From NCBI GenBank assembly GCA_007376535.1, contig VMGK01000009.1, forward strand, positions 1-46,286: a DNA stretch of 46,286 bases, written 5' to 3'. The position numbers were made by a program, and so were the translations under genes. Position 1 is the first letter of the stretch, and each line of letters begins with the position of its first letter. The notes under the pieces are model-generated. The model was not told the DNA's origin. It searched no databases and was given only the letters and a program-made list of their open reading frames with translations. The DNA is from Candidatus Berkelbacteria bacterium Licking1014_7 (GTDB lineage Bacteria > Patescibacteriota > UBA1384 > GWA2-35-9 > CG2-30-39-44). Below, in pieces: positions 1 to 46,286 of this stretch.

Positions 1-912
1 GGCAACGTCGGCATCGGGACGACGGCGCCGGGGGCTGATTTGCATATCCACTCTACAGTTGCGGATTTACTTGTGAGAAGTTCTAATAGCTATAGCGGAG
101 TGAATATTTCTGCTGGTAGTGGGAATAGTTCCTATATTTCTCTATCGAGCCATAATGCTCCTGATGGTAATGGGTTGCGTTTGGCGACTCCTGGAACAAA
201 TGGAGGGAGAGCAAGCTTTGATATCAATAGTGGTTCAGGATATTCTACGATAGTGACCCTACAAGACGGCGGCAACGTCGGCATCGGGACGACGGGGCCG
301 GATCGCAAGCTGGACGCCCTAGACGCTTCCAATCCCCAAATTCGGCTAACCACTACCGATGGCACGGTCTATGCGGATTTACAAAACAGCGCTACCTCTT
401 TGCTTGCTCTTTCCGGCTCAACCCTTTCCGCTTCATCAGGCACTGCCTACGGTCTTAACTTTACCCCCAATTTTTCCTCTCTTTCCGGCACCGCTGGCTA
501 CACCGCTCTCTTTGTCAATGCCACCGATGGCGCTGGCAGCGGAACAGAAAATCTCCTTGACTTGCAGGTGGGAAGCGCCAGTAAGTTTGTAATCAATAAT
601 CAGGGCGCGCACGGTTCTCCCAATCAGACCTTAACTCTTGGCGCCAGCGCCACTACTTTCGCTGTTTCGTCCAATGTAATGACCGTTACCGGCGACGCGG
701 GCGGCAATACAATCGCCACTATTACGGCTGGGGTCAACGGGCAAACCCTGACCATAATTTTTGTTGACGCGCTGGTGACTATCAGCGATGATAATACTCA
801 CGCCGCCAATTCCGTTGATCTGTCTAGCGCTTTTACCAGCGCTGACGATACGGTTTTGCGGTTGATTTTTGATGGCACCAGTTGGTACGAAGCGTCTCGC
901 TCGGCGAATTAA
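1..912 (+). CDS. C-terminal part of a secreted repeat protein (tail-fibre / GNVGIGTT-repeat type); 5' end lies outside the window
   Basis: Frame 1 is open from base 1. The motif GNVGIGTT.P occurs twice (1-30 and 271-300). Stop at 910-912. Confidence 0.75.
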   Translation, partial: GNVGIGTTAPGADLHIHSTVADLLVRSSNSYSGVNISAGSGNSSYISLSSHNAPDGNGLRLATPGTNGGRASFDINSGSGYSTIVTLQDGGNVGIGTTGPDRKLDALDASNPQIRLTTTDGTVYADLQNSATSLLALSGSTLSASSGTAYGLNFTPNFSSLSGTAGYTALFVNATDGAGSGTENLLDLQVGSASKFVINNQGAHGSPNQTLTLGASATTFAVSSNVMTVTGDAGGNTIATITAGVNGQTLTIIFVDALVTISDDNTHAANSVDLSSAFTSADDTVLRLIFDGTSWYEASRSAN

Positions 913-1117
913 ATTTGCCCAAAAAACATTATTTTTTATGTCCCTAATTTTTTTAGAAAGTTCAAAATGCCTAAAATACGGGACATTTAGAAACAAAAAT
1001 GTGGGACCTAAAAAAGAATAATGTAAGCTCTGGCGCTGGCGCGTCTGACTTCTTTGCGGCTGTTTCACTTTAAGTGCGCGTGGTTTGACCCCGCACTTTT
1101 TGCTATTATCTAAAGAT

Positions 1118-1387
1118 ATGCACTATGTTTATGTATTGAAAAGTCAAACAAGTAAATGGCTATATATTGGTTATAGTAGCAATCTAAAACAACGGATTTT
1201 AAATCATAACAAAGGTACAACCCGAACAACTTCTCGTCTGGGTCTGGGACCGATGAAATTGATCTACTACGAAGCGTATACTTCTGCTAAAGACGCAAAA
1301 GAACGAGAAAGAAAATTAAAACACTACGGTGCCTCATTGGGACATCTTAAAAAAAGATTCAAGGAAAGTCTAGAAAGTGCGGGGTGA
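1118..1387 (+). CDS. GIY-YIG domain endonuclease-like protein (UvrC/YhbQ type)
   Basis: MHYVYVLKSQTSKWLYIGYSSNLKQRILNHN..., typical GIY-YIG N-terminus. ATG at 1118 preferred over the TTG at 1085. Confidence 0.85.
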   Translation: MHYVYVLKSQTSKWLYIGYSSNLKQRILNHNKGTTRTTSRLGLGPMKLIYYEAYTSAKDAKERERKLKHYGASLGHLKKRFKESLESAG

Positions 1388-1427
1388 ATTTTATCCCTTG
1401 CATGTGGTGTATAAGAAACGCAAGTAA

Positions 1428-1468
1428 AACCCAAATTTGCAAGCCCGTCGGGCTTGCAAATTTGGGTT
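1428..1468. repeat. Perfect palindrome (family 1), left flank of RAYT-1
   Basis: aacccaaatttgcaagcccg-t-cgggcttgcaaatttgggtt: 20-bp arms, 1-nt centre. Confidence 0.95.
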
Positions 1469-1480
1469 AAAACATACATA

Positions 1481-2176
1481 ATGGTGAACATGGCAACCAT
1501 CAGAAAAAATCCACTAGTAACCGACGAAGTGTATCATATTTTTAGTCGAAGCATTGCTGATTTTAAGATTTTTAATAATCGAGCGCAATACTTTAGATTA
1601 CAAAACGCATTACAATTTTATCAATTTGCAAATTTACCAATTTGTTTTTCCAGATTTGTTGAAGCAGTTAAAACACTCAGACACGGATACAGGGAACGGC
1701 TATTGGATTTGGTAAGCAATAAAGAAAAATTAGTTGAAATCATTGCATATTGTTTAATGCCAACGCATATTCATTTGATTTTAAAACAATTACAAGACAA
1801 CGGAATTACAAGATTTATGGGTAATTCACTAAATAGTTATAGCCATTATTTTAATTTAAAACATAGACGTAGGGGTCCACTTTGGGAAAGTGAATTTAAA
1901 AATGTATTAGTAAGTAGCGACGAACAACTTTTGCATTTGACTAGATATATTCATCTCAACCCAGTGACAGCTTATTTAGTCGAAAACCCAAAGGATTGGG
2001 AATTTTCATCGTATAAAGAATATATAGGGGAAGTTAAAAATGAAAATAAGATATGTCGATTCGATAATATTCTAGAAATAGAGCCAATAAAGTATATGGA
2101 ATTTACGCTCATCCAAAAAGATTATCAGCGCGAGTTGGCAGAAATAAAACAGCTATTGATAGATAACACTTTTTAG
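1481..2176 (+). CDS. REP-associated tyrosine transposase (RAYT, Y1/HUH superfamily)
   Basis: HUH motif PTHIHLIL and catalytic-Tyr region TRYIHLNPVTAYL; bracketed by identical palindromes. Confidence 0.9.
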   Translation: MVNMATIRKNPLVTDEVYHIFSRSIADFKIFNNRAQYFRLQNALQFYQFANLPICFSRFVEAVKTLRHGYRERLLDLVSNKEKLVEIIAYCLMPTHIHLILKQLQDNGITRFMGNSLNSYSHYFNLKHRRRGPLWESEFKNVLVSSDEQLLHLTRYIHLNPVTAYLVENPKDWEFSSYKEYIGEVKNENKICRFDNILEIEPIKYMEFTLIQKDYQRELAEIKQLLIDNTF

Positions 2177-2183
2177 CTTAACC

Positions 2184-2232
2184 GCTTAACCCAAATTTGC
2201 AAGCCCGTCGGGCTTGCAAATTTGGGTTAAGC
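2184..2232. repeat. Perfect palindrome (family 1), right flank of RAYT-1
   Basis: gcttaacccaaatttgcaagcccg-t-cgggcttgcaaatttgggttaagc: 24-bp arms, 1-nt centre. Confidence 0.95.
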
Positions 2233-2285
2233 AAAAGGGGACGCGCAAAAGGGGACGCGACGCGCAATAGCAATACTGGACGGTT

Positions 2286-2323
2286 CACTTTTACTCCCAC
2301 ACCTGTAAAGGTGTGTAAAAGTG
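2286..2323. repeat. Inverted repeat / hairpin
   Basis: cacttttac-tccc-acacct-gtaa-aggtgt-gtaaaagtg. Confidence 0.6.
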
Positions 2324-2419
2324 GTGGGGGTTTACTCCCGTTAATTCCTAAATTTTAAGTTTTTAGTGCGAAAAAGTAGCGCGAAAAAGAAAAGGAAAAG
2401 GGGAATTTGAGAAATTCAA

Positions 2420-4354
2420 TTATCTGAGAAGTTTGAGAAAAACATCGCTTGACAATTGGATTTTTCCAAACTGACGTAAGCGCTTTTTACCTTTTTTCTG
2501 CTTCTCCCACAACTTTTTTTTGCGCGTGATATCTCCGCCATACAAATGCCCGGTAACATCTTTTTTCAACGCTGATATTCTTTCTGATGCCAAAATTTTT
2601 CCGCCCTCTGCCACTTGAATTCTAATTTCAAAAACCTCGCGGGGAATAATTTCTTTCAGTTTGAGCGCCAAATTTTTGGCAGCCGACATCTTTTTTTCGT
2701 CGGGCGCCAAAAAAGCAAAAGGCGCGATCGTCTCGCCATTTAGCATCACTTCTAATTTTGCCAAATTTGACTGGTAAAATCCGGCTGGCTCGTACGACAA
2801 ACTGGCAAACCCGCTGGAAATCGATTTTAACTGGTCATAAAACCCAGCCAGAATTTCAGTAATCGGCGTCAAATAACTAAGTTCAACTCGCCCAGAATCC
2901 AAGTATTTATTTTCCTCAAGTTTAGCGCGCCGCGTTTGACAGAGTTTGAAAATTTTTCCCAGATAATCCGGCGGAGAAATAATTTTAATTCTTAAATACG
3001 GCTCAAAAATTTCACTAATTTCTGATTGATCTGGTAGTTGCCAAACACCTTTTACTTCCTTTTCCAAACCATTTTTTAATTTTATCCGCAAGCGGGGAGA
3101 GGGGGTAGTCATTACTATGTTCAGATCAAATTCGCGATGCAATCGTTCTAAAACAATTTCAAGATGGAGAAGTCCCAAAACCCCAATCTCAAAACCAGCG
3201 CCTAAAACAGGGGAGTGATCAGGATTGATTTCAAAACTTGAATCATTGAGCGATAATTTTTCAATTGATTTTTTGAGTAGGGGATAGTCAGCGGAAGAAA
3301 ACGGAAAAATGCTGGCAAAAACCATCGGCTGCGGTTTTTTATAGCCGTCTAACGGCGCAGAATTTTCACTGCAAGCCAAAACAATCGTATCGCCAACCCT
3401 CGCCCACTCTACCCTTTTCAAATTTGTGACTAAATAGCCGATCTCGCCTGCCTGCAGTTTTTCTTGACAAGAAAAATCAGGACTAAAAAATCCCACTTCC
3501 AGCGCCTTGTCAATTTGGTTACTAGCCAAAAATTTTATCTGGTCGCCTGTTTTGACCTCACCCTCAAAAATTCTCACATAGACCACCACTCCGCGGTGTT
3601 TATCGTAATATGAATCAAATACAAGCGCCCTTAAACCAGCGGCGCCTCGAGTGCTCGGTTTAACTTGAGGAGACGGAATTTGGACAATGATTGCCTGAAT
3701 CAATTCTAATACGCCCTGTCCGGTTTTGGCTGAAATATGATAAATTTTTTTACTAAATTTGTCCGGCAAAATTTGGCGGATTTCCTGTTCGCACTTTTCA
3801 ATTTGAGCAGATGCCAAATCAATTTTGTTAATCGCCGGTATTATGGCTAAATTTTGCGCTAACGCTTTTTCCAAGACCGAAAGTGTCTGCGCCTGCGTGC
3901 CGCGCGTAGCGTCAATCAGCAAAACCGCGCCTTCAACCACTGCCAAAGTCCGCGACACTTCGTAAGCAAAATCAACATGCCCGGGAGTATCAACCAAATT
4001 CAGGATGTATCCTGAATTTGGAATTTTCAATTTCCCCGCCTGCATCGCTATACGAAGCATTGCGGGCAGGCAATTTTCAATTTTCAAATCATTTTGAGAT
4101 TTCCCCGCCTGCTTCGGGGCAGGGAGATTTGTGTCTTGAGATTTATTAAACATCAGCCGAACAGGTTGCAGTTTGATTGTAATTCCTCTTTCTTGCTCTA
4201 AATCCATTTGATCTAAAAATTGGGCTGTATGCTTGCCTTTTTCTATCGCGCCAGTGATTTCTAAAAGTCGATCAGCTAAAGTGCTCTTCCCAGCGTCAAT
4301 ATGGGCGATGATACAGAAATTCCTAATTAAATCCTGTTTGTTCTCGTTAGCCAT
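2420..4354 (-). CDS. lepA: Elongation factor 4 (LepA) with an in-frame insertion in the G domain
   Basis: IAHIDAGKSTLADRLLE, ERGITIK, NLVDTPGHVDF, NKIDL motifs; LepA-type C-terminal RKKKLWEKQKKGKKRLRQFG. Confidence 0.95.
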   Translation of the reverse strand: MANENKQDLIRNFCIIAHIDAGKSTLADRLLEITGAIEKGKHTAQFLDQMDLEQERGITIKLQPVRLMFNKSQDTNLPAPKQAGKSQNDLKIENCLPAMLRIAMQAGKLKIPNSGYILNLVDTPGHVDFAYEVSRTLAVVEGAVLLIDATRGTQAQTLSVLEKALAQNLAIIPAINKIDLASAQIEKCEQEIRQILPDKFSKKIYHISAKTGQGVLELIQAIIVQIPSPQVKPSTRGAAGLRALVFDSYYDKHRGVVVYVRIFEGEVKTGDQIKFLASNQIDKALEVGFFSPDFSCQEKLQAGEIGYLVTNLKRVEWARVGDTIVLACSENSAPLDGYKKPQPMVFASIFPFSSADYPLLKKSIEKLSLNDSSFEINPDHSPVLGAGFEIGVLGLLHLEIVLERLHREFDLNIVMTTPSPRLRIKLKNGLEKEVKGVWQLPDQSEISEIFEPYLRIKIISPPDYLGKIFKLCQTRRAKLEENKYLDSGRVELSYLTPITEILAGFYDQLKSISSGFASLSYEPAGFYQSNLAKLEVMLNGETIAPFAFLAPDEKKMSAAKNLALKLKEIIPREVFEIRIQVAEGGKILASERISALKKDVTGHLYGGDITRKKKLWEKQKKGKKRLRQFGKIQLSSDVFLKLLR

Positions 4355-4481
4355 TTGTTTCTCCGGGTCTCGCCCCGTAGATTGCGCTCCTGAAAGTAGA
4401 GGACGAAGTCCCTTTTTCAGGAAGCAATTCTATGGCGTCAATATGAGCAATAATACAGAAATTTCTGATTTTATTTGACAT
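4347..4481 (-). CDS. Upstream ORF duplicating the LepA N-terminus (MSNKIRNFCIIAHIDA...), overlapping the lepA start
   Basis: Minus-strand reading MSNKIRNFCIIAHIDAIELLPEKGTSSSTFRSAIYGARPGETNG*. The stop overlaps the lepA ATG region (aATGGCTAAc). Exact start approximate. Confidence 0.45.
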   Translation of the reverse strand: MSNKIRNFCIIAHIDAIELLPEKGTSSSTFRSAIYGARPGETNG

Positions 4482-4502
4482 ATTTCCAAAATATACTATA
4501 AT
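4475..4502 (+). promoter_or_regulatory. Sigma-70-like promoter
   Basis: TTGACA (4475-4480), 16-bp spacer, TATAAT (4497-4502). Confidence 0.75.
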
Positions 4503-4547
4503 CAATTTAGTTTCAAGTTTTTGCACCTGAACAAGGAGGATAAAAGA

Positions 4548-4760
4548 ATGGAGCACCTTGCCAAAGTTCTGGACAAATGGATGCCGACAATCCTGACCAG
4601 CGCAGTATTCTGCGTGCTTGTTAGTGCTACTCTTGTAGCCAATTCATACAAATCAGACGTCCTGGTGGTGTTCTTCTGTTGTTTTGATGTCGTTTGTGGT
4701 TTTTCCATCTTGTTTTATATTGATTCGCATAACTCACAGCCAGATAATGACAATGAATGA
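4548..4760 (+). CDS. Small predicted membrane protein, unknown function
   Basis: Strong SD (aaggaggataaaagaATG); hydrophobic segments ILTSAVFCVLVSATLVA and VVFFCCFDVVCGFSILFYI. Confidence 0.7.
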   Translation: MEHLAKVLDKWMPTILTSAVFCVLVSATLVANSYKSDVLVVFFCCFDVVCGFSILFYIDSHNSQPDNDNE

Positions 4761-4776
4761 TGCTAGGAGGTTGACA

Positions 4777-5139
4777 ATGAGAACAGGCACTAAGAAGTGG
4801 GTTAGTTTTGTTGACAGATGCAACGATCCTGATCGCCCTTGGTTTTTTCTCTTGTGGGGAGTATTCATCGTTTCGCTCACAGTAATCTGTCACACGTATC
4901 CTCAGCTTACGAATAGGATTATTATGCCAATCCTTGTAATTTCTATTTTGACCCTCTCGTTTATCATGTTTTTGCTTACGATTCGGGTTCTATTAACCCC
5001 TCTGGAACAACACTATGGGAATGCCAAGATATTCACTGCCGAGTTGTGCATTATCTTTGCCATTTCGTTAGCATTGGCGATTTGGCTATATGATGAGCCA
5101 AACTTTTGGAAAATGTGCGAAAATATACCCGCACCTTAA
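4777..5139 (+). CDS. Predicted multi-pass membrane protein, unknown function
   Basis: SD (aggaggttgacaATG); several hydrophobic segments; followed by a terminator. Confidence 0.7.
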   Translation: MRTGTKKWVSFVDRCNDPDRPWFFLLWGVFIVSLTVICHTYPQLTNRIIMPILVISILTLSFIMFLLTIRVLLTPLEQHYGNAKIFTAELCIIFAISLALAIWLYDEPNFWKMCENIPAP

Positions 5140-5153
5140 CCTATTACCCCTCT

Positions 5154-5188
5154 GCCTTGACGCAATGCTGAATCGTCAAGGCTTTTTT
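5154..5188 (+). terminator. Rho-independent terminator
   Basis: gccttgacg-caatgctgaat-cgtcaaggc followed by tttttt. Confidence 0.85.
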
Positions 5189-5206
5189 AGTACAAAATTC
5201 GCTTTA

Positions 5207-5377
5207 TCACTGAACCAATTTCCCGGTAATCGCCAGCTGTTTATTTTGGAGTTCAATTTTAGACAAGGTCGTGATTGTGCCTTTTTTAGCCTGCTGATTG
5301 ATTAAATTTTCAATGATTTTGTTGATTTCGTGAACGATAAATTCCGGACTTTTAATTTTTGACTTTTGACTTAGCAT
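5207..5377 (-). CDS. 56-aa ORF homologous to the C-terminus of the adjacent upstream gene (partial tandem duplicate)
   Basis: MLSQKSKIKSPEFIVHEINKIIENLINQQAKKGTITTLSKIELQNKQLAITGKLVQ. ATG overlaps the TGA of the preceding gene (TGATG). Absent from the supplied ORF track. Confidence 0.6.
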   Translation of the reverse strand: MLSQKSKIKSPEFIVHEINKIIENLINQQAKKGTITTLSKIELQNKQLAITGKLVQ

Positions 5378-6069
5378 CACCTCATCCGTCCCATAATTTC
5401 AATCTCGCCCTGAAGCAAATTTATTTCTTCAATATAAGTAATACTGCCCTTTTTAACTATCTCGTCGATCTGCGCTTCAATAATCTTATTTAACTCGCCT
5501 GCCACAAAAGAAGGCAATTTTATCCGGCCGGCTTCAACCCATTTCACTGCTACATCTAAACTGCCGTTTTTCGCGCTTGGCAAAACCCCGATTTTTATTT
5601 TGCTATTAATCGGTTTTACCATTTCTCCAAAAACCTCCATTTCCGCCGGCTTAATTATGATTGATAAATTTTTTATTGATACCCGATCTTTGCTCAACTC
5701 CTCGCCTTGTTGCGCTAAAATCGAAGTCAACTCTTCTTCGGTAATAATCAATCTGACATTTTCCTTTACGCCCGCCTCTTTATTTAAGAATGCTTGGGCA
5801 ATAATTTCGCTTAATTTCGTCTGGTAACTTTCCAGCGCTTCGGTTGAGGGCGCAATCCGCCGTTCGGGCGCTAAATTTGATTTTGAAAGCGCATTGAACA
5901 ACCAAAAAATTCCCAGCGCGCCCAAAACAAATAGCGCTACAAAAACCATCATTAGACTGCTGCAAGTGCAATAGCGCTTTTTCTTTGAACGCGCGTCAAT
6001 ATCTTGATAAAAATCTTCGCCTTGGCGCTTACCCTTTTTCTGCTGATTATTTTGTCGGAAAATTTTCAT
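5377..6069 (-). CDS. Single-TM exported protein of unknown function
   Basis: TM segment LMMVFVALFVLGALGIFWLF followed by an extracytoplasmic domain. Confidence 0.75.
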   Translation of the reverse strand: MKIFRQNNQQKKGKRQGEDFYQDIDARSKKKRYCTCSSLMMVFVALFVLGALGIFWLFNALSKSNLAPERRIAPSTEALESYQTKLSEIIAQAFLNKEAGVKENVRLIITEEELTSILAQQGEELSKDRVSIKNLSIIIKPAEMEVFGEMVKPINSKIKIGVLPSAKNGSLDVAVKWVEAGRIKLPSFVAGELNKIIEAQIDEIVKKGSITYIEEINLLQGEIEIMGRMR

Positions 6070-7624
6070 AGTTTTGAAAAATATTTAACTGAAATTTATC
6101 AATTTTCAAAAGTTTAGAAAATGCCCAATAACTTATTAGCCAGATACCTATGGCAATCGCAAATTGTCCAAACACTTCCACAAATCTATCCAAATCAATC
6201 ACGCTGCCATAAAAAACTTTCGCGATTTGCAAAAAAATCGCTGACAAAACGCTCGCCAGCAAAATTTTTGAAAAGTTTTTTAAGAGGCGTAAGACAGATA
6301 TTTGCACTTTTTGATAAATTAAAATGATAAATAATGTTATAGCGTTAAAAAATGAACCGATGCTAATCGCCCCTGCCAAACCTAACACCCCGTAAAATCG
6401 CGCCAAAACCCAACCCAAAACCAAAACAATCAAAACAGTTGCCAAACCGACAATAGTGGGAATTTTAGTGTTTTCCCGGGCATAAAAAGCGCGCGCCAAA
6501 AGCGGCACTAAGCCGGAAAATAATAAAGACAGAGAAAATATCGCCAGAGTGTCAGCGGTTAAAATTGTCTGCTCCCAACCAAAATGTCCTGACCCCAATA
6601 TAATCCTGACAATTTGCGCCCGAAGCAAAATAAAAACCGCGGTAAGCGGTATCAAAAAATACATCACCATCAGTATCGCGTTCTCTAAAAGACAGGCAAA
6701 ACTCTTATTTTTTTTAACTGAAAAACACTCTGACAAATAGGGAAAAGCGGCTTGAGCGATTGATATTCCAAAAATTACCATTGGCATGGTCTGGATATTG
6801 TCTGACAGATTATAAATCGCCACTGATCCACCGCCCAATCCGGAAGCGATCGCGGTAAAACCAATCAGCATTATTTGCGTCGCGCCCAGCCCGACTGAGC
6901 GAGGCAACATCAATTTTAATATTTTTCTAACTGTCTGGTCTTTAATATCAATAATGATGCGATAACGCCAGCCCCTTTTAACCACTGACGGCAATTGCAC
7001 GCCCAGATGAAGCAAAGCCCCGAATACCACGCCATAAGCCGGCGCGAAGACCCCCACTCTATCCGCCAAAAACAAAGTAAAAATAATGATTGACAAATTG
7101 TAAAAAAGCGGCGCCAGCGCTGTCACCACAAAATGCTTAAAAGAATTTAATATGCCGCTAAACAGATATGAAATGGAAAAAAGCAGCGGAGAAAGTAAAA
7201 ACCAGCGGGCTAATTTTATGGTAATCTCTTGTTTTTCTAAAACGAAATCAGGCACATAAATTTTTACCAAAATCGGCATTAACAAAAAAAGCGCCGCGAT
7301 TGAAATTAAAACAAAAATTAATCCTAAATTGAAAACTTTATTCGCCACTTCAAACGCCCGTTGTTTTTTTCCAGCGGACACCAAACCAGTAAAAATCGGA
7401 ATAAAAGCGGCTGAAATCGCGCCCAAAATCAAAACATTGAAAATTAAATCCGGCAAGCGAAAACCAGCGTAATAAGTGTCAAGCAAAGTTGTCGGTATTT
7501 TCTGCGCTAAAAAATGATCGCGAATTACACCCAAAACATTGGATAAAAAAAGAGTTGCCACTAAAAATTTTGTGGCCCCGGACACTGAATTTTCACCCCG
7601 AAATTTGTTCAAAAATTTAAACAT
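6047..7624 (-). CDS. murJ: Lipid II flippase MurJ (MviN)
   Basis: Polytopic; FLVATLFLSNVLGVIRDHFLAQ, FRLPDLIFNVLILGAISAAFIPIF, LLARAFYARENTKIPT. Confidence 0.93.
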   Translation of the reverse strand: MFKFLNKFRGENSVSGATKFLVATLFLSNVLGVIRDHFLAQKIPTTLLDTYYAGFRLPDLIFNVLILGAISAAFIPIFTGLVSAGKKQRAFEVANKVFNLGLIFVLISIAALFLLMPILVKIYVPDFVLEKQEITIKLARWFLLSPLLFSISYLFSGILNSFKHFVVTALAPLFYNLSIIIFTLFLADRVGVFAPAYGVVFGALLHLGVQLPSVVKRGWRYRIIIDIKDQTVRKILKLMLPRSVGLGATQIMLIGFTAIASGLGGGSVAIYNLSDNIQTMPMVIFGISIAQAAFPYLSECFSVKKNKSFACLLENAILMVMYFLIPLTAVFILLRAQIVRIILGSGHFGWEQTILTADTLAIFSLSLLFSGLVPLLARAFYARENTKIPTIVGLATVLIVLVLGWVLARFYGVLGLAGAISIGSFFNAITLFIILIYQKVQISVLRLLKNFSKILLASVLSAIFLQIAKVFYGSVIDLDRFVEVFGQFAIAIGIWLISYWAFSKLLKIDKFQLNIFQNYENFPTK

Positions 7625-7722
7625 CGTTAAGTTCAATTAAATCAAAAAGCCCCGAAGATAAATTCCAAAGTCCAAAGCTCAAATGTCAAATTATTTGTCA
7701 TTAAGATTTTGGATTTTGACAT

Positions 7723-10700
7723 TCATTTGACATTTGCCTGCCCCGTTGCGATAGCTTTCGGGGGAACAATTTGGATTTTGACATTCATTTGCCTTGCCCC
7801 GAAAAGCGCTTTAAATTCCTCTCCCTCAATCGTTTCTTTAATCAAAAGTATTTTAGCGATTTTATTTAATTTATGACGATGCTTTTGCAAAATGATTTTG
7901 GTTTTTTTCTCTGCCTCGCAAATAATTTTTGAAATTTCGTCGTCAATTTTCGCCGCGATTTTTTCACTATATGTTTTATGCTCAGCCAATTCCTTGCCTA
8001 AAAATATCAGTTCTTCGCGCTCGCCGAGTGTCATTGGACCAAGTTTATCGCTCATCCCGTAACGGGTTACCATATCGCGCGCAATTTTGGTCGCCTGTTT
8101 CAAATCATTTGACGCGCCCGTGGTAACGGACTTAAAAATCAATTCTTCCGCCACCCGTCCGCCTAACATTTGGCTGATTTGATCTTCAAATTTTTCTTTT
8201 GAATATAAATGTATATCCTCGCCCGGCAAACTCCAAGTATAACCCAGCGTCAGACCGCGTGAAATAATTGAAATTTTATGCACTGGATCAGTGCCCGGTA
8301 AAATATGTCCGACAATCGCATGCCCGGCTTCATGATAGGCAATAATTTCTTTTTCGTGTTTTGACAATACCCGCGATTTTCGCTCAGGTCCGAGCAAAAC
8401 CTTTTCCACTGCCCAATGCAAATCGCTTTGCGAAATTTCTTTTTTATTATTGCGGGCAGCGAAAATCGCCGCTTCGTTCACCATATTCTTGAGATCTGCG
8501 CCACTCATTCCAGCAGTTCCCGCGGCAATTTTTCCGGTATCAATTTTTTTTGCCATCGGTTTTTTCTGATAATGAATTTTCAAAATCTCCTCGCGCTCTT
8601 TTTTGTCTGGTAAATCCAAAATTACCCGGCGATCAAATCTTCCCGGTCGAAGCAGCGCCGGATCAAGCACATCGGGACGGTTGGTATTCGAAGCGAGAAT
8701 AGGTTTTTCTCCTGCAAAAAAAGCCTCATTTTCACATCCGCACAAGTCGTAAACAAATCCATTAAATGGCAGTTTGGTTACCTTTTTTACAAGGGCTAAT
8801 GGATGTAAACTCCATTGTCTATCTAAGTTATTAAAAGGATTAGTTGTTTTCCAGAATTCTAAACGATAAGCTTTTGATTTTTTAAGCGGCTTTCCATTTT
8901 TAATTCTTCTTCCCTCCCGCGCTTCAAATTCACTAAAAGAAGGCTCGAAACCATGCATTCTCGAAAGCCAGTTCAACTCAAGAAGCAACTGTTTGCTCAC
9001 AGAGATTAAAACTAAATTTCCCTTATTCTTGCCTTTCTTTACAAAACAGCCATCTCCATTAGCATAACCCTTCAAGAAATCAACAAAATATTCTTTCGGC
9101 GCTTCAAAAAGAAAAGCTGGTAAATGTTTATTGTGTGCTCCTTGCCCACAATGATAAGCAAAAAATTCAGCCAAAGGTTTAGAATAATAAATAATATTTA
9201 TGGCGGTTTCCCGATGGTAAATTTTATCCGGCTCTAATCCAAAGATTTCTTTCATTAAAATTTTTATATCTTTAATAATTTCTATTTCATGACTTCCGAG
9301 ACAAAAATCCAATTCCTTACGAGAATACCCTTCGGCTACATAATAGCCAAAAAGACGCATTAGATTTGGGGTTACTTTTACCCTTTCTGGTAATACATCT
9401 TTATGCTGATAATAATTACGGCTTAAAACTCTTGGCTCGCAAATTCCCTGTTGCCATTTGCCAATTGTTCGTTGAGAAAACCCAACTTCTTCCCCAAGTT
9501 TAGTTTGAGAAATCGTGTTAGTCTGAGCTAAAACATATTGATAAATATTTTTTATTGGTTCGGACTTCACAAAGAGTGGCTGCCAGAGTGGGAGCTCAAG
9601 ATTAAATTCAGAATTAAATTCACATGATTTAATTCTCCGAAAACCCTTTCTTTTTTTACCCTCTTTATTAGGAAAACCTACCAAAACATCCCTCGGATTC
9701 ATTTTACAAACATATTTTTTCTTTATAATACCATCCGATGTTTTCACAAAAAGCGAGTGATTGCCGGTAGTTCTGATTTTCCCGCCCAGATACTCAATTT
9801 CATAGATTTCGTTGACCTTGTGGCGAAAAACGCTCTTTACCGGCATAAAAGCGCTCTTACCAAAGTACAGATTATTTTTAAGCAATCTATTGCGGCTGGT
9901 TTTTTTCTCAAATCCCAGAACCTCTATTCCTGAAATGGATTTTTCTATCCCTTCTTCGCCCGTCCGATAATAATCATCAACAAATTCTCCAATGGAAATC
10001 AACTTTACTCCCTGACGAGGATCCCTGATTAAAATTGCCGTATCGCCGGTTACGCTGGCCGCTACAACTACCACTTTGCTATCTACTTCAAATCCATCCA
10101 TTTCAACCAAAATTTGATTTAAGGTCTGCTCCCGTTCATCGTGCGACCCGCCCAGCCCTGACCCCCGTTGGCGACCGATAGCATCTAATTCGTCAATAAA
10201 TAAAATTGCCGGTGCGTTCTTTTTGGCTTTTTGAAAAATGTCGCGCGTGCGCGCCGCGCCCACGCCCACAAACATTTCAACAAATTCAGACGCAGAAACC
10301 GAGAAAAACGGCACCCCGGCTTCGCCTGCCACAGCGCGGGCAATCAAGGTCTTTCCTGTTCCAGGCGGACCAACCAATAAAACCCCTTTGGGAATCTCCG
10401 CCCCCAGACGCAAAAATTTTTGCGGATAACGCAAAAATTCCACCACTTCTTGCAGTTCCTGCTTTGATTCCTGCGCCCCTGCCACATCTGAAAAAGTAAT
10501 TCTATTTTTTCCCTCGTAGAGTTGAGCGCGCGACTTGCCAAAATTCATCGCGCGCATATTGGCGCCTTGCGCGCCTTTAAGCATAAAATATAAAAATCCC
10601 GCTACCAATAAAAATGGTAAAATAACTGTCAGGAAGGTTGGTAAAAAACTGCCTTTTTCTGGATCAATAACTTCAATTTTAACCTTGTCCGCAGTAATTT

Positions 10701-10947
10701 CATAATCAGATAATTTTGCGCCGCTCTCTAAAAAAGCCGAGAATTTTTTGTCCTGATTGTCAGTTGCCACCACTTTACTTTTATCTACTGATAATTCTTT
10801 TATCTCGCCAGACGCCACCATATTTTTAATCTGACTGATAGAAACATTTTCAATATTGGGCGCGCCCGGATAGCCGTACTGATAAAGCGCGATTATTCCC
10901 CCAACAATCAGAATTGTAATAATTATTTGTTTAATTTTTGGGTTCAT
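7723..10947 (-). CDS. ftsH: ATP-dependent zinc metalloprotease FtsH, interrupted in frame by an intein
   Basis: [52 protein letters not shown]; 1074 aa because of the intein. Confidence 0.96.
8686..10056 (-). mobile_element. Intein (457 aa) with a LAGLIDADG-type homing endonuclease, inserted before the FtsH second region of homology
   Basis: Extein junctions VVVVAA | [10 protein letters not shown] ... [24 protein letters not shown] | TNRPDVLD. Block B-like TTGNHSLFV; endonuclease motifs [14 protein letters not shown] and [12 protein letters not shown]. Confidence 0.93.
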
Positions 10948-11392
10948 ATTTTTTAAATAATAATTAAGAATGCCTGCCCTGCCAGAATGAAATCTATTTG
11001 CAAAAGAGGAATAATCACCTATTTTTGCAAAAGATTGAACGACGGCGGGGTAGAATTAAGAAATTAAATTACAATCTAACGAATAGCGAATAGCGAATAA
11101 CTAATAACCACAACTAATAACTATATTATCTGTCTGCGGCAGACAGGTCTGCTTAACTTTTTCTTTTGTTTTTCATAGTTAGAAAGTTTTGAGCTATGGT
11201 TATTAGCTATTAGTTTTGCGATATTAGTTATTGACCCCGTATAATCGTGAAGGGATTTGTTCGCCGTTGGAATTTTAGTCATTGGGATTTGATTAAAAAT
11301 TAGGAATTAAAAATTAGAAATTAATTTTATGAAGAAATTGTAAAACCAAATAATGAATGGTGAATTTTACTTATCCCGTTTAAAATGCGCTT

Positions 11393-11464
11393 TGCCAGTA
11401 GGAGGAATTGAACCTCCGACCTAGGGTTTATGAGTCCCTCGCTCTGCCACTGAGCTATACTGGC
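11393..11464 (-). tRNA. tRNA-Met (CAT), elongator type
   Basis: Cloverleaf GCCAGTA...ACTCATAAA...GGAGGTTCAATTCCTCC TACTGGC-A; CCA not encoded. Confidence 0.85.
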
Positions 11465-11529
11465 TCGCCACGGCGAGTCCCGAAGGAAATTTGAGAGTCT
11501 ACGCTCGACAAATTTCCAAGGGGCATATC

Positions 11530-11994
11530 TCAATATGAATATATAACAGAAAACCTCAGATTTTTTCGTTCCTTATATTTTATCCAATCCAGCCATTGAT
11601 TTTGATGCCTTGCCCAAATCCCTAATTGTTCACCGGCTATTTTTTGTCTAGTTAAAAACATTCTCCACTCATTCAGTCCCGCATAAATGACTAAATTATC
11701 TACTCTGTCCAAAATGATATATTTTTTTCCTTTGTAGTGTTGCCATATTGTTCCCTTATAGAAAATTAATTTTTCCTTGTTGGCTCGGCTGAACTTCTTG
11801 GTTTTTTTCTCTTGTGCCATAGCTTCTCCTCGAGTAGGATACTGTTTTATCCAAACTGGCTGACACGGTCGCCTTTGAGCGGTGAAATCAGCGGCATCTT
11901 TTTGATTATGTCTTTTGATTCTGTTTTTTAGATTATCTGTTGAGCCAACATAATAAGAATTATCTGAACAATTAAGAATGTAAGTATAATACAT
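11530..11994 (-). CDS. GIY-YIG domain protein
   Basis: MYYTYILNCSDNSYYVGSTDNLKNRIKRHNQ... GIY-YIG motif. Confidence 0.85.
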   Translation of the reverse strand: MYYTYILNCSDNSYYVGSTDNLKNRIKRHNQKDAADFTAQRRPCQPVWIKQYPTRGEAMAQEKKTKKFSRANKEKLIFYKGTIWQHYKGKKYIILDRVDNLVIYAGLNEWRMFLTRQKIAGEQLGIWARHQNQWLDWIKYKERKNLRFSVIYSY

Positions 11995-12093
11995 TTGTTT
12001 TTGTCCTTCACAAGATTTTTGATCTTGACCCCTCGCAGAGTGTTCGATCTATAAATCTCCACTCTGCTTCGGGATACATTTCCGATAGAAATG

Positions 12094-12167
12094 TAGCGGG
12101 GGCAGGATTCGAACCTGCGACCTCAAGGTTATGAGCCTTGCGAGCTACCGGACTGCTCCACCCCGCG
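12094..12167 (-). tRNA. tRNA-fMet (CAT), initiator type
   Basis: CGCGGGGTGGAGCAGTCCGGTAGCTCGC...CTCATAA...CCCCCGCTA, with the unpaired first acceptor position (C1:U72) typical of initiators. Confidence 0.88.
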
Positions 12168-12231
12168 AAATATTGTCCCCCTCATATCAACTCTCTCAAC
12201 TTTTTAAGTATAACCCTAAACCAATCCTTTT

Positions 12232-12672
12232 TCAACCCTTTTCAAAAAATCTAATCTCTGGCAGTCGCTCGCGGTGAAAAATTAGATTATACCATAATTG
12301 ATAGTTGGGCGCTGGCTGACTCATCTCTGTTTGTTGCTGCTGCTGAATATCAGTTTGCCCATTTTTATTTTCCGGACTAACCAAAATCGTCTCGCCCTCT
12401 TTTTTCATCCCCAACCGCTTGCGCGCTTCAATCTCCTTAAAGGTCTTTGTCTGATAATAAATCAGCAGATTGCTTAAATTGTAATTTTCAATCTTTAATT
12501 GCCTAATCTCGTCTTGATACTTTTGAATTTCTTGATTGGTCTTGTAATTTTCATTAATTTTTTTGACCACCACAAAACCAGAATAAATCACTAATGCCAA
12601 AATCAATAATTGATATAAAAAAATCGCGATTTTTTTTGCGACGGCTGAAAAATCAAATTTTAACTTTTTCAT
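12232..12672 (-). CDS. Septum formation initiator (FtsB/DivIC-like) coiled-coil membrane protein
   Basis: N-terminal TM, coiled coil, then ARKRLGMKKEGETI, typical of the DivIC/FtsB family. Confidence 0.75.
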   Translation of the reverse strand: MKKLKFDFSAVAKKIAIFLYQLLILALVIYSGFVVVKKINENYKTNQEIQKYQDEIRQLKIENYNLSNLLIYYQTKTFKEIEARKRLGMKKEGETILVSPENKNGQTDIQQQQQTEMSQPAPNYQLWYNLIFHRERLPEIRFFEKG

Positions 12673-12828
12673 ATTTTCATTATAAAGGGGATTAAACCGC
12701 CGGGCAAGCCTGTGTCTATAAGAAACGGGCTGCGCCCTCTTGTAAAAACAAATTAGCGGGCAGATGTTCTGCCCGCTAATTTTAAATCCTTTTTAAATCC
12801 GTCTGAGTCCTCCCGCAATTCTACCATT

Positions 12829-15411
12829 CTACCACCGACCGTTATTTTTTCCGCCTTTCTTTTTGGTTTTCTTTACACTTGTCTCAGCCCCTTCTGGTTT
12901 TGACACCCACCATTCATACAGATAATACCCGCCGATTCCCGCTGCAATCGCTATCACTAAAATTACCAATGCCACTATCAGCCGCTTTCTGTCTGTGTCT
13001 GTCGCGCTCGCGCCATTTTCATCCTCCGCGCTTTTCACCTGCTTAACGGGCTCTTCTGTTTTGACTAACTCTTCTGTTTTTTTGTCATTAACCACCTCGG
13101 CTACTTTAGCGGAAACTTCAGTGGACGCTAATACCACCGTTGCCGTTGGTAAAGTAGTGGGCGCGCTTGGGTTGGTCGCGGCTGCAACAATCGCAAAAGC
13201 GCTAATATTGCCTGCTTTATCTTTGGCGCTAACGGCAAATTCATATTCTGTGCCATCATTTAATCCTGAAATCGTGGTTTCTGTTTTATCTTTTGAAACT
13301 TCAGCTTGGCTATAACTGCTGATAGACGACTTGACGCGATATCTAATAATGTATGACACCGCATCGCTCACCGTATTCCATGACAATTTAACTTGCTGGT
13401 CGCCTGACTCTGCTTTGAAATTAGCCGGCGCTTCTGGAGCGGTGATATCAGCCGCAATCACGATGGGGGTTAGACGGCTCACTATCACTTCTACATAACC
13501 CTCATATCCATTAAAATTCGTGGTATTTACCACTGCGCCAGCATACGACAGCCATTTTTGCAAATCCGAATCATAATAATACATACCAACAATTTGCGAT
13601 TCATTAGTAATTCCCGCTTTCATCAAAGACGGCTGAGTATAATAAATTCTGATAGTTGACGGAAATGCGGTATCATTATCCAATGAAAAATCATAATAAT
13701 TTCCACCAACCACAACTATTCCCTGATTTTCAAGCAGTGTCCCGGGATTTGATTTATAAGTGGCGATTGAGGCAAAAACCGTTCCTTGCGTTTGACTTGA
13801 AACCGTCATTTCCGCGCCGTATTCCGCTGTAGCGTTAAGTTGCCCGCCCGCAGAAAGTATAGCAGTAGTCGGGATATTTATCTCGTCATTAACCAATCCG
13901 GCGATATAAGTAATGCTGTCAAAAATTTCATCCGCCGATACATTGCCGGCTCTGTCTTTCAACTGCACATACACCTGTTTGCTTCCGCTGGCAGATGACA
14001 AAGTGAAATTTTTGGAGGTGCTGAAATTCTCCCAAGCCGGCGCGCCGGCGGAAAAAGTTTTATCCTCTGAAATCCGCATCTCGTTTATCCCGGCTGTCGC
14101 GTCATAGCCAGTGATAGTCAAAACTACCTCGCGGCTGTGAGTCGCCGGCTTGCCGGAATTGACCACAATCGTGCCGGTAGGCGCGGTTGTGTCATAAGTG
14201 AAAGTCGCGGTTGAAGTCGCCTCGGTATTGCCGGCTTTATCCGTGGCTTTGGCTTTAATTTCATAGGTAACGCCGTCTGTCAAATTGGCTTTATCCAAAG
14301 CGTACGACCAGCTTTCAGCGCCGGCGGCAGTCAATTCACTGCTGGCGACTCCCCAGCCAGTTCTGTTCCAGTATTGTAAATCTGACATTCTTTGAAGGGT
14401 AATTTTAACCTGATTTATGCCAGATCCAGCATCGCTGGCAGTGCCGCTAATCCCTATCCAAGTATTGGGACCATAAAAACCGTCAGTGGCAACGGTGGAT
14501 GTAGGCGCGGCTGTTTCATTGATAATGGAAATTTGAGTCAGCAATGATTTCGTCTGAATGCCATTTTCAACAGTTAAACTAAAATTATTGGTTTGATTGG
14601 CGGTTAAATTAACTATAAAGGAAAAGGTGCCGGTAGCGGCATCGCTTGTCTGGCTTGACAATTCGGTTCCGTTTTGGTCATAAATTCTGATCGTCCGATT
14701 TTTAGTCGCCTCGCCAGAAATCGTATAGGTATTTTCCTTAGTATATGCTGGGGATGTCGGCAACACGAAAACGAACGACGGCACATTACTTTCGCCGGGC
14801 GTGGGGTAGCCGCCATTCGCAGTTCCTCCCGCACCCAAAGCTGAAAACATCACCCAATCACTGGCGCTATCAGTGTCCTTGCCGTCCGGCACCCGCCCCC
14901 AAGAGACATAATTTGCAGGATTTGCCAACACACCGGTAGTCCCCCAGTTAATTTGATCAATAATGTCGGTATTTGCTGAAATGCTGGTTGAAATATACGC
15001 ACTTCCATTATTAACCAGCATATTTCCAGAGGAGGCAGAATAAGTTGCATCAAGATTCACTGTACCGTTGTATCCGCTTGAAGGACCAATCAGAAAAAAA
15101 CCGTTCGCAGAAATGGTCGTATTTATAAAAGTAAGTGTTCTATTCTCATCATTGCCAGTGCTACTTACTATATGAATTTTTAATGGCAGAGCAGACAAAT
15201 CTATGGGTGAAGCAGTCGGGTTGTACAATTCAATAAACTCGTCATCGGCACTACTTCCTGCTATACGAATTTCATTGATAACTATTGTATTTGCTGCTTG
15301 TGCTGTCTGCGCCGCCAGGCCCAGATTCGCCAATCCGCTCATTTGCAAAACCAAACCCAGCATAGACAGATGTATAAAAAATCGTTTTATCTTTTTCATA
15401 ATTTTTCTCAT
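12829..15411 (-). CDS. Large secreted surface protein: lamin-tail-like domain, Ig-like domains, fibronectin III, C-terminal TM
   Basis: Signal peptide; INEIRIAGSSADDEFIELYNPTASPIDLS (LTD-like); APEAPANFKAESGDQQVKLSWNTVSDAVSYIIRY (FN3); C-terminal TM plus KKTKKKGGKNN. Confidence 0.85.
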   Translation of the reverse strand: MRKIMKKIKRFFIHLSMLGLVLQMSGLANLGLAAQTAQAANTIVINEIRIAGSSADDEFIELYNPTASPIDLSALPLKIHIVSSTGNDENRTLTFINTTISANGFFLIGPSSGYNGTVNLDATYSASSGNMLVNNGSAYISTSISANTDIIDQINWGTTGVLANPANYVSWGRVPDGKDTDSASDWVMFSALGAGGTANGGYPTPGESNVPSFVFVLPTSPAYTKENTYTISGEATKNRTIRIYDQNGTELSSQTSDAATGTFSFIVNLTANQTNNFSLTVENGIQTKSLLTQISIINETAAPTSTVATDGFYGPNTWIGISGTASDAGSGINQVKITLQRMSDLQYWNRTGWGVASSELTAAGAESWSYALDKANLTDGVTYEIKAKATDKAGNTEATSTATFTYDTTAPTGTIVVNSGKPATHSREVVLTITGYDATAGINEMRISEDKTFSAGAPAWENFSTSKNFTLSSASGSKQVYVQLKDRAGNVSADEIFDSITYIAGLVNDEINIPTTAILSAGGQLNATAEYGAEMTVSSQTQGTVFASIATYKSNPGTLLENQGIVVVGGNYYDFSLDNDTAFPSTIRIYYTQPSLMKAGITNESQIVGMYYYDSDLQKWLSYAGAVVNTTNFNGYEGYVEVIVSRLTPIVIAADITAPEAPANFKAESGDQQVKLSWNTVSDAVSYIIRYRVKSSISSYSQAEVSKDKTETTISGLNDGTEYEFAVSAKDKAGNISAFAIVAAATNPSAPTTLPTATVVLASTEVSAKVAEVVNDKKTEELVKTEEPVKQVKSAEDENGASATDTDRKRLIVALVILVIAIAAGIGGYYLYEWWVSKPEGAETSVKKTKKKGGKNNGRW

Positions 15412-15427
15412 TTTCTACTCCTGAAAC

Positions 15428-15484
15428 TTGACATACTCCAACCTGCAAACAGGTCAGACCTGTTTGCAGGTATAGATATGTCAA
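15428..15484. repeat. Imperfect palindrome (family 3)
   Basis: ttgacata...cctgcaaacaggtc-a-gacctgtttgcagg...tatgtcaa centred at 15456; same core as 31462-31524. Confidence 0.9.
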
Positions 15485-15582
15485 ATCCATAATTTGATTT
15501 ATTAAAACTACAAGACACTTTTGTCTTGAAATCTCCCCTTAGCAATCCCTCCTAATAACCTCCCAATAAAGTAAAGATATCC

Positions 15583-15712
15583 CGCACCCTTACGGCTGTG
15601 ACTATGAATTCGAGCGAAGGACTAAGTATCCCATAGCTTTGGTTTGTGCTTTCGGATTTTTTCCCTAAGAACTTATTCAAGCCCTAAGAAATGTTGCCAT
15701 AGGTAAAATCTA
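15583..15712 (-). ncRNA. Candidate structured 5' leader RNA upstream of the surface-protein gene (weakly GEMM/c-di-GMP-I-like)
   Basis: Minus-strand ATCCGAAAGCACAAACC...TATGGGATACTTAGTCC...CAGCCGTAAGGGTGCGGGAT, where ATCC/GGAT and GCAC/GTGC can pair; sits between a promoter-like element and the ORF. Visual resemblance only. Confidence 0.3.
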
Positions 15713-15740
15713 CACTAAATCGTATATTGAAAATTGTCAA
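15712..15740 (-). promoter_or_regulatory. Putative promoter for the surface-protein transcript
   Basis: TTGACA (15740-15735), 17-bp spacer, TAGTGT. Confidence 0.5.
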
Positions 15741-15780
15741 CCCCCTACTTTTTTTGCGATCGCAAGATGTATAAAAAAAT

Positions 15781-15808
15781 GCCCCGATATAATCGGGGCA
15801 TTTTTTTA
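15781..15808. terminator. Intrinsic terminator (likely downstream of the L,D-transpeptidase gene on the minus strand)
   Basis: gccccgat-ata-atcggggc flanked by A-rich and T-rich tracts. Confidence 0.85.
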
Positions 15809-15911
15809 TAAAACATCACATTCCTACCTCCTTTCGTTTTAAAAACTTGATTAGTTTTTAGTTTTATATTGTGGTTTTGAATTTTGAGATTTTAATTTTG
15901 GATTTTGAGAT

Positions 15912-17297
15912 TTATCTATGTATATAAACCGGTATCCCAATTTCTGCCCAATTATACACTTGCCCCGCATCGCCCACGCCCATGCGAACGCAACCATGCG
16001 ACACCGGCGTACCCAAGTGATTCTGCCCCTCTTTATACCCGTTTGCCCATTCTGGCAATTCATGCATACCATAGCGCGAACCAATAAACGCCATCCAATA
16101 AGGCATATATAAATTGTATTTCGCGCTATACGCCCGATCGGTTTTTGATAATATTTTATAAGTGCCAACCGGCGTGCTCATTCCTGATTTACCCGATGAA
16201 ATTAAATGCGCTCCCACTATTTGTTGACCGTCCATTTGATAAAGCGTTTGGCTCGACAAATCAATTTCAATATATTTCCCTTCATATAATCCGGGTGTAA
16301 AAGGTCGTTCCACCCGCGCGATTTTTCTTGGTTCAACTTGGGTATTTAACCCAATACTCATATTCTCGCCAAATTTCTGCTTTATTTCTGCGATCGCCGC
16401 ATCACGATCAATCACCAAGCCATCTCTTCCTTGTTTGGCAATTTCGCCATTTTCATAAATTTCTTTTGTCTGGGCTTTTATTTCAATTCCTTTTCCAATT
16501 TGATCAAGATATTCATTTATCCCTGCGTCATTAAACGAAATCGTTTTACCCTCAAATTTAATCCAAGACAACTTTTGCGCGATTGTTGAAACAAATGTCT
16601 TATCATTGTATTTGAAAACTACTTGCCCGTTCACCAACTCCATCGCTCTGTTTTTTACCGGCTCTAAATCAAATGTTGTAATCTTCGGATTGACGTTCAC
16701 GGTTTTTATTGCGATCGCTTCGGACTTGCCAAATATCAAAGGTTTCAAATCATTTTGCAACCAGTCCATATCAACCGCCTGACCGTTTTTATCAGAAATA
16801 ATTTTCAATTCTTCGCCGCTAACTTCAATCTTGCCGTCTTGCGCCTCTTGATAAATTTTTTCATCAAGAGAAGATATTGCCTGTTTGAATTTATTCTCAT
16901 CAATAGCAAATCCTAAGGTTATTCCCTTAGAACTGTTAAAATAATTACCGTTCCTGCCAACTTTATACGCGTCAGAGACCGCTTGCGCCACTAACGGTTT
17001 TATCCCTAATTCGTCAAGTGAAAACTCAGCCAACTTGCCGTTAAAAGACAAAACTATCTTTTCATCAGCACTAATTATCTGGCCGGAAAGTTTTTCAACC
17101 GCTTGATCTAAATTTTTCCCAACCAGACCGACCCCTTCCACTTTCACTAACGGATAAATTTTGTCCTCAAAGTATTTTTCAAATCCCAAAGCGCTGGCGC
17201 TAATACCCGCGCCCGCCAAAGACAAAATTAAACCCACTTCAAACGTCTTGATAACTGCCGGACTGGTTTTTTCTAAATGTAATTTGGTTATTTTCAT
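15912..17297 (-). CDS. L,D-transpeptidase (YkuD) with N-terminal peptidoglycan-binding/VanW-like region
   Basis: YMPYWMAFIGSRYGMHELPEW...HLGTPVSHGCVRMGVGDAGQVYNWAEIGIPVYIHR (SHGCVRM catalytic motif). Confidence 0.92.
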   Translation of the reverse strand: MKITKLHLEKTSPAVIKTFEVGLILSLAGAGISASALGFEKYFEDKIYPLVKVEGVGLVGKNLDQAVEKLSGQIISADEKIVLSFNGKLAEFSLDELGIKPLVAQAVSDAYKVGRNGNYFNSSKGITLGFAIDENKFKQAISSLDEKIYQEAQDGKIEVSGEELKIISDKNGQAVDMDWLQNDLKPLIFGKSEAIAIKTVNVNPKITTFDLEPVKNRAMELVNGQVVFKYNDKTFVSTIAQKLSWIKFEGKTISFNDAGINEYLDQIGKGIEIKAQTKEIYENGEIAKQGRDGLVIDRDAAIAEIKQKFGENMSIGLNTQVEPRKIARVERPFTPGLYEGKYIEIDLSSQTLYQMDGQQIVGAHLISSGKSGMSTPVGTYKILSKTDRAYSAKYNLYMPYWMAFIGSRYGMHELPEWANGYKEGQNHLGTPVSHGCVRMGVGDAGQVYNWAEIGIPVYIHR

Positions 17298-17393
17298 TTT
17301 TTTAGTAATGCTATGACTGAGGCACTTTTAACAATTTTAATATATTTTCTTGGATAATCGCTTAAAGTAATCTCAAAATGCAAATCTCGAATC

Positions 17394-17434
17394 TCCCGCC
17401 CGCCATCGCTACGCTCAGGCGTTAGCGGGCAGGC
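17394..17434. repeat. Dispersed GC-rich hairpin element (gcccgccatcgct...agcgggcaggc)
   Basis: Near-identical (2 nt shorter) to 39026-39068 and to the reverse complement of 23299-23341. Confidence 0.8.
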
Positions 17435-17616
17435 ATTGAATTTACAATGTTTCACTATAACAAACAGAAATGTTTGAAAATTGTGTTATTGAAAATTGAT
17501 TGAAAATTGAAAATTGAAAATTGAAAATTTCTATATAGATAGTTTTTAGTTTTACGTTATGGCTTTAACATTTTACATTTTAATTTTGAGTTTCTAATAT
17601 GTCTCGCTACGAAAAA

Positions 17617-18201
17617 TTATTCCGGAAGAAGTCTGATATTCAATAAATTCCTTATCATCTCTGTAACAGATAAATCAAATATATTATAAGAACTTGCCAT
17701 TTCTTTGCCCAGCATTAAAACCGTCACTGCACTGTCTGAACCATTGACCTTGCCAGTCGCAATTCCCACACCAATATTTTCATATTTTGGATTGAGAATA
17801 TTTTTTCTGTGCGACTCAGATACCATCCAAGCAGTAACAACTTCCGCGCTGTCAGTATAGTTTATGGCTAAATTTTCAGCAGCATAGCGATAATCATAAC
17901 CGCTTGACAAGATAAAATCCCAAGGAGAAACGCCATCAGGCGAATAGTGATCAAAATAATTATGTTCAATAATGTGGTGCGCCTTTGAGAGAGCGGCATT
18001 TTCCAAATGAACGTCAACCACCAGCTCAGAGAGATCAAAATTTTTTCTTTGATTATTAATTTTTTCAATAATATTTTCCGGCAAGTATTCCGTCTTGGCA
18101 GAAAAAGCGCGCGAAACAGTAAAAATTCCAGAAATCGCCACCAAAGAAGTCATCGCCAGCAGACTGAGACCAATTTTTGATTTTTTAAAAAAGTTAAGCA
18201 T
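17617..18201 (-). CDS. CAP/SCP (YkwD-like) extracellular protein
   Basis: NNQRKNFDLSEL...AHHIIEHNYFDHYSPDGVSPWDFI...AENLA...WMVSESHRKNILNPKYENIGVGIA. Confidence 0.9.
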   Translation of the reverse strand: MLNFFKKSKIGLSLLAMTSLVAISGIFTVSRAFSAKTEYLPENIIEKINNQRKNFDLSELVVDVHLENAALSKAHHIIEHNYFDHYSPDGVSPWDFILSSGYDYRYAAENLAINYTDSAEVVTAWMVSESHRKNILNPKYENIGVGIATGKVNGSDSAVTVLMLGKEMASSYNIFDLSVTEMIRNLLNIRLLPE

Positions 18202-18236
18202 TTTTTTGCCTAACCCTTTGTGCCAAGTATATATCT

Positions 18237-18265
18237 ATTATAACATATACTTTGGAAATTGTCAA
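18237..18265 (-). promoter_or_regulatory. Consensus sigma-70-like promoter of the CAP gene
   Basis: TTGACA-17 bp-TATAAT on the minus strand. Confidence 0.8.
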
Positions 18266-18306
18266 CCAAATACCCCGATACTTTTAACCTCCAAAAAATT
18301 CTATTC

Positions 18307-18332
18307 AAAAAAACGGAGATTGGCTATCTCCG
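18307..18332 (-). terminator. Intrinsic terminator
   Basis: cggagat-agcca-atctccg followed by ttttttt on the minus strand. Confidence 0.8.
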
Positions 18333-18365
18333 CATATATGATCACTCCCCATAGGGAGATTGTTG

Positions 18366-18632
18366 TTAGCAAGTTGAAGAAAATGGAAGAATGCTGACTT
18401 TGATGCGTTTTTCTGTTGTGTTGAGTTCCAGTACTTGGATTTGATCAGCACTGTAATGACGAAACCAAACACTTAACATTCGCGCTGCGAAAATGATATG
18501 GTTACCAACATTTACAGCTTTATGACTTACAAATGGGGCGTATCCCTCAATCTCAACTATCACTGGTCCATCGAGCCAAATGCCCAACACATTATCATCG
18601 GCAATCTGTCGCCAGATCGATGTTGCTACCAT
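18366..18632 (-). CDS. Hypothetical 88-aa protein
   Basis: SD ggagaggag upstream; own promoter and terminator. Confidence 0.65.
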   Translation of the reverse strand: MVATSIWRQIADDNVLGIWLDGPVIVEIEGYAPFVSHKAVNVGNHIIFAARMLSVWFRHYSADQIQVLELNTTEKRIKVSILPFSSTC

Positions 18633-18680
18633 TTTCCTGTCTCCTCTCCCTGTGTATTATCTCAAGGTAAAAACAATTTC

Positions 18681-18709
18681 ATTTTAACATAAATAATATA
18701 CTTTGTCAA
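18681..18709 (-). promoter_or_regulatory. Sigma-70-like promoter
   Basis: TTGACA-17 bp-TAAAAT on the minus strand. Confidence 0.75.
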
Positions 18710-18750
18710 TATAAAAAGCCCTAATGGATTTTTGTATTATTTGCTCTAAA

Positions 18751-18824
18751 TGGGGCAGGATGGATTTGAACCATCGAACCTACCGCTTATAAGACGGTTG
18801 CTCTGACCGCTGAGCTACTGCCCC
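18751..18824 (-). tRNA. tRNA-Ile (anticodon TAT)
   Basis: GGGGCAGTAGCTCAGCGGTCAGAGCAACCGT CTTATAA GCGGTAGGTTCGATGGTTCAAATCCATCCTGCCCC-A; loop CTTATAA gives anticodon UAU. Confidence 0.85.
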
Positions 18825-18873
18825 GTTAACTTCGCATCTAAATTCTATCAAAAATCAAATTAATTTTCAAATT

Positions 18874-19329
18874 TTAGAACAAACCCACCCTCAAAAACTC
18901 CAAAACCTCTTTAGCGTGACCAACCGGCTTAACGTTTTCGTAAATTTTGCGAATAATGCCTTTTTTATCAATTACAAAAGTGATGCGCAAAGCAGAATTA
19001 CCACCCCTTTTCAAAACCCCCATCATCTGACAAATTCTTTTATCAGAATCGGCAATTAGCGGAAAATTCAACTGATATTTGTCGCAAAAAACGGTATGCG
19101 ATGTCTTGGTGTCAGTGCTTACTCCGACAACCTGCGCGCCAACTTTTTCAAATTCATTGACTAGCAGATTAAACTCTTGCGCTTCCTGTGAAAAACCCGG
19201 CGTGTTGTAAGCCGGATAAAAATATAATATTATATTGCGATCGCTTAGAAACTGGCTCAGATCAAGTTTTGAATGATGCTGGGTTTCTCCGATTATCACT
19301 GGCAATTTATCACCCTCTTTGTATTTCAT
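18874..19329 (-). CDS. Peroxiredoxin-like (Bcp/AhpC-TSA) protein lacking the peroxidatic Cys
   Basis: IILYFYPAYNTPGFSQEAQEFNLL in place of the usual ...TPGCT.EA; thioredoxin-fold context conserved. Confidence 0.85.
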   Translation of the reverse strand: MKYKEGDKLPVIIGETQHHSKLDLSQFLSDRNIILYFYPAYNTPGFSQEAQEFNLLVNEFEKVGAQVVGVSTDTKTSHTVFCDKYQLNFPLIADSDKRICQMMGVLKRGGNSALRITFVIDKKGIIRKIYENVKPVGHAKEVLEFLRVGLF

Positions 19330-19423
19330 ATAAAGTAATGTTAAAACTCCCAGTTGCGATAACTTTCGGGGATGTTTTACCCTTAAGATTTTCTACGTTT
19401 AGTCGCGAAAATTTAATCAAAAA

Positions 19424-19639
19424 TTATCTCGGATAAACTTTTTTGCCATTGCCGTCATATAGTGCTATCGCGTCCACTGGACAACTTTTTGCCGCTTGCA
19501 AAATATCTGCCTCAGAATTCCCCTGATTATCTATCACAACCGCTTTCCCTACATCGTCTAATTTGAAGGTCTTACTCGCAAAAATCAAGCAACTGGCGGC
19601 ACTGATACATTTTTCTCGATCAATCTTGATTTTATACAT
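19424..19639 (-). CDS. Small single-cluster ferredoxin, probably [3Fe-4S] type
   Basis: DREKCISAASCLIFASKTFKLDDVGKAVV...SCPVDAI; CxxAxxC...CP ligand pattern. Confidence 0.82.
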   Translation of the reverse strand: MYKIKIDREKCISAASCLIFASKTFKLDDVGKAVVIDNQGNSEADILQAAKSCPVDAIALYDGNGKKVYPR

Positions 19640-20339
19640 TGTTTTTATCTTTTTTATAAACGAAATAAGAATATATTACAATTCCGATAATGCCCAGAGA
19701 TAAAATTGAAAAAAATAACCAGATTGAATAAAACGAATCAATAAAAATACCCAACAGGTTTATGAGTCCAACTGCCACAAAAACTCTACCCGCCCAAAAG
19801 TGCGACTTGTCCCACGACTCGTCAGAACTCAAGGTCCAGGGTGTGCGAATTCCGATAAAATAATTTCGCCGCAGACGGGGCAAATAATATCCCATAATAA
19901 TAAATAAAACAGAAAATGCCGGAATAAAAAATATATTGCCGGGAATATTGTCGCCATAAAAACTGGCATAAATCACCACGGCATATAGATAGATAAAAAA
20001 CAAAGTGATAATGGCTTTGAATGTCATAAAAGCGCCGGCAAATTTTTCATAATTTTTGGAAAACGGATCAATGCGCGGAATCCAACTCATTCCCAAAAGT
20101 GTCAATAGAGAAAAAATCGGCAAGGCAAAAAGATTGATAAATTTTGAGCCGTAACGATCTGGTTCGCCGGCAAAATTCCAATGCACCGGCAGTTGATCAG
20201 GCAATTCTTGCCATAACATTCCAGACAATATAAAAACACATCCAATCAGCGCCAGTATCAGCCAGTCCCATTTTCCCCAAAATAATTTTTTCATTAATTT
20301 CATTTTATCATATAATTTTTTTAATGCAAACTTTTGCAA
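19632..20339 (-). CDS. SdpI/DUF1648-family membrane protein
   Basis: LPDQLPVHWNFAGEPDRYGSK and YFIGIRTPWTLSSDESWDKSHFWAGRVFVAVGL motifs. Confidence 0.85.
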   Translation of the reverse strand: MQKFALKKLYDKMKLMKKLFWGKWDWLILALIGCVFILSGMLWQELPDQLPVHWNFAGEPDRYGSKFINLFALPIFSLLTLLGMSWIPRIDPFSKNYEKFAGAFMTFKAIITLFFIYLYAVVIYASFYGDNIPGNIFFIPAFSVLFIIMGYYLPRLRRNYFIGIRTPWTLSSDESWDKSHFWAGRVFVAVGLINLLGIFIDSFYSIWLFFSILSLGIIGIVIYSYFVYKKDKNNV

Positions 20340-20463
20340 TTTGAAACGGTTTTTGCTATTAACGCGACTTACGCAAAATTACCTTATGTTATATTTTCTT
20401 GGATAATCGCTTCTCTGCACGCTCGTCGCCCCAGCGTGGCTCCTCGCTCGTCCTCGCCTTCCC

Positions 20464-21432
20464 GATAAATTCCTTTCTGTAATCAAGATATTTCAAAAAA
20501 AATACGAGGTTTGGGCGCCGGTCCAAACTGGCAAACTGGTAAATTTTGAAAAAAATTTTGAAATTAAAAACATTACCCTTAAATATCCTTGTTCTCAAAT
20601 CGGCATTAAAAAAATATTTTTTCCTGCCAAAGAAATTCTTTTTGAAGTAAAAAAGGGCAAAGGGCAAGCGCCAAAAATCAAAAAACCGATGGCTGTCATC
20701 GCAGCGCATCCGGTTGATCTGATTGCGCTTTCGCGCATTGAAGAAAGTTTTTCCGCCCCGCCGGCTGATTATTATTTCAACCGTCGCAAAGAAAATTGTT
20801 TTTTAACCGGCATAACCCCTTCCCCAAACAACAAATATTTTAACCACCTTCTGCTTTCCTATCCGGTTGAATTTGATCTCTTTTTTCATTTTCACACTGA
20901 AAAAATATATTTAGTGGAAATCGGCTCAAAATTAGGAGAAAATTTTGTCTTAAAGCATAAAAATATATTTTTCCCCACTCAAATCACTATTAAAATTCCC
21001 CCGATTAAAACAGAAAAAAATATTTTTAGCGATCCGGTAAAATTAGCAAAAATTATAGAAAAATCGCAAGGCAAAAAAATCTGGAAAGAATTGGAAAAAA
21101 TTTGTCTGAACTGCGGGATTTGCGCTTGGGTCTGCCCGCTTTGTTATTGCTTTTCTATCAATGATGAAATTTCTAGCAGCGGCGATGCATGTAAGCGCTG
21201 CCGACAATGGGACAGTTGCGTTTTGCCCAAATTCAGCCAAATTTCCGGCGGCTATAATTTCCGACCAACTCCCGGAGACCGACTTGACAACTGGTATTAT
21301 CATAAATTTGTCCGCGCGGTGCGCGAGCGGGGAAAAATTGACTGCGTGGGGTGCAATCGTTGCATTGAAAACTGTCCCGCCAAAATCAACTTTCGCAAAA
21401 TAATCAAAAAATTAGCGACAAAGAAAGAATAA
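20464..21432 (+). CDS. hydB: [NiFe] sulfhydrogenase beta-subunit homologue (4Fe-4S dicluster); start codon unclear
   Basis: Coding continues upstream of ATG 20689 (...KIFQKKYEVWAPVQTGKLVNFEKNFEIKNITLKYPCSQIGIKKIFFPAKEILFEVKKG...). CLNCGICAWVCP and CVGCNRCIENCPAKIN clusters. Confidence 0.82.
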   Translation, partial: DKFLSVIKIFQKKYEVWAPVQTGKLVNFEKNFEIKNITLKYPCSQIGIKKIFFPAKEILFEVKKGKGQAPKIKKPMAVIAAHPVDLIALSRIEESFSAPPADYYFNRRKENCFLTGITPSPNNKYFNHLLLSYPVEFDLFFHFHTEKIYLVEIGSKLGENFVLKHKNIFFPTQITIKIPPIKTEKNIFSDPVKLAKIIEKSQGKKIWKELEKICLNCGICAWVCPLCYCFSINDEISSSGDACKRCRQWDSCVLPKFSQISGGYNFRPTPGDRLDNWYYHKFVRAVRERGKIDCVGCNRCIENCPAKINFRKIIKKLATKKE

Positions 21433-21498
21433 ATTTTCAATTTTGATTATTAGACATTTGAAATTTATTTGAAATTTGTTATTTGGATTTTGCCATTT

Positions 21499-22326
21499 AT
21501 GTTAAACCCTTATCTTCCCCAAACCGTAAAAATCATTGATACTTTTCAAGAAACTCCGACCATCAAACGGATAGATTTTAGGGTAAATTTTTCACCAGCG
21601 TTACTTACAAAAAAAATGACTTTTGTCCCCGGACAATTTATTTTAGCCGGTGTCTGGGGCGCGGGCGAAGCGCCATTTGGCTTGACCAATTCTCCTTATA
21701 ATCGAAAAAGGTGGCAAATTATGGTAAGAAATACTGGCGGGCGGGTAACCTCATCGCTTCACCGCCTGAAACCCGGGGATACAATGACTATGCGCGGACC
21801 GTACGGCAACGGCTTTCCGCTTCAAAAAATGACTAACATGGACATCGTCGCCATGGCCGGAGGTTGCGGCATTCCGCCGATTGCCTCGCTAATAGAATTT
21901 ATCACCGTCAATAGAAATAATTTCTCAAAAGTATATTTGGTTTACGGCGCCGGTTCTCCCGAAGAATTTGCCGGAAAATCGCGTTTTACCCACTGGCGCA
22001 ACAAAAAAATCGAAGTTATCCTTACTATAGATAAACCGCAAAAGGGCTGGGCTGGACGAGTGGGATTTGTGTCAGAGCATATCAATAATTTGTCTTTTGA
22101 CGCGCAAAAAACTTATGTCGCAATGTGCGGACCCGGACCAATGTTCGCAGGAACTGCCGCCGCATTTTTGCAACTTGGCGTAGCGGACCAAAGAATTTAT
22201 CTATCAGCCGAAAGAAAAATGAGTTGCGGTATCGGCAAATGCCAGCACTGCACCTGCGGAAAACATTATGTCTGTTTAGACGGTCCGGTCTTTAGTTGGA
22301 ATCAAATTAAAGATATGCATGATTAA
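21499..22326 (+). CDS. hydG: Sulfhydrogenase gamma subunit (FAD/NAD(P)-binding, 2Fe-2S)
   Basis: PFGLTNSPYN, MRGPYGNGFP, MAGGCGIPPIASLI, ERKMSCGIGKCQHCTCGKHYVCLDGPVFSW. Confidence 0.9.
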   Translation: MLNPYLPQTVKIIDTFQETPTIKRIDFRVNFSPALLTKKMTFVPGQFILAGVWGAGEAPFGLTNSPYNRKRWQIMVRNTGGRVTSSLHRLKPGDTMTMRGPYGNGFPLQKMTNMDIVAMAGGCGIPPIASLIEFITVNRNNFSKVYLVYGAGSPEEFAGKSRFTHWRNKKIEVILTIDKPQKGWAGRVGFVSEHINNLSFDAQKTYVAMCGPGPMFAGTAAAFLQLGVADQRIYLSAERKMSCGIGKCQHCTCGKHYVCLDGPVFSWNQIKDMHD

Positions 22327-22503
22327 AAAATACAAGGATACAAGAAACAAGATACAAACAAATTTCAATATTCAATTTTCAATTTTAGTTTAGAATTTGG
22401 AAATTGATATTTGTTTGCGTCCTTGTATCTTGGTTATTGTATCTTATTGCATGCACAAATCCCGCACCCTAAAACATTATCGAATCTTAATTCTAATTTA
22501 ATT

Positions 22504-23256
22504 ATGAAGCCAACTATTGCCATTTATGATTTTACCGATTGCGAAGGATGCGAAGTCCAACTCATATCTTTACTTGAAGATTTTTTAGAAATTGAAAAAA
22601 GAGTTGAAATTGTCAACTGGCGCTTGGGACAGGAAGATAATCACCAGATACAATTTGATATCTGCATTATTGAAGGAACGCCCATCACGCGCGAAGAACA
22701 AAAATTGTTGCGATCGCTTAGAAAACGATCAAAAATTTTGGTGGCGCTCGGGGCTTGCGCGGCGCTCGGTGGCGTGCCGGCAAGTGTTGACCAAACGCAA
22801 AGAAAAAAATGGCTGAAAAAAATTTATGGCGCAAAGTATAAATCGCGCGGCGACTCTGCCAAACCTTTGTCAAATTTTGTCAAAGTTGATGCGATTATTC
22901 CGGGTTGTCCGGCGACTAAAAAAGACATTTTACGAGCGATTACAGATTTATTAGACGGAAAAATTCCGGCAACACAAAACTTTCCCGTTTGCAAGGAATG
23001 CAAAGCCAACAACAATCCCTGCCGACTCTTAAATAACCAACCCTGTCTTGGACCGGTCTCAATCGGAGGTTGCGATGCAATTTGCGTGTCAGGCGGCGCG
23101 GGATGCTGGGGTTGCCGGGGATTATTGGAAAACGGCAATCTGCCCGCATTTCGCAAAACCCTAGAAAAGTTTATGACAAAACAGGAAATTGAGCAATTTA
23201 TGAGTGTGTTTTTGTCAAACGACCTCATCATTAATAAACCAAACACTAAAACTTAA
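22504..23256 (+). CDS. hydD: [NiFe] hydrogenase small (delta) subunit
   Basis: IYDFTDCEGCEVQL, LVALGACAALGGVPA, IPGCPATKKDI, CLGPVSIGGCDAICVSGGAGCWGCRG. Confidence 0.9.
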   Translation: MKPTIAIYDFTDCEGCEVQLISLLEDFLEIEKRVEIVNWRLGQEDNHQIQFDICIIEGTPITREEQKLLRSLRKRSKILVALGACAALGGVPASVDQTQRKKWLKKIYGAKYKSRGDSAKPLSNFVKVDAIIPGCPATKKDILRAITDLLDGKIPATQNFPVCKECKANNNPCRLLNNQPCLGPVSIGGCDAICVSGGAGCWGCRGLLENGNLPAFRKTLEKFMTKQEIEQFMSVFLSNDLIINKPNTKT

Positions 23257-23298
23257 AGTTTAAAACTAATGTAATTTTGAATTTTAAATTGTGATTTT

Positions 23299-23341
23299 GC
23301 CTGCCCGCTAATCGCCTGAGCGATAGCGATGGCGGGCGGGA
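23299..23341. repeat. Dispersed GC-rich hairpin element, inverted copy of 39026-39068
   Basis: gcctgcccgctaatcgcctgagcgatagcgatggcgggcggga is the exact reverse complement of the 39026 copy. Confidence 0.9.
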
Positions 23342-23485
23342 GATTTGCCTGCCCTGCCAGAATGTCATGCCAAAGGCAGATCCGCCTCTGGCGGAAAATC
23401 TACTTGTAAATTCCTGCAATCAGGATATTGCAAGAGATTGAATGCAGGTGGGAGATTTGAGATTTGAATTTTGGGACTATAGATT

Positions 23486-24730
23486 ATGAACATCATCGCA
23501 AAAATTGAAGGGCATGGCGCGCTGGACATTGACTTCTCAGCCAAAAAAGCCAAACTTAGAATTTTGGAAGGCGAACGGCTGTTTGAAGGAATTTTGGTTG
23601 GACGACCTTTTGACCAAACCTACTGGATTACTCCCAGAATTTGCGGCGTTTGCCCGATAGTCCACGCGCTGGCTTCAGTCAAAGCGGTTGAACGGGCATT
23701 TCGCGCGCAAGTAAGTTCTCAAACCATTCATTTGCGATCGCTTTTATTTTGCTCACAAATGATCCAATCGCACATTTTACATCTAGTATTTTTAAGTTTG
23801 CCTGATTATCTTGGACTTGATCGCGGCACAGAAATTAAAGACCAACACCCGCGTTATTTTTCATTCGCGCTGAATATTAAAAAGGCGGCTGATTTTATCG
23901 CAGAAACAATCGGCGGCAGAGCAGTGCATCCCACCACTATCACTGCTGGCGGTTTTTTCCGTCTGCCTAAAATTTCCCAAATTAAAGCCATTAAATCGCA
24001 ACTGATGCAGATATTAAATGACGCGGAAGGGGTCTTAAATTTAGCCCTGTCGCTTGATTATCCGCAGCTTAAAAATCCCTGCGAATATCTGTCCGCTTGC
24101 CCGTATGACGAAAATGAATACCCCATTTATAATTATCAAAAAATATTGTCTAATCGCGGTTTTGGTCTTAAAATAGAAAATTATCAAACCGAAATCAAAG
24201 AAAAAGTTGTTAGCAATTCCACGGCAAAATTCGCGCGCCGAAAAGGTAGTGGCTTTATGGTCGGCGCGCTGGCGCGCATGGCGCTTTTTAGCGATCGCTT
24301 TTCGCCGCTGATCAAGAAATATTTGGAAAAAATTGATATTGAAGAAATGAAATTTAATCCATTTTACAATAATTTAGCGCAGCCGTTTGAAATCTTGCAT
24401 TACACTGAGCAGGGAATTTTGCTCTGCGATAAAATCTTGCGCGACGGTTTAGACGAACGACCAACGGTCGGTTTCAAAATCAAAAGCGGTCGCGGCGTCG
24501 GCGTGATGGAAGCGCCGCGCGGCACGCTTTATCATGACTATACTTTTGACGCTAAAGGCAATGTTCTTAAAGCCAATATCATCACGCCGACGGTGCAAAA
24601 TTTAACCCATATTGAAGAAGACGGCAACGCGCTTTTACTCACTTGCGATCGCTCAAAAAATGAATGTATTGATCTGATTAAAATGCTCATTCGGGCTTAT
24701 GATCCCTGTATCACTTGCAGTGTGCACTAA
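23486..24730 (+). CDS. hydA: [NiFe] hydrogenase large (alpha) subunit, group 3b type
   Basis: L1 motif RICGVCPIVH and L2 motif DPCITCSVH at the extreme C-terminus. Confidence 0.94.
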   Translation: MNIIAKIEGHGALDIDFSAKKAKLRILEGERLFEGILVGRPFDQTYWITPRICGVCPIVHALASVKAVERAFRAQVSSQTIHLRSLLFCSQMIQSHILHLVFLSLPDYLGLDRGTEIKDQHPRYFSFALNIKKAADFIAETIGGRAVHPTTITAGGFFRLPKISQIKAIKSQLMQILNDAEGVLNLALSLDYPQLKNPCEYLSACPYDENEYPIYNYQKILSNRGFGLKIENYQTEIKEKVVSNSTAKFARRKGSGFMVGALARMALFSDRFSPLIKKYLEKIDIEEMKFNPFYNNLAQPFEILHYTEQGILLCDKILRDGLDERPTVGFKIKSGRGVGVMEAPRGTLYHDYTFDAKGNVLKANIITPTVQNLTHIEEDGNALLLTCDRSKNECIDLIKMLIRAYDPCITCSVH

Positions 24731-24740
24731 TTAACTTAAC

Positions 24741-24783
24741 TAACCCAAATTTGCAAGCCCGACGGGCTTGCAAATTTGGGTTA
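24741..24783. repeat. Solo family-1 palindrome (RAYT-1 type), also a possible hydrogenase-operon terminator
   Basis: taacccaaatttgcaagcccg-a-cgggcttgcaaatttgggtta; same arms as the RAYT-1 flanks, opposite orientation by the central base. Confidence 0.93.
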
Positions 24784-24898
24784 ATCCAATGTATTAAAAA
24801 ACAAAAATTATTGCTCTATATTTTTTTTCTGCTAATATAGATATTAGACTTGCAAAAACTCTTTTGCTGGCGCATCATTGAAAACAGGAGGAAACCCA

Positions 24899-25693
24899 AT
24901 GAACGCAAACCAAAACGCCAAATTGGAAATGCAAAACATTTGGATAGGCAAGCCAGCAGCGCTAAAACTATTACTGCGCGTCGGCTTATCCTGCCTTGCC
25001 CAACCGCGCACCCTATCAAATCAATTTCAATTATTGTTTACGCTTGATACTCCGACACTTTATGACTTATTTATTATTATTCCAACGATTGCTATTGACT
25101 TACTGAAATACTGTCACAAAAAAGAACAAACTACCATTGAAAAAAATGACATTTTAGAACTTTTAGCCAGTCGCGATCATCTTACTCCCTCAATAGAATA
25201 TCTTAAAAACCCGGAACGTTCTATGACACCAGAAAACCAAATGTATTCAGGACGGCTTGCAGAATTGGGTATTGACCTTTCCACTCCTTGCAACCAATCT
25301 GTTTTCTTGTACAGCGATCTGCTTACTTTTGGACGGATCAGGCAGATACAACAAAACGAACATACATTAGCCGAAGTTATGTCAGAGACCAAACCGGGCA
25401 CAATTCTGCAAAATGTTGGTGTTCCGGAAGATTTACAAAAGGATGCCGTGCCCAGCGCGCGAGTTTGCACGCATTTTGGAATTGTGGTATTTGTCGGACA
25501 ACCTCACCATAATTCTTTACTCAACCGCTTACTGGCCGGACAAAAACATTGCCAAAACAAAAATATTTTTAATGATTTACTGCCAAACATTGACTATCGG
25601 CATTTTTGCCCAGCGGAAAATCCAGATCAAAAAGACCCCAAAAACGGAGCCAATCTAATTGAATGGTCCAGACCGCTGCTAACTAATAAATAG
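24899..25693 (+). CDS. Hypothetical protein between hydrogenase large subunit and hypC
   Basis: ATG 24899 preceded by aacaggaggaaaccca; 264 aa, no recognised motif. Confidence 0.65.
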   Translation: MNANQNAKLEMQNIWIGKPAALKLLLRVGLSCLAQPRTLSNQFQLLFTLDTPTLYDLFIIIPTIAIDLLKYCHKKEQTTIEKNDILELLASRDHLTPSIEYLKNPERSMTPENQMYSGRLAELGIDLSTPCNQSVFLYSDLLTFGRIRQIQQNEHTLAEVMSETKPGTILQNVGVPEDLQKDAVPSARVCTHFGIVVFVGQPHHNSLLNRLLAGQKHCQNKNIFNDLLPNIDYRHFCPAENPDQKDPKNGANLIEWSRPLLTNK

Positions 25694-25901
25694 GACTTAA
25701 CTCGCGAGACAATTTTAACATCTCATCTGCGCTTTTTTTGTCAAGAATTTGTATGGCAATATCCCCGTGGGCGATCAGCCAATCGCCCTTTTTTAATTTG
25801 GGCAAAAGCGACACATCAACCAAATGCGAATGATTTTCGCCTTGAACTTGGGCTTTTTCGCCCCTAAACCCGATTATTTTCATTGGAGTGGCGAGACACA
25901 T
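25683..25901 (-). CDS. hypC: Hydrogenase maturation chaperone HypC/HupF
   Basis: MCLATPMKIIG...VDVSLLPKLKKGDWLIAHGDIAIQILD; N-terminal MC and G-A-HG-A pattern. Confidence 0.9.
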   Translation of the reverse strand: MCLATPMKIIGFRGEKAQVQGENHSHLVDVSLLPKLKKGDWLIAHGDIAIQILDKKSADEMLKLSRELSPIY

Positions 25902-25990
25902 AGTCCTCCCTTCAGTCGGGAATTTCTAATTTTTAATTTCTAATTTCTAAACAAATCCGAAATTCCAATGATTAAATTTTTAAAACTATT

Positions 25991-26692
25991 TTATTCGGTG
26001 AATTTTAAGGTAGAGAGGATTTGGTCGAAGATTATAATATCACCATTATATTTACTGCAAATATCAAATGTTATTTTATTTGCATTACCCAATTTAATTA
26101 TTGCTGAATTGTAGTTATCTCCTATTTTGCTTCCACTAGATGTATTAGCATTGAAAATTCCGCTTAATCGAATAGTCTCATGCGAATCAACTTTTATTAT
26201 TTTTGTCTGGAAATTATCAATAGTTGGATAGCTAGATTGATTAGCTAAATTATTAAATAAACCTGTAAATCCCTCTACCATAACAAAATATTTGGTAGGG
26301 CAATCTTCATTACCCAAGCTTTTTTTATTCTTATCATCAGTAATTCCGATATAATACTGATTACGATTAGTCGACTCATCCACCATATGATATTCGATAA
26401 TAAAATGGTTCTCCGGATACTTAAAACTAAATCCATATTTCTCGTTGGTATAAGTTTTCCAGTCGGCCGTCGGATCGGCTGGTATAGTTTCACTAGTCGG
26501 AATTTCCCCGCTGATGGCATCCGTCTCGTCTGTCTGCTCTTCAATTACTGGCGCCTCAGGCGGAGTATTATTATCCTGCTGGATTTTTACCAAATAAAAC
26601 ACGCCAATACTTATGCCAGTTAAAATTATCACTGACAAAATTATTACAAGAATCGGCATTACTATGCCTTGCCCAAAATGATTGTTTTTCAT
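25991..26692 (-). CDS. Membrane-anchored hypothetical protein
   Basis: N-terminal TM; extracellular part with WKTYTNEKYGFSFKYPENH. Confidence 0.7.
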   Translation of the reverse strand: MKNNHFGQGIVMPILVIILSVIILTGISIGVFYLVKIQQDNNTPPEAPVIEEQTDETDAISGEIPTSETIPADPTADWKTYTNEKYGFSFKYPENHFIIEYHMVDESTNRNQYYIGITDDKNKKSLGNEDCPTKYFVMVEGFTGLFNNLANQSSYPTIDNFQTKIIKVDSHETIRLSGIFNANTSSGSKIGDNYNSAIIKLGNANKITFDICSKYNGDIIIFDQILSTLKFTE

Positions 26693-26818
26693 ATTAATTA
26701 TTCTCCCTGTTATTTACACGACTTACGCACTTTTATTTTTAATATATTTTCGCAGGATAATTGACTTCGACGCCATCCGCAGCCGAGCGGGCCGGTCTTT
26801 GATCTTGCGAAGCAAGCA

Positions 26819-27031
26819 TCAAAGGAGCGAGGCAGATTTTGGAGAAAAACATTTTACCCCAAAGTTATCATCCAAAAAAATTTTGGTTGTTTTCCAGGAT
26901 AAATCATAACACAATTCAAATCTTAATATTGCGCTATCGCGATTCATTTTCGTTTTTCTGGCAGACAGCGCTTCCCCCAATCTCTCTACCGCTTTTTCGA
27001 ATTTATTGAAACTGACGCTAAACTTTGTCAT
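26819..27031 (-). pseudogene. HEPN (HI0074-type) partner of MNT nucleotidyltransferase, C-terminally truncated
   Basis: FNKFEKAVERLGEALSARKTKMNRDSAILRFELCYDLSWKTTKIFLDDNFGVKCFSPKSAS then stop inside repeat-like DNA; about half the usual family length. Confidence 0.65.
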
Positions 27032-27338
27032 ATGTTATCTCCTCAATATATTCTTGGGCAATCTGCTGAAAATCTTTATCGCTTCGGCTAAAATCAACCA
27101 CATCAATTTTATATAAAATCGGCAATTCTTCAATTTCATCTTTGATTTTGCCTAAAACGGCAAGATCAATCGGGCGCGTGCCCTTTATACCGACATCAAT
27201 ATCTGATCGCTCGCTATTCTCCCCTGAAACGCGCGAGCCAAAAAAGAAAATTTTATACTTTTTTAAATCTAAGTGCTTGACAAAAATTTTCAACAATTGC
27301 TTTTCTAACTTCTTTTGCGAAATATGTTCTAACTTCAT
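27018..27338 (-). CDS. MNT-type nucleotidyltransferase (antitoxin of HEPN/MNT pairs)
   Basis: KIFFFGSRVSGENSERSDIDVGIKG (GSR...SDxD) motif. Confidence 0.9.
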   Translation of the reverse strand: MKLEHISQKKLEKQLLKIFVKHLDLKKYKIFFFGSRVSGENSERSDIDVGIKGTRPIDLAVLGKIKDEIEELPILYKIDVVDFSRSDKDFQQIAQEYIEEITYDKV

Positions 27339-27372
27339 AATCCAATTCTACCATTTTCTGCCACAAAATCAA

Positions 27373-30300
27373 TCAAATTAGGACTTTCAGGTCCTGGACA
27401 AATCCTTTGAAAATATTCAAAAAATCCGCGCCTAAAACCGAATCCCGCACCCTTAACATTCCGGTCTTTGGCAGTTCAGCAGAAGCAGTCGCTGTACCGG
27501 TTGCCGTGGCTGAGACCTGGGCAGTATTAGTTGAAATATTCCCTGTTGTGTCAAACGAGCGAACCACGAAATAATAAGTCGTTCCCGCGCTAAGCCCGGT
27601 ATTTTCATAAGAAATGGCGGTTTTAGAATTTAGGGTTGTCACCAAGCCGCCAATTGTTCCAGACACAGTCGAGCGATAAATCTTGATGCCAGAAAAATCC
27701 GCGTCAGTCGGATTGGTCCAGGCGAGGGTCGCCTTATTGTCGCCGGCAGTAGCGGAAATTCCGCTGGGCGCGCTCGGCGCAGTCGTGTCAGCCACATCAG
27801 TGGTAATGGCAAACACCGTGAAGTGATCCACTGAAATGGTAATCGTATTATTGTCTTTATCCACGATCACATTGGATACCTGCTCCCATTCTCCAGTAGT
27901 TTCATTGTAGTATTTAAGCGTCAAATCGTCTTCAGTCAACCCCTCGGCGCTCAATACCCCTTCGGTAAAAGGAAAAGTAATCGTGATAGAAGCATTGAAG
28001 GTAGAAACCGCAGTGCCGTCTGGTTCGGTAATGGAAAAGTCATAGCCGTACCACAGCGGCTTATCGCCTTTCTGCGCCGGCAGAGTGGCTTTGGGCGTGG
28101 CAGTAAAGGTAACCGAAGCCGGCGGATTATTTAGATCCGACACCGCGGCATTGGCAGGAATGTTGATTTTCGTGTCGTCAGACAAAGAAATGGTTTTGAG
28201 CTTGGTCGGATCAAAAGTTACGGAAGTCGCATCCGGTAAGGTCCAGTTTTTCTCTTTCAAAACAATGTTTTGAGTGAAAGTATCTCCGCTGCCAGTCTCC
28301 ACCAGATATTCGTCAGACATATAGACTTTTTGGCTGTCTTCTTTGGACGCGCCCATGTGCCAGACATCGTTTTTAGTCGCGTTGGCAGAATAACTGCCGT
28401 TGGTGTCAGCATTCACCTGACTGCCGCCGCCTTTCTCTGCCCATGCCCAGACATAAGCCGCAGTTTTGGCGCCGCTCAAAGTAACCGTACCGTTAATATG
28501 GGCGTCAACCTGACGGAAAGTCAAATTCACGGTTGCCGGATTAGAGCTATCCACTGTCACCTGCTGTTCTTCGGGGGTAATATAGCCTTGAGCAGTCTGC
28601 TGCCAATAAGGCACGCCGGCATTGACATAATAAGTCCCAGCTGGAACATTCATGGTGAAATTGCCGTCAGCGTCAGTCCAGGCAGTGTTGGCATAATACC
28701 ACATTCCTTTGCCGCTTCCGGACTCTTTTTTACCGCTGCGGGTGTCAAAACTCACGGCGATATTCTCCATTGCCGCGCCGTCGTATTTTTTCACCGTACC
28801 GGAAATCCGCGAATCAATCTTGCGCAAGGTGATATCTTTGACAATCGTCTGTCCGGAACTAATGGTGATTTTATTGTCATCCATCAACTGTGAGGCGTAA
28901 CCGGAATTGTAATCCACCCAGTAGCTCATATACCAAGTGCCGGCTGATACTGCCATGGTGTATTGCCCGGTAGCAGTATCCACCGAGCCGCCGGCCCAAG
29001 CATATTTATTATTGGTGGCGCTCACCCATGCCCATTTGCCGGTTATTGCGTTGCCGTCGGTATCTTTGAGATAACCAGTAATAGTCGCATCTTTTTTAAG
29101 CATTACGATTTGGGCAGTGGCAGTTGCTCCAGCCGCCACCGTCACTTGGGTCGGATCCCCGGGGCTGTAATCATTGCCGCCCCAGCCCACAGTGATTTTA
29201 TGGGTGCCAGCCGGAACTTTCATCGTAAATTGACCATTGGTGACTGACGCGCCGACATTGGAATACCAATACTCTTTGCCTAAATCCGAAGTATCAATAT
29301 AAGCCCACGAGTTGAGAGTTGTAAGGACCGCGCCGCTGGAATCCACCACTGTTCCGCTGATGGTGGCATTGAGCGTCATAAAGGAAAAATTATTGCCTGA
29401 CGAAGCCGTACCGCTCACAACAGTAATTGCCTTGGGTTTGCCCAGATAAGTGTAGCTTGAATTCCAACTGGGATAGGCGTTCACCTGCCAGTCGCCCGGA
29501 GAAACAAGTAAAGAATAGTTGCCTGAAGAATCAGTGGTGGCGTTTGCCCAGTCATAATTGCCGCCGCTCTTCCACGCATAGACATTGGCGCCTGACACGC
29601 CGCTGCTGTTTTCATCTGTTACCGCGCCGGTGATATAATCGGTTTTCGCGCCGTAGACAATTTTCAGGACGATCCCCGTGTCACTCTCGCCCACTGTCAG
29701 ACTGCCGCTATTTAATTTATCCCAGCCGCCGGACGAATTTTGCTGATACACTCCGTCCAGATAATAAGTATTGCTGGACGACCACGGATAAACTTTGAAT
29801 TTACCGGTGATCAGCCGTCCGGTAAACGAATTAGTATTATACAAACTGGCGTAAAAACCAGACCAAGGGGAGGCGGTCTGATAGATTGACACTCCGCCAT
29901 TGGTAATGGCTGTTTCAGTGCCATTGGCATCACGATACACCATCGTGCCAGCCACCACGCACTTGGGTATGGTTGCGGTAAAATTTAGGGTTGTGGTTTC
30001 AGTGGTCTGGTTATTGGCAAAAGAAATATCCTGGGCCGTGCCAGTATAGACCCAGTTGCCGCTCCAACTGTTGGAAAGGTTGACTGACCAGTTGCCGCCG
30101 CCCAGTTTCATCGTGTAATAACCCTGACTGTCAGTCTGGGCATAGCCATAATCCCAAGTGCTTTGCTGGTTGGCGTAAATATAAGCGTCAGTAATCGCCG
30201 AGCCATTATCAGCCAGCACCCGCCCGCTAATCGTCTTGGTTTTGAGCTCCATGGTAATGTCTTTCAACTGAATGGAGCCGCTGTGAGTGATAGTGGCGGT

Positions 30301-31050
30301 ATAACGTTTGATATCCTGTCTGTCCCAAGGCGGAGACACAGTCAGGGTGTAGGAACCATTGGGCAAAGTATCCCCCAACTCATAGTAGCCAGTATTGCTG
30401 GTCTGGGCATAAGCATAACCGGTGTAGTTGGAATTATACATTGACAAATAGGCGCCGCTTAAAGCTGAACCGCCCGCAGTCACTGTGCCGTACACTGCCA
30501 CCGAACCAATGGTAAAAGTGTCTGACAGATATTCGCGCTTGCTGTAGCTGCCGTCCACATCCGTGCCCCAGCGGTTGGTGTAAATATGGAGCTGATAGCC
30601 GCCGGCGTAAGAGGGGTTACGGATGCTGTCAATTTTAATCTGGACTGTTTTACCGCCGGTTAAAGTCTGGCTGGACTTGACCACGAATGCCATAGTATTG
30701 CCGCTGAAATAGGCTTTTTCCAGAACCGTGGTGTCAGTCGCGCCGTCAATTTTAATGTAGTCCACAGTCGCGCTGTAGGTGTCAAAATAGCCGGAATCAT
30801 TGCCGCGGAAAATCATATAAATATAGCCGTACGCCTTCAAATCGCTGGTCGGAGTGAACCCGACCGTGTAATTTGACAATTGTCCGGTGCTGGTATTGGA
30901 CGGCGAAACAGTAATGCTAGAAATCGTGCCAGCTTTGGCTTTAGGCGTTTCTGATTTTTGAGATAATTTTCCCGCGCTTAACCAGACCGCTAAAATAGCG
31001 ATTGCCATAAAAATCGCCCCCCGCTTAAAAAATTTCATAAACAAGTTCAT
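27373..31050 (-). CDS. Giant secreted surface protein with multiple carboxypeptidase-regulatory-like (Ig-like) repeats and FN3
   Basis: Signal peptide; repeated units such as ISGTVVDSSGAVLTTLNSWAYIDT... and GSYTLTV/GNFTMNVPAGTYYVN; FN3 APSGISATAGDNKATLAWTNP. Confidence 0.88.
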   Translation of the reverse strand: MNLFMKFFKRGAIFMAIAILAVWLSAGKLSQKSETPKAKAGTISSITVSPSNTSTGQLSNYTVGFTPTSDLKAYGYIYMIFRGNDSGYFDTYSATVDYIKIDGATDTTVLEKAYFSGNTMAFVVKSSQTLTGGKTVQIKIDSIRNPSYAGGYQLHIYTNRWGTDVDGSYSKREYLSDTFTIGSVAVYGTVTAGGSALSGAYLSMYNSNYTGYAYAQTSNTGYYELGDTLPNGSYTLTVSPPWDRQDIKRYTATITHSGSIQLKDITMELKTKTISGRVLADNGSAITDAYIYANQQSTWDYGYAQTDSQGYYTMKLGGGNWSVNLSNSWSGNWVYTGTAQDISFANNQTTETTTLNFTATIPKCVVAGTMVYRDANGTETAITNGGVSIYQTASPWSGFYASLYNTNSFTGRLITGKFKVYPWSSSNTYYLDGVYQQNSSGGWDKLNSGSLTVGESDTGIVLKIVYGAKTDYITGAVTDENSSGVSGANVYAWKSGGNYDWANATTDSSGNYSLLVSPGDWQVNAYPSWNSSYTYLGKPKAITVVSGTASSGNNFSFMTLNATISGTVVDSSGAVLTTLNSWAYIDTSDLGKEYWYSNVGASVTNGQFTMKVPAGTHKITVGWGGNDYSPGDPTQVTVAAGATATAQIVMLKKDATITGYLKDTDGNAITGKWAWVSATNNKYAWAGGSVDTATGQYTMAVSAGTWYMSYWVDYNSGYASQLMDDNKITISSGQTIVKDITLRKIDSRISGTVKKYDGAAMENIAVSFDTRSGKKESGSGKGMWYYANTAWTDADGNFTMNVPAGTYYVNAGVPYWQQTAQGYITPEEQQVTVDSSNPATVNLTFRQVDAHINGTVTLSGAKTAAYVWAWAEKGGGSQVNADTNGSYSANATKNDVWHMGASKEDSQKVYMSDEYLVETGSGDTFTQNIVLKEKNWTLPDATSVTFDPTKLKTISLSDDTKINIPANAAVSDLNNPPASVTFTATPKATLPAQKGDKPLWYGYDFSITEPDGTAVSTFNASITITFPFTEGVLSAEGLTEDDLTLKYYNETTGEWEQVSNVIVDKDNNTITISVDHFTVFAITTDVADTTAPSAPSGISATAGDNKATLAWTNPTDADFSGIKIYRSTVSGTIGGLVTTLNSKTAISYENTGLSAGTTYYFVVRSFDTTGNISTNTAQVSATATGTATASAELPKTGMLRVRDSVLGADFLNIFKGFVQDLKVLI

Positions 31051-31351
31051 TTTCCCTCCTTGTTATTTTACTTTGTTATTTTACTTTGATTATCAATTAA
31101 TCAATTATATGATACCACTTTTCTAAGAGCCTGTTAAATAACTACTCTAAGTTTACAGCAAAAGACGATATTTTAATTATACCATAATGACCAAGTCGTG
31201 CAAAAAAATGCCCAATGGGGTTTAATGAAATTATATTCGCACCTTGAAAAGAAGAGGCAACATGCGACAACGGAAAAACGCTGTAGTTGACTTTTAATCC
31301 CGCCTTGGCGGGATTACGCTCGGCGAGGCGGGAAACGCAAACTTTACTAAT

Positions 31352-31425
31352 TGGCTGCGGGGCTTGGACTCGAACCAAGATACCATTCTCCAGAGGAATG
31401 TGTCCTGCCATTAGACGACCCCGCA
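31352..31425 (-). tRNA. tRNA-Gln (CTG), CCA encoded
   Basis: TGCGGGGTCGTCTAATGGCAGGACACATTC CTCTGGA GAATGGTATCTTGGTTCGAGTCCAAGCCCCGCAGCCA. Confidence 0.9.
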
Positions 31426-31461
31426 ATGTCTGTGGCAAAAAAAGTGTCAATATAATTTGTC

Positions 31462-31524
31462 AATTCGACATATCCATACCTGCAAACAGGTCAGACCTGT
31501 TTGCAGGTATGGATATGTCGAATT
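31462..31524. repeat. Perfect palindrome (family 3), overlapping the 3' end of the glycosyltransferase gene
   Basis: aattcgacatatccatacctgcaaacaggtc-a-gacctgtttgcaggtatggatatgtcgaatt: 31-bp arms, 1-nt centre. Confidence 0.97.
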
Positions 31525-32663
31525 ATGTTAAATTTCAGGTATAGGGATAGCAATTTTTCGGCGGATTTCTGCCAGGAAAAGTCCGCGGCGCGGACTTTTC
31601 CGGCTAAAATATACTTTTCCCGCAAAGCGCTGTCTTTCAACAATGAATAAATCGCGTCGGCTATTTCTTCTATACTTTCAGAATTGAATTTCAAAGCCGC
31701 ATCCTGCGCAACTTCACCGGTGGCAGAGGCGCGCGAACAAGTCACGGCTGTACCCGAGGCAAACGCTTCCAAAACCGGGATATTAAATCCTTCTGCCATA
31801 GTCGGCGAGACGAAAATACTGGCGCCCTGATAAAGTGCCGGCAAGTGTTGACTCTCAACCGAACCAATCATCTTAACTCGTTTTTCCAGCCCAATTTTTT
31901 TAATCAGCGCTGGCATTTTGTAATAATCGTCGTATATTTTTCTCTGAGGTGAAAAAACCCCACCGGCTAAAATCAAATCTTGTTTAAGGCCGGGCGCAAT
32001 TTTTTTGTAAGCCAACACCAACTTTCTGACATTCTTACGAATATCAAATCCACCCAGATAAAAAATATACTGTCTCTGAATTTTATATTTCTGCAAGACC
32101 TTTTTTATGAGCGGCGCGCTTAATTTTTTATCAAATTGTTTCTGATAACCATTATATATCACGCAAATTTTTTCTTCTGGCAAATTAAATGTCTTGGCAA
32201 TATCTTGCTTAGAGGTCTCTGAAACCGTGACAATCCAATCGGCAAAATGCGCGCTCCAACGAGTAAAGGCGCGCAAAAACTTAGCCAAAAAAGAATAATT
32301 GTAGCCGGGAAAATTCCACGGAATGACATCGTGAATACTATTTATCTGGGGAATTGAGCGAATTAAAACAGAAGTTACCGGATAAAAATGGTGAACTAAA
32401 TCGCATTTTTCTTTTTTTGCCCCCCACATAATCTGAAATTGCTCCCACCAAAGTTTGCCAAGCGCCACACCAAAAAAATTGCAAGGTATAATTACTTTTA
32501 TCTTAAAATTGCTGGGCAATTTCAAATCCACCTTAGCGGATGTAAAAATTATATACTGATTTTTTTGGTCTATTTTTGCCAAACCCTTCAAAAGCCCTAT
32601 AGTATAATCCCCAAACCCAGTATACGGACGGGACAAAAAATAGCCGTTAATGACGATTTTCAT
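31491..32663 (-). CDS. Family 4 glycosyltransferase
   Basis: YIFYLGGFDIRKNVRKLVLAY, GASIFVSPTMAEGFNIPVLEAFASGTAVTCS. Confidence 0.9.
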   Translation of the reverse strand: MKIVINGYFLSRPYTGFGDYTIGLLKGLAKIDQKNQYIIFTSAKVDLKLPSNFKIKVIIPCNFFGVALGKLWWEQFQIMWGAKKEKCDLVHHFYPVTSVLIRSIPQINSIHDVIPWNFPGYNYSFLAKFLRAFTRWSAHFADWIVTVSETSKQDIAKTFNLPEEKICVIYNGYQKQFDKKLSAPLIKKVLQKYKIQRQYIFYLGGFDIRKNVRKLVLAYKKIAPGLKQDLILAGGVFSPQRKIYDDYYKMPALIKKIGLEKRVKMIGSVESQHLPALYQGASIFVSPTMAEGFNIPVLEAFASGTAVTCSRASATGEVAQDAALKFNSESIEEIADAIYSLLKDSALREKYILAGKVRAADFSWQKSAEKLLSLYLKFNIIRHIHTCKQV

Positions 32664-32679
32664 ATTTCCTTCTTCGTTT

Positions 32680-33987
32680 TTATATTTTAATTATTTTTCC
32701 AATTGCCCTTTTAATCCTCTCCAAACTTTCCTCTCTCCCCAATGCCCAAGCGATTTCTGAGGGTTGAGGAGAAGCAGACAAGCCAGACAAAGCCACGCGC
32801 GCGCTCCAAAACACATCGCCGTTTGACAAATTATTTTCTGCCACAACTTGCTCCAATTCTTTTTTAATCAAGTCCTCACGTTTCCACGCCCCTGCTTGTG
32901 CCTTCCTCAACCTAATATATACTAGGTTCAAGGCATATTTTGTGTCTTTGAGGGTTGATTTTTTGAAAATTAAAAGTTCACTGGAATAATCGGGCAATTT
33001 TTCCAAAAATTTAACCCTGTCCTGAAAGTCAGTCAATCGTTCCATTCGATCGCGCGTAATGGCAAAATATTTTTTAAATTTTTGCTTGCTAATTTTAACT
33101 TTGACAAATTCTTTCAGATAATCCAAAACCTTGTCTTTTGGCAAATTTCGGATATACCAAGAATTTATACTTAAAAGTTTTGTTTCGTCAAAAATCGCCC
33201 CAGCTTTTTGAACTCGTTTCAAATCAAACTCTTGTGCCATTTCTGATAAAGTCAAAAATTCTTTATCATTTTTGGGATGAAAACCCAAAAGAAATAAAAA
33301 ATTTACTAACGTTTCGGGTAAAATTCCATTTTTACGATATTCCAAAAGCGAAACCGCTCCGGCGCGTTTTGACATTTTACTTCTGTCCGGCGCCAATATC
33401 AAAGGTATATGCGCGTATTTTGGCAAATCCATTCCCAATGTCTTAAACAATAAAATCTGACGCGGAGTGTTGGAAATATGATCTTCGCCGCGAATGATGT
33501 GAGTAACGCCCATCAAATAATCATCGATGACATTGGTAAGCAAAAACAAAGGCGAACCATTAGACGCGACAATCACAAAATCCTTGATTTTATGTCCCGG
33601 AAAAGAAATTTTTCCGCGGATTAAATCATCAAATTCAATGATAGACAGTTTTTTCCCAGTAAGCGCTGCCTCAACATTTAACCAAATCGCGCCGTCCGCT
33701 TTATAGGCAAACCCATATTCCATCAATCTGTCAATATAGCGCCGGTACTCTTTTCTTCGTTCAAATTGCCGGATAACATCGCCTTCCCACTTGATACCCA
33801 ACCATTTTAAGCCAGTAATAATATCTTTTTCGTATATTTTCTGGCTCCGTTTTCTATCCGTATCCTCAATTCGCAAATACATTTTGCCCGCCATTTTTTT
33901 GGCAAACAAAAAATTAAACAACGCCGTGCGAGCGGTGCCAAGATGCAAAAACCCAGTTGGCGAGGGAGCAATGCGGGTTATAATCAT
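32680..33987 (-). CDS. gltX: Glutamyl-tRNA synthetase
   Basis: IAPSPTGFLHLGTARTALFNFLFA (HIGH region), RSKMSKRAG (KMSKS region). Confidence 0.95.
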   Translation of the reverse strand: MIITRIAPSPTGFLHLGTARTALFNFLFAKKMAGKMYLRIEDTDRKRSQKIYEKDIITGLKWLGIKWEGDVIRQFERRKEYRRYIDRLMEYGFAYKADGAIWLNVEAALTGKKLSIIEFDDLIRGKISFPGHKIKDFVIVASNGSPLFLLTNVIDDYLMGVTHIIRGEDHISNTPRQILLFKTLGMDLPKYAHIPLILAPDRSKMSKRAGAVSLLEYRKNGILPETLVNFLFLLGFHPKNDKEFLTLSEMAQEFDLKRVQKAGAIFDETKLLSINSWYIRNLPKDKVLDYLKEFVKVKISKQKFKKYFAITRDRMERLTDFQDRVKFLEKLPDYSSELLIFKKSTLKDTKYALNLVYIRLRKAQAGAWKREDLIKKELEQVVAENNLSNGDVFWSARVALSGLSASPQPSEIAWALGREESLERIKRAIGKIIKI

Positions 33988-34021
33988 AGAAATTTAAATT
34001 AGAATTAAAAATTTCAGAAAT

Positions 34022-34047
34022 AAAGAATCCGCAGAGCGGCATTCTTT
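34022..34047. repeat. Hairpin repeat aaagaatccgcagagcggcattcttt (two copies in window)
   Basis: Near-identical copy at 36156-36182. Confidence 0.7.
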
Positions 34048-34136
34048 GTTCCGCTATTTGATTTCTTATTTAATTTCTTCATTCTTACTTTTTATTTCGA
34101 ACCCATTGCAAAACTCTTAATCGTAGCGAAATATGA

Positions 34137-34358
34137 TCACATTTGAGCGAAAAATACGAAACGTGAGGAAGCATCCGCCAAGGCGGACGATGACGAATTC
34201 ACTTCAATAATACAAATATTCTTTTTTCTATCGCGCGCCAAAATATCAATTTCGCCAAAAGAAAAATGCCAATTGCGTTTCAAAATTTTATATTTGTTTT
34301 GACGCAAAAATTGACAAGCCCGATCCTCGGCTTGATTACCAATAGCGCGATTATTCAT
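34137..34358 (-). pseudogene. YraN/UPF0102-family nuclease-like protein, truncated
   Basis: NNRAIGNQAEDRACQFLRQNKYKILKRNWHFSFGEIDILARDRKKNICIIEV then unrelated NSSSSALADASSRFVFFAQM. Confidence 0.7.
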
Positions 34359-34385
34359 TTTCTTTTTTTAATTTATACATACACT

Positions 34386-34688
34386 TTATTGTAAACTAAT
34401 CATTTTTACAATATCTTGGGTTAAGATGTACCCATTGCAATGTTTAAGCAAGCCCAAATACGAGGACAGGTTTTTTTTATTGACTCTTTTTAGCATCCGA
34501 TTCTTGGTTTTTGTGCGCAGTATTCGATGATGTGGCAACATAACATAGCCCAAGAAATCGATTCCTTGACCCAATTTTCGAACAATTGTTTTTCTTTCGT
34601 GCAATTTCCACTTCAGGTTATCTTTAAGAAAAATTCTACAAAGATTCCCGCCTAGATGGGTTTCTTTTGAAGTCGCTCTTGGCGACAT
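34386..34688 (-). pseudogene. C-terminal fragment of a reverse transcriptase resembling DGR/retron-group RTs
   Basis: FLKDNLKWKLHERKTIVRKLGQGIDFLGYVMLPHHRILRTKTKNRMLKRV...SSYLGLLKHCNGY; catalytic fingers/palm (YxDD) absent. Confidence 0.75.
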
Positions 34689-34732
34689 TGTTTTTAAGCA
34701 AGCGGTCTTGCCTGAAAGCCAGCCAGGAGTGT

Positions 34733-34870
34733 CTATATTTCCTTTTGCCCTATGGGCCAGCCGTAGCCGACCCTATTTTGGGCATAAAGGATATAGAGAT
34801 TTCGGCGGTTTTGATCCGTAGACCAAAACTCACTACCTACTCTCAGGATGGATATTATCATAAAATTTAA
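34733..34870 (-). pseudogene. DUF1566/C-type-lectin-like fragment (possible DGR template/variable-repeat relic)
   Basis: Minus-strand ILRVGSEFWSTDQNRRNLYILYAQNRVGYGWPIGQKEI*, immediately upstream of the RT fragment. Confidence 0.5.
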
Positions 34871-34973
34871 TTGTTGTAAAAAAAGGGCGGAACGCATCCA
34901 CGAATGAATGTATTCCGCCCCAAGAAGCGGTGAAGTTTGGCCAAAGGCCGATGGACCAAAAGGCCCAAAGATC

Positions 34974-35933
34974 CTAAAGGCCAATCTCCACAGGAACTCC
35001 CTCGACGGACGCACCGACATGGCCGAAGGCAACCCCGGGACACCAGCGCCGATAGACGCCGAGACCGTAGCCGAGACCCCAGTGGACACGGAGCGGGCCA
35101 CCGCCGTAAATTGTCGCAGTACGCGACCAGACAGAGAATCGGAACTTCCTGCCGGCGGTGATGGCAACTAGATTGCACATCAGGGCATCACGACCGGCGG
35201 TCGCGATCGGCATTCTGCGCTTGCGAGCGACTCTTTGCTGGTTGTTCCAGCTCAAGCCGGTCATCCAGCGAGGGAGCTCGTAGCCGATCACCCAGGTGGG
35301 CTCGGTGACTGCCGGCTCTTCTGCCCAAGCATAGTCCTTGCCCGAAAACCATCCGGACCACAGGATGTCCGAACGGATGGTACCGGCCACGAACTCGTCG
35401 TGCTTGACGCCCCACCAGTTGCGCTGGTTGGTGAGCGAGGTCGGCACTCCGCCAACTTCTGGCAGAGCCAACCAAAGAACTGGGATCGTTGCCCACTCTG
35501 TGGTCTGGCAAAACTTCACCAGCTCCTCCATTTGCCCTACCGTGTAGGGAACGGGAATCTGCGGGCACCAGCCCGCCTTGAGCTTCAGCGGGTTGCGGTT
35601 GCACCGATTTTGCCCCTGCATCGCCTTCTCCCACTCCTTGGGACCGATAACGATCAGTCCCTTGATGCAACGGAAGGGGCGGAGCGTGTCATCGACGGCG
35701 GTGTCCTGCTGGGCAACCACCGGATTGCCTTGGAAGGGGCGGAGCGTGTCATCGACGGCGGTGTCCTGCTGGGCAACCACCGGATTGCCTTCGATGAGCA
35801 ACTGCATTTCTCCCATCACGATGTCAAAGTCGACACCGCCGATACCGAACCTTAGACGATCGTACAGCTCTTTCTCTCTTTTGCTGTACAATCCCAACTG
35901 CTCGTCAGTAACAACCTGTCGTCCGGTCGTCAT
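34974..35933 (-). CDS. Hypothetical protein in a GC-rich segment, with internal 60-bp tandem duplication
   Basis: SD agggaggg upstream of ATG; 319 aa; GC markedly above flanking genes; own promoter-like sequence. Confidence 0.75.
   Translation of the reverse strand: MTTGRQVVTDEQLGLYSKREKELYDRLRFGIGGVDFDIVMGEMQLLIEGNPVVAQQDTAVDDTLRPFQGNPVVAQQDTAVDDTLRPFRCIKGLIVIGPKEWEKAMQGQNRCNRNPLKLKAGWCPQIPVPYTVGQMEELVKFCQTTEWATIPVLWLALPEVGGVPTSLTNQRNWWGVKHDEFVAGTIRSDILWSGWFSGKDYAWAEEPAVTEPTWVIGYELPRWMTGLSWNNQQRVARKRRMPIATAGRDALMCNLVAITAGRKFRFSVWSRTATIYGGGPLRVHWGLGYGLGVYRRWCPGVAFGHVGASVEGVPVEIGL
35672..35791. repeat. Perfect 2 x 60-bp tandem duplication (20 aa per unit)
   Basis: Units 35672-35731 and 35732-35791 are identical; encode GNPVVAQQDTAVDDTLRPF(Q/R). 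Confidence 0.95.
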
Positions 35934-35995
35934 AACAAGCCCTCCCTCCTTGCGTGGTTTAACGAGTTTATCACGCTACCTCTATTAGCTCCTTA

Positions 35996-36062
35996 GAGCC
36001 CAGCTGGCTACCCTTCGACTTGCGCTCAGGGCAAACCCTATGATAGCCAATTGGGCTCCAAG
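35996..36062. repeat. Long hairpin containing a CCCTTCGACTTGCGCTCAGGGC REP-like core
   Basis: gagcccagctggcta ... tagccaattgggctc outer stem; cccttcgacttgcgctcaggg inner hairpin. Confidence 0.7.
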
Positions 36063-36095
36063 GAAATAATTTTAAGGTTCGCATAATTCAGTCCA

Positions 36096-36124
36096 AACAT
36101 ACTTCAAAAAAACCATTTTGTCAA
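36096..36124 (-). promoter_or_regulatory. Sigma-70-like promoter upstream of the 34974-35933 gene
   Basis: TTGACA-17 bp-TATGTT on the minus strand. Confidence 0.55.
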
Positions 36125-36183
36125 TGGTATGAGCTTCTTAGTATATGCTAAGAATAAAGAATCCGCAGGAGCGGCATTCTTTT

Positions 36184-36702
36184 TTACGCTATCCGCCAGC
36201 TGGCGGAGTAATGGGATTTTACTGCGCCTCGCTCTTTCTTCTGAAAGGGCGGTTTTTTCTTTTCCTCTTTGGCTTGGGCGGCTGCCTCTTTCTGCTTTTT
36301 GATTTTCTCAAGTTCTTCTTCTAACGTTGGCTCTTCCCAAATTTTCAGGGCTTTTTTCTCTTTATTTAAAGTGATTTTTGAGGACTTAATTGTTTTCAAA
36401 TAATTAAGTTTGGCGCGGGCAACTTTCGAGGTCTTAACTCGCTCAATTTTAATAATGCTGGGTGAATGAAGCGGGAAAGAATACTGAACGGCAATCCCGC
36501 CTGAGGCAATTTTATAAACCGTAAATTGCGCGTCAATCCCTTGGCCGTGTTTAATCGCAATCACCACGCCTTCAAAAATCTGGACGCGCGTTTTCTTGCC
36601 GTCTTGATAACAATGGTGAACTTTAACCCAATCCCCGGGACGGATTTGCGCCGGGTTTTTTTTCAAATGTTTTTTTGAGTATTCCAATATCTTTTGATTC
36701 AT
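36184..36702 (-). CDS. rplS: 50S ribosomal protein L19 with extended C-terminus
   Basis: IRPGDWVKVHHCYQDGKKTRVQIFEGVVIAIKHGQGIDAQFTVYKIASGGIAVQYSFPLHSPSIIKIE. Confidence 0.95.
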   Translation of the reverse strand: MNQKILEYSKKHLKKNPAQIRPGDWVKVHHCYQDGKKTRVQIFEGVVIAIKHGQGIDAQFTVYKIASGGIAVQYSFPLHSPSIIKIERVKTSKVARAKLNYLKTIKSSKITLNKEKKALKIWEEPTLEEELEKIKKQKEAAAQAKEEKKKPPFQKKERGAVKSHYSASWRIA

Positions 36703-36740
36703 AAAAATTATTATAACAAATCTTTTACTGCAAATCAACC

Positions 36741-36771
36741 CCATATACAAACCTCGTAGGTTTGTATATGG
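36741..36771. repeat. Perfect palindrome (family 2), flank of RAYT-2
   Basis: ccatatacaaacct-cgt-aggtttgtatatgg: 14-bp arms. Confidence 0.95.
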
Positions 36772-36784
36772 TAACAGGTATGGG

Positions 36785-37471
36785 CTACCCTAAATAGTTC
36801 TCTAAAATGACTTTTTTAATTTTGGCTAATTCGCGCTGACGATTGATTCTTTCTATGCAAAATTTGTAATAACCTTTTTTATCCCTATCTATTAAATGCT
36901 TAAATTTACAAATTTGTATCTTTGAATCAATACGAGTGTATTCCTTAAAAGACGAATATTCCCAATCCTGCGGATTTTTTATCAACCTGGCTGTAACCGG
37001 ATTAAGATGAATATATCTTGTTAAATGCAAAAGTTGCTCGTCGGTTTCAACCAATACAGATTTGAACCTTGATTCCCATAAGGGTCCTTTGCGTTTGTGC
37101 CTGATATTAAAATACCGCGTGTAGCTGTTTAGGGTATCGCTGATAATTTTAGATGTGCCGCCATCAACCAATTGCTGAAGTATAAAATGAATATGAGTTG
37201 GCATTAAACAATAACAAATAATCTCTACTCTTCTTGTTGCTTTTTGAGGGTCGTTATAGTTGTATATGATTTGTTTTCTAGTTCTGCTTCCACTGCGTTG
37301 CAATTCTGAAAAACTCACTTTTTTTTCTTGGCTGTTATAATACAAAAAAGAATATAGGAATCTTTCAAAATCCGCGTCACTATTAAAAATTTTATATCCG
37401 GAAATGCTTCGGCTAATAATATGAAAAATCCCTTCCGTATATAATGGTTTTTTCCTCATCATATTAATAAC
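36785..37471 (-). CDS. REP-associated tyrosine transposase (RAYT-2)
   Basis: MPTHIHFILQQL and LTRYIHLNPVTARL motifs; bracketed by palindromes. Start approximate. Confidence 0.9.
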   Translation of the reverse strand, partial: VINMMRKKPLYTEGIFHIISRSISGYKIFNSDADFERFLYSFLYYNSQEKKVSFSELQRSGSRTRKQIIYNYNDPQKATRRVEIICYCLMPTHIHFILQQLVDGGTSKIISDTLNSYTRYFNIRHKRKGPLWESRFKSVLVETDEQLLHLTRYIHLNPVTARLIKNPQDWEYSSFKEYTRIDSKIQICKFKHLIDRDKKGYYKFCIERINRQRELAKIKKVILENYLG

Positions 37472-37475
37472 CATT

Positions 37476-37502
37476 ATATACAAACCTCGTAGGTTTGTAT
37501 AT
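37476..37502. repeat. Palindrome (family 2), other flank of RAYT-2
   Basis: atatacaaacct-cgt-aggtttgtatat: 12-bp perfect arms. Confidence 0.93.
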
Positions 37503-37616
37503 GGTTCAGGTTAGAATCTTTAAAAAAGTGGTGGAAAATGGAAAAATGCAGATAGAACAATCAAAAAAAAATGGCGTAATGTCAAAAAAATATTATAGAT
37601 TGTGTCTTAAAAATGA

Positions 37617-37860
37617 AGGAGGTCGCCGTCCCCCGGGTGAGGGGAACGGCGACCAGAGAACCCGCGCCTGTTGGTGCGAAACGCTTGAGCATGAGCTCGT
37701 GCACCAAGCGGGGTATGACGGGGCGCGGGCGGGGACACCTGAAAGCCCGAAGATCCAGACGGAGTAGTGATTATGATTTCCGTACTCACGTGATCTTTTC
37801 GGGACTTTCAGGTTGCGAGCCCCCGCGCGGGCGGGCTCACTTGTCCCAAAGGGGTGGGGC
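37617..37860. other. GC-rich, hairpin-dense intergenic segment (possible structured RNA, no convincing ORF)
   Basis: ggtcgccgtcccc...gggg.acggcgacc hairpin; tgaaagcccgaagatc ... gatcttttcgggactttca long-range complementarity; agcccccgcgcgggcgggct. Confidence 0.35.
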
Positions 37861-37863
37861 TCG

Positions 37864-38130
37864 CTAGGACGGCAAAGTGGCGATCACCTTACCGTCGTGC
37901 TGAATCCCCCACAACCTTAATGACCTGCCGTTTCCCTTGAATATCGGTCTCATCAAGGGTGGATTAGCGTGGTCACTGAGGTGGGGGGCGGCGATGTCAA
38001 CCAAGGTATCCAGATCACTTTTCTGGAACTTTGCCCCATTGGCAACAGCTGCCTGTCGCAATTGAGCTAGTGTTCCGTCTTTTGATCCGTTGACAGTGAT
38101 CTCGGCGCCGATAACCTCTTCCATTTCCAT
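37864..38130 (-). CDS. Hypothetical 88-aa protein
   Basis: Strong SD (gagaggaggtgagaagagATG); higher GC than surroundings. Confidence 0.7.
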   Translation of the reverse strand: MEMEEVIGAEITVNGSKDGTLAQLRQAAVANGAKFQKSDLDTLVDIAAPHLSDHANPPLMRPIFKGNGRSLRLWGIQHDGKVIATLPS

Positions 38131-38620
38131 CTCTTCTCACCTCCTCTCTCTTCTCAAGTCCCCGGACGACCCTTGCGCCCGATCCCGTTTTCCGCCGAGA
38201 GGCGAATTACGGAAAACCCGAGAGAGGGATGATTAGTTGGACTTACCTCCATTCCTTATCCTTTCGTGTTTCTTTCTGCCATTCCCCTTTCGGGGGGGTC
38301 GGGGCAACGGGCAAAGCCCGTATGGGAGCATCACTCCCATCTTCTCGAGTTCCTCCATATCCTCTCGAGAAATCCCGACTTTTGACATCTGACATCATCC
38401 TCTCAAAGTACTCCCTTTTCTGCTTTTTGGATTTGCCCGAGCCCAAAAAACTAAGCTCAAGCAAGCAGAAAAGGTTGCCGCGATCTTTTGCGACACAATT
38501 GATTACAAGATTTAAGAATTTAGATTTAAGATTTTAGAATATACTAAATTCAGATTAACCTTTATAAACAATCGTCTCGCAAAAAAACTTTTTTATTCTT
38601 CTGCCTAATAGTTTTTCACT

Positions 38621-38977
38621 TTAAAGTTTAACTTTGAGATTTGAGATTTGAGATTTGCCTGCCCCGTATTGCTCCGCCATCTGGCGGAAGCTTTCGGGGA
38701 GATTTGGAATGATATTCACCACGGTCTTTTTTTTCAAATTGCCGTCAAATCGTCTAATTTTTTTATAAATATACTTAACTACCCCGGGCGCAGTGGCAAA
38801 CAAAGTATCATCGCCTCCGCGTCCGACATTCTTGCCAGCATAATATTTACTGCCACGTTGTCTCACTAAAATCATTCCCGCCAAGACATTCTGCCCGCCT
38901 AACTTTTTGACTCCGAGCCGCTTCGCTTGGCTATCTCTGCCTAATTTTGTACTGCCTTTGGCTTTTGTATGAGCCAT
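38621..38977 (-). CDS. rpmA: 50S ribosomal protein L27
   Basis: [62 protein letters not shown]-terminal tail encoded by repeat DNA. Confidence 0.96.
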
Positions 38978-39025
38978 GTTCCTCCTTTGGCTAATGCCAA
39001 AGTCGTCAAATGCAAATCTCAAATC

Positions 39026-39068
39026 TCCCGCCCGCCATCGCTATCGCTCAGGCGATTAGCGGGCAGGC
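39026..39068. repeat. Dispersed GC-rich hairpin element
   Basis: tcccgcccgccatcgctatcgctcaggcgattagcgggcaggc; identical to reverse complement of 23299-23341. Confidence 0.9.
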
Positions 39069-39237
39069 AAAATGACAATTCAAAATGCAAAATGACATTA
39101 TTTTAGTGGCAAATGTCTAAACTCTAAATAAATGCAAAATGCAAATCTCAAATCTCAAAATGCAAAATGCAAAACTCAAAATGACAATTTAAAAATTAAA
39201 AATTATCAGAAACTTTTTAAACTTGGTTATATTGCAT

Positions 39238-39266
39238 ATTATACCCACCGATTTTACATTTGTCAA
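39238..39266 (-). promoter_or_regulatory. Consensus sigma-70-like promoter upstream of rpmA
   Basis: TTGACA-17 bp-TATAAT on the minus strand. Confidence 0.8.
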
Positions 39267-39404
39267 GCAATACGTTAAATTAAAGAAAGATTCTAAAATC
39301 CAACATCCGAAAACTAAAGCAAAAATCACAGAAAAAACAATTTTGGGATTTGGTATTTTAGTAATTGATTAGAAATTAGTCATTAGAAATTAGAAATTTT
39401 TATC

Positions 39405-42400
39405 ATGTTCGTTCATCTTCACACCCATTCGCATTATTCTTTATTAGACGGATTGTCAAAAATCCCGGACATTGTCAACCGCGCCAAAGAATTAAATCAA
39501 AATGCCATCGCCCTGACTGATCATGGCGTAATGTACGGCGCGATTGAATTTTATAAAAAATGCCGCTCTGCCGGAATAAAACCGATTATCGGGTGCGAAA
39601 TATATGTTGCGCCTCGTCGTATGAAGGACAAACAACCCAAAATTGACAATCATTACACTCACCTTACTTTACTCGCCCAAAATCTAACGGGCTATAAAAA
39701 TTTAATCAGAATCGTGTCTGCCGGACATCTGCAAGGATTTTATTACAAACCGCGCGTAAGCAAAAAATTCATCCGCAATCACAGCCAAGGAATAATCGCT
39801 TTGTCTGGCTGCCCGGGCGGCGAAGTGCCGCAAATGGCAATTCACCAAACCCAGCGCGAAGCGCAACAAGTTGCCTTAGATTATCAAAGTATTTTTGGCA
39901 AAGATAATTTTTATCTTGAAATCCAGCCGCATGAACATCTGCCAGAAATCAAAAAAATGAACGAGGTCTTAAGAAAAATTTCGCAAGAGACCCAAATTCC
40001 ATTAGTTGCCACCAATGACTCGCATTATCTGAAAAAAGAAGACAAACCAGCCCATGAGGTACTTTTACAAATCAACACCAACAACAAAGGCAAGGAAGAG
40101 AGCGGAATGTCGCTAAAAGAATTTGACCTCTATCTTTTTTCTGAAAAAGAAATGAAAAAACGACTGCCTAATGATAAAGAGGCGATTGAAAATAGCCAAA
40201 AAATCGCCGACCGAATTGACTTGAAATTTAAATTTGGCCAGTCAATTTTACCGGAATTTTCTCTGCCCCAAGACAAAACCGATGTCTTTGAGTATATGCG
40301 CGAATTGGCGCAAAATGGCTTTAATCAAAAATACCAAAAAGACGATAAAACCGCGCAAAAACAACTTGAATACGAACTCTCTATTATCAAAACAACTGGC
40401 TTTGCCGATTATTTTTTGATCGTCTCAGATATTGTCAACTGGGCAAAAAATCACGGTATTTACACCAATACTCGCGGCTCTGCCGCTGGCTCAATCGTTT
40501 CATATTGCTTAAATATATCCAACCTTGATCCACTGAAATTCAATCTGATTTTTGAAAGATTCTTAAATCCGGAAAGAATTTCAATGCCAGATATTGATGT
40601 GGATGTGGCTGACGACCGACGGCAGGAAATGATCGAATATATTATTGACAAATACGGCAAAGATTATGTCTGTCAGATTATTACTTTCGGGATTATGAAG
40701 GCAAGAATGGTAATCCGCGACACTACGCGGGCGCTCAAATTTCCCTATGAAATCGGCGATCAAATCGCTAAAAGCATTCCGATGGGACTTGATCTTAAAA
40801 CCGCTTTAGAAATTTCCTCAGATCTTAAAAAACTATACCATTCCCATGAAGACGGAAAAAAAATTATTGATATGGGATTAAAATTAGAAAATGTTGCCCG
40901 TCATGCTTCAACCCACGCCGCCGGAATAGTAATTTCAAAAGAACCATTAGTCAACTACATTCCGCTTCAACGCGCCACTGGCAACGAAGAAAACATTGCC
41001 ACTCAATATCCAATGTATGATATCGAACTTATCGGACTGCTAAAACTTGATGTTCTGGGACTGAAAAATTTAACGATTATGAAAAACTGCTGCCGCATCA
41101 TTAAAAAAATATACCATCAGGAAATTGATATTTATCACCTCAACCTTAATGACAACCAGACCTTCAAACTCCTGCAAGAAGGCAAAACCATCGGCGTATT
41201 TCAATTGGAATCGAGCGGAATGCAAAGATATGTTAAAGAATTAAAACCAACGTATATTAACGACATTATGGCAATGGTGGCGCTTTATCGCCCCGGTCCG
41301 ATACAATTTATTCCTGACTTCATCGCTGGCAAACACGGTCAAAAACAAGTAGAATATTTACATCCCAAATTAGAAAATATTTTAAGCGACACCTACGGTA
41401 TCGCGGTTTATCAAGAACAAATTTTGCAAATCGCGCGCGAAATTGCCGGCTTTAGTTATGGAGAAGCGGATATTTTAAGAAAAGCCATCGGCAAAAAAAT
41501 CAAAAAACTTTTGCAAAAGCAAAGAATAAAATTTATCCAAGGCGCGGTCAAAAACCAAGTTGATAAAAAATTAGCGGGAAAACTTTTTGACTTTGCCGAG
41601 CCGTTTGCCCGCTATGGATTTAACCGCGCGCACGCTGCCAGTTACGCCATGGTCGCCTACCAAACCGCCTACTTAAAAGCCAATTTTCCCGAATGTTTTA
41701 TGGCGGCGCTTTTAACTTCAGAACAAAATAATCTTGACAAAGTGGCAGTGGCAATCACTGAAAGCGAAAGAATGGGAATTAAAGTTCTGGCGCCAGATAT
41801 TAATGAATCGTTTGTGGATTTTGGCGTGGTAGTGTCTGAGAGCAACAAGACCAACCAAAAAATTATCCGCTACGGACTAAAAGCCATCAAAAATGTCGGT
41901 GAAAAGGTCTCAGAAAACATTGTTGAAGAAAGACAAAAAAATGGACCGTACAAAGATCTGGAGGACTTTTTAATCCGTCAGGGCGGACAAACTGTCAACA
42001 AAAAAGTGATTGAAGCGCTGGCAAAAAGCGGAGCGCTGGATTCGCTTTGCGAACGAAACCAAGCGCTGGCTGGCATTATTGAAATCTTAAAATTTGTCCA
42101 AAATCGAAGGGCTCAGTCAAACAGCCAAGCCGACCTTTTCGGCTCGCACATTAAAATTGAACATAAAAAATTAGTCCTGCCAGAAACCGAGCCAGCCGCT
42201 AATAAACAACGGTTGGCTTGGGAAAAAGAATTTCTGGGCATCTATATTTCGTCGCACCCGTTGGAAAATTATCAAAAAATTATTGAAAAACAAAAATACA
42301 AATTGTCTGATTTATCAGAAAAATTAGCCGGCAAACAAATCAAAGTAATTGGCATTATCACCGCCTGCAAAAAAATCACTACTCGCAATCACCAGCAAAT

Positions 42401-42848
42401 GGCGTTCTGCCGATTGGAAGATTTTAACAGCAATACCGAAGTCATTGTCTTTCCTAAAATATTTGAAGCCGGCGGGCTGATTTGGCGCAAAGATAGTATT
42501 GTGGCGATCGCGGGAAAAATCAACACTAAAGACGGCGCGATAAAAATTATTGCCAACTCGGCGATAGAAGCGATTGACAGCGCCAAACTGAAAGAATTCT
42601 TGTCTGATGCGCAAAAACCAGACACAAATATCCTTGAAATTATCATCAATCACGGGGTGGCAAAAGAAAAATTACAACAAATAAAGACCATTTTAGAAAC
42701 ATATCCGGGCGATAAATTTGTCAAAATAAAAATCAGCCAAAACAGCGGATTTATAGAAAAACAAGCGCGGATAAAAGTGAAAATTAGTCCTAAACTAATA
42801 GAAAAGTTGGAGAAAATTCTGGGAGCGGGAAAAGTGAAAATCAGATGA
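39405..42848 (+). CDS. dnaE: DNA polymerase III alpha subunit
   Basis: PHP N-terminus FVHLHTHSHYSLLDG; TRGSAAGSIVSYCLNI, MPDIDVDVADDRR, VALYRPGPIQFIPDFIAGKHG. Confidence 0.97.
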   Translation: MFVHLHTHSHYSLLDGLSKIPDIVNRAKELNQNAIALTDHGVMYGAIEFYKKCRSAGIKPIIGCEIYVAPRRMKDKQPKIDNHYTHLTLLAQNLTGYKNLIRIVSAGHLQGFYYKPRVSKKFIRNHSQGIIALSGCPGGEVPQMAIHQTQREAQQVALDYQSIFGKDNFYLEIQPHEHLPEIKKMNEVLRKISQETQIPLVATNDSHYLKKEDKPAHEVLLQINTNNKGKEESGMSLKEFDLYLFSEKEMKKRLPNDKEAIENSQKIADRIDLKFKFGQSILPEFSLPQDKTDVFEYMRELAQNGFNQKYQKDDKTAQKQLEYELSIIKTTGFADYFLIVSDIVNWAKNHGIYTNTRGSAAGSIVSYCLNISNLDPLKFNLIFERFLNPERISMPDIDVDVADDRRQEMIEYIIDKYGKDYVCQIITFGIMKARMVIRDTTRALKFPYEIGDQIAKSIPMGLDLKTALEISSDLKKLYHSHEDGKKIIDMGLKLENVARHASTHAAGIVISKEPLVNYIPLQRATGNEENIATQYPMYDIELIGLLKLDVLGLKNLTIMKNCCRIIKKIYHQEIDIYHLNLNDNQTFKLLQEGKTIGVFQLESSGMQRYVKELKPTYINDIMAMVALYRPGPIQFIPDFIAGKHGQKQVEYLHPKLENILSDTYGIAVYQEQILQIAREIAGFSYGEADILRKAIGKKIKKLLQKQRIKFIQGAVKNQVDKKLAGKLFDFAEPFARYGFNRAHAASYAMVAYQTAYLKANFPECFMAALLTSEQNNLDKVAVAITESERMGIKVLAPDINESFVDFGVVVSESNKTNQKIIRYGLKAIKNVGEKVSENIVEERQKNGPYKDLEDFLIRQGGQTVNKKVIEALAKSGALDSLCERNQALAGIIEILKFVQNRRAQSNSQADLFGSHIKIEHKKLVLPETEPAANKQRLAWEKEFLGIYISSHPLENYQKIIEKQKYKLSDLSEKLAGKQIKVIGIITACKKITTRNHQQMAFCRLEDFNSNTEVIVFPKIFEAGGLIWRKDSIVAIAGKINTKDGAIKIIANSAIEAIDSAKLKEFLSDAQKPDTNILEIIINHGVAKEKLQQIKTILETYPGDKFVKIKISQNSGFIEKQARIKVKISPKLIEKLEKILGAGKVKIR

Positions 42849-42882
42849 TAGAAATTGAAAATGAGGGTTGCGAACGACCATA

Positions 42883-43788
42883 CTACTCCAGATTCAAATA
42901 TTCAACCATCGAAAGCAGCGCCGAGACGCCCTGACCTGAAGCGACACTAATCTGGCGATAGGGAAAAGCCACGCAATCGCCGGCGGCCCAGATTTTGGGA
43001 TTGGAGGTCTTGCCAAATTTGTCCACCATAATTTCTCCGCGCTCATTTTTATCCACTGGCGCAAAATCAGAATTTGGCTCAACGCCAATATGAATAAATA
43101 CTCCCTGAACTGGAATTTGGCGCAGAGCGCCAGTTTTTTTATTTTTTATTTTCACTGCTTCCACTCGGTCTTTGCCCAAAATTTCAATTGTCTCGGTCTC
43201 AGAAAAAACCTCAACATTTTTTTTGTTTTGCAAATTATCCGCCAAAGTTTTTTCGCCAGAAAATTCACCGTTAATATTTATCACAGAGACATTTTTGGCA
43301 ATTTGAGCCATCATCAGCCCGGCTTCAAGCGCGCGATTGCCTCCGCCGATAATCGCTACTTCCTTGCCGTGAAACAGCGGACCATCGCAGGTCGCGCAAT
43401 AAGTGATGCCCTTGCCGGCTAATTCTTTTTCGCCGGGTATATCTAGTTTTTTGGGGTGCGCACCGGCGGCAACTAAAACCGTTTTGGTCTGATATATACT
43501 AAATGCGGTCTTGACTTCTAGTCCTTGGGGGATGTCAATGATGGTTTCCACTTTTTCGCCCTCTTTTATCTCTACCCTATTTTCCTCCAAATGCCGGCGA
43601 AATTTTTGCGCCAACTCAATACCGGTGATTTTGGGAAAACCGGGATAATTCCATACTTCGCCGCTGCGTGAAACCTCGCCGCCAAAAAAATCGGTGAGGA
43701 TAACAAACTTCAAGCCGCGCCGCGCGGCGTACACGGCTGCCGCTGTTCCGGCCGCCCCCCCGCCGATAATAATTAAATCATAAAGCAT
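42883..43788 (-). CDS. trxB: Thioredoxin reductase-like FAD oxidoreductase
   Basis: MLYDLIIIGGGAAGTAAAVYAARRGL; CATCDGPLFHGKEVAIIGGGNRALE; IWAAGDCVAFPYRQISVASGQG. Confidence 0.93.
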   Translation of the reverse strand: MLYDLIIIGGGAAGTAAAVYAARRGLKFVILTDFFGGEVSRSGEVWNYPGFPKITGIELAQKFRRHLEENRVEIKEGEKVETIIDIPQGLEVKTAFSIYQTKTVLVAAGAHPKKLDIPGEKELAGKGITYCATCDGPLFHGKEVAIIGGGNRALEAGLMMAQIAKNVSVININGEFSGEKTLADNLQNKKNVEVFSETETIEILGKDRVEAVKIKNKKTGALRQIPVQGVFIHIGVEPNSDFAPVDKNERGEIMVDKFGKTSNPKIWAAGDCVAFPYRQISVASGQGVSALLSMVEYLNLE

Positions 43789-43844
43789 AATTTCAATATA
43801 GCACAATAATTCCCAAGCGCAAATTTGAGATTGCAGATTAGCCC

Positions 43845-43877
43845 AAAAAAGTCCCATTTCGTAAATGGGACTTTTTT
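43845..43877. terminator. Bidirectional-looking hairpin terminator
   Basis: aaaaaagtcccattt-cgt-aaatgggactttttt. Confidence 0.75.
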
Positions 43878-43899
43878 GCTAAGTTTTTACATTTGAGTT

Positions 43900-43935
43900 G
43901 CCTGCCCCGTTAGACGCGAAGCTGTCTAATCGGGG
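43900..43935. repeat. GC-rich hairpin of the gcctgccccg...cgggg class
   Basis: gcctgccccgttagacgcgaagctgtctaatcgggg. Confidence 0.7.
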
Positions 43936-44120
43936 ACTGCCCCGTAATCCCGTCACTGCAGGGCCCTTCTGCAGGGCCTGGCCCTAATTTCTGATTTCTG
44001 AGCCCTAAAGTTAGAAGTTAGAATGCAGGGGGTTTTATTCTTGCTTCTATCTTCCTTATTCATTCTAAAATCATAAATCTATATTCTTAAATCTTTTTAA
44101 TGTTTTGCGACTTGATTTAT

Positions 44121-44639
44121 TTAATCCACCTCTATTTGCCCGCCGCTAAACTCTGACGCGGCTGAGACGATTTTTTGCTGAAAAACATCTGGCTCAGGAA
44201 TATCGTATAGTTTAATCACGCTCCCTTCCAATCCGCTTCCCTGGGTCTGAATAATCACATTGCCAAAATTCAGCAAGGTCTTAATTGCTCCTTTGATTTC
44301 ATGACTGACATTCACAATTTTGTCTAATCCCGACTCGCTCATCCGTCGAGCAAAAAAACCGGTTTGATCAAGCGAAATAATCCTTTTATCAGTCAAAATA
44401 TATATTGAATGGGTGTAGATAAACATTTGACGCGCTATCACAATTCCGCCAATAAACAGCAGAAGCAAAAACGAAATACTGGGAATGGTTGACATTCCAA
44501 ATTTGACAAAAAGCGCTACCACCAAAAGCGCCAGCGCCAAAAAAACCAAGCCGATTTTACTCAAAACAAACGGATGCTTTTTCCCGTGCATCAATATATT
44601 TTCGTCCGGCTTTTGCCCTTCAAAAGTTATTTGTTCCAT
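44121..44639 (-). CDS. PH-domain (YdbS/bPH2-like) membrane protein
   Basis: Two TM segments followed by YILTDKRIISLDQTGFFARRMSESGLDKIVNVSHEIKGAIKTLLNFGNVIIQTQG. Confidence 0.85.
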   Translation of the reverse strand: MEQITFEGQKPDENILMHGKKHPFVLSKIGLVFLALALLVVALFVKFGMSTIPSISFLLLLFIGGIVIARQMFIYTHSIYILTDKRIISLDQTGFFARRMSESGLDKIVNVSHEIKGAIKTLLNFGNVIIQTQGSGLEGSVIKLYDIPEPDVFQQKIVSAASEFSGGQIEVD

Positions 44640-44685
44640 AAATCAAAAATTAAAAGTCAAAAATTAAAAATTCCAGTTAGAAATT

Positions 44686-45060
44686 TTAATTCCTTTTCAT
44701 TGTTCGAATACTGGTAGCAAGAATGTTTGATATTTCTGTAATCTCGCTTAACAAATTATTTATCTTATTTACATTGCCCCTGCCAGTATCTCTGGTAATA
44801 GCTAACCAAAATTTTGTCTCATTGCAAGATTTTAAACTGTACCGAAGAAAATTTGCAAACTCGCGTTTTGAGCTCGCGGCTATCGCTTCAACATAATTAG
44901 CGCCGACACTTGTTCCGCTTCGCAACATCTGATCAATAACTACCCGACAAAGCGGATCATTTTTCGGCAAAACATCAATAAATTTTATTAAATTCAAAAT
45001 GAAACGATAAATTCTTTTTTTTAATTCTACGCTAAACTCTTTATTAGATTTCGCTTGCAT
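44686..45060 (-). CDS. Four-helix bundle protein (S23 / 23S rRNA-intervening-sequence protein family)
   Basis: VIDQMLRSGTSVGANYVEAIAASSKREFANFLRYSLKSCNETKFWL. Confidence 0.9.
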   Translation of the reverse strand: MQAKSNKEFSVELKKRIYRFILNLIKFIDVLPKNDPLCRVVIDQMLRSGTSVGANYVEAIAASSKREFANFLRYSLKSCNETKFWLAITRDTGRGNVNKINNLLSEITEISNILATSIRTMKRN

Positions 45061-45075
45061 ATAATTTTAAAACTC

Positions 45076-46146
45076 TTAATTGAAACTTTTGACTTTTGAC
45101 TTTTGACTTTTGACTAATACGAGCCCGGCGCCCAATGCCACCATCAGCGCCACAAGCCACAGCGCCGCTTGAACTTTTCCGCCGGTGCGGGTTGATAATG
45201 CTATCATACCAAAAATCGCCGCAATCGCATACATTACAAGGACCGTCTGCCGTTGGGAAAAACCGATTGCCAGAAAGCGATGATGAAGATGCAGTTTATC
45301 CGCTTGCCAAGGCGCTTTCTTACTCATAAGCCGACGGCTAATCACCCAAAAAGCGTCTAAAATCGGCAGTCCCAGAACCAAGGCGGCCGTCGCTAATTTT
45401 CCGCCGGAAATTATGGCAAAAATCGCCAGCATAAAACCCAAAAACATACTGCCGCTGTCGCCCAGAAAAATTTTGGCGGGATTGAAATTAAGGACTAAAA
45501 ATCCCACACAGACACCGGCTAAGATAAACGCCAGATTAGCGGTGGAAAATTGATTGACAAACGGCGCCAGCGATAAAAAACCAAGGATAACGCTCGCGAT
45601 CCCGGAAATCCCGACTGCCAGCCCGTCAATCCCGTCTAACCAGTTGACCACATTGATAATCAGCACAATCCACAGCGGCACAAACAAATATGTCCAGTTT
45701 CCCAATTCAATGTTTAAGCCGCCCAAGGGGTTGGCAAACCAATGGATTTTTATGCCAAAAGCCACGATAATTATTCCTGCCAAAAAATGGAAAATTAGTT
45801 TAGTCCCTGGCTTTAACCCTTTAATATCATCCCAAATTCCCGCTCCCAGCAAAAGAAGCGAACCCAAAAATACGCCCAATAAATTCTTATCAATCCCTAA
45901 ATATTTTTCAGCGACAAAAGTGATTGACGAACGATCAAGAAAATAAATTGTCCCAACTATTAGCCAAAATGCCAGCCAGACCGCCACCCCGCCCAACCGC
46001 ACCACGGGTTTGGTGTGAATTTTTCGCTGGCTGGGCTTGTCTAACCACCCAAAAACCAAACTAACTTTTTTTATCTTCCAAGTTAAAAACGCTGACACAA
46101 CCGCTCCAAAACTAAACAAAATCAAGTAATAAATCCATTGGTTCAT
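45076..46146 (-). CDS. MraY/WecA-family undecaprenyl-phosphate glycosyl-1-phosphate transferase
   Basis: IHTKPVVRLGGVAVWLAF, NVVNWLDGIDGLAVGISG, FNPAKIFLGDSGSMFLGFMLA, LHLHHRFLAIGFSQRQTV. Confidence 0.94.
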   Translation of the reverse strand: MNQWIYYLILFSFGAVVSAFLTWKIKKVSLVFGWLDKPSQRKIHTKPVVRLGGVAVWLAFWLIVGTIYFLDRSSITFVAEKYLGIDKNLLGVFLGSLLLLGAGIWDDIKGLKPGTKLIFHFLAGIIIVAFGIKIHWFANPLGGLNIELGNWTYLFVPLWIVLIINVVNWLDGIDGLAVGISGIASVILGFLSLAPFVNQFSTANLAFILAGVCVGFLVLNFNPAKIFLGDSGSMFLGFMLAIFAIISGGKLATAALVLGLPILDAFWVISRRLMSKKAPWQADKLHLHHRFLAIGFSQRQTVLVMYAIAAIFGMIALSTRTGGKVQAALWLVALMVALGAGLVLVKSQKSKVKSFN

Positions 46147-46286
46147 GTTTTCAGTATAACAGAATATACACAACTTACGCAAAGGCGTTGTCAGCGCAAT
46201 ATAGTAATGTCACATTAATTGCAAAATAGAAATGTCACATTCTTTCCACTAAGATAAAGAAAAAATAACTTAGTTGGGAGGATAAA

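What the first reader, a model, noticed from the sequence alone, without database searches (positions are those of the whole stretch)
34386..34870. Relic of a diversity-generating retroelement-like system
Seen: a minus-strand RT C-terminus (GQGIDFLGYVMLPHHRILRTKTKNRMLKRV...SYLGLLKHCNGY) characteristic of DGR-group RTs, and immediately upstream a lectin/DUF1566-like terminal segment (EFWSTDQNRRNLYILYAQNRVGYGWPIG) rich in Asn/Gln codons, as expected for a template or variable repeat. The RT catalytic region is missing, so the system looks dead here, but the template could still be used by another RT.
Basis: partly seen in the sequence, partly recalled or inferred. Interest (0 to 1): 0.6.

Follow-up and report, generated by a model that had tools for sequence, protein, structure and literature searches.

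The report
Gutted diversity-generating retroelement with RNA leader
This is the gutted remains of a bacterial gene-diversifying machine: its target gene, promoter, structured RNA leader and the tail of its reverse transcriptase survive, but the template and the enzyme's catalytic part are gone; its relatives carry the same RNA leader, absent from the RNA family library, and what look like built-in on/off switches.

Summary
The reverse-transcriptase (RT) fragment is real. 34386-34688(-) is the thumb of a DGR-clade RT; its best full-length relative (66%) lies in a locus with a 13/13 adenine-specific template/variable-repeat (TR/VR) pair. The 'lectin/DUF1566' segment is misread: it is a non-coding RNA leader (34726-34846, minus) with a sigma-70-like promoter and two UACG-loop hairpins (fold z = -6.2). 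In 30 relatives hairpin 1 is 93% paired and 8 of 9 pairs covary. It normally sits between VR and TR of Patescibacteria DGRs and matches no Rfam family. The real VR is the adenine-poor 3' end of the gene upstream (34974-35933). About 1.3 kb, holding TR, avd and two thirds of the RT, is missing, and no TR fitting this VR exists in the genome, so the cassette is dead. A separate intact DGR lies on contig C22 (20 of 21 TR/VR mismatches at adenines). Among 103 relatives' DGR loci, 63 carry a simple-sequence tract at the divergent avd/RT start and 19 inside the RT gene, never both, with reading frames split about as thirds; 0 of 9 phage DGR loci have one. These DGRs look phase-variable, without read-level or laboratory evidence yet.

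The parts
34974..35933 (-). DGR target gene, 319 aa; 45-46% identical to target proteins of G006 and G086
34996..35110 (-). VR-like, adenine-depleted 3' end of the target gene (7% A against 22% in the rest); aligns with the TR and VR of G086 and G006
34880..34922 (-). terminator-like GC-rich inverted repeat plus T-run after the target gene
   Evidence: read from the sequence; part of it in the scan
34852..34880 (-). sigma-70-like promoter TTTACA-17-TAATAT with TG before the -10
   Evidence: a -10-like box recurs at this place in relatives
   Evidence: R1 match 34796-34846, 69 bits, E 4e-16
34808..34829 (-). hairpin 1 of the leader: 9 bp with UACG loop, covarying
34736..34795 (-). hairpin 2 of the leader: long stem with UACG loop; predicted fold, covariation not tested
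34632..34726 (-). zone of the deletion junction; about 1.3 kb (TR, avd, RT residues 1 to about 265) missing relative to intact loci
34386..34688 (-). RT thumb fragment, 100-codon ORF (homologous part 34401-34631)

Best explanation
34386-35933 (minus) is an internally deleted DGR cassette in a Patescibacteria-type genome. In intact relatives the order is: target gene with 3' VR, promoter, structured leader, TR, avd (on the opposite strand), RT. The leader begins a few nucleotides after a -10-like box and lies 125-214 nt before the TR on the same strand, so it is most likely the 5' part of the TR-containing template RNA. In the window a deletion of about 1.3 kb removed TR, avd and the fingers and palm of the RT and joined the leader to the RT thumb. 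The target keeps its last VR sequence, now frozen. Shown: anatomy, homology, covariation, absence of the TR. Inferred: that the leader is transcribed together with the TR and helps to form or protect the template RNP, and that the cassette was once active.
For: RT thumb among DGR RTs; leader covaries, folds at z -6.2, and 44 of 51 examined model matches lie 624-806 nt upstream of the RT on its strand; adenine-poor VR aligned with the TR and VR of G086 and G006; no compatible TR in the genome; the intact C22 cassette has the same leader and an adenine-specific TR/VR pair; G029 shows a comparable leader-to-RT deletion.
Against: No RNA data. The junction was not checked in reads, so a mis-assembly across a hypervariable locus is possible. 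The exact breakpoints cannot be fixed without a sister strain. A DNA role of the hairpins (as for the BPP-1 target hairpin) is not excluded.
Confidence: 0.86

Rival explanations
1. One reading: 34733-34870 is the end of a lectin/DUF1566 gene, that is a TR or VR, next to a dead RT.
For: One open frame with Asn and Gln codons; a TR does lie upstream of the RT in intact DGRs.
Against: No protein family hit; no partner repeat in the genome; conserved as RNA structure between VR and TR in relatives that have a separate TR.
Confidence: 0.02
2. The hairpins act as DNA, like the BPP-1 hairpin/cruciform downstream of VR that marks the target for retrohoming, and not as an RNA leader.
For: They lie 70-231 nt downstream of the VR where target and RT are neighbours; the stem covaries while loop and flanks are conserved; a stem of 7-10 bp with a 4-nt loop fits PMC3240598.
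Against: The BPP-1-type hairpins lie 4-34 bp from the VR with GRNA loops, here UACG at 70-231 nt; a promoter-like box directly precedes the element; it stays near the TR and RT even where the VR is far away or inverted (L089, L091, L094).
Confidence: 0.15
3. The deletion is an assembly artefact and the genome really holds a second intact cassette here.
For: Metagenome-derived genome in 41 contigs; DGR loci are hypervariable; a perfect 60-bp tandem duplication sits in the target gene.
Against: No stray TR, avd or RT N-terminus of this cassette on any contig; another genome has a comparable deletion.
Confidence: 0.1
4. Leader plus RT thumb is a retained functional unit (a small RNA and a small protein).
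For: Promoter-like box and leader intact; thumb ORF open for 100 codons; G029 keeps a similar pair.
Against: Breakpoints differ (thumb only here, from the PIGNLTSQ motif in G029); no clear ribosome-binding site before the ATG at 34688.
Confidence: 0.05

Closest known systems
DGRs of Patescibacteria/CPR (DGR clade 2 of Roux et al. 2021, PMC8144416)
   Same: RT, bAvd, adenine-specific TR/VR and target genes are present in the intact relatives and on contig C22.
   Different: The window copy lacks TR, avd and the RT core. The leader, the antisense avd and the simple-sequence tracts were not found described in the papers searched; assignment to clade 2 itself was not tested.
BPP-1 DGR and its target hairpin/cruciform (Guo et al. 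2011, PMC3240598)
   Same: Mutagenic retroelement; a hairpin of 7-10 bp with a 4-nt loop downstream of the VR.
   Different: UACG loop instead of GRNA, 70-231 nt instead of 4-34 bp from the VR, preceded by a promoter-like box, avd in opposite orientation.
Rfam RT-15 RNA, annotated between avd and RT of phage Cruim01
   Same: A structured RNA next to a DGR RT.
   Different: No Rfam family matches the present leader, even at E up to 10; position and sequence differ.
Slipped-strand phase-variable genes of Neisseria, Haemophilus and Campylobacter (for the relatives' tracts)
   Same: Poly-C, poly-G and dinucleotide tracts inside or at the start of coding frames; about one third of the frames in register.
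   Different: Here the switched genes would make a targeted mutator; switching itself was not shown.

Membership tests
DGR (window cassette) | RT of the DGR clade with catalytic YxDD and [IVL]GxxxSQ motifs | tested here: not met
   Only the thumb is left; its nearest relatives are DGR RTs with TR/VR pairs, so descent is supported but function is not.
DGR (window cassette) | Target gene with a VR | tested here: met
   Adenine-depleted 34996-35110, aligned with the VR and TR of G086 and G006.
DGR (window cassette) | TR that differs from the VR at adenines | tested here: not met
   No TR in the window or the genome.
DGR (window cassette) | Accessory gene avd | tested here: not met
   The only Avd of the genome is on C22.
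DGR (contig C22, own genome) | RT, Avd, TR, VR, adenine-specific mismatches | tested here: met
   20 of 21 mismatches at TR adenines; GMPLGNLTSQ and YADD present.
Known Rfam RNA family (leader) | Match to a covariance model of Rfam 15 | tested here: not met
Group II intron RT | Better match to group II RTs than to DGR RTs | tested here: not met
   TIGR04416 17 bits, E 0.002 against PHROG 1423 43 bits, E 4e-11; nearest relatives lie in DGR loci.
Phase-variable (contingency) locus, relatives only | Repeat tract whose length changes within a population and shifts a reading frame | tested here: inconclusive
   Tracts and out-of-frame genes shown across species; variation within one population could not be tested.

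The most novel reading that the evidence does not exclude
Patescibacteria DGRs are switchable mutators: a hypermutable simple-sequence tract placed either at the shared divergent avd/RT start or in the middle of the RT gene (never both) turns targeted hypermutation on and off by slippage, and a new covarying leader RNA with UACG hairpins carries the template. The window cassette is one such element gone permanently off by deletion. The window itself shows the leader and the deletion, not a tract.
Probability: 0.7. Interest if true: 0.82.

Novelty: new variant of a known kind. Interest (0 to 1): 0.55.

Why it matters
A decayed DGR is ordinary in itself. But it exposes a conserved RNA leader that is absent from Rfam, which gives a handle on the template RNA of Patescibacteria DGRs and on cassettes without an RT. 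Its relatives suggest that a targeted mutator is itself under slippage control, which would help explain how cells limit DGR activity and can be tested from existing metagenome reads.

Tried and rejected
(1) 34733-34870 as TR or VR: no partner repeat in the genome, no protein family. (2) The C22 TR acting on the window VR in trans: the sequences do not align beyond chance. (3) A lost TR elsewhere: adenine-tolerant pattern search with 3 mismatches, negative. (4) RT pieces moved to other contigs: negative. (5) The leader as a known Rfam RNA: negative. (6) The leader as the Guo-type target hairpin: loop and distance differ, though a DNA role is not excluded. (7) Viral relatives of the RT fragment: none found. 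(8) My first reading of the 5' tracts as lying in the RT start was corrected: avd runs antisense there and the tract usually sits just inside avd. (9) A tree of RT C-termini places the fragment among the DGR RTs but resolves it poorly and has no outgroup, so placement rests on the nearest relatives, not on the tree.

Full report
WHAT IS THERE. The window is contig C8 of an 806-kb genome in 41 contigs whose relatives are Patescibacteria-type MAGs. On the minus strand at 34386-34688 lies an ORF of 100 codons that matches PHROG 1423 'Reverse transcriptase' (E 4e-11). Only weak hits link it to group II introns or DRT systems. A full-length RT from relative G038 aligns with the fragment only over residues 266-342, the thumb, at 66% identity, and the only other RT in the genome is the intact one on contig C22. 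So the RT observation is correct, and the catalytic domain is missing.

THE 'LECTIN' SEGMENT IS A NON-CODING LEADER. The segment 34733-34870 is open in one frame but matches no protein family. Its core, CTGAGAGTAGGTAGTGAGTTTTGGTCTACGGATCAAAACCGCCGAAATC, recurs as DNA in relatives' DGR loci. A pattern search gave eleven distinct copies with a 9-bp stem closed by UACG or CACG and conserved flanks. In that seed alignment 95% of cells pair, 8 of 9 pairs change on both sides, and the covariation score is 0.93 against 0.33 shuffled and at most 0.20 when slid. The window's leader (112 nt folded) gives z = -6.2 and two hairpins, both with UACG loops. A covariance model found 53 matches with E up to 1 in 100 sources; of the 51 examined, 44 lie 624-806 nt upstream of the RT on its strand, and the distance from leader to TR start is 125-214 nt. 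With 30 sequences the covariation stays (90 double-changed cells against 26 shuffled; that alignment is fitted to the model, the seed was not). Most strong copies have a -10-like box a few nucleotides upstream of the first base; in the window the promoter-like site is TTTACA-17-TAATAT. Rfam has no match.

THE REAL TARGET. Upstream lies a 319-aa gene (34974-35933), 45-46% identical to proteins of G006 and G086, each followed by a TR. The aligned tail of the window gene (34996-35110) has 7% adenine against 22% in the rest, and by eye the codons that carry adenines in the G006 and G086 TRs are those substituted here. This is a VR. Its TR is gone: a search of the whole genome in which every VR base may be A in the partner, with three mismatches allowed, returns only the VR itself.

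THE DELETION. In intact loci the leader ends about 620-810 nt before the detected RT start, and the thumb follows about 770 nt further on. In the window the distance from leader end (34796) to thumb (34631) is 165 nt. So about 1.3 kb is missing: TR, avd and RT residues 1 to about 265. G029 (L049) shows a comparable junction at another breakpoint: its leader runs into the RT at the PIGNLTSQ motif.

OWN-GENOME CONTROL. Contig C22 holds a complete DGR: RT 6439-5336(-), Avd 6323-6724(+), TR 6723-6855(-), VR 7182-7317(-), with 20 of 21 mismatches at TR adenines. Its RT is closest in the PDB to 8ub7 (E 7e-43), which I recall as the BPP-1 DGR RT. It carries the same leader (6986-7037, E 1e-5). Its TR does not fit the window VR.

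WHAT THE RELATIVES SHOW. To place the RT I collected 80 loci from genome contigs and 20 from whole genomes. In all 101 of 107 loci where Avd was detected it is antisense to the RT, between TR and RT. Of 103 non-redundant loci, 63 have a simple-sequence tract at the divergent avd/RT start, 19 have one inside the RT gene (mostly (GA)n, and mostly just before the PIGNLTSQ motif), and none has both; if independent, about 12 would. Tract density is 83 per 127.5 kb in and next to the RT against 13 per 1052 kb in the flanks. For the avd tracts the nearest live ATG is in frame, +1 or +2 in 14, 23 and 23 loci; for the mid-RT tracts 6 loci are in frame and 13 are not. Ten of those 13 still have adenine-specific TR/VR pairs (for example L136 21/21 and L058 13/13), which argues for recent activity and reversible switching rather than old pseudogenes. 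Nine phage DGR loci have no such tract. The open papers searched describe no such tracts in DGRs. Limits: no read-level variation was tested; consensus contigs can carry homopolymer errors (less likely for dinucleotide tracts); subscription papers were not searchable; avd start codons are assigned by position only.

VERDICT. A real DGR relic, but with a different anatomy from the one proposed. The relic itself is ordinary. The leader RNA and the apparent phase switch of its relatives are the interesting part, and the second is not visible in the window itself.

Noticed in passing
L021-L143, avd and RT genes (for example L136 around 6610, L059 5871-5908, L081): Simple-sequence tracts in avd or RT of Patescibacteria DGRs, mutually exclusive in site, frames split about as thirds: apparent phase variation of the mutator.
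   Followed up: partly
L045 (G006:C85): Cassette with target, leader and an adenine-type TR but no RT or avd on the contig; the genome has RTs on other contigs, so it may be served in trans.
   Followed up: partly
L049 (G029), L052 (G004), L112: N-terminally truncated RTs that all begin at the PIGNLTSQ motif, the place where other loci carry the (GA)n tract.
   Followed up: partly
window 34137-34358 (-): UPF0102 (YraN-like) gene next to the relic looks truncated: 73 aa, with only profile positions 1-45 of 80 matched.
   Followed up: no
window 36743-37500: IS200-like (Y1_Tnp) transposase gene 36785-37483 flanked by 25-bp palindromic repeats ATATACAAACCTCGTAGGTTTGTAT.
   Followed up: no
window 35672-35791: Perfect in-frame 60-bp tandem duplication inside the target gene; recent, or an assembly effect.
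   Followed up: no
L134 13133-13727, L096 3841-5627: A second DGR-type TR/VR pair on the opposite strand of the same locus; in L134 leader-model matches lie between its TR and VR.
   Followed up: no
L002 4196-4353 (own genome, contig C22): 64-nt near-perfect tandem repeat (two full copies and part of a third) beside the C22 DGR.
   Followed up: no
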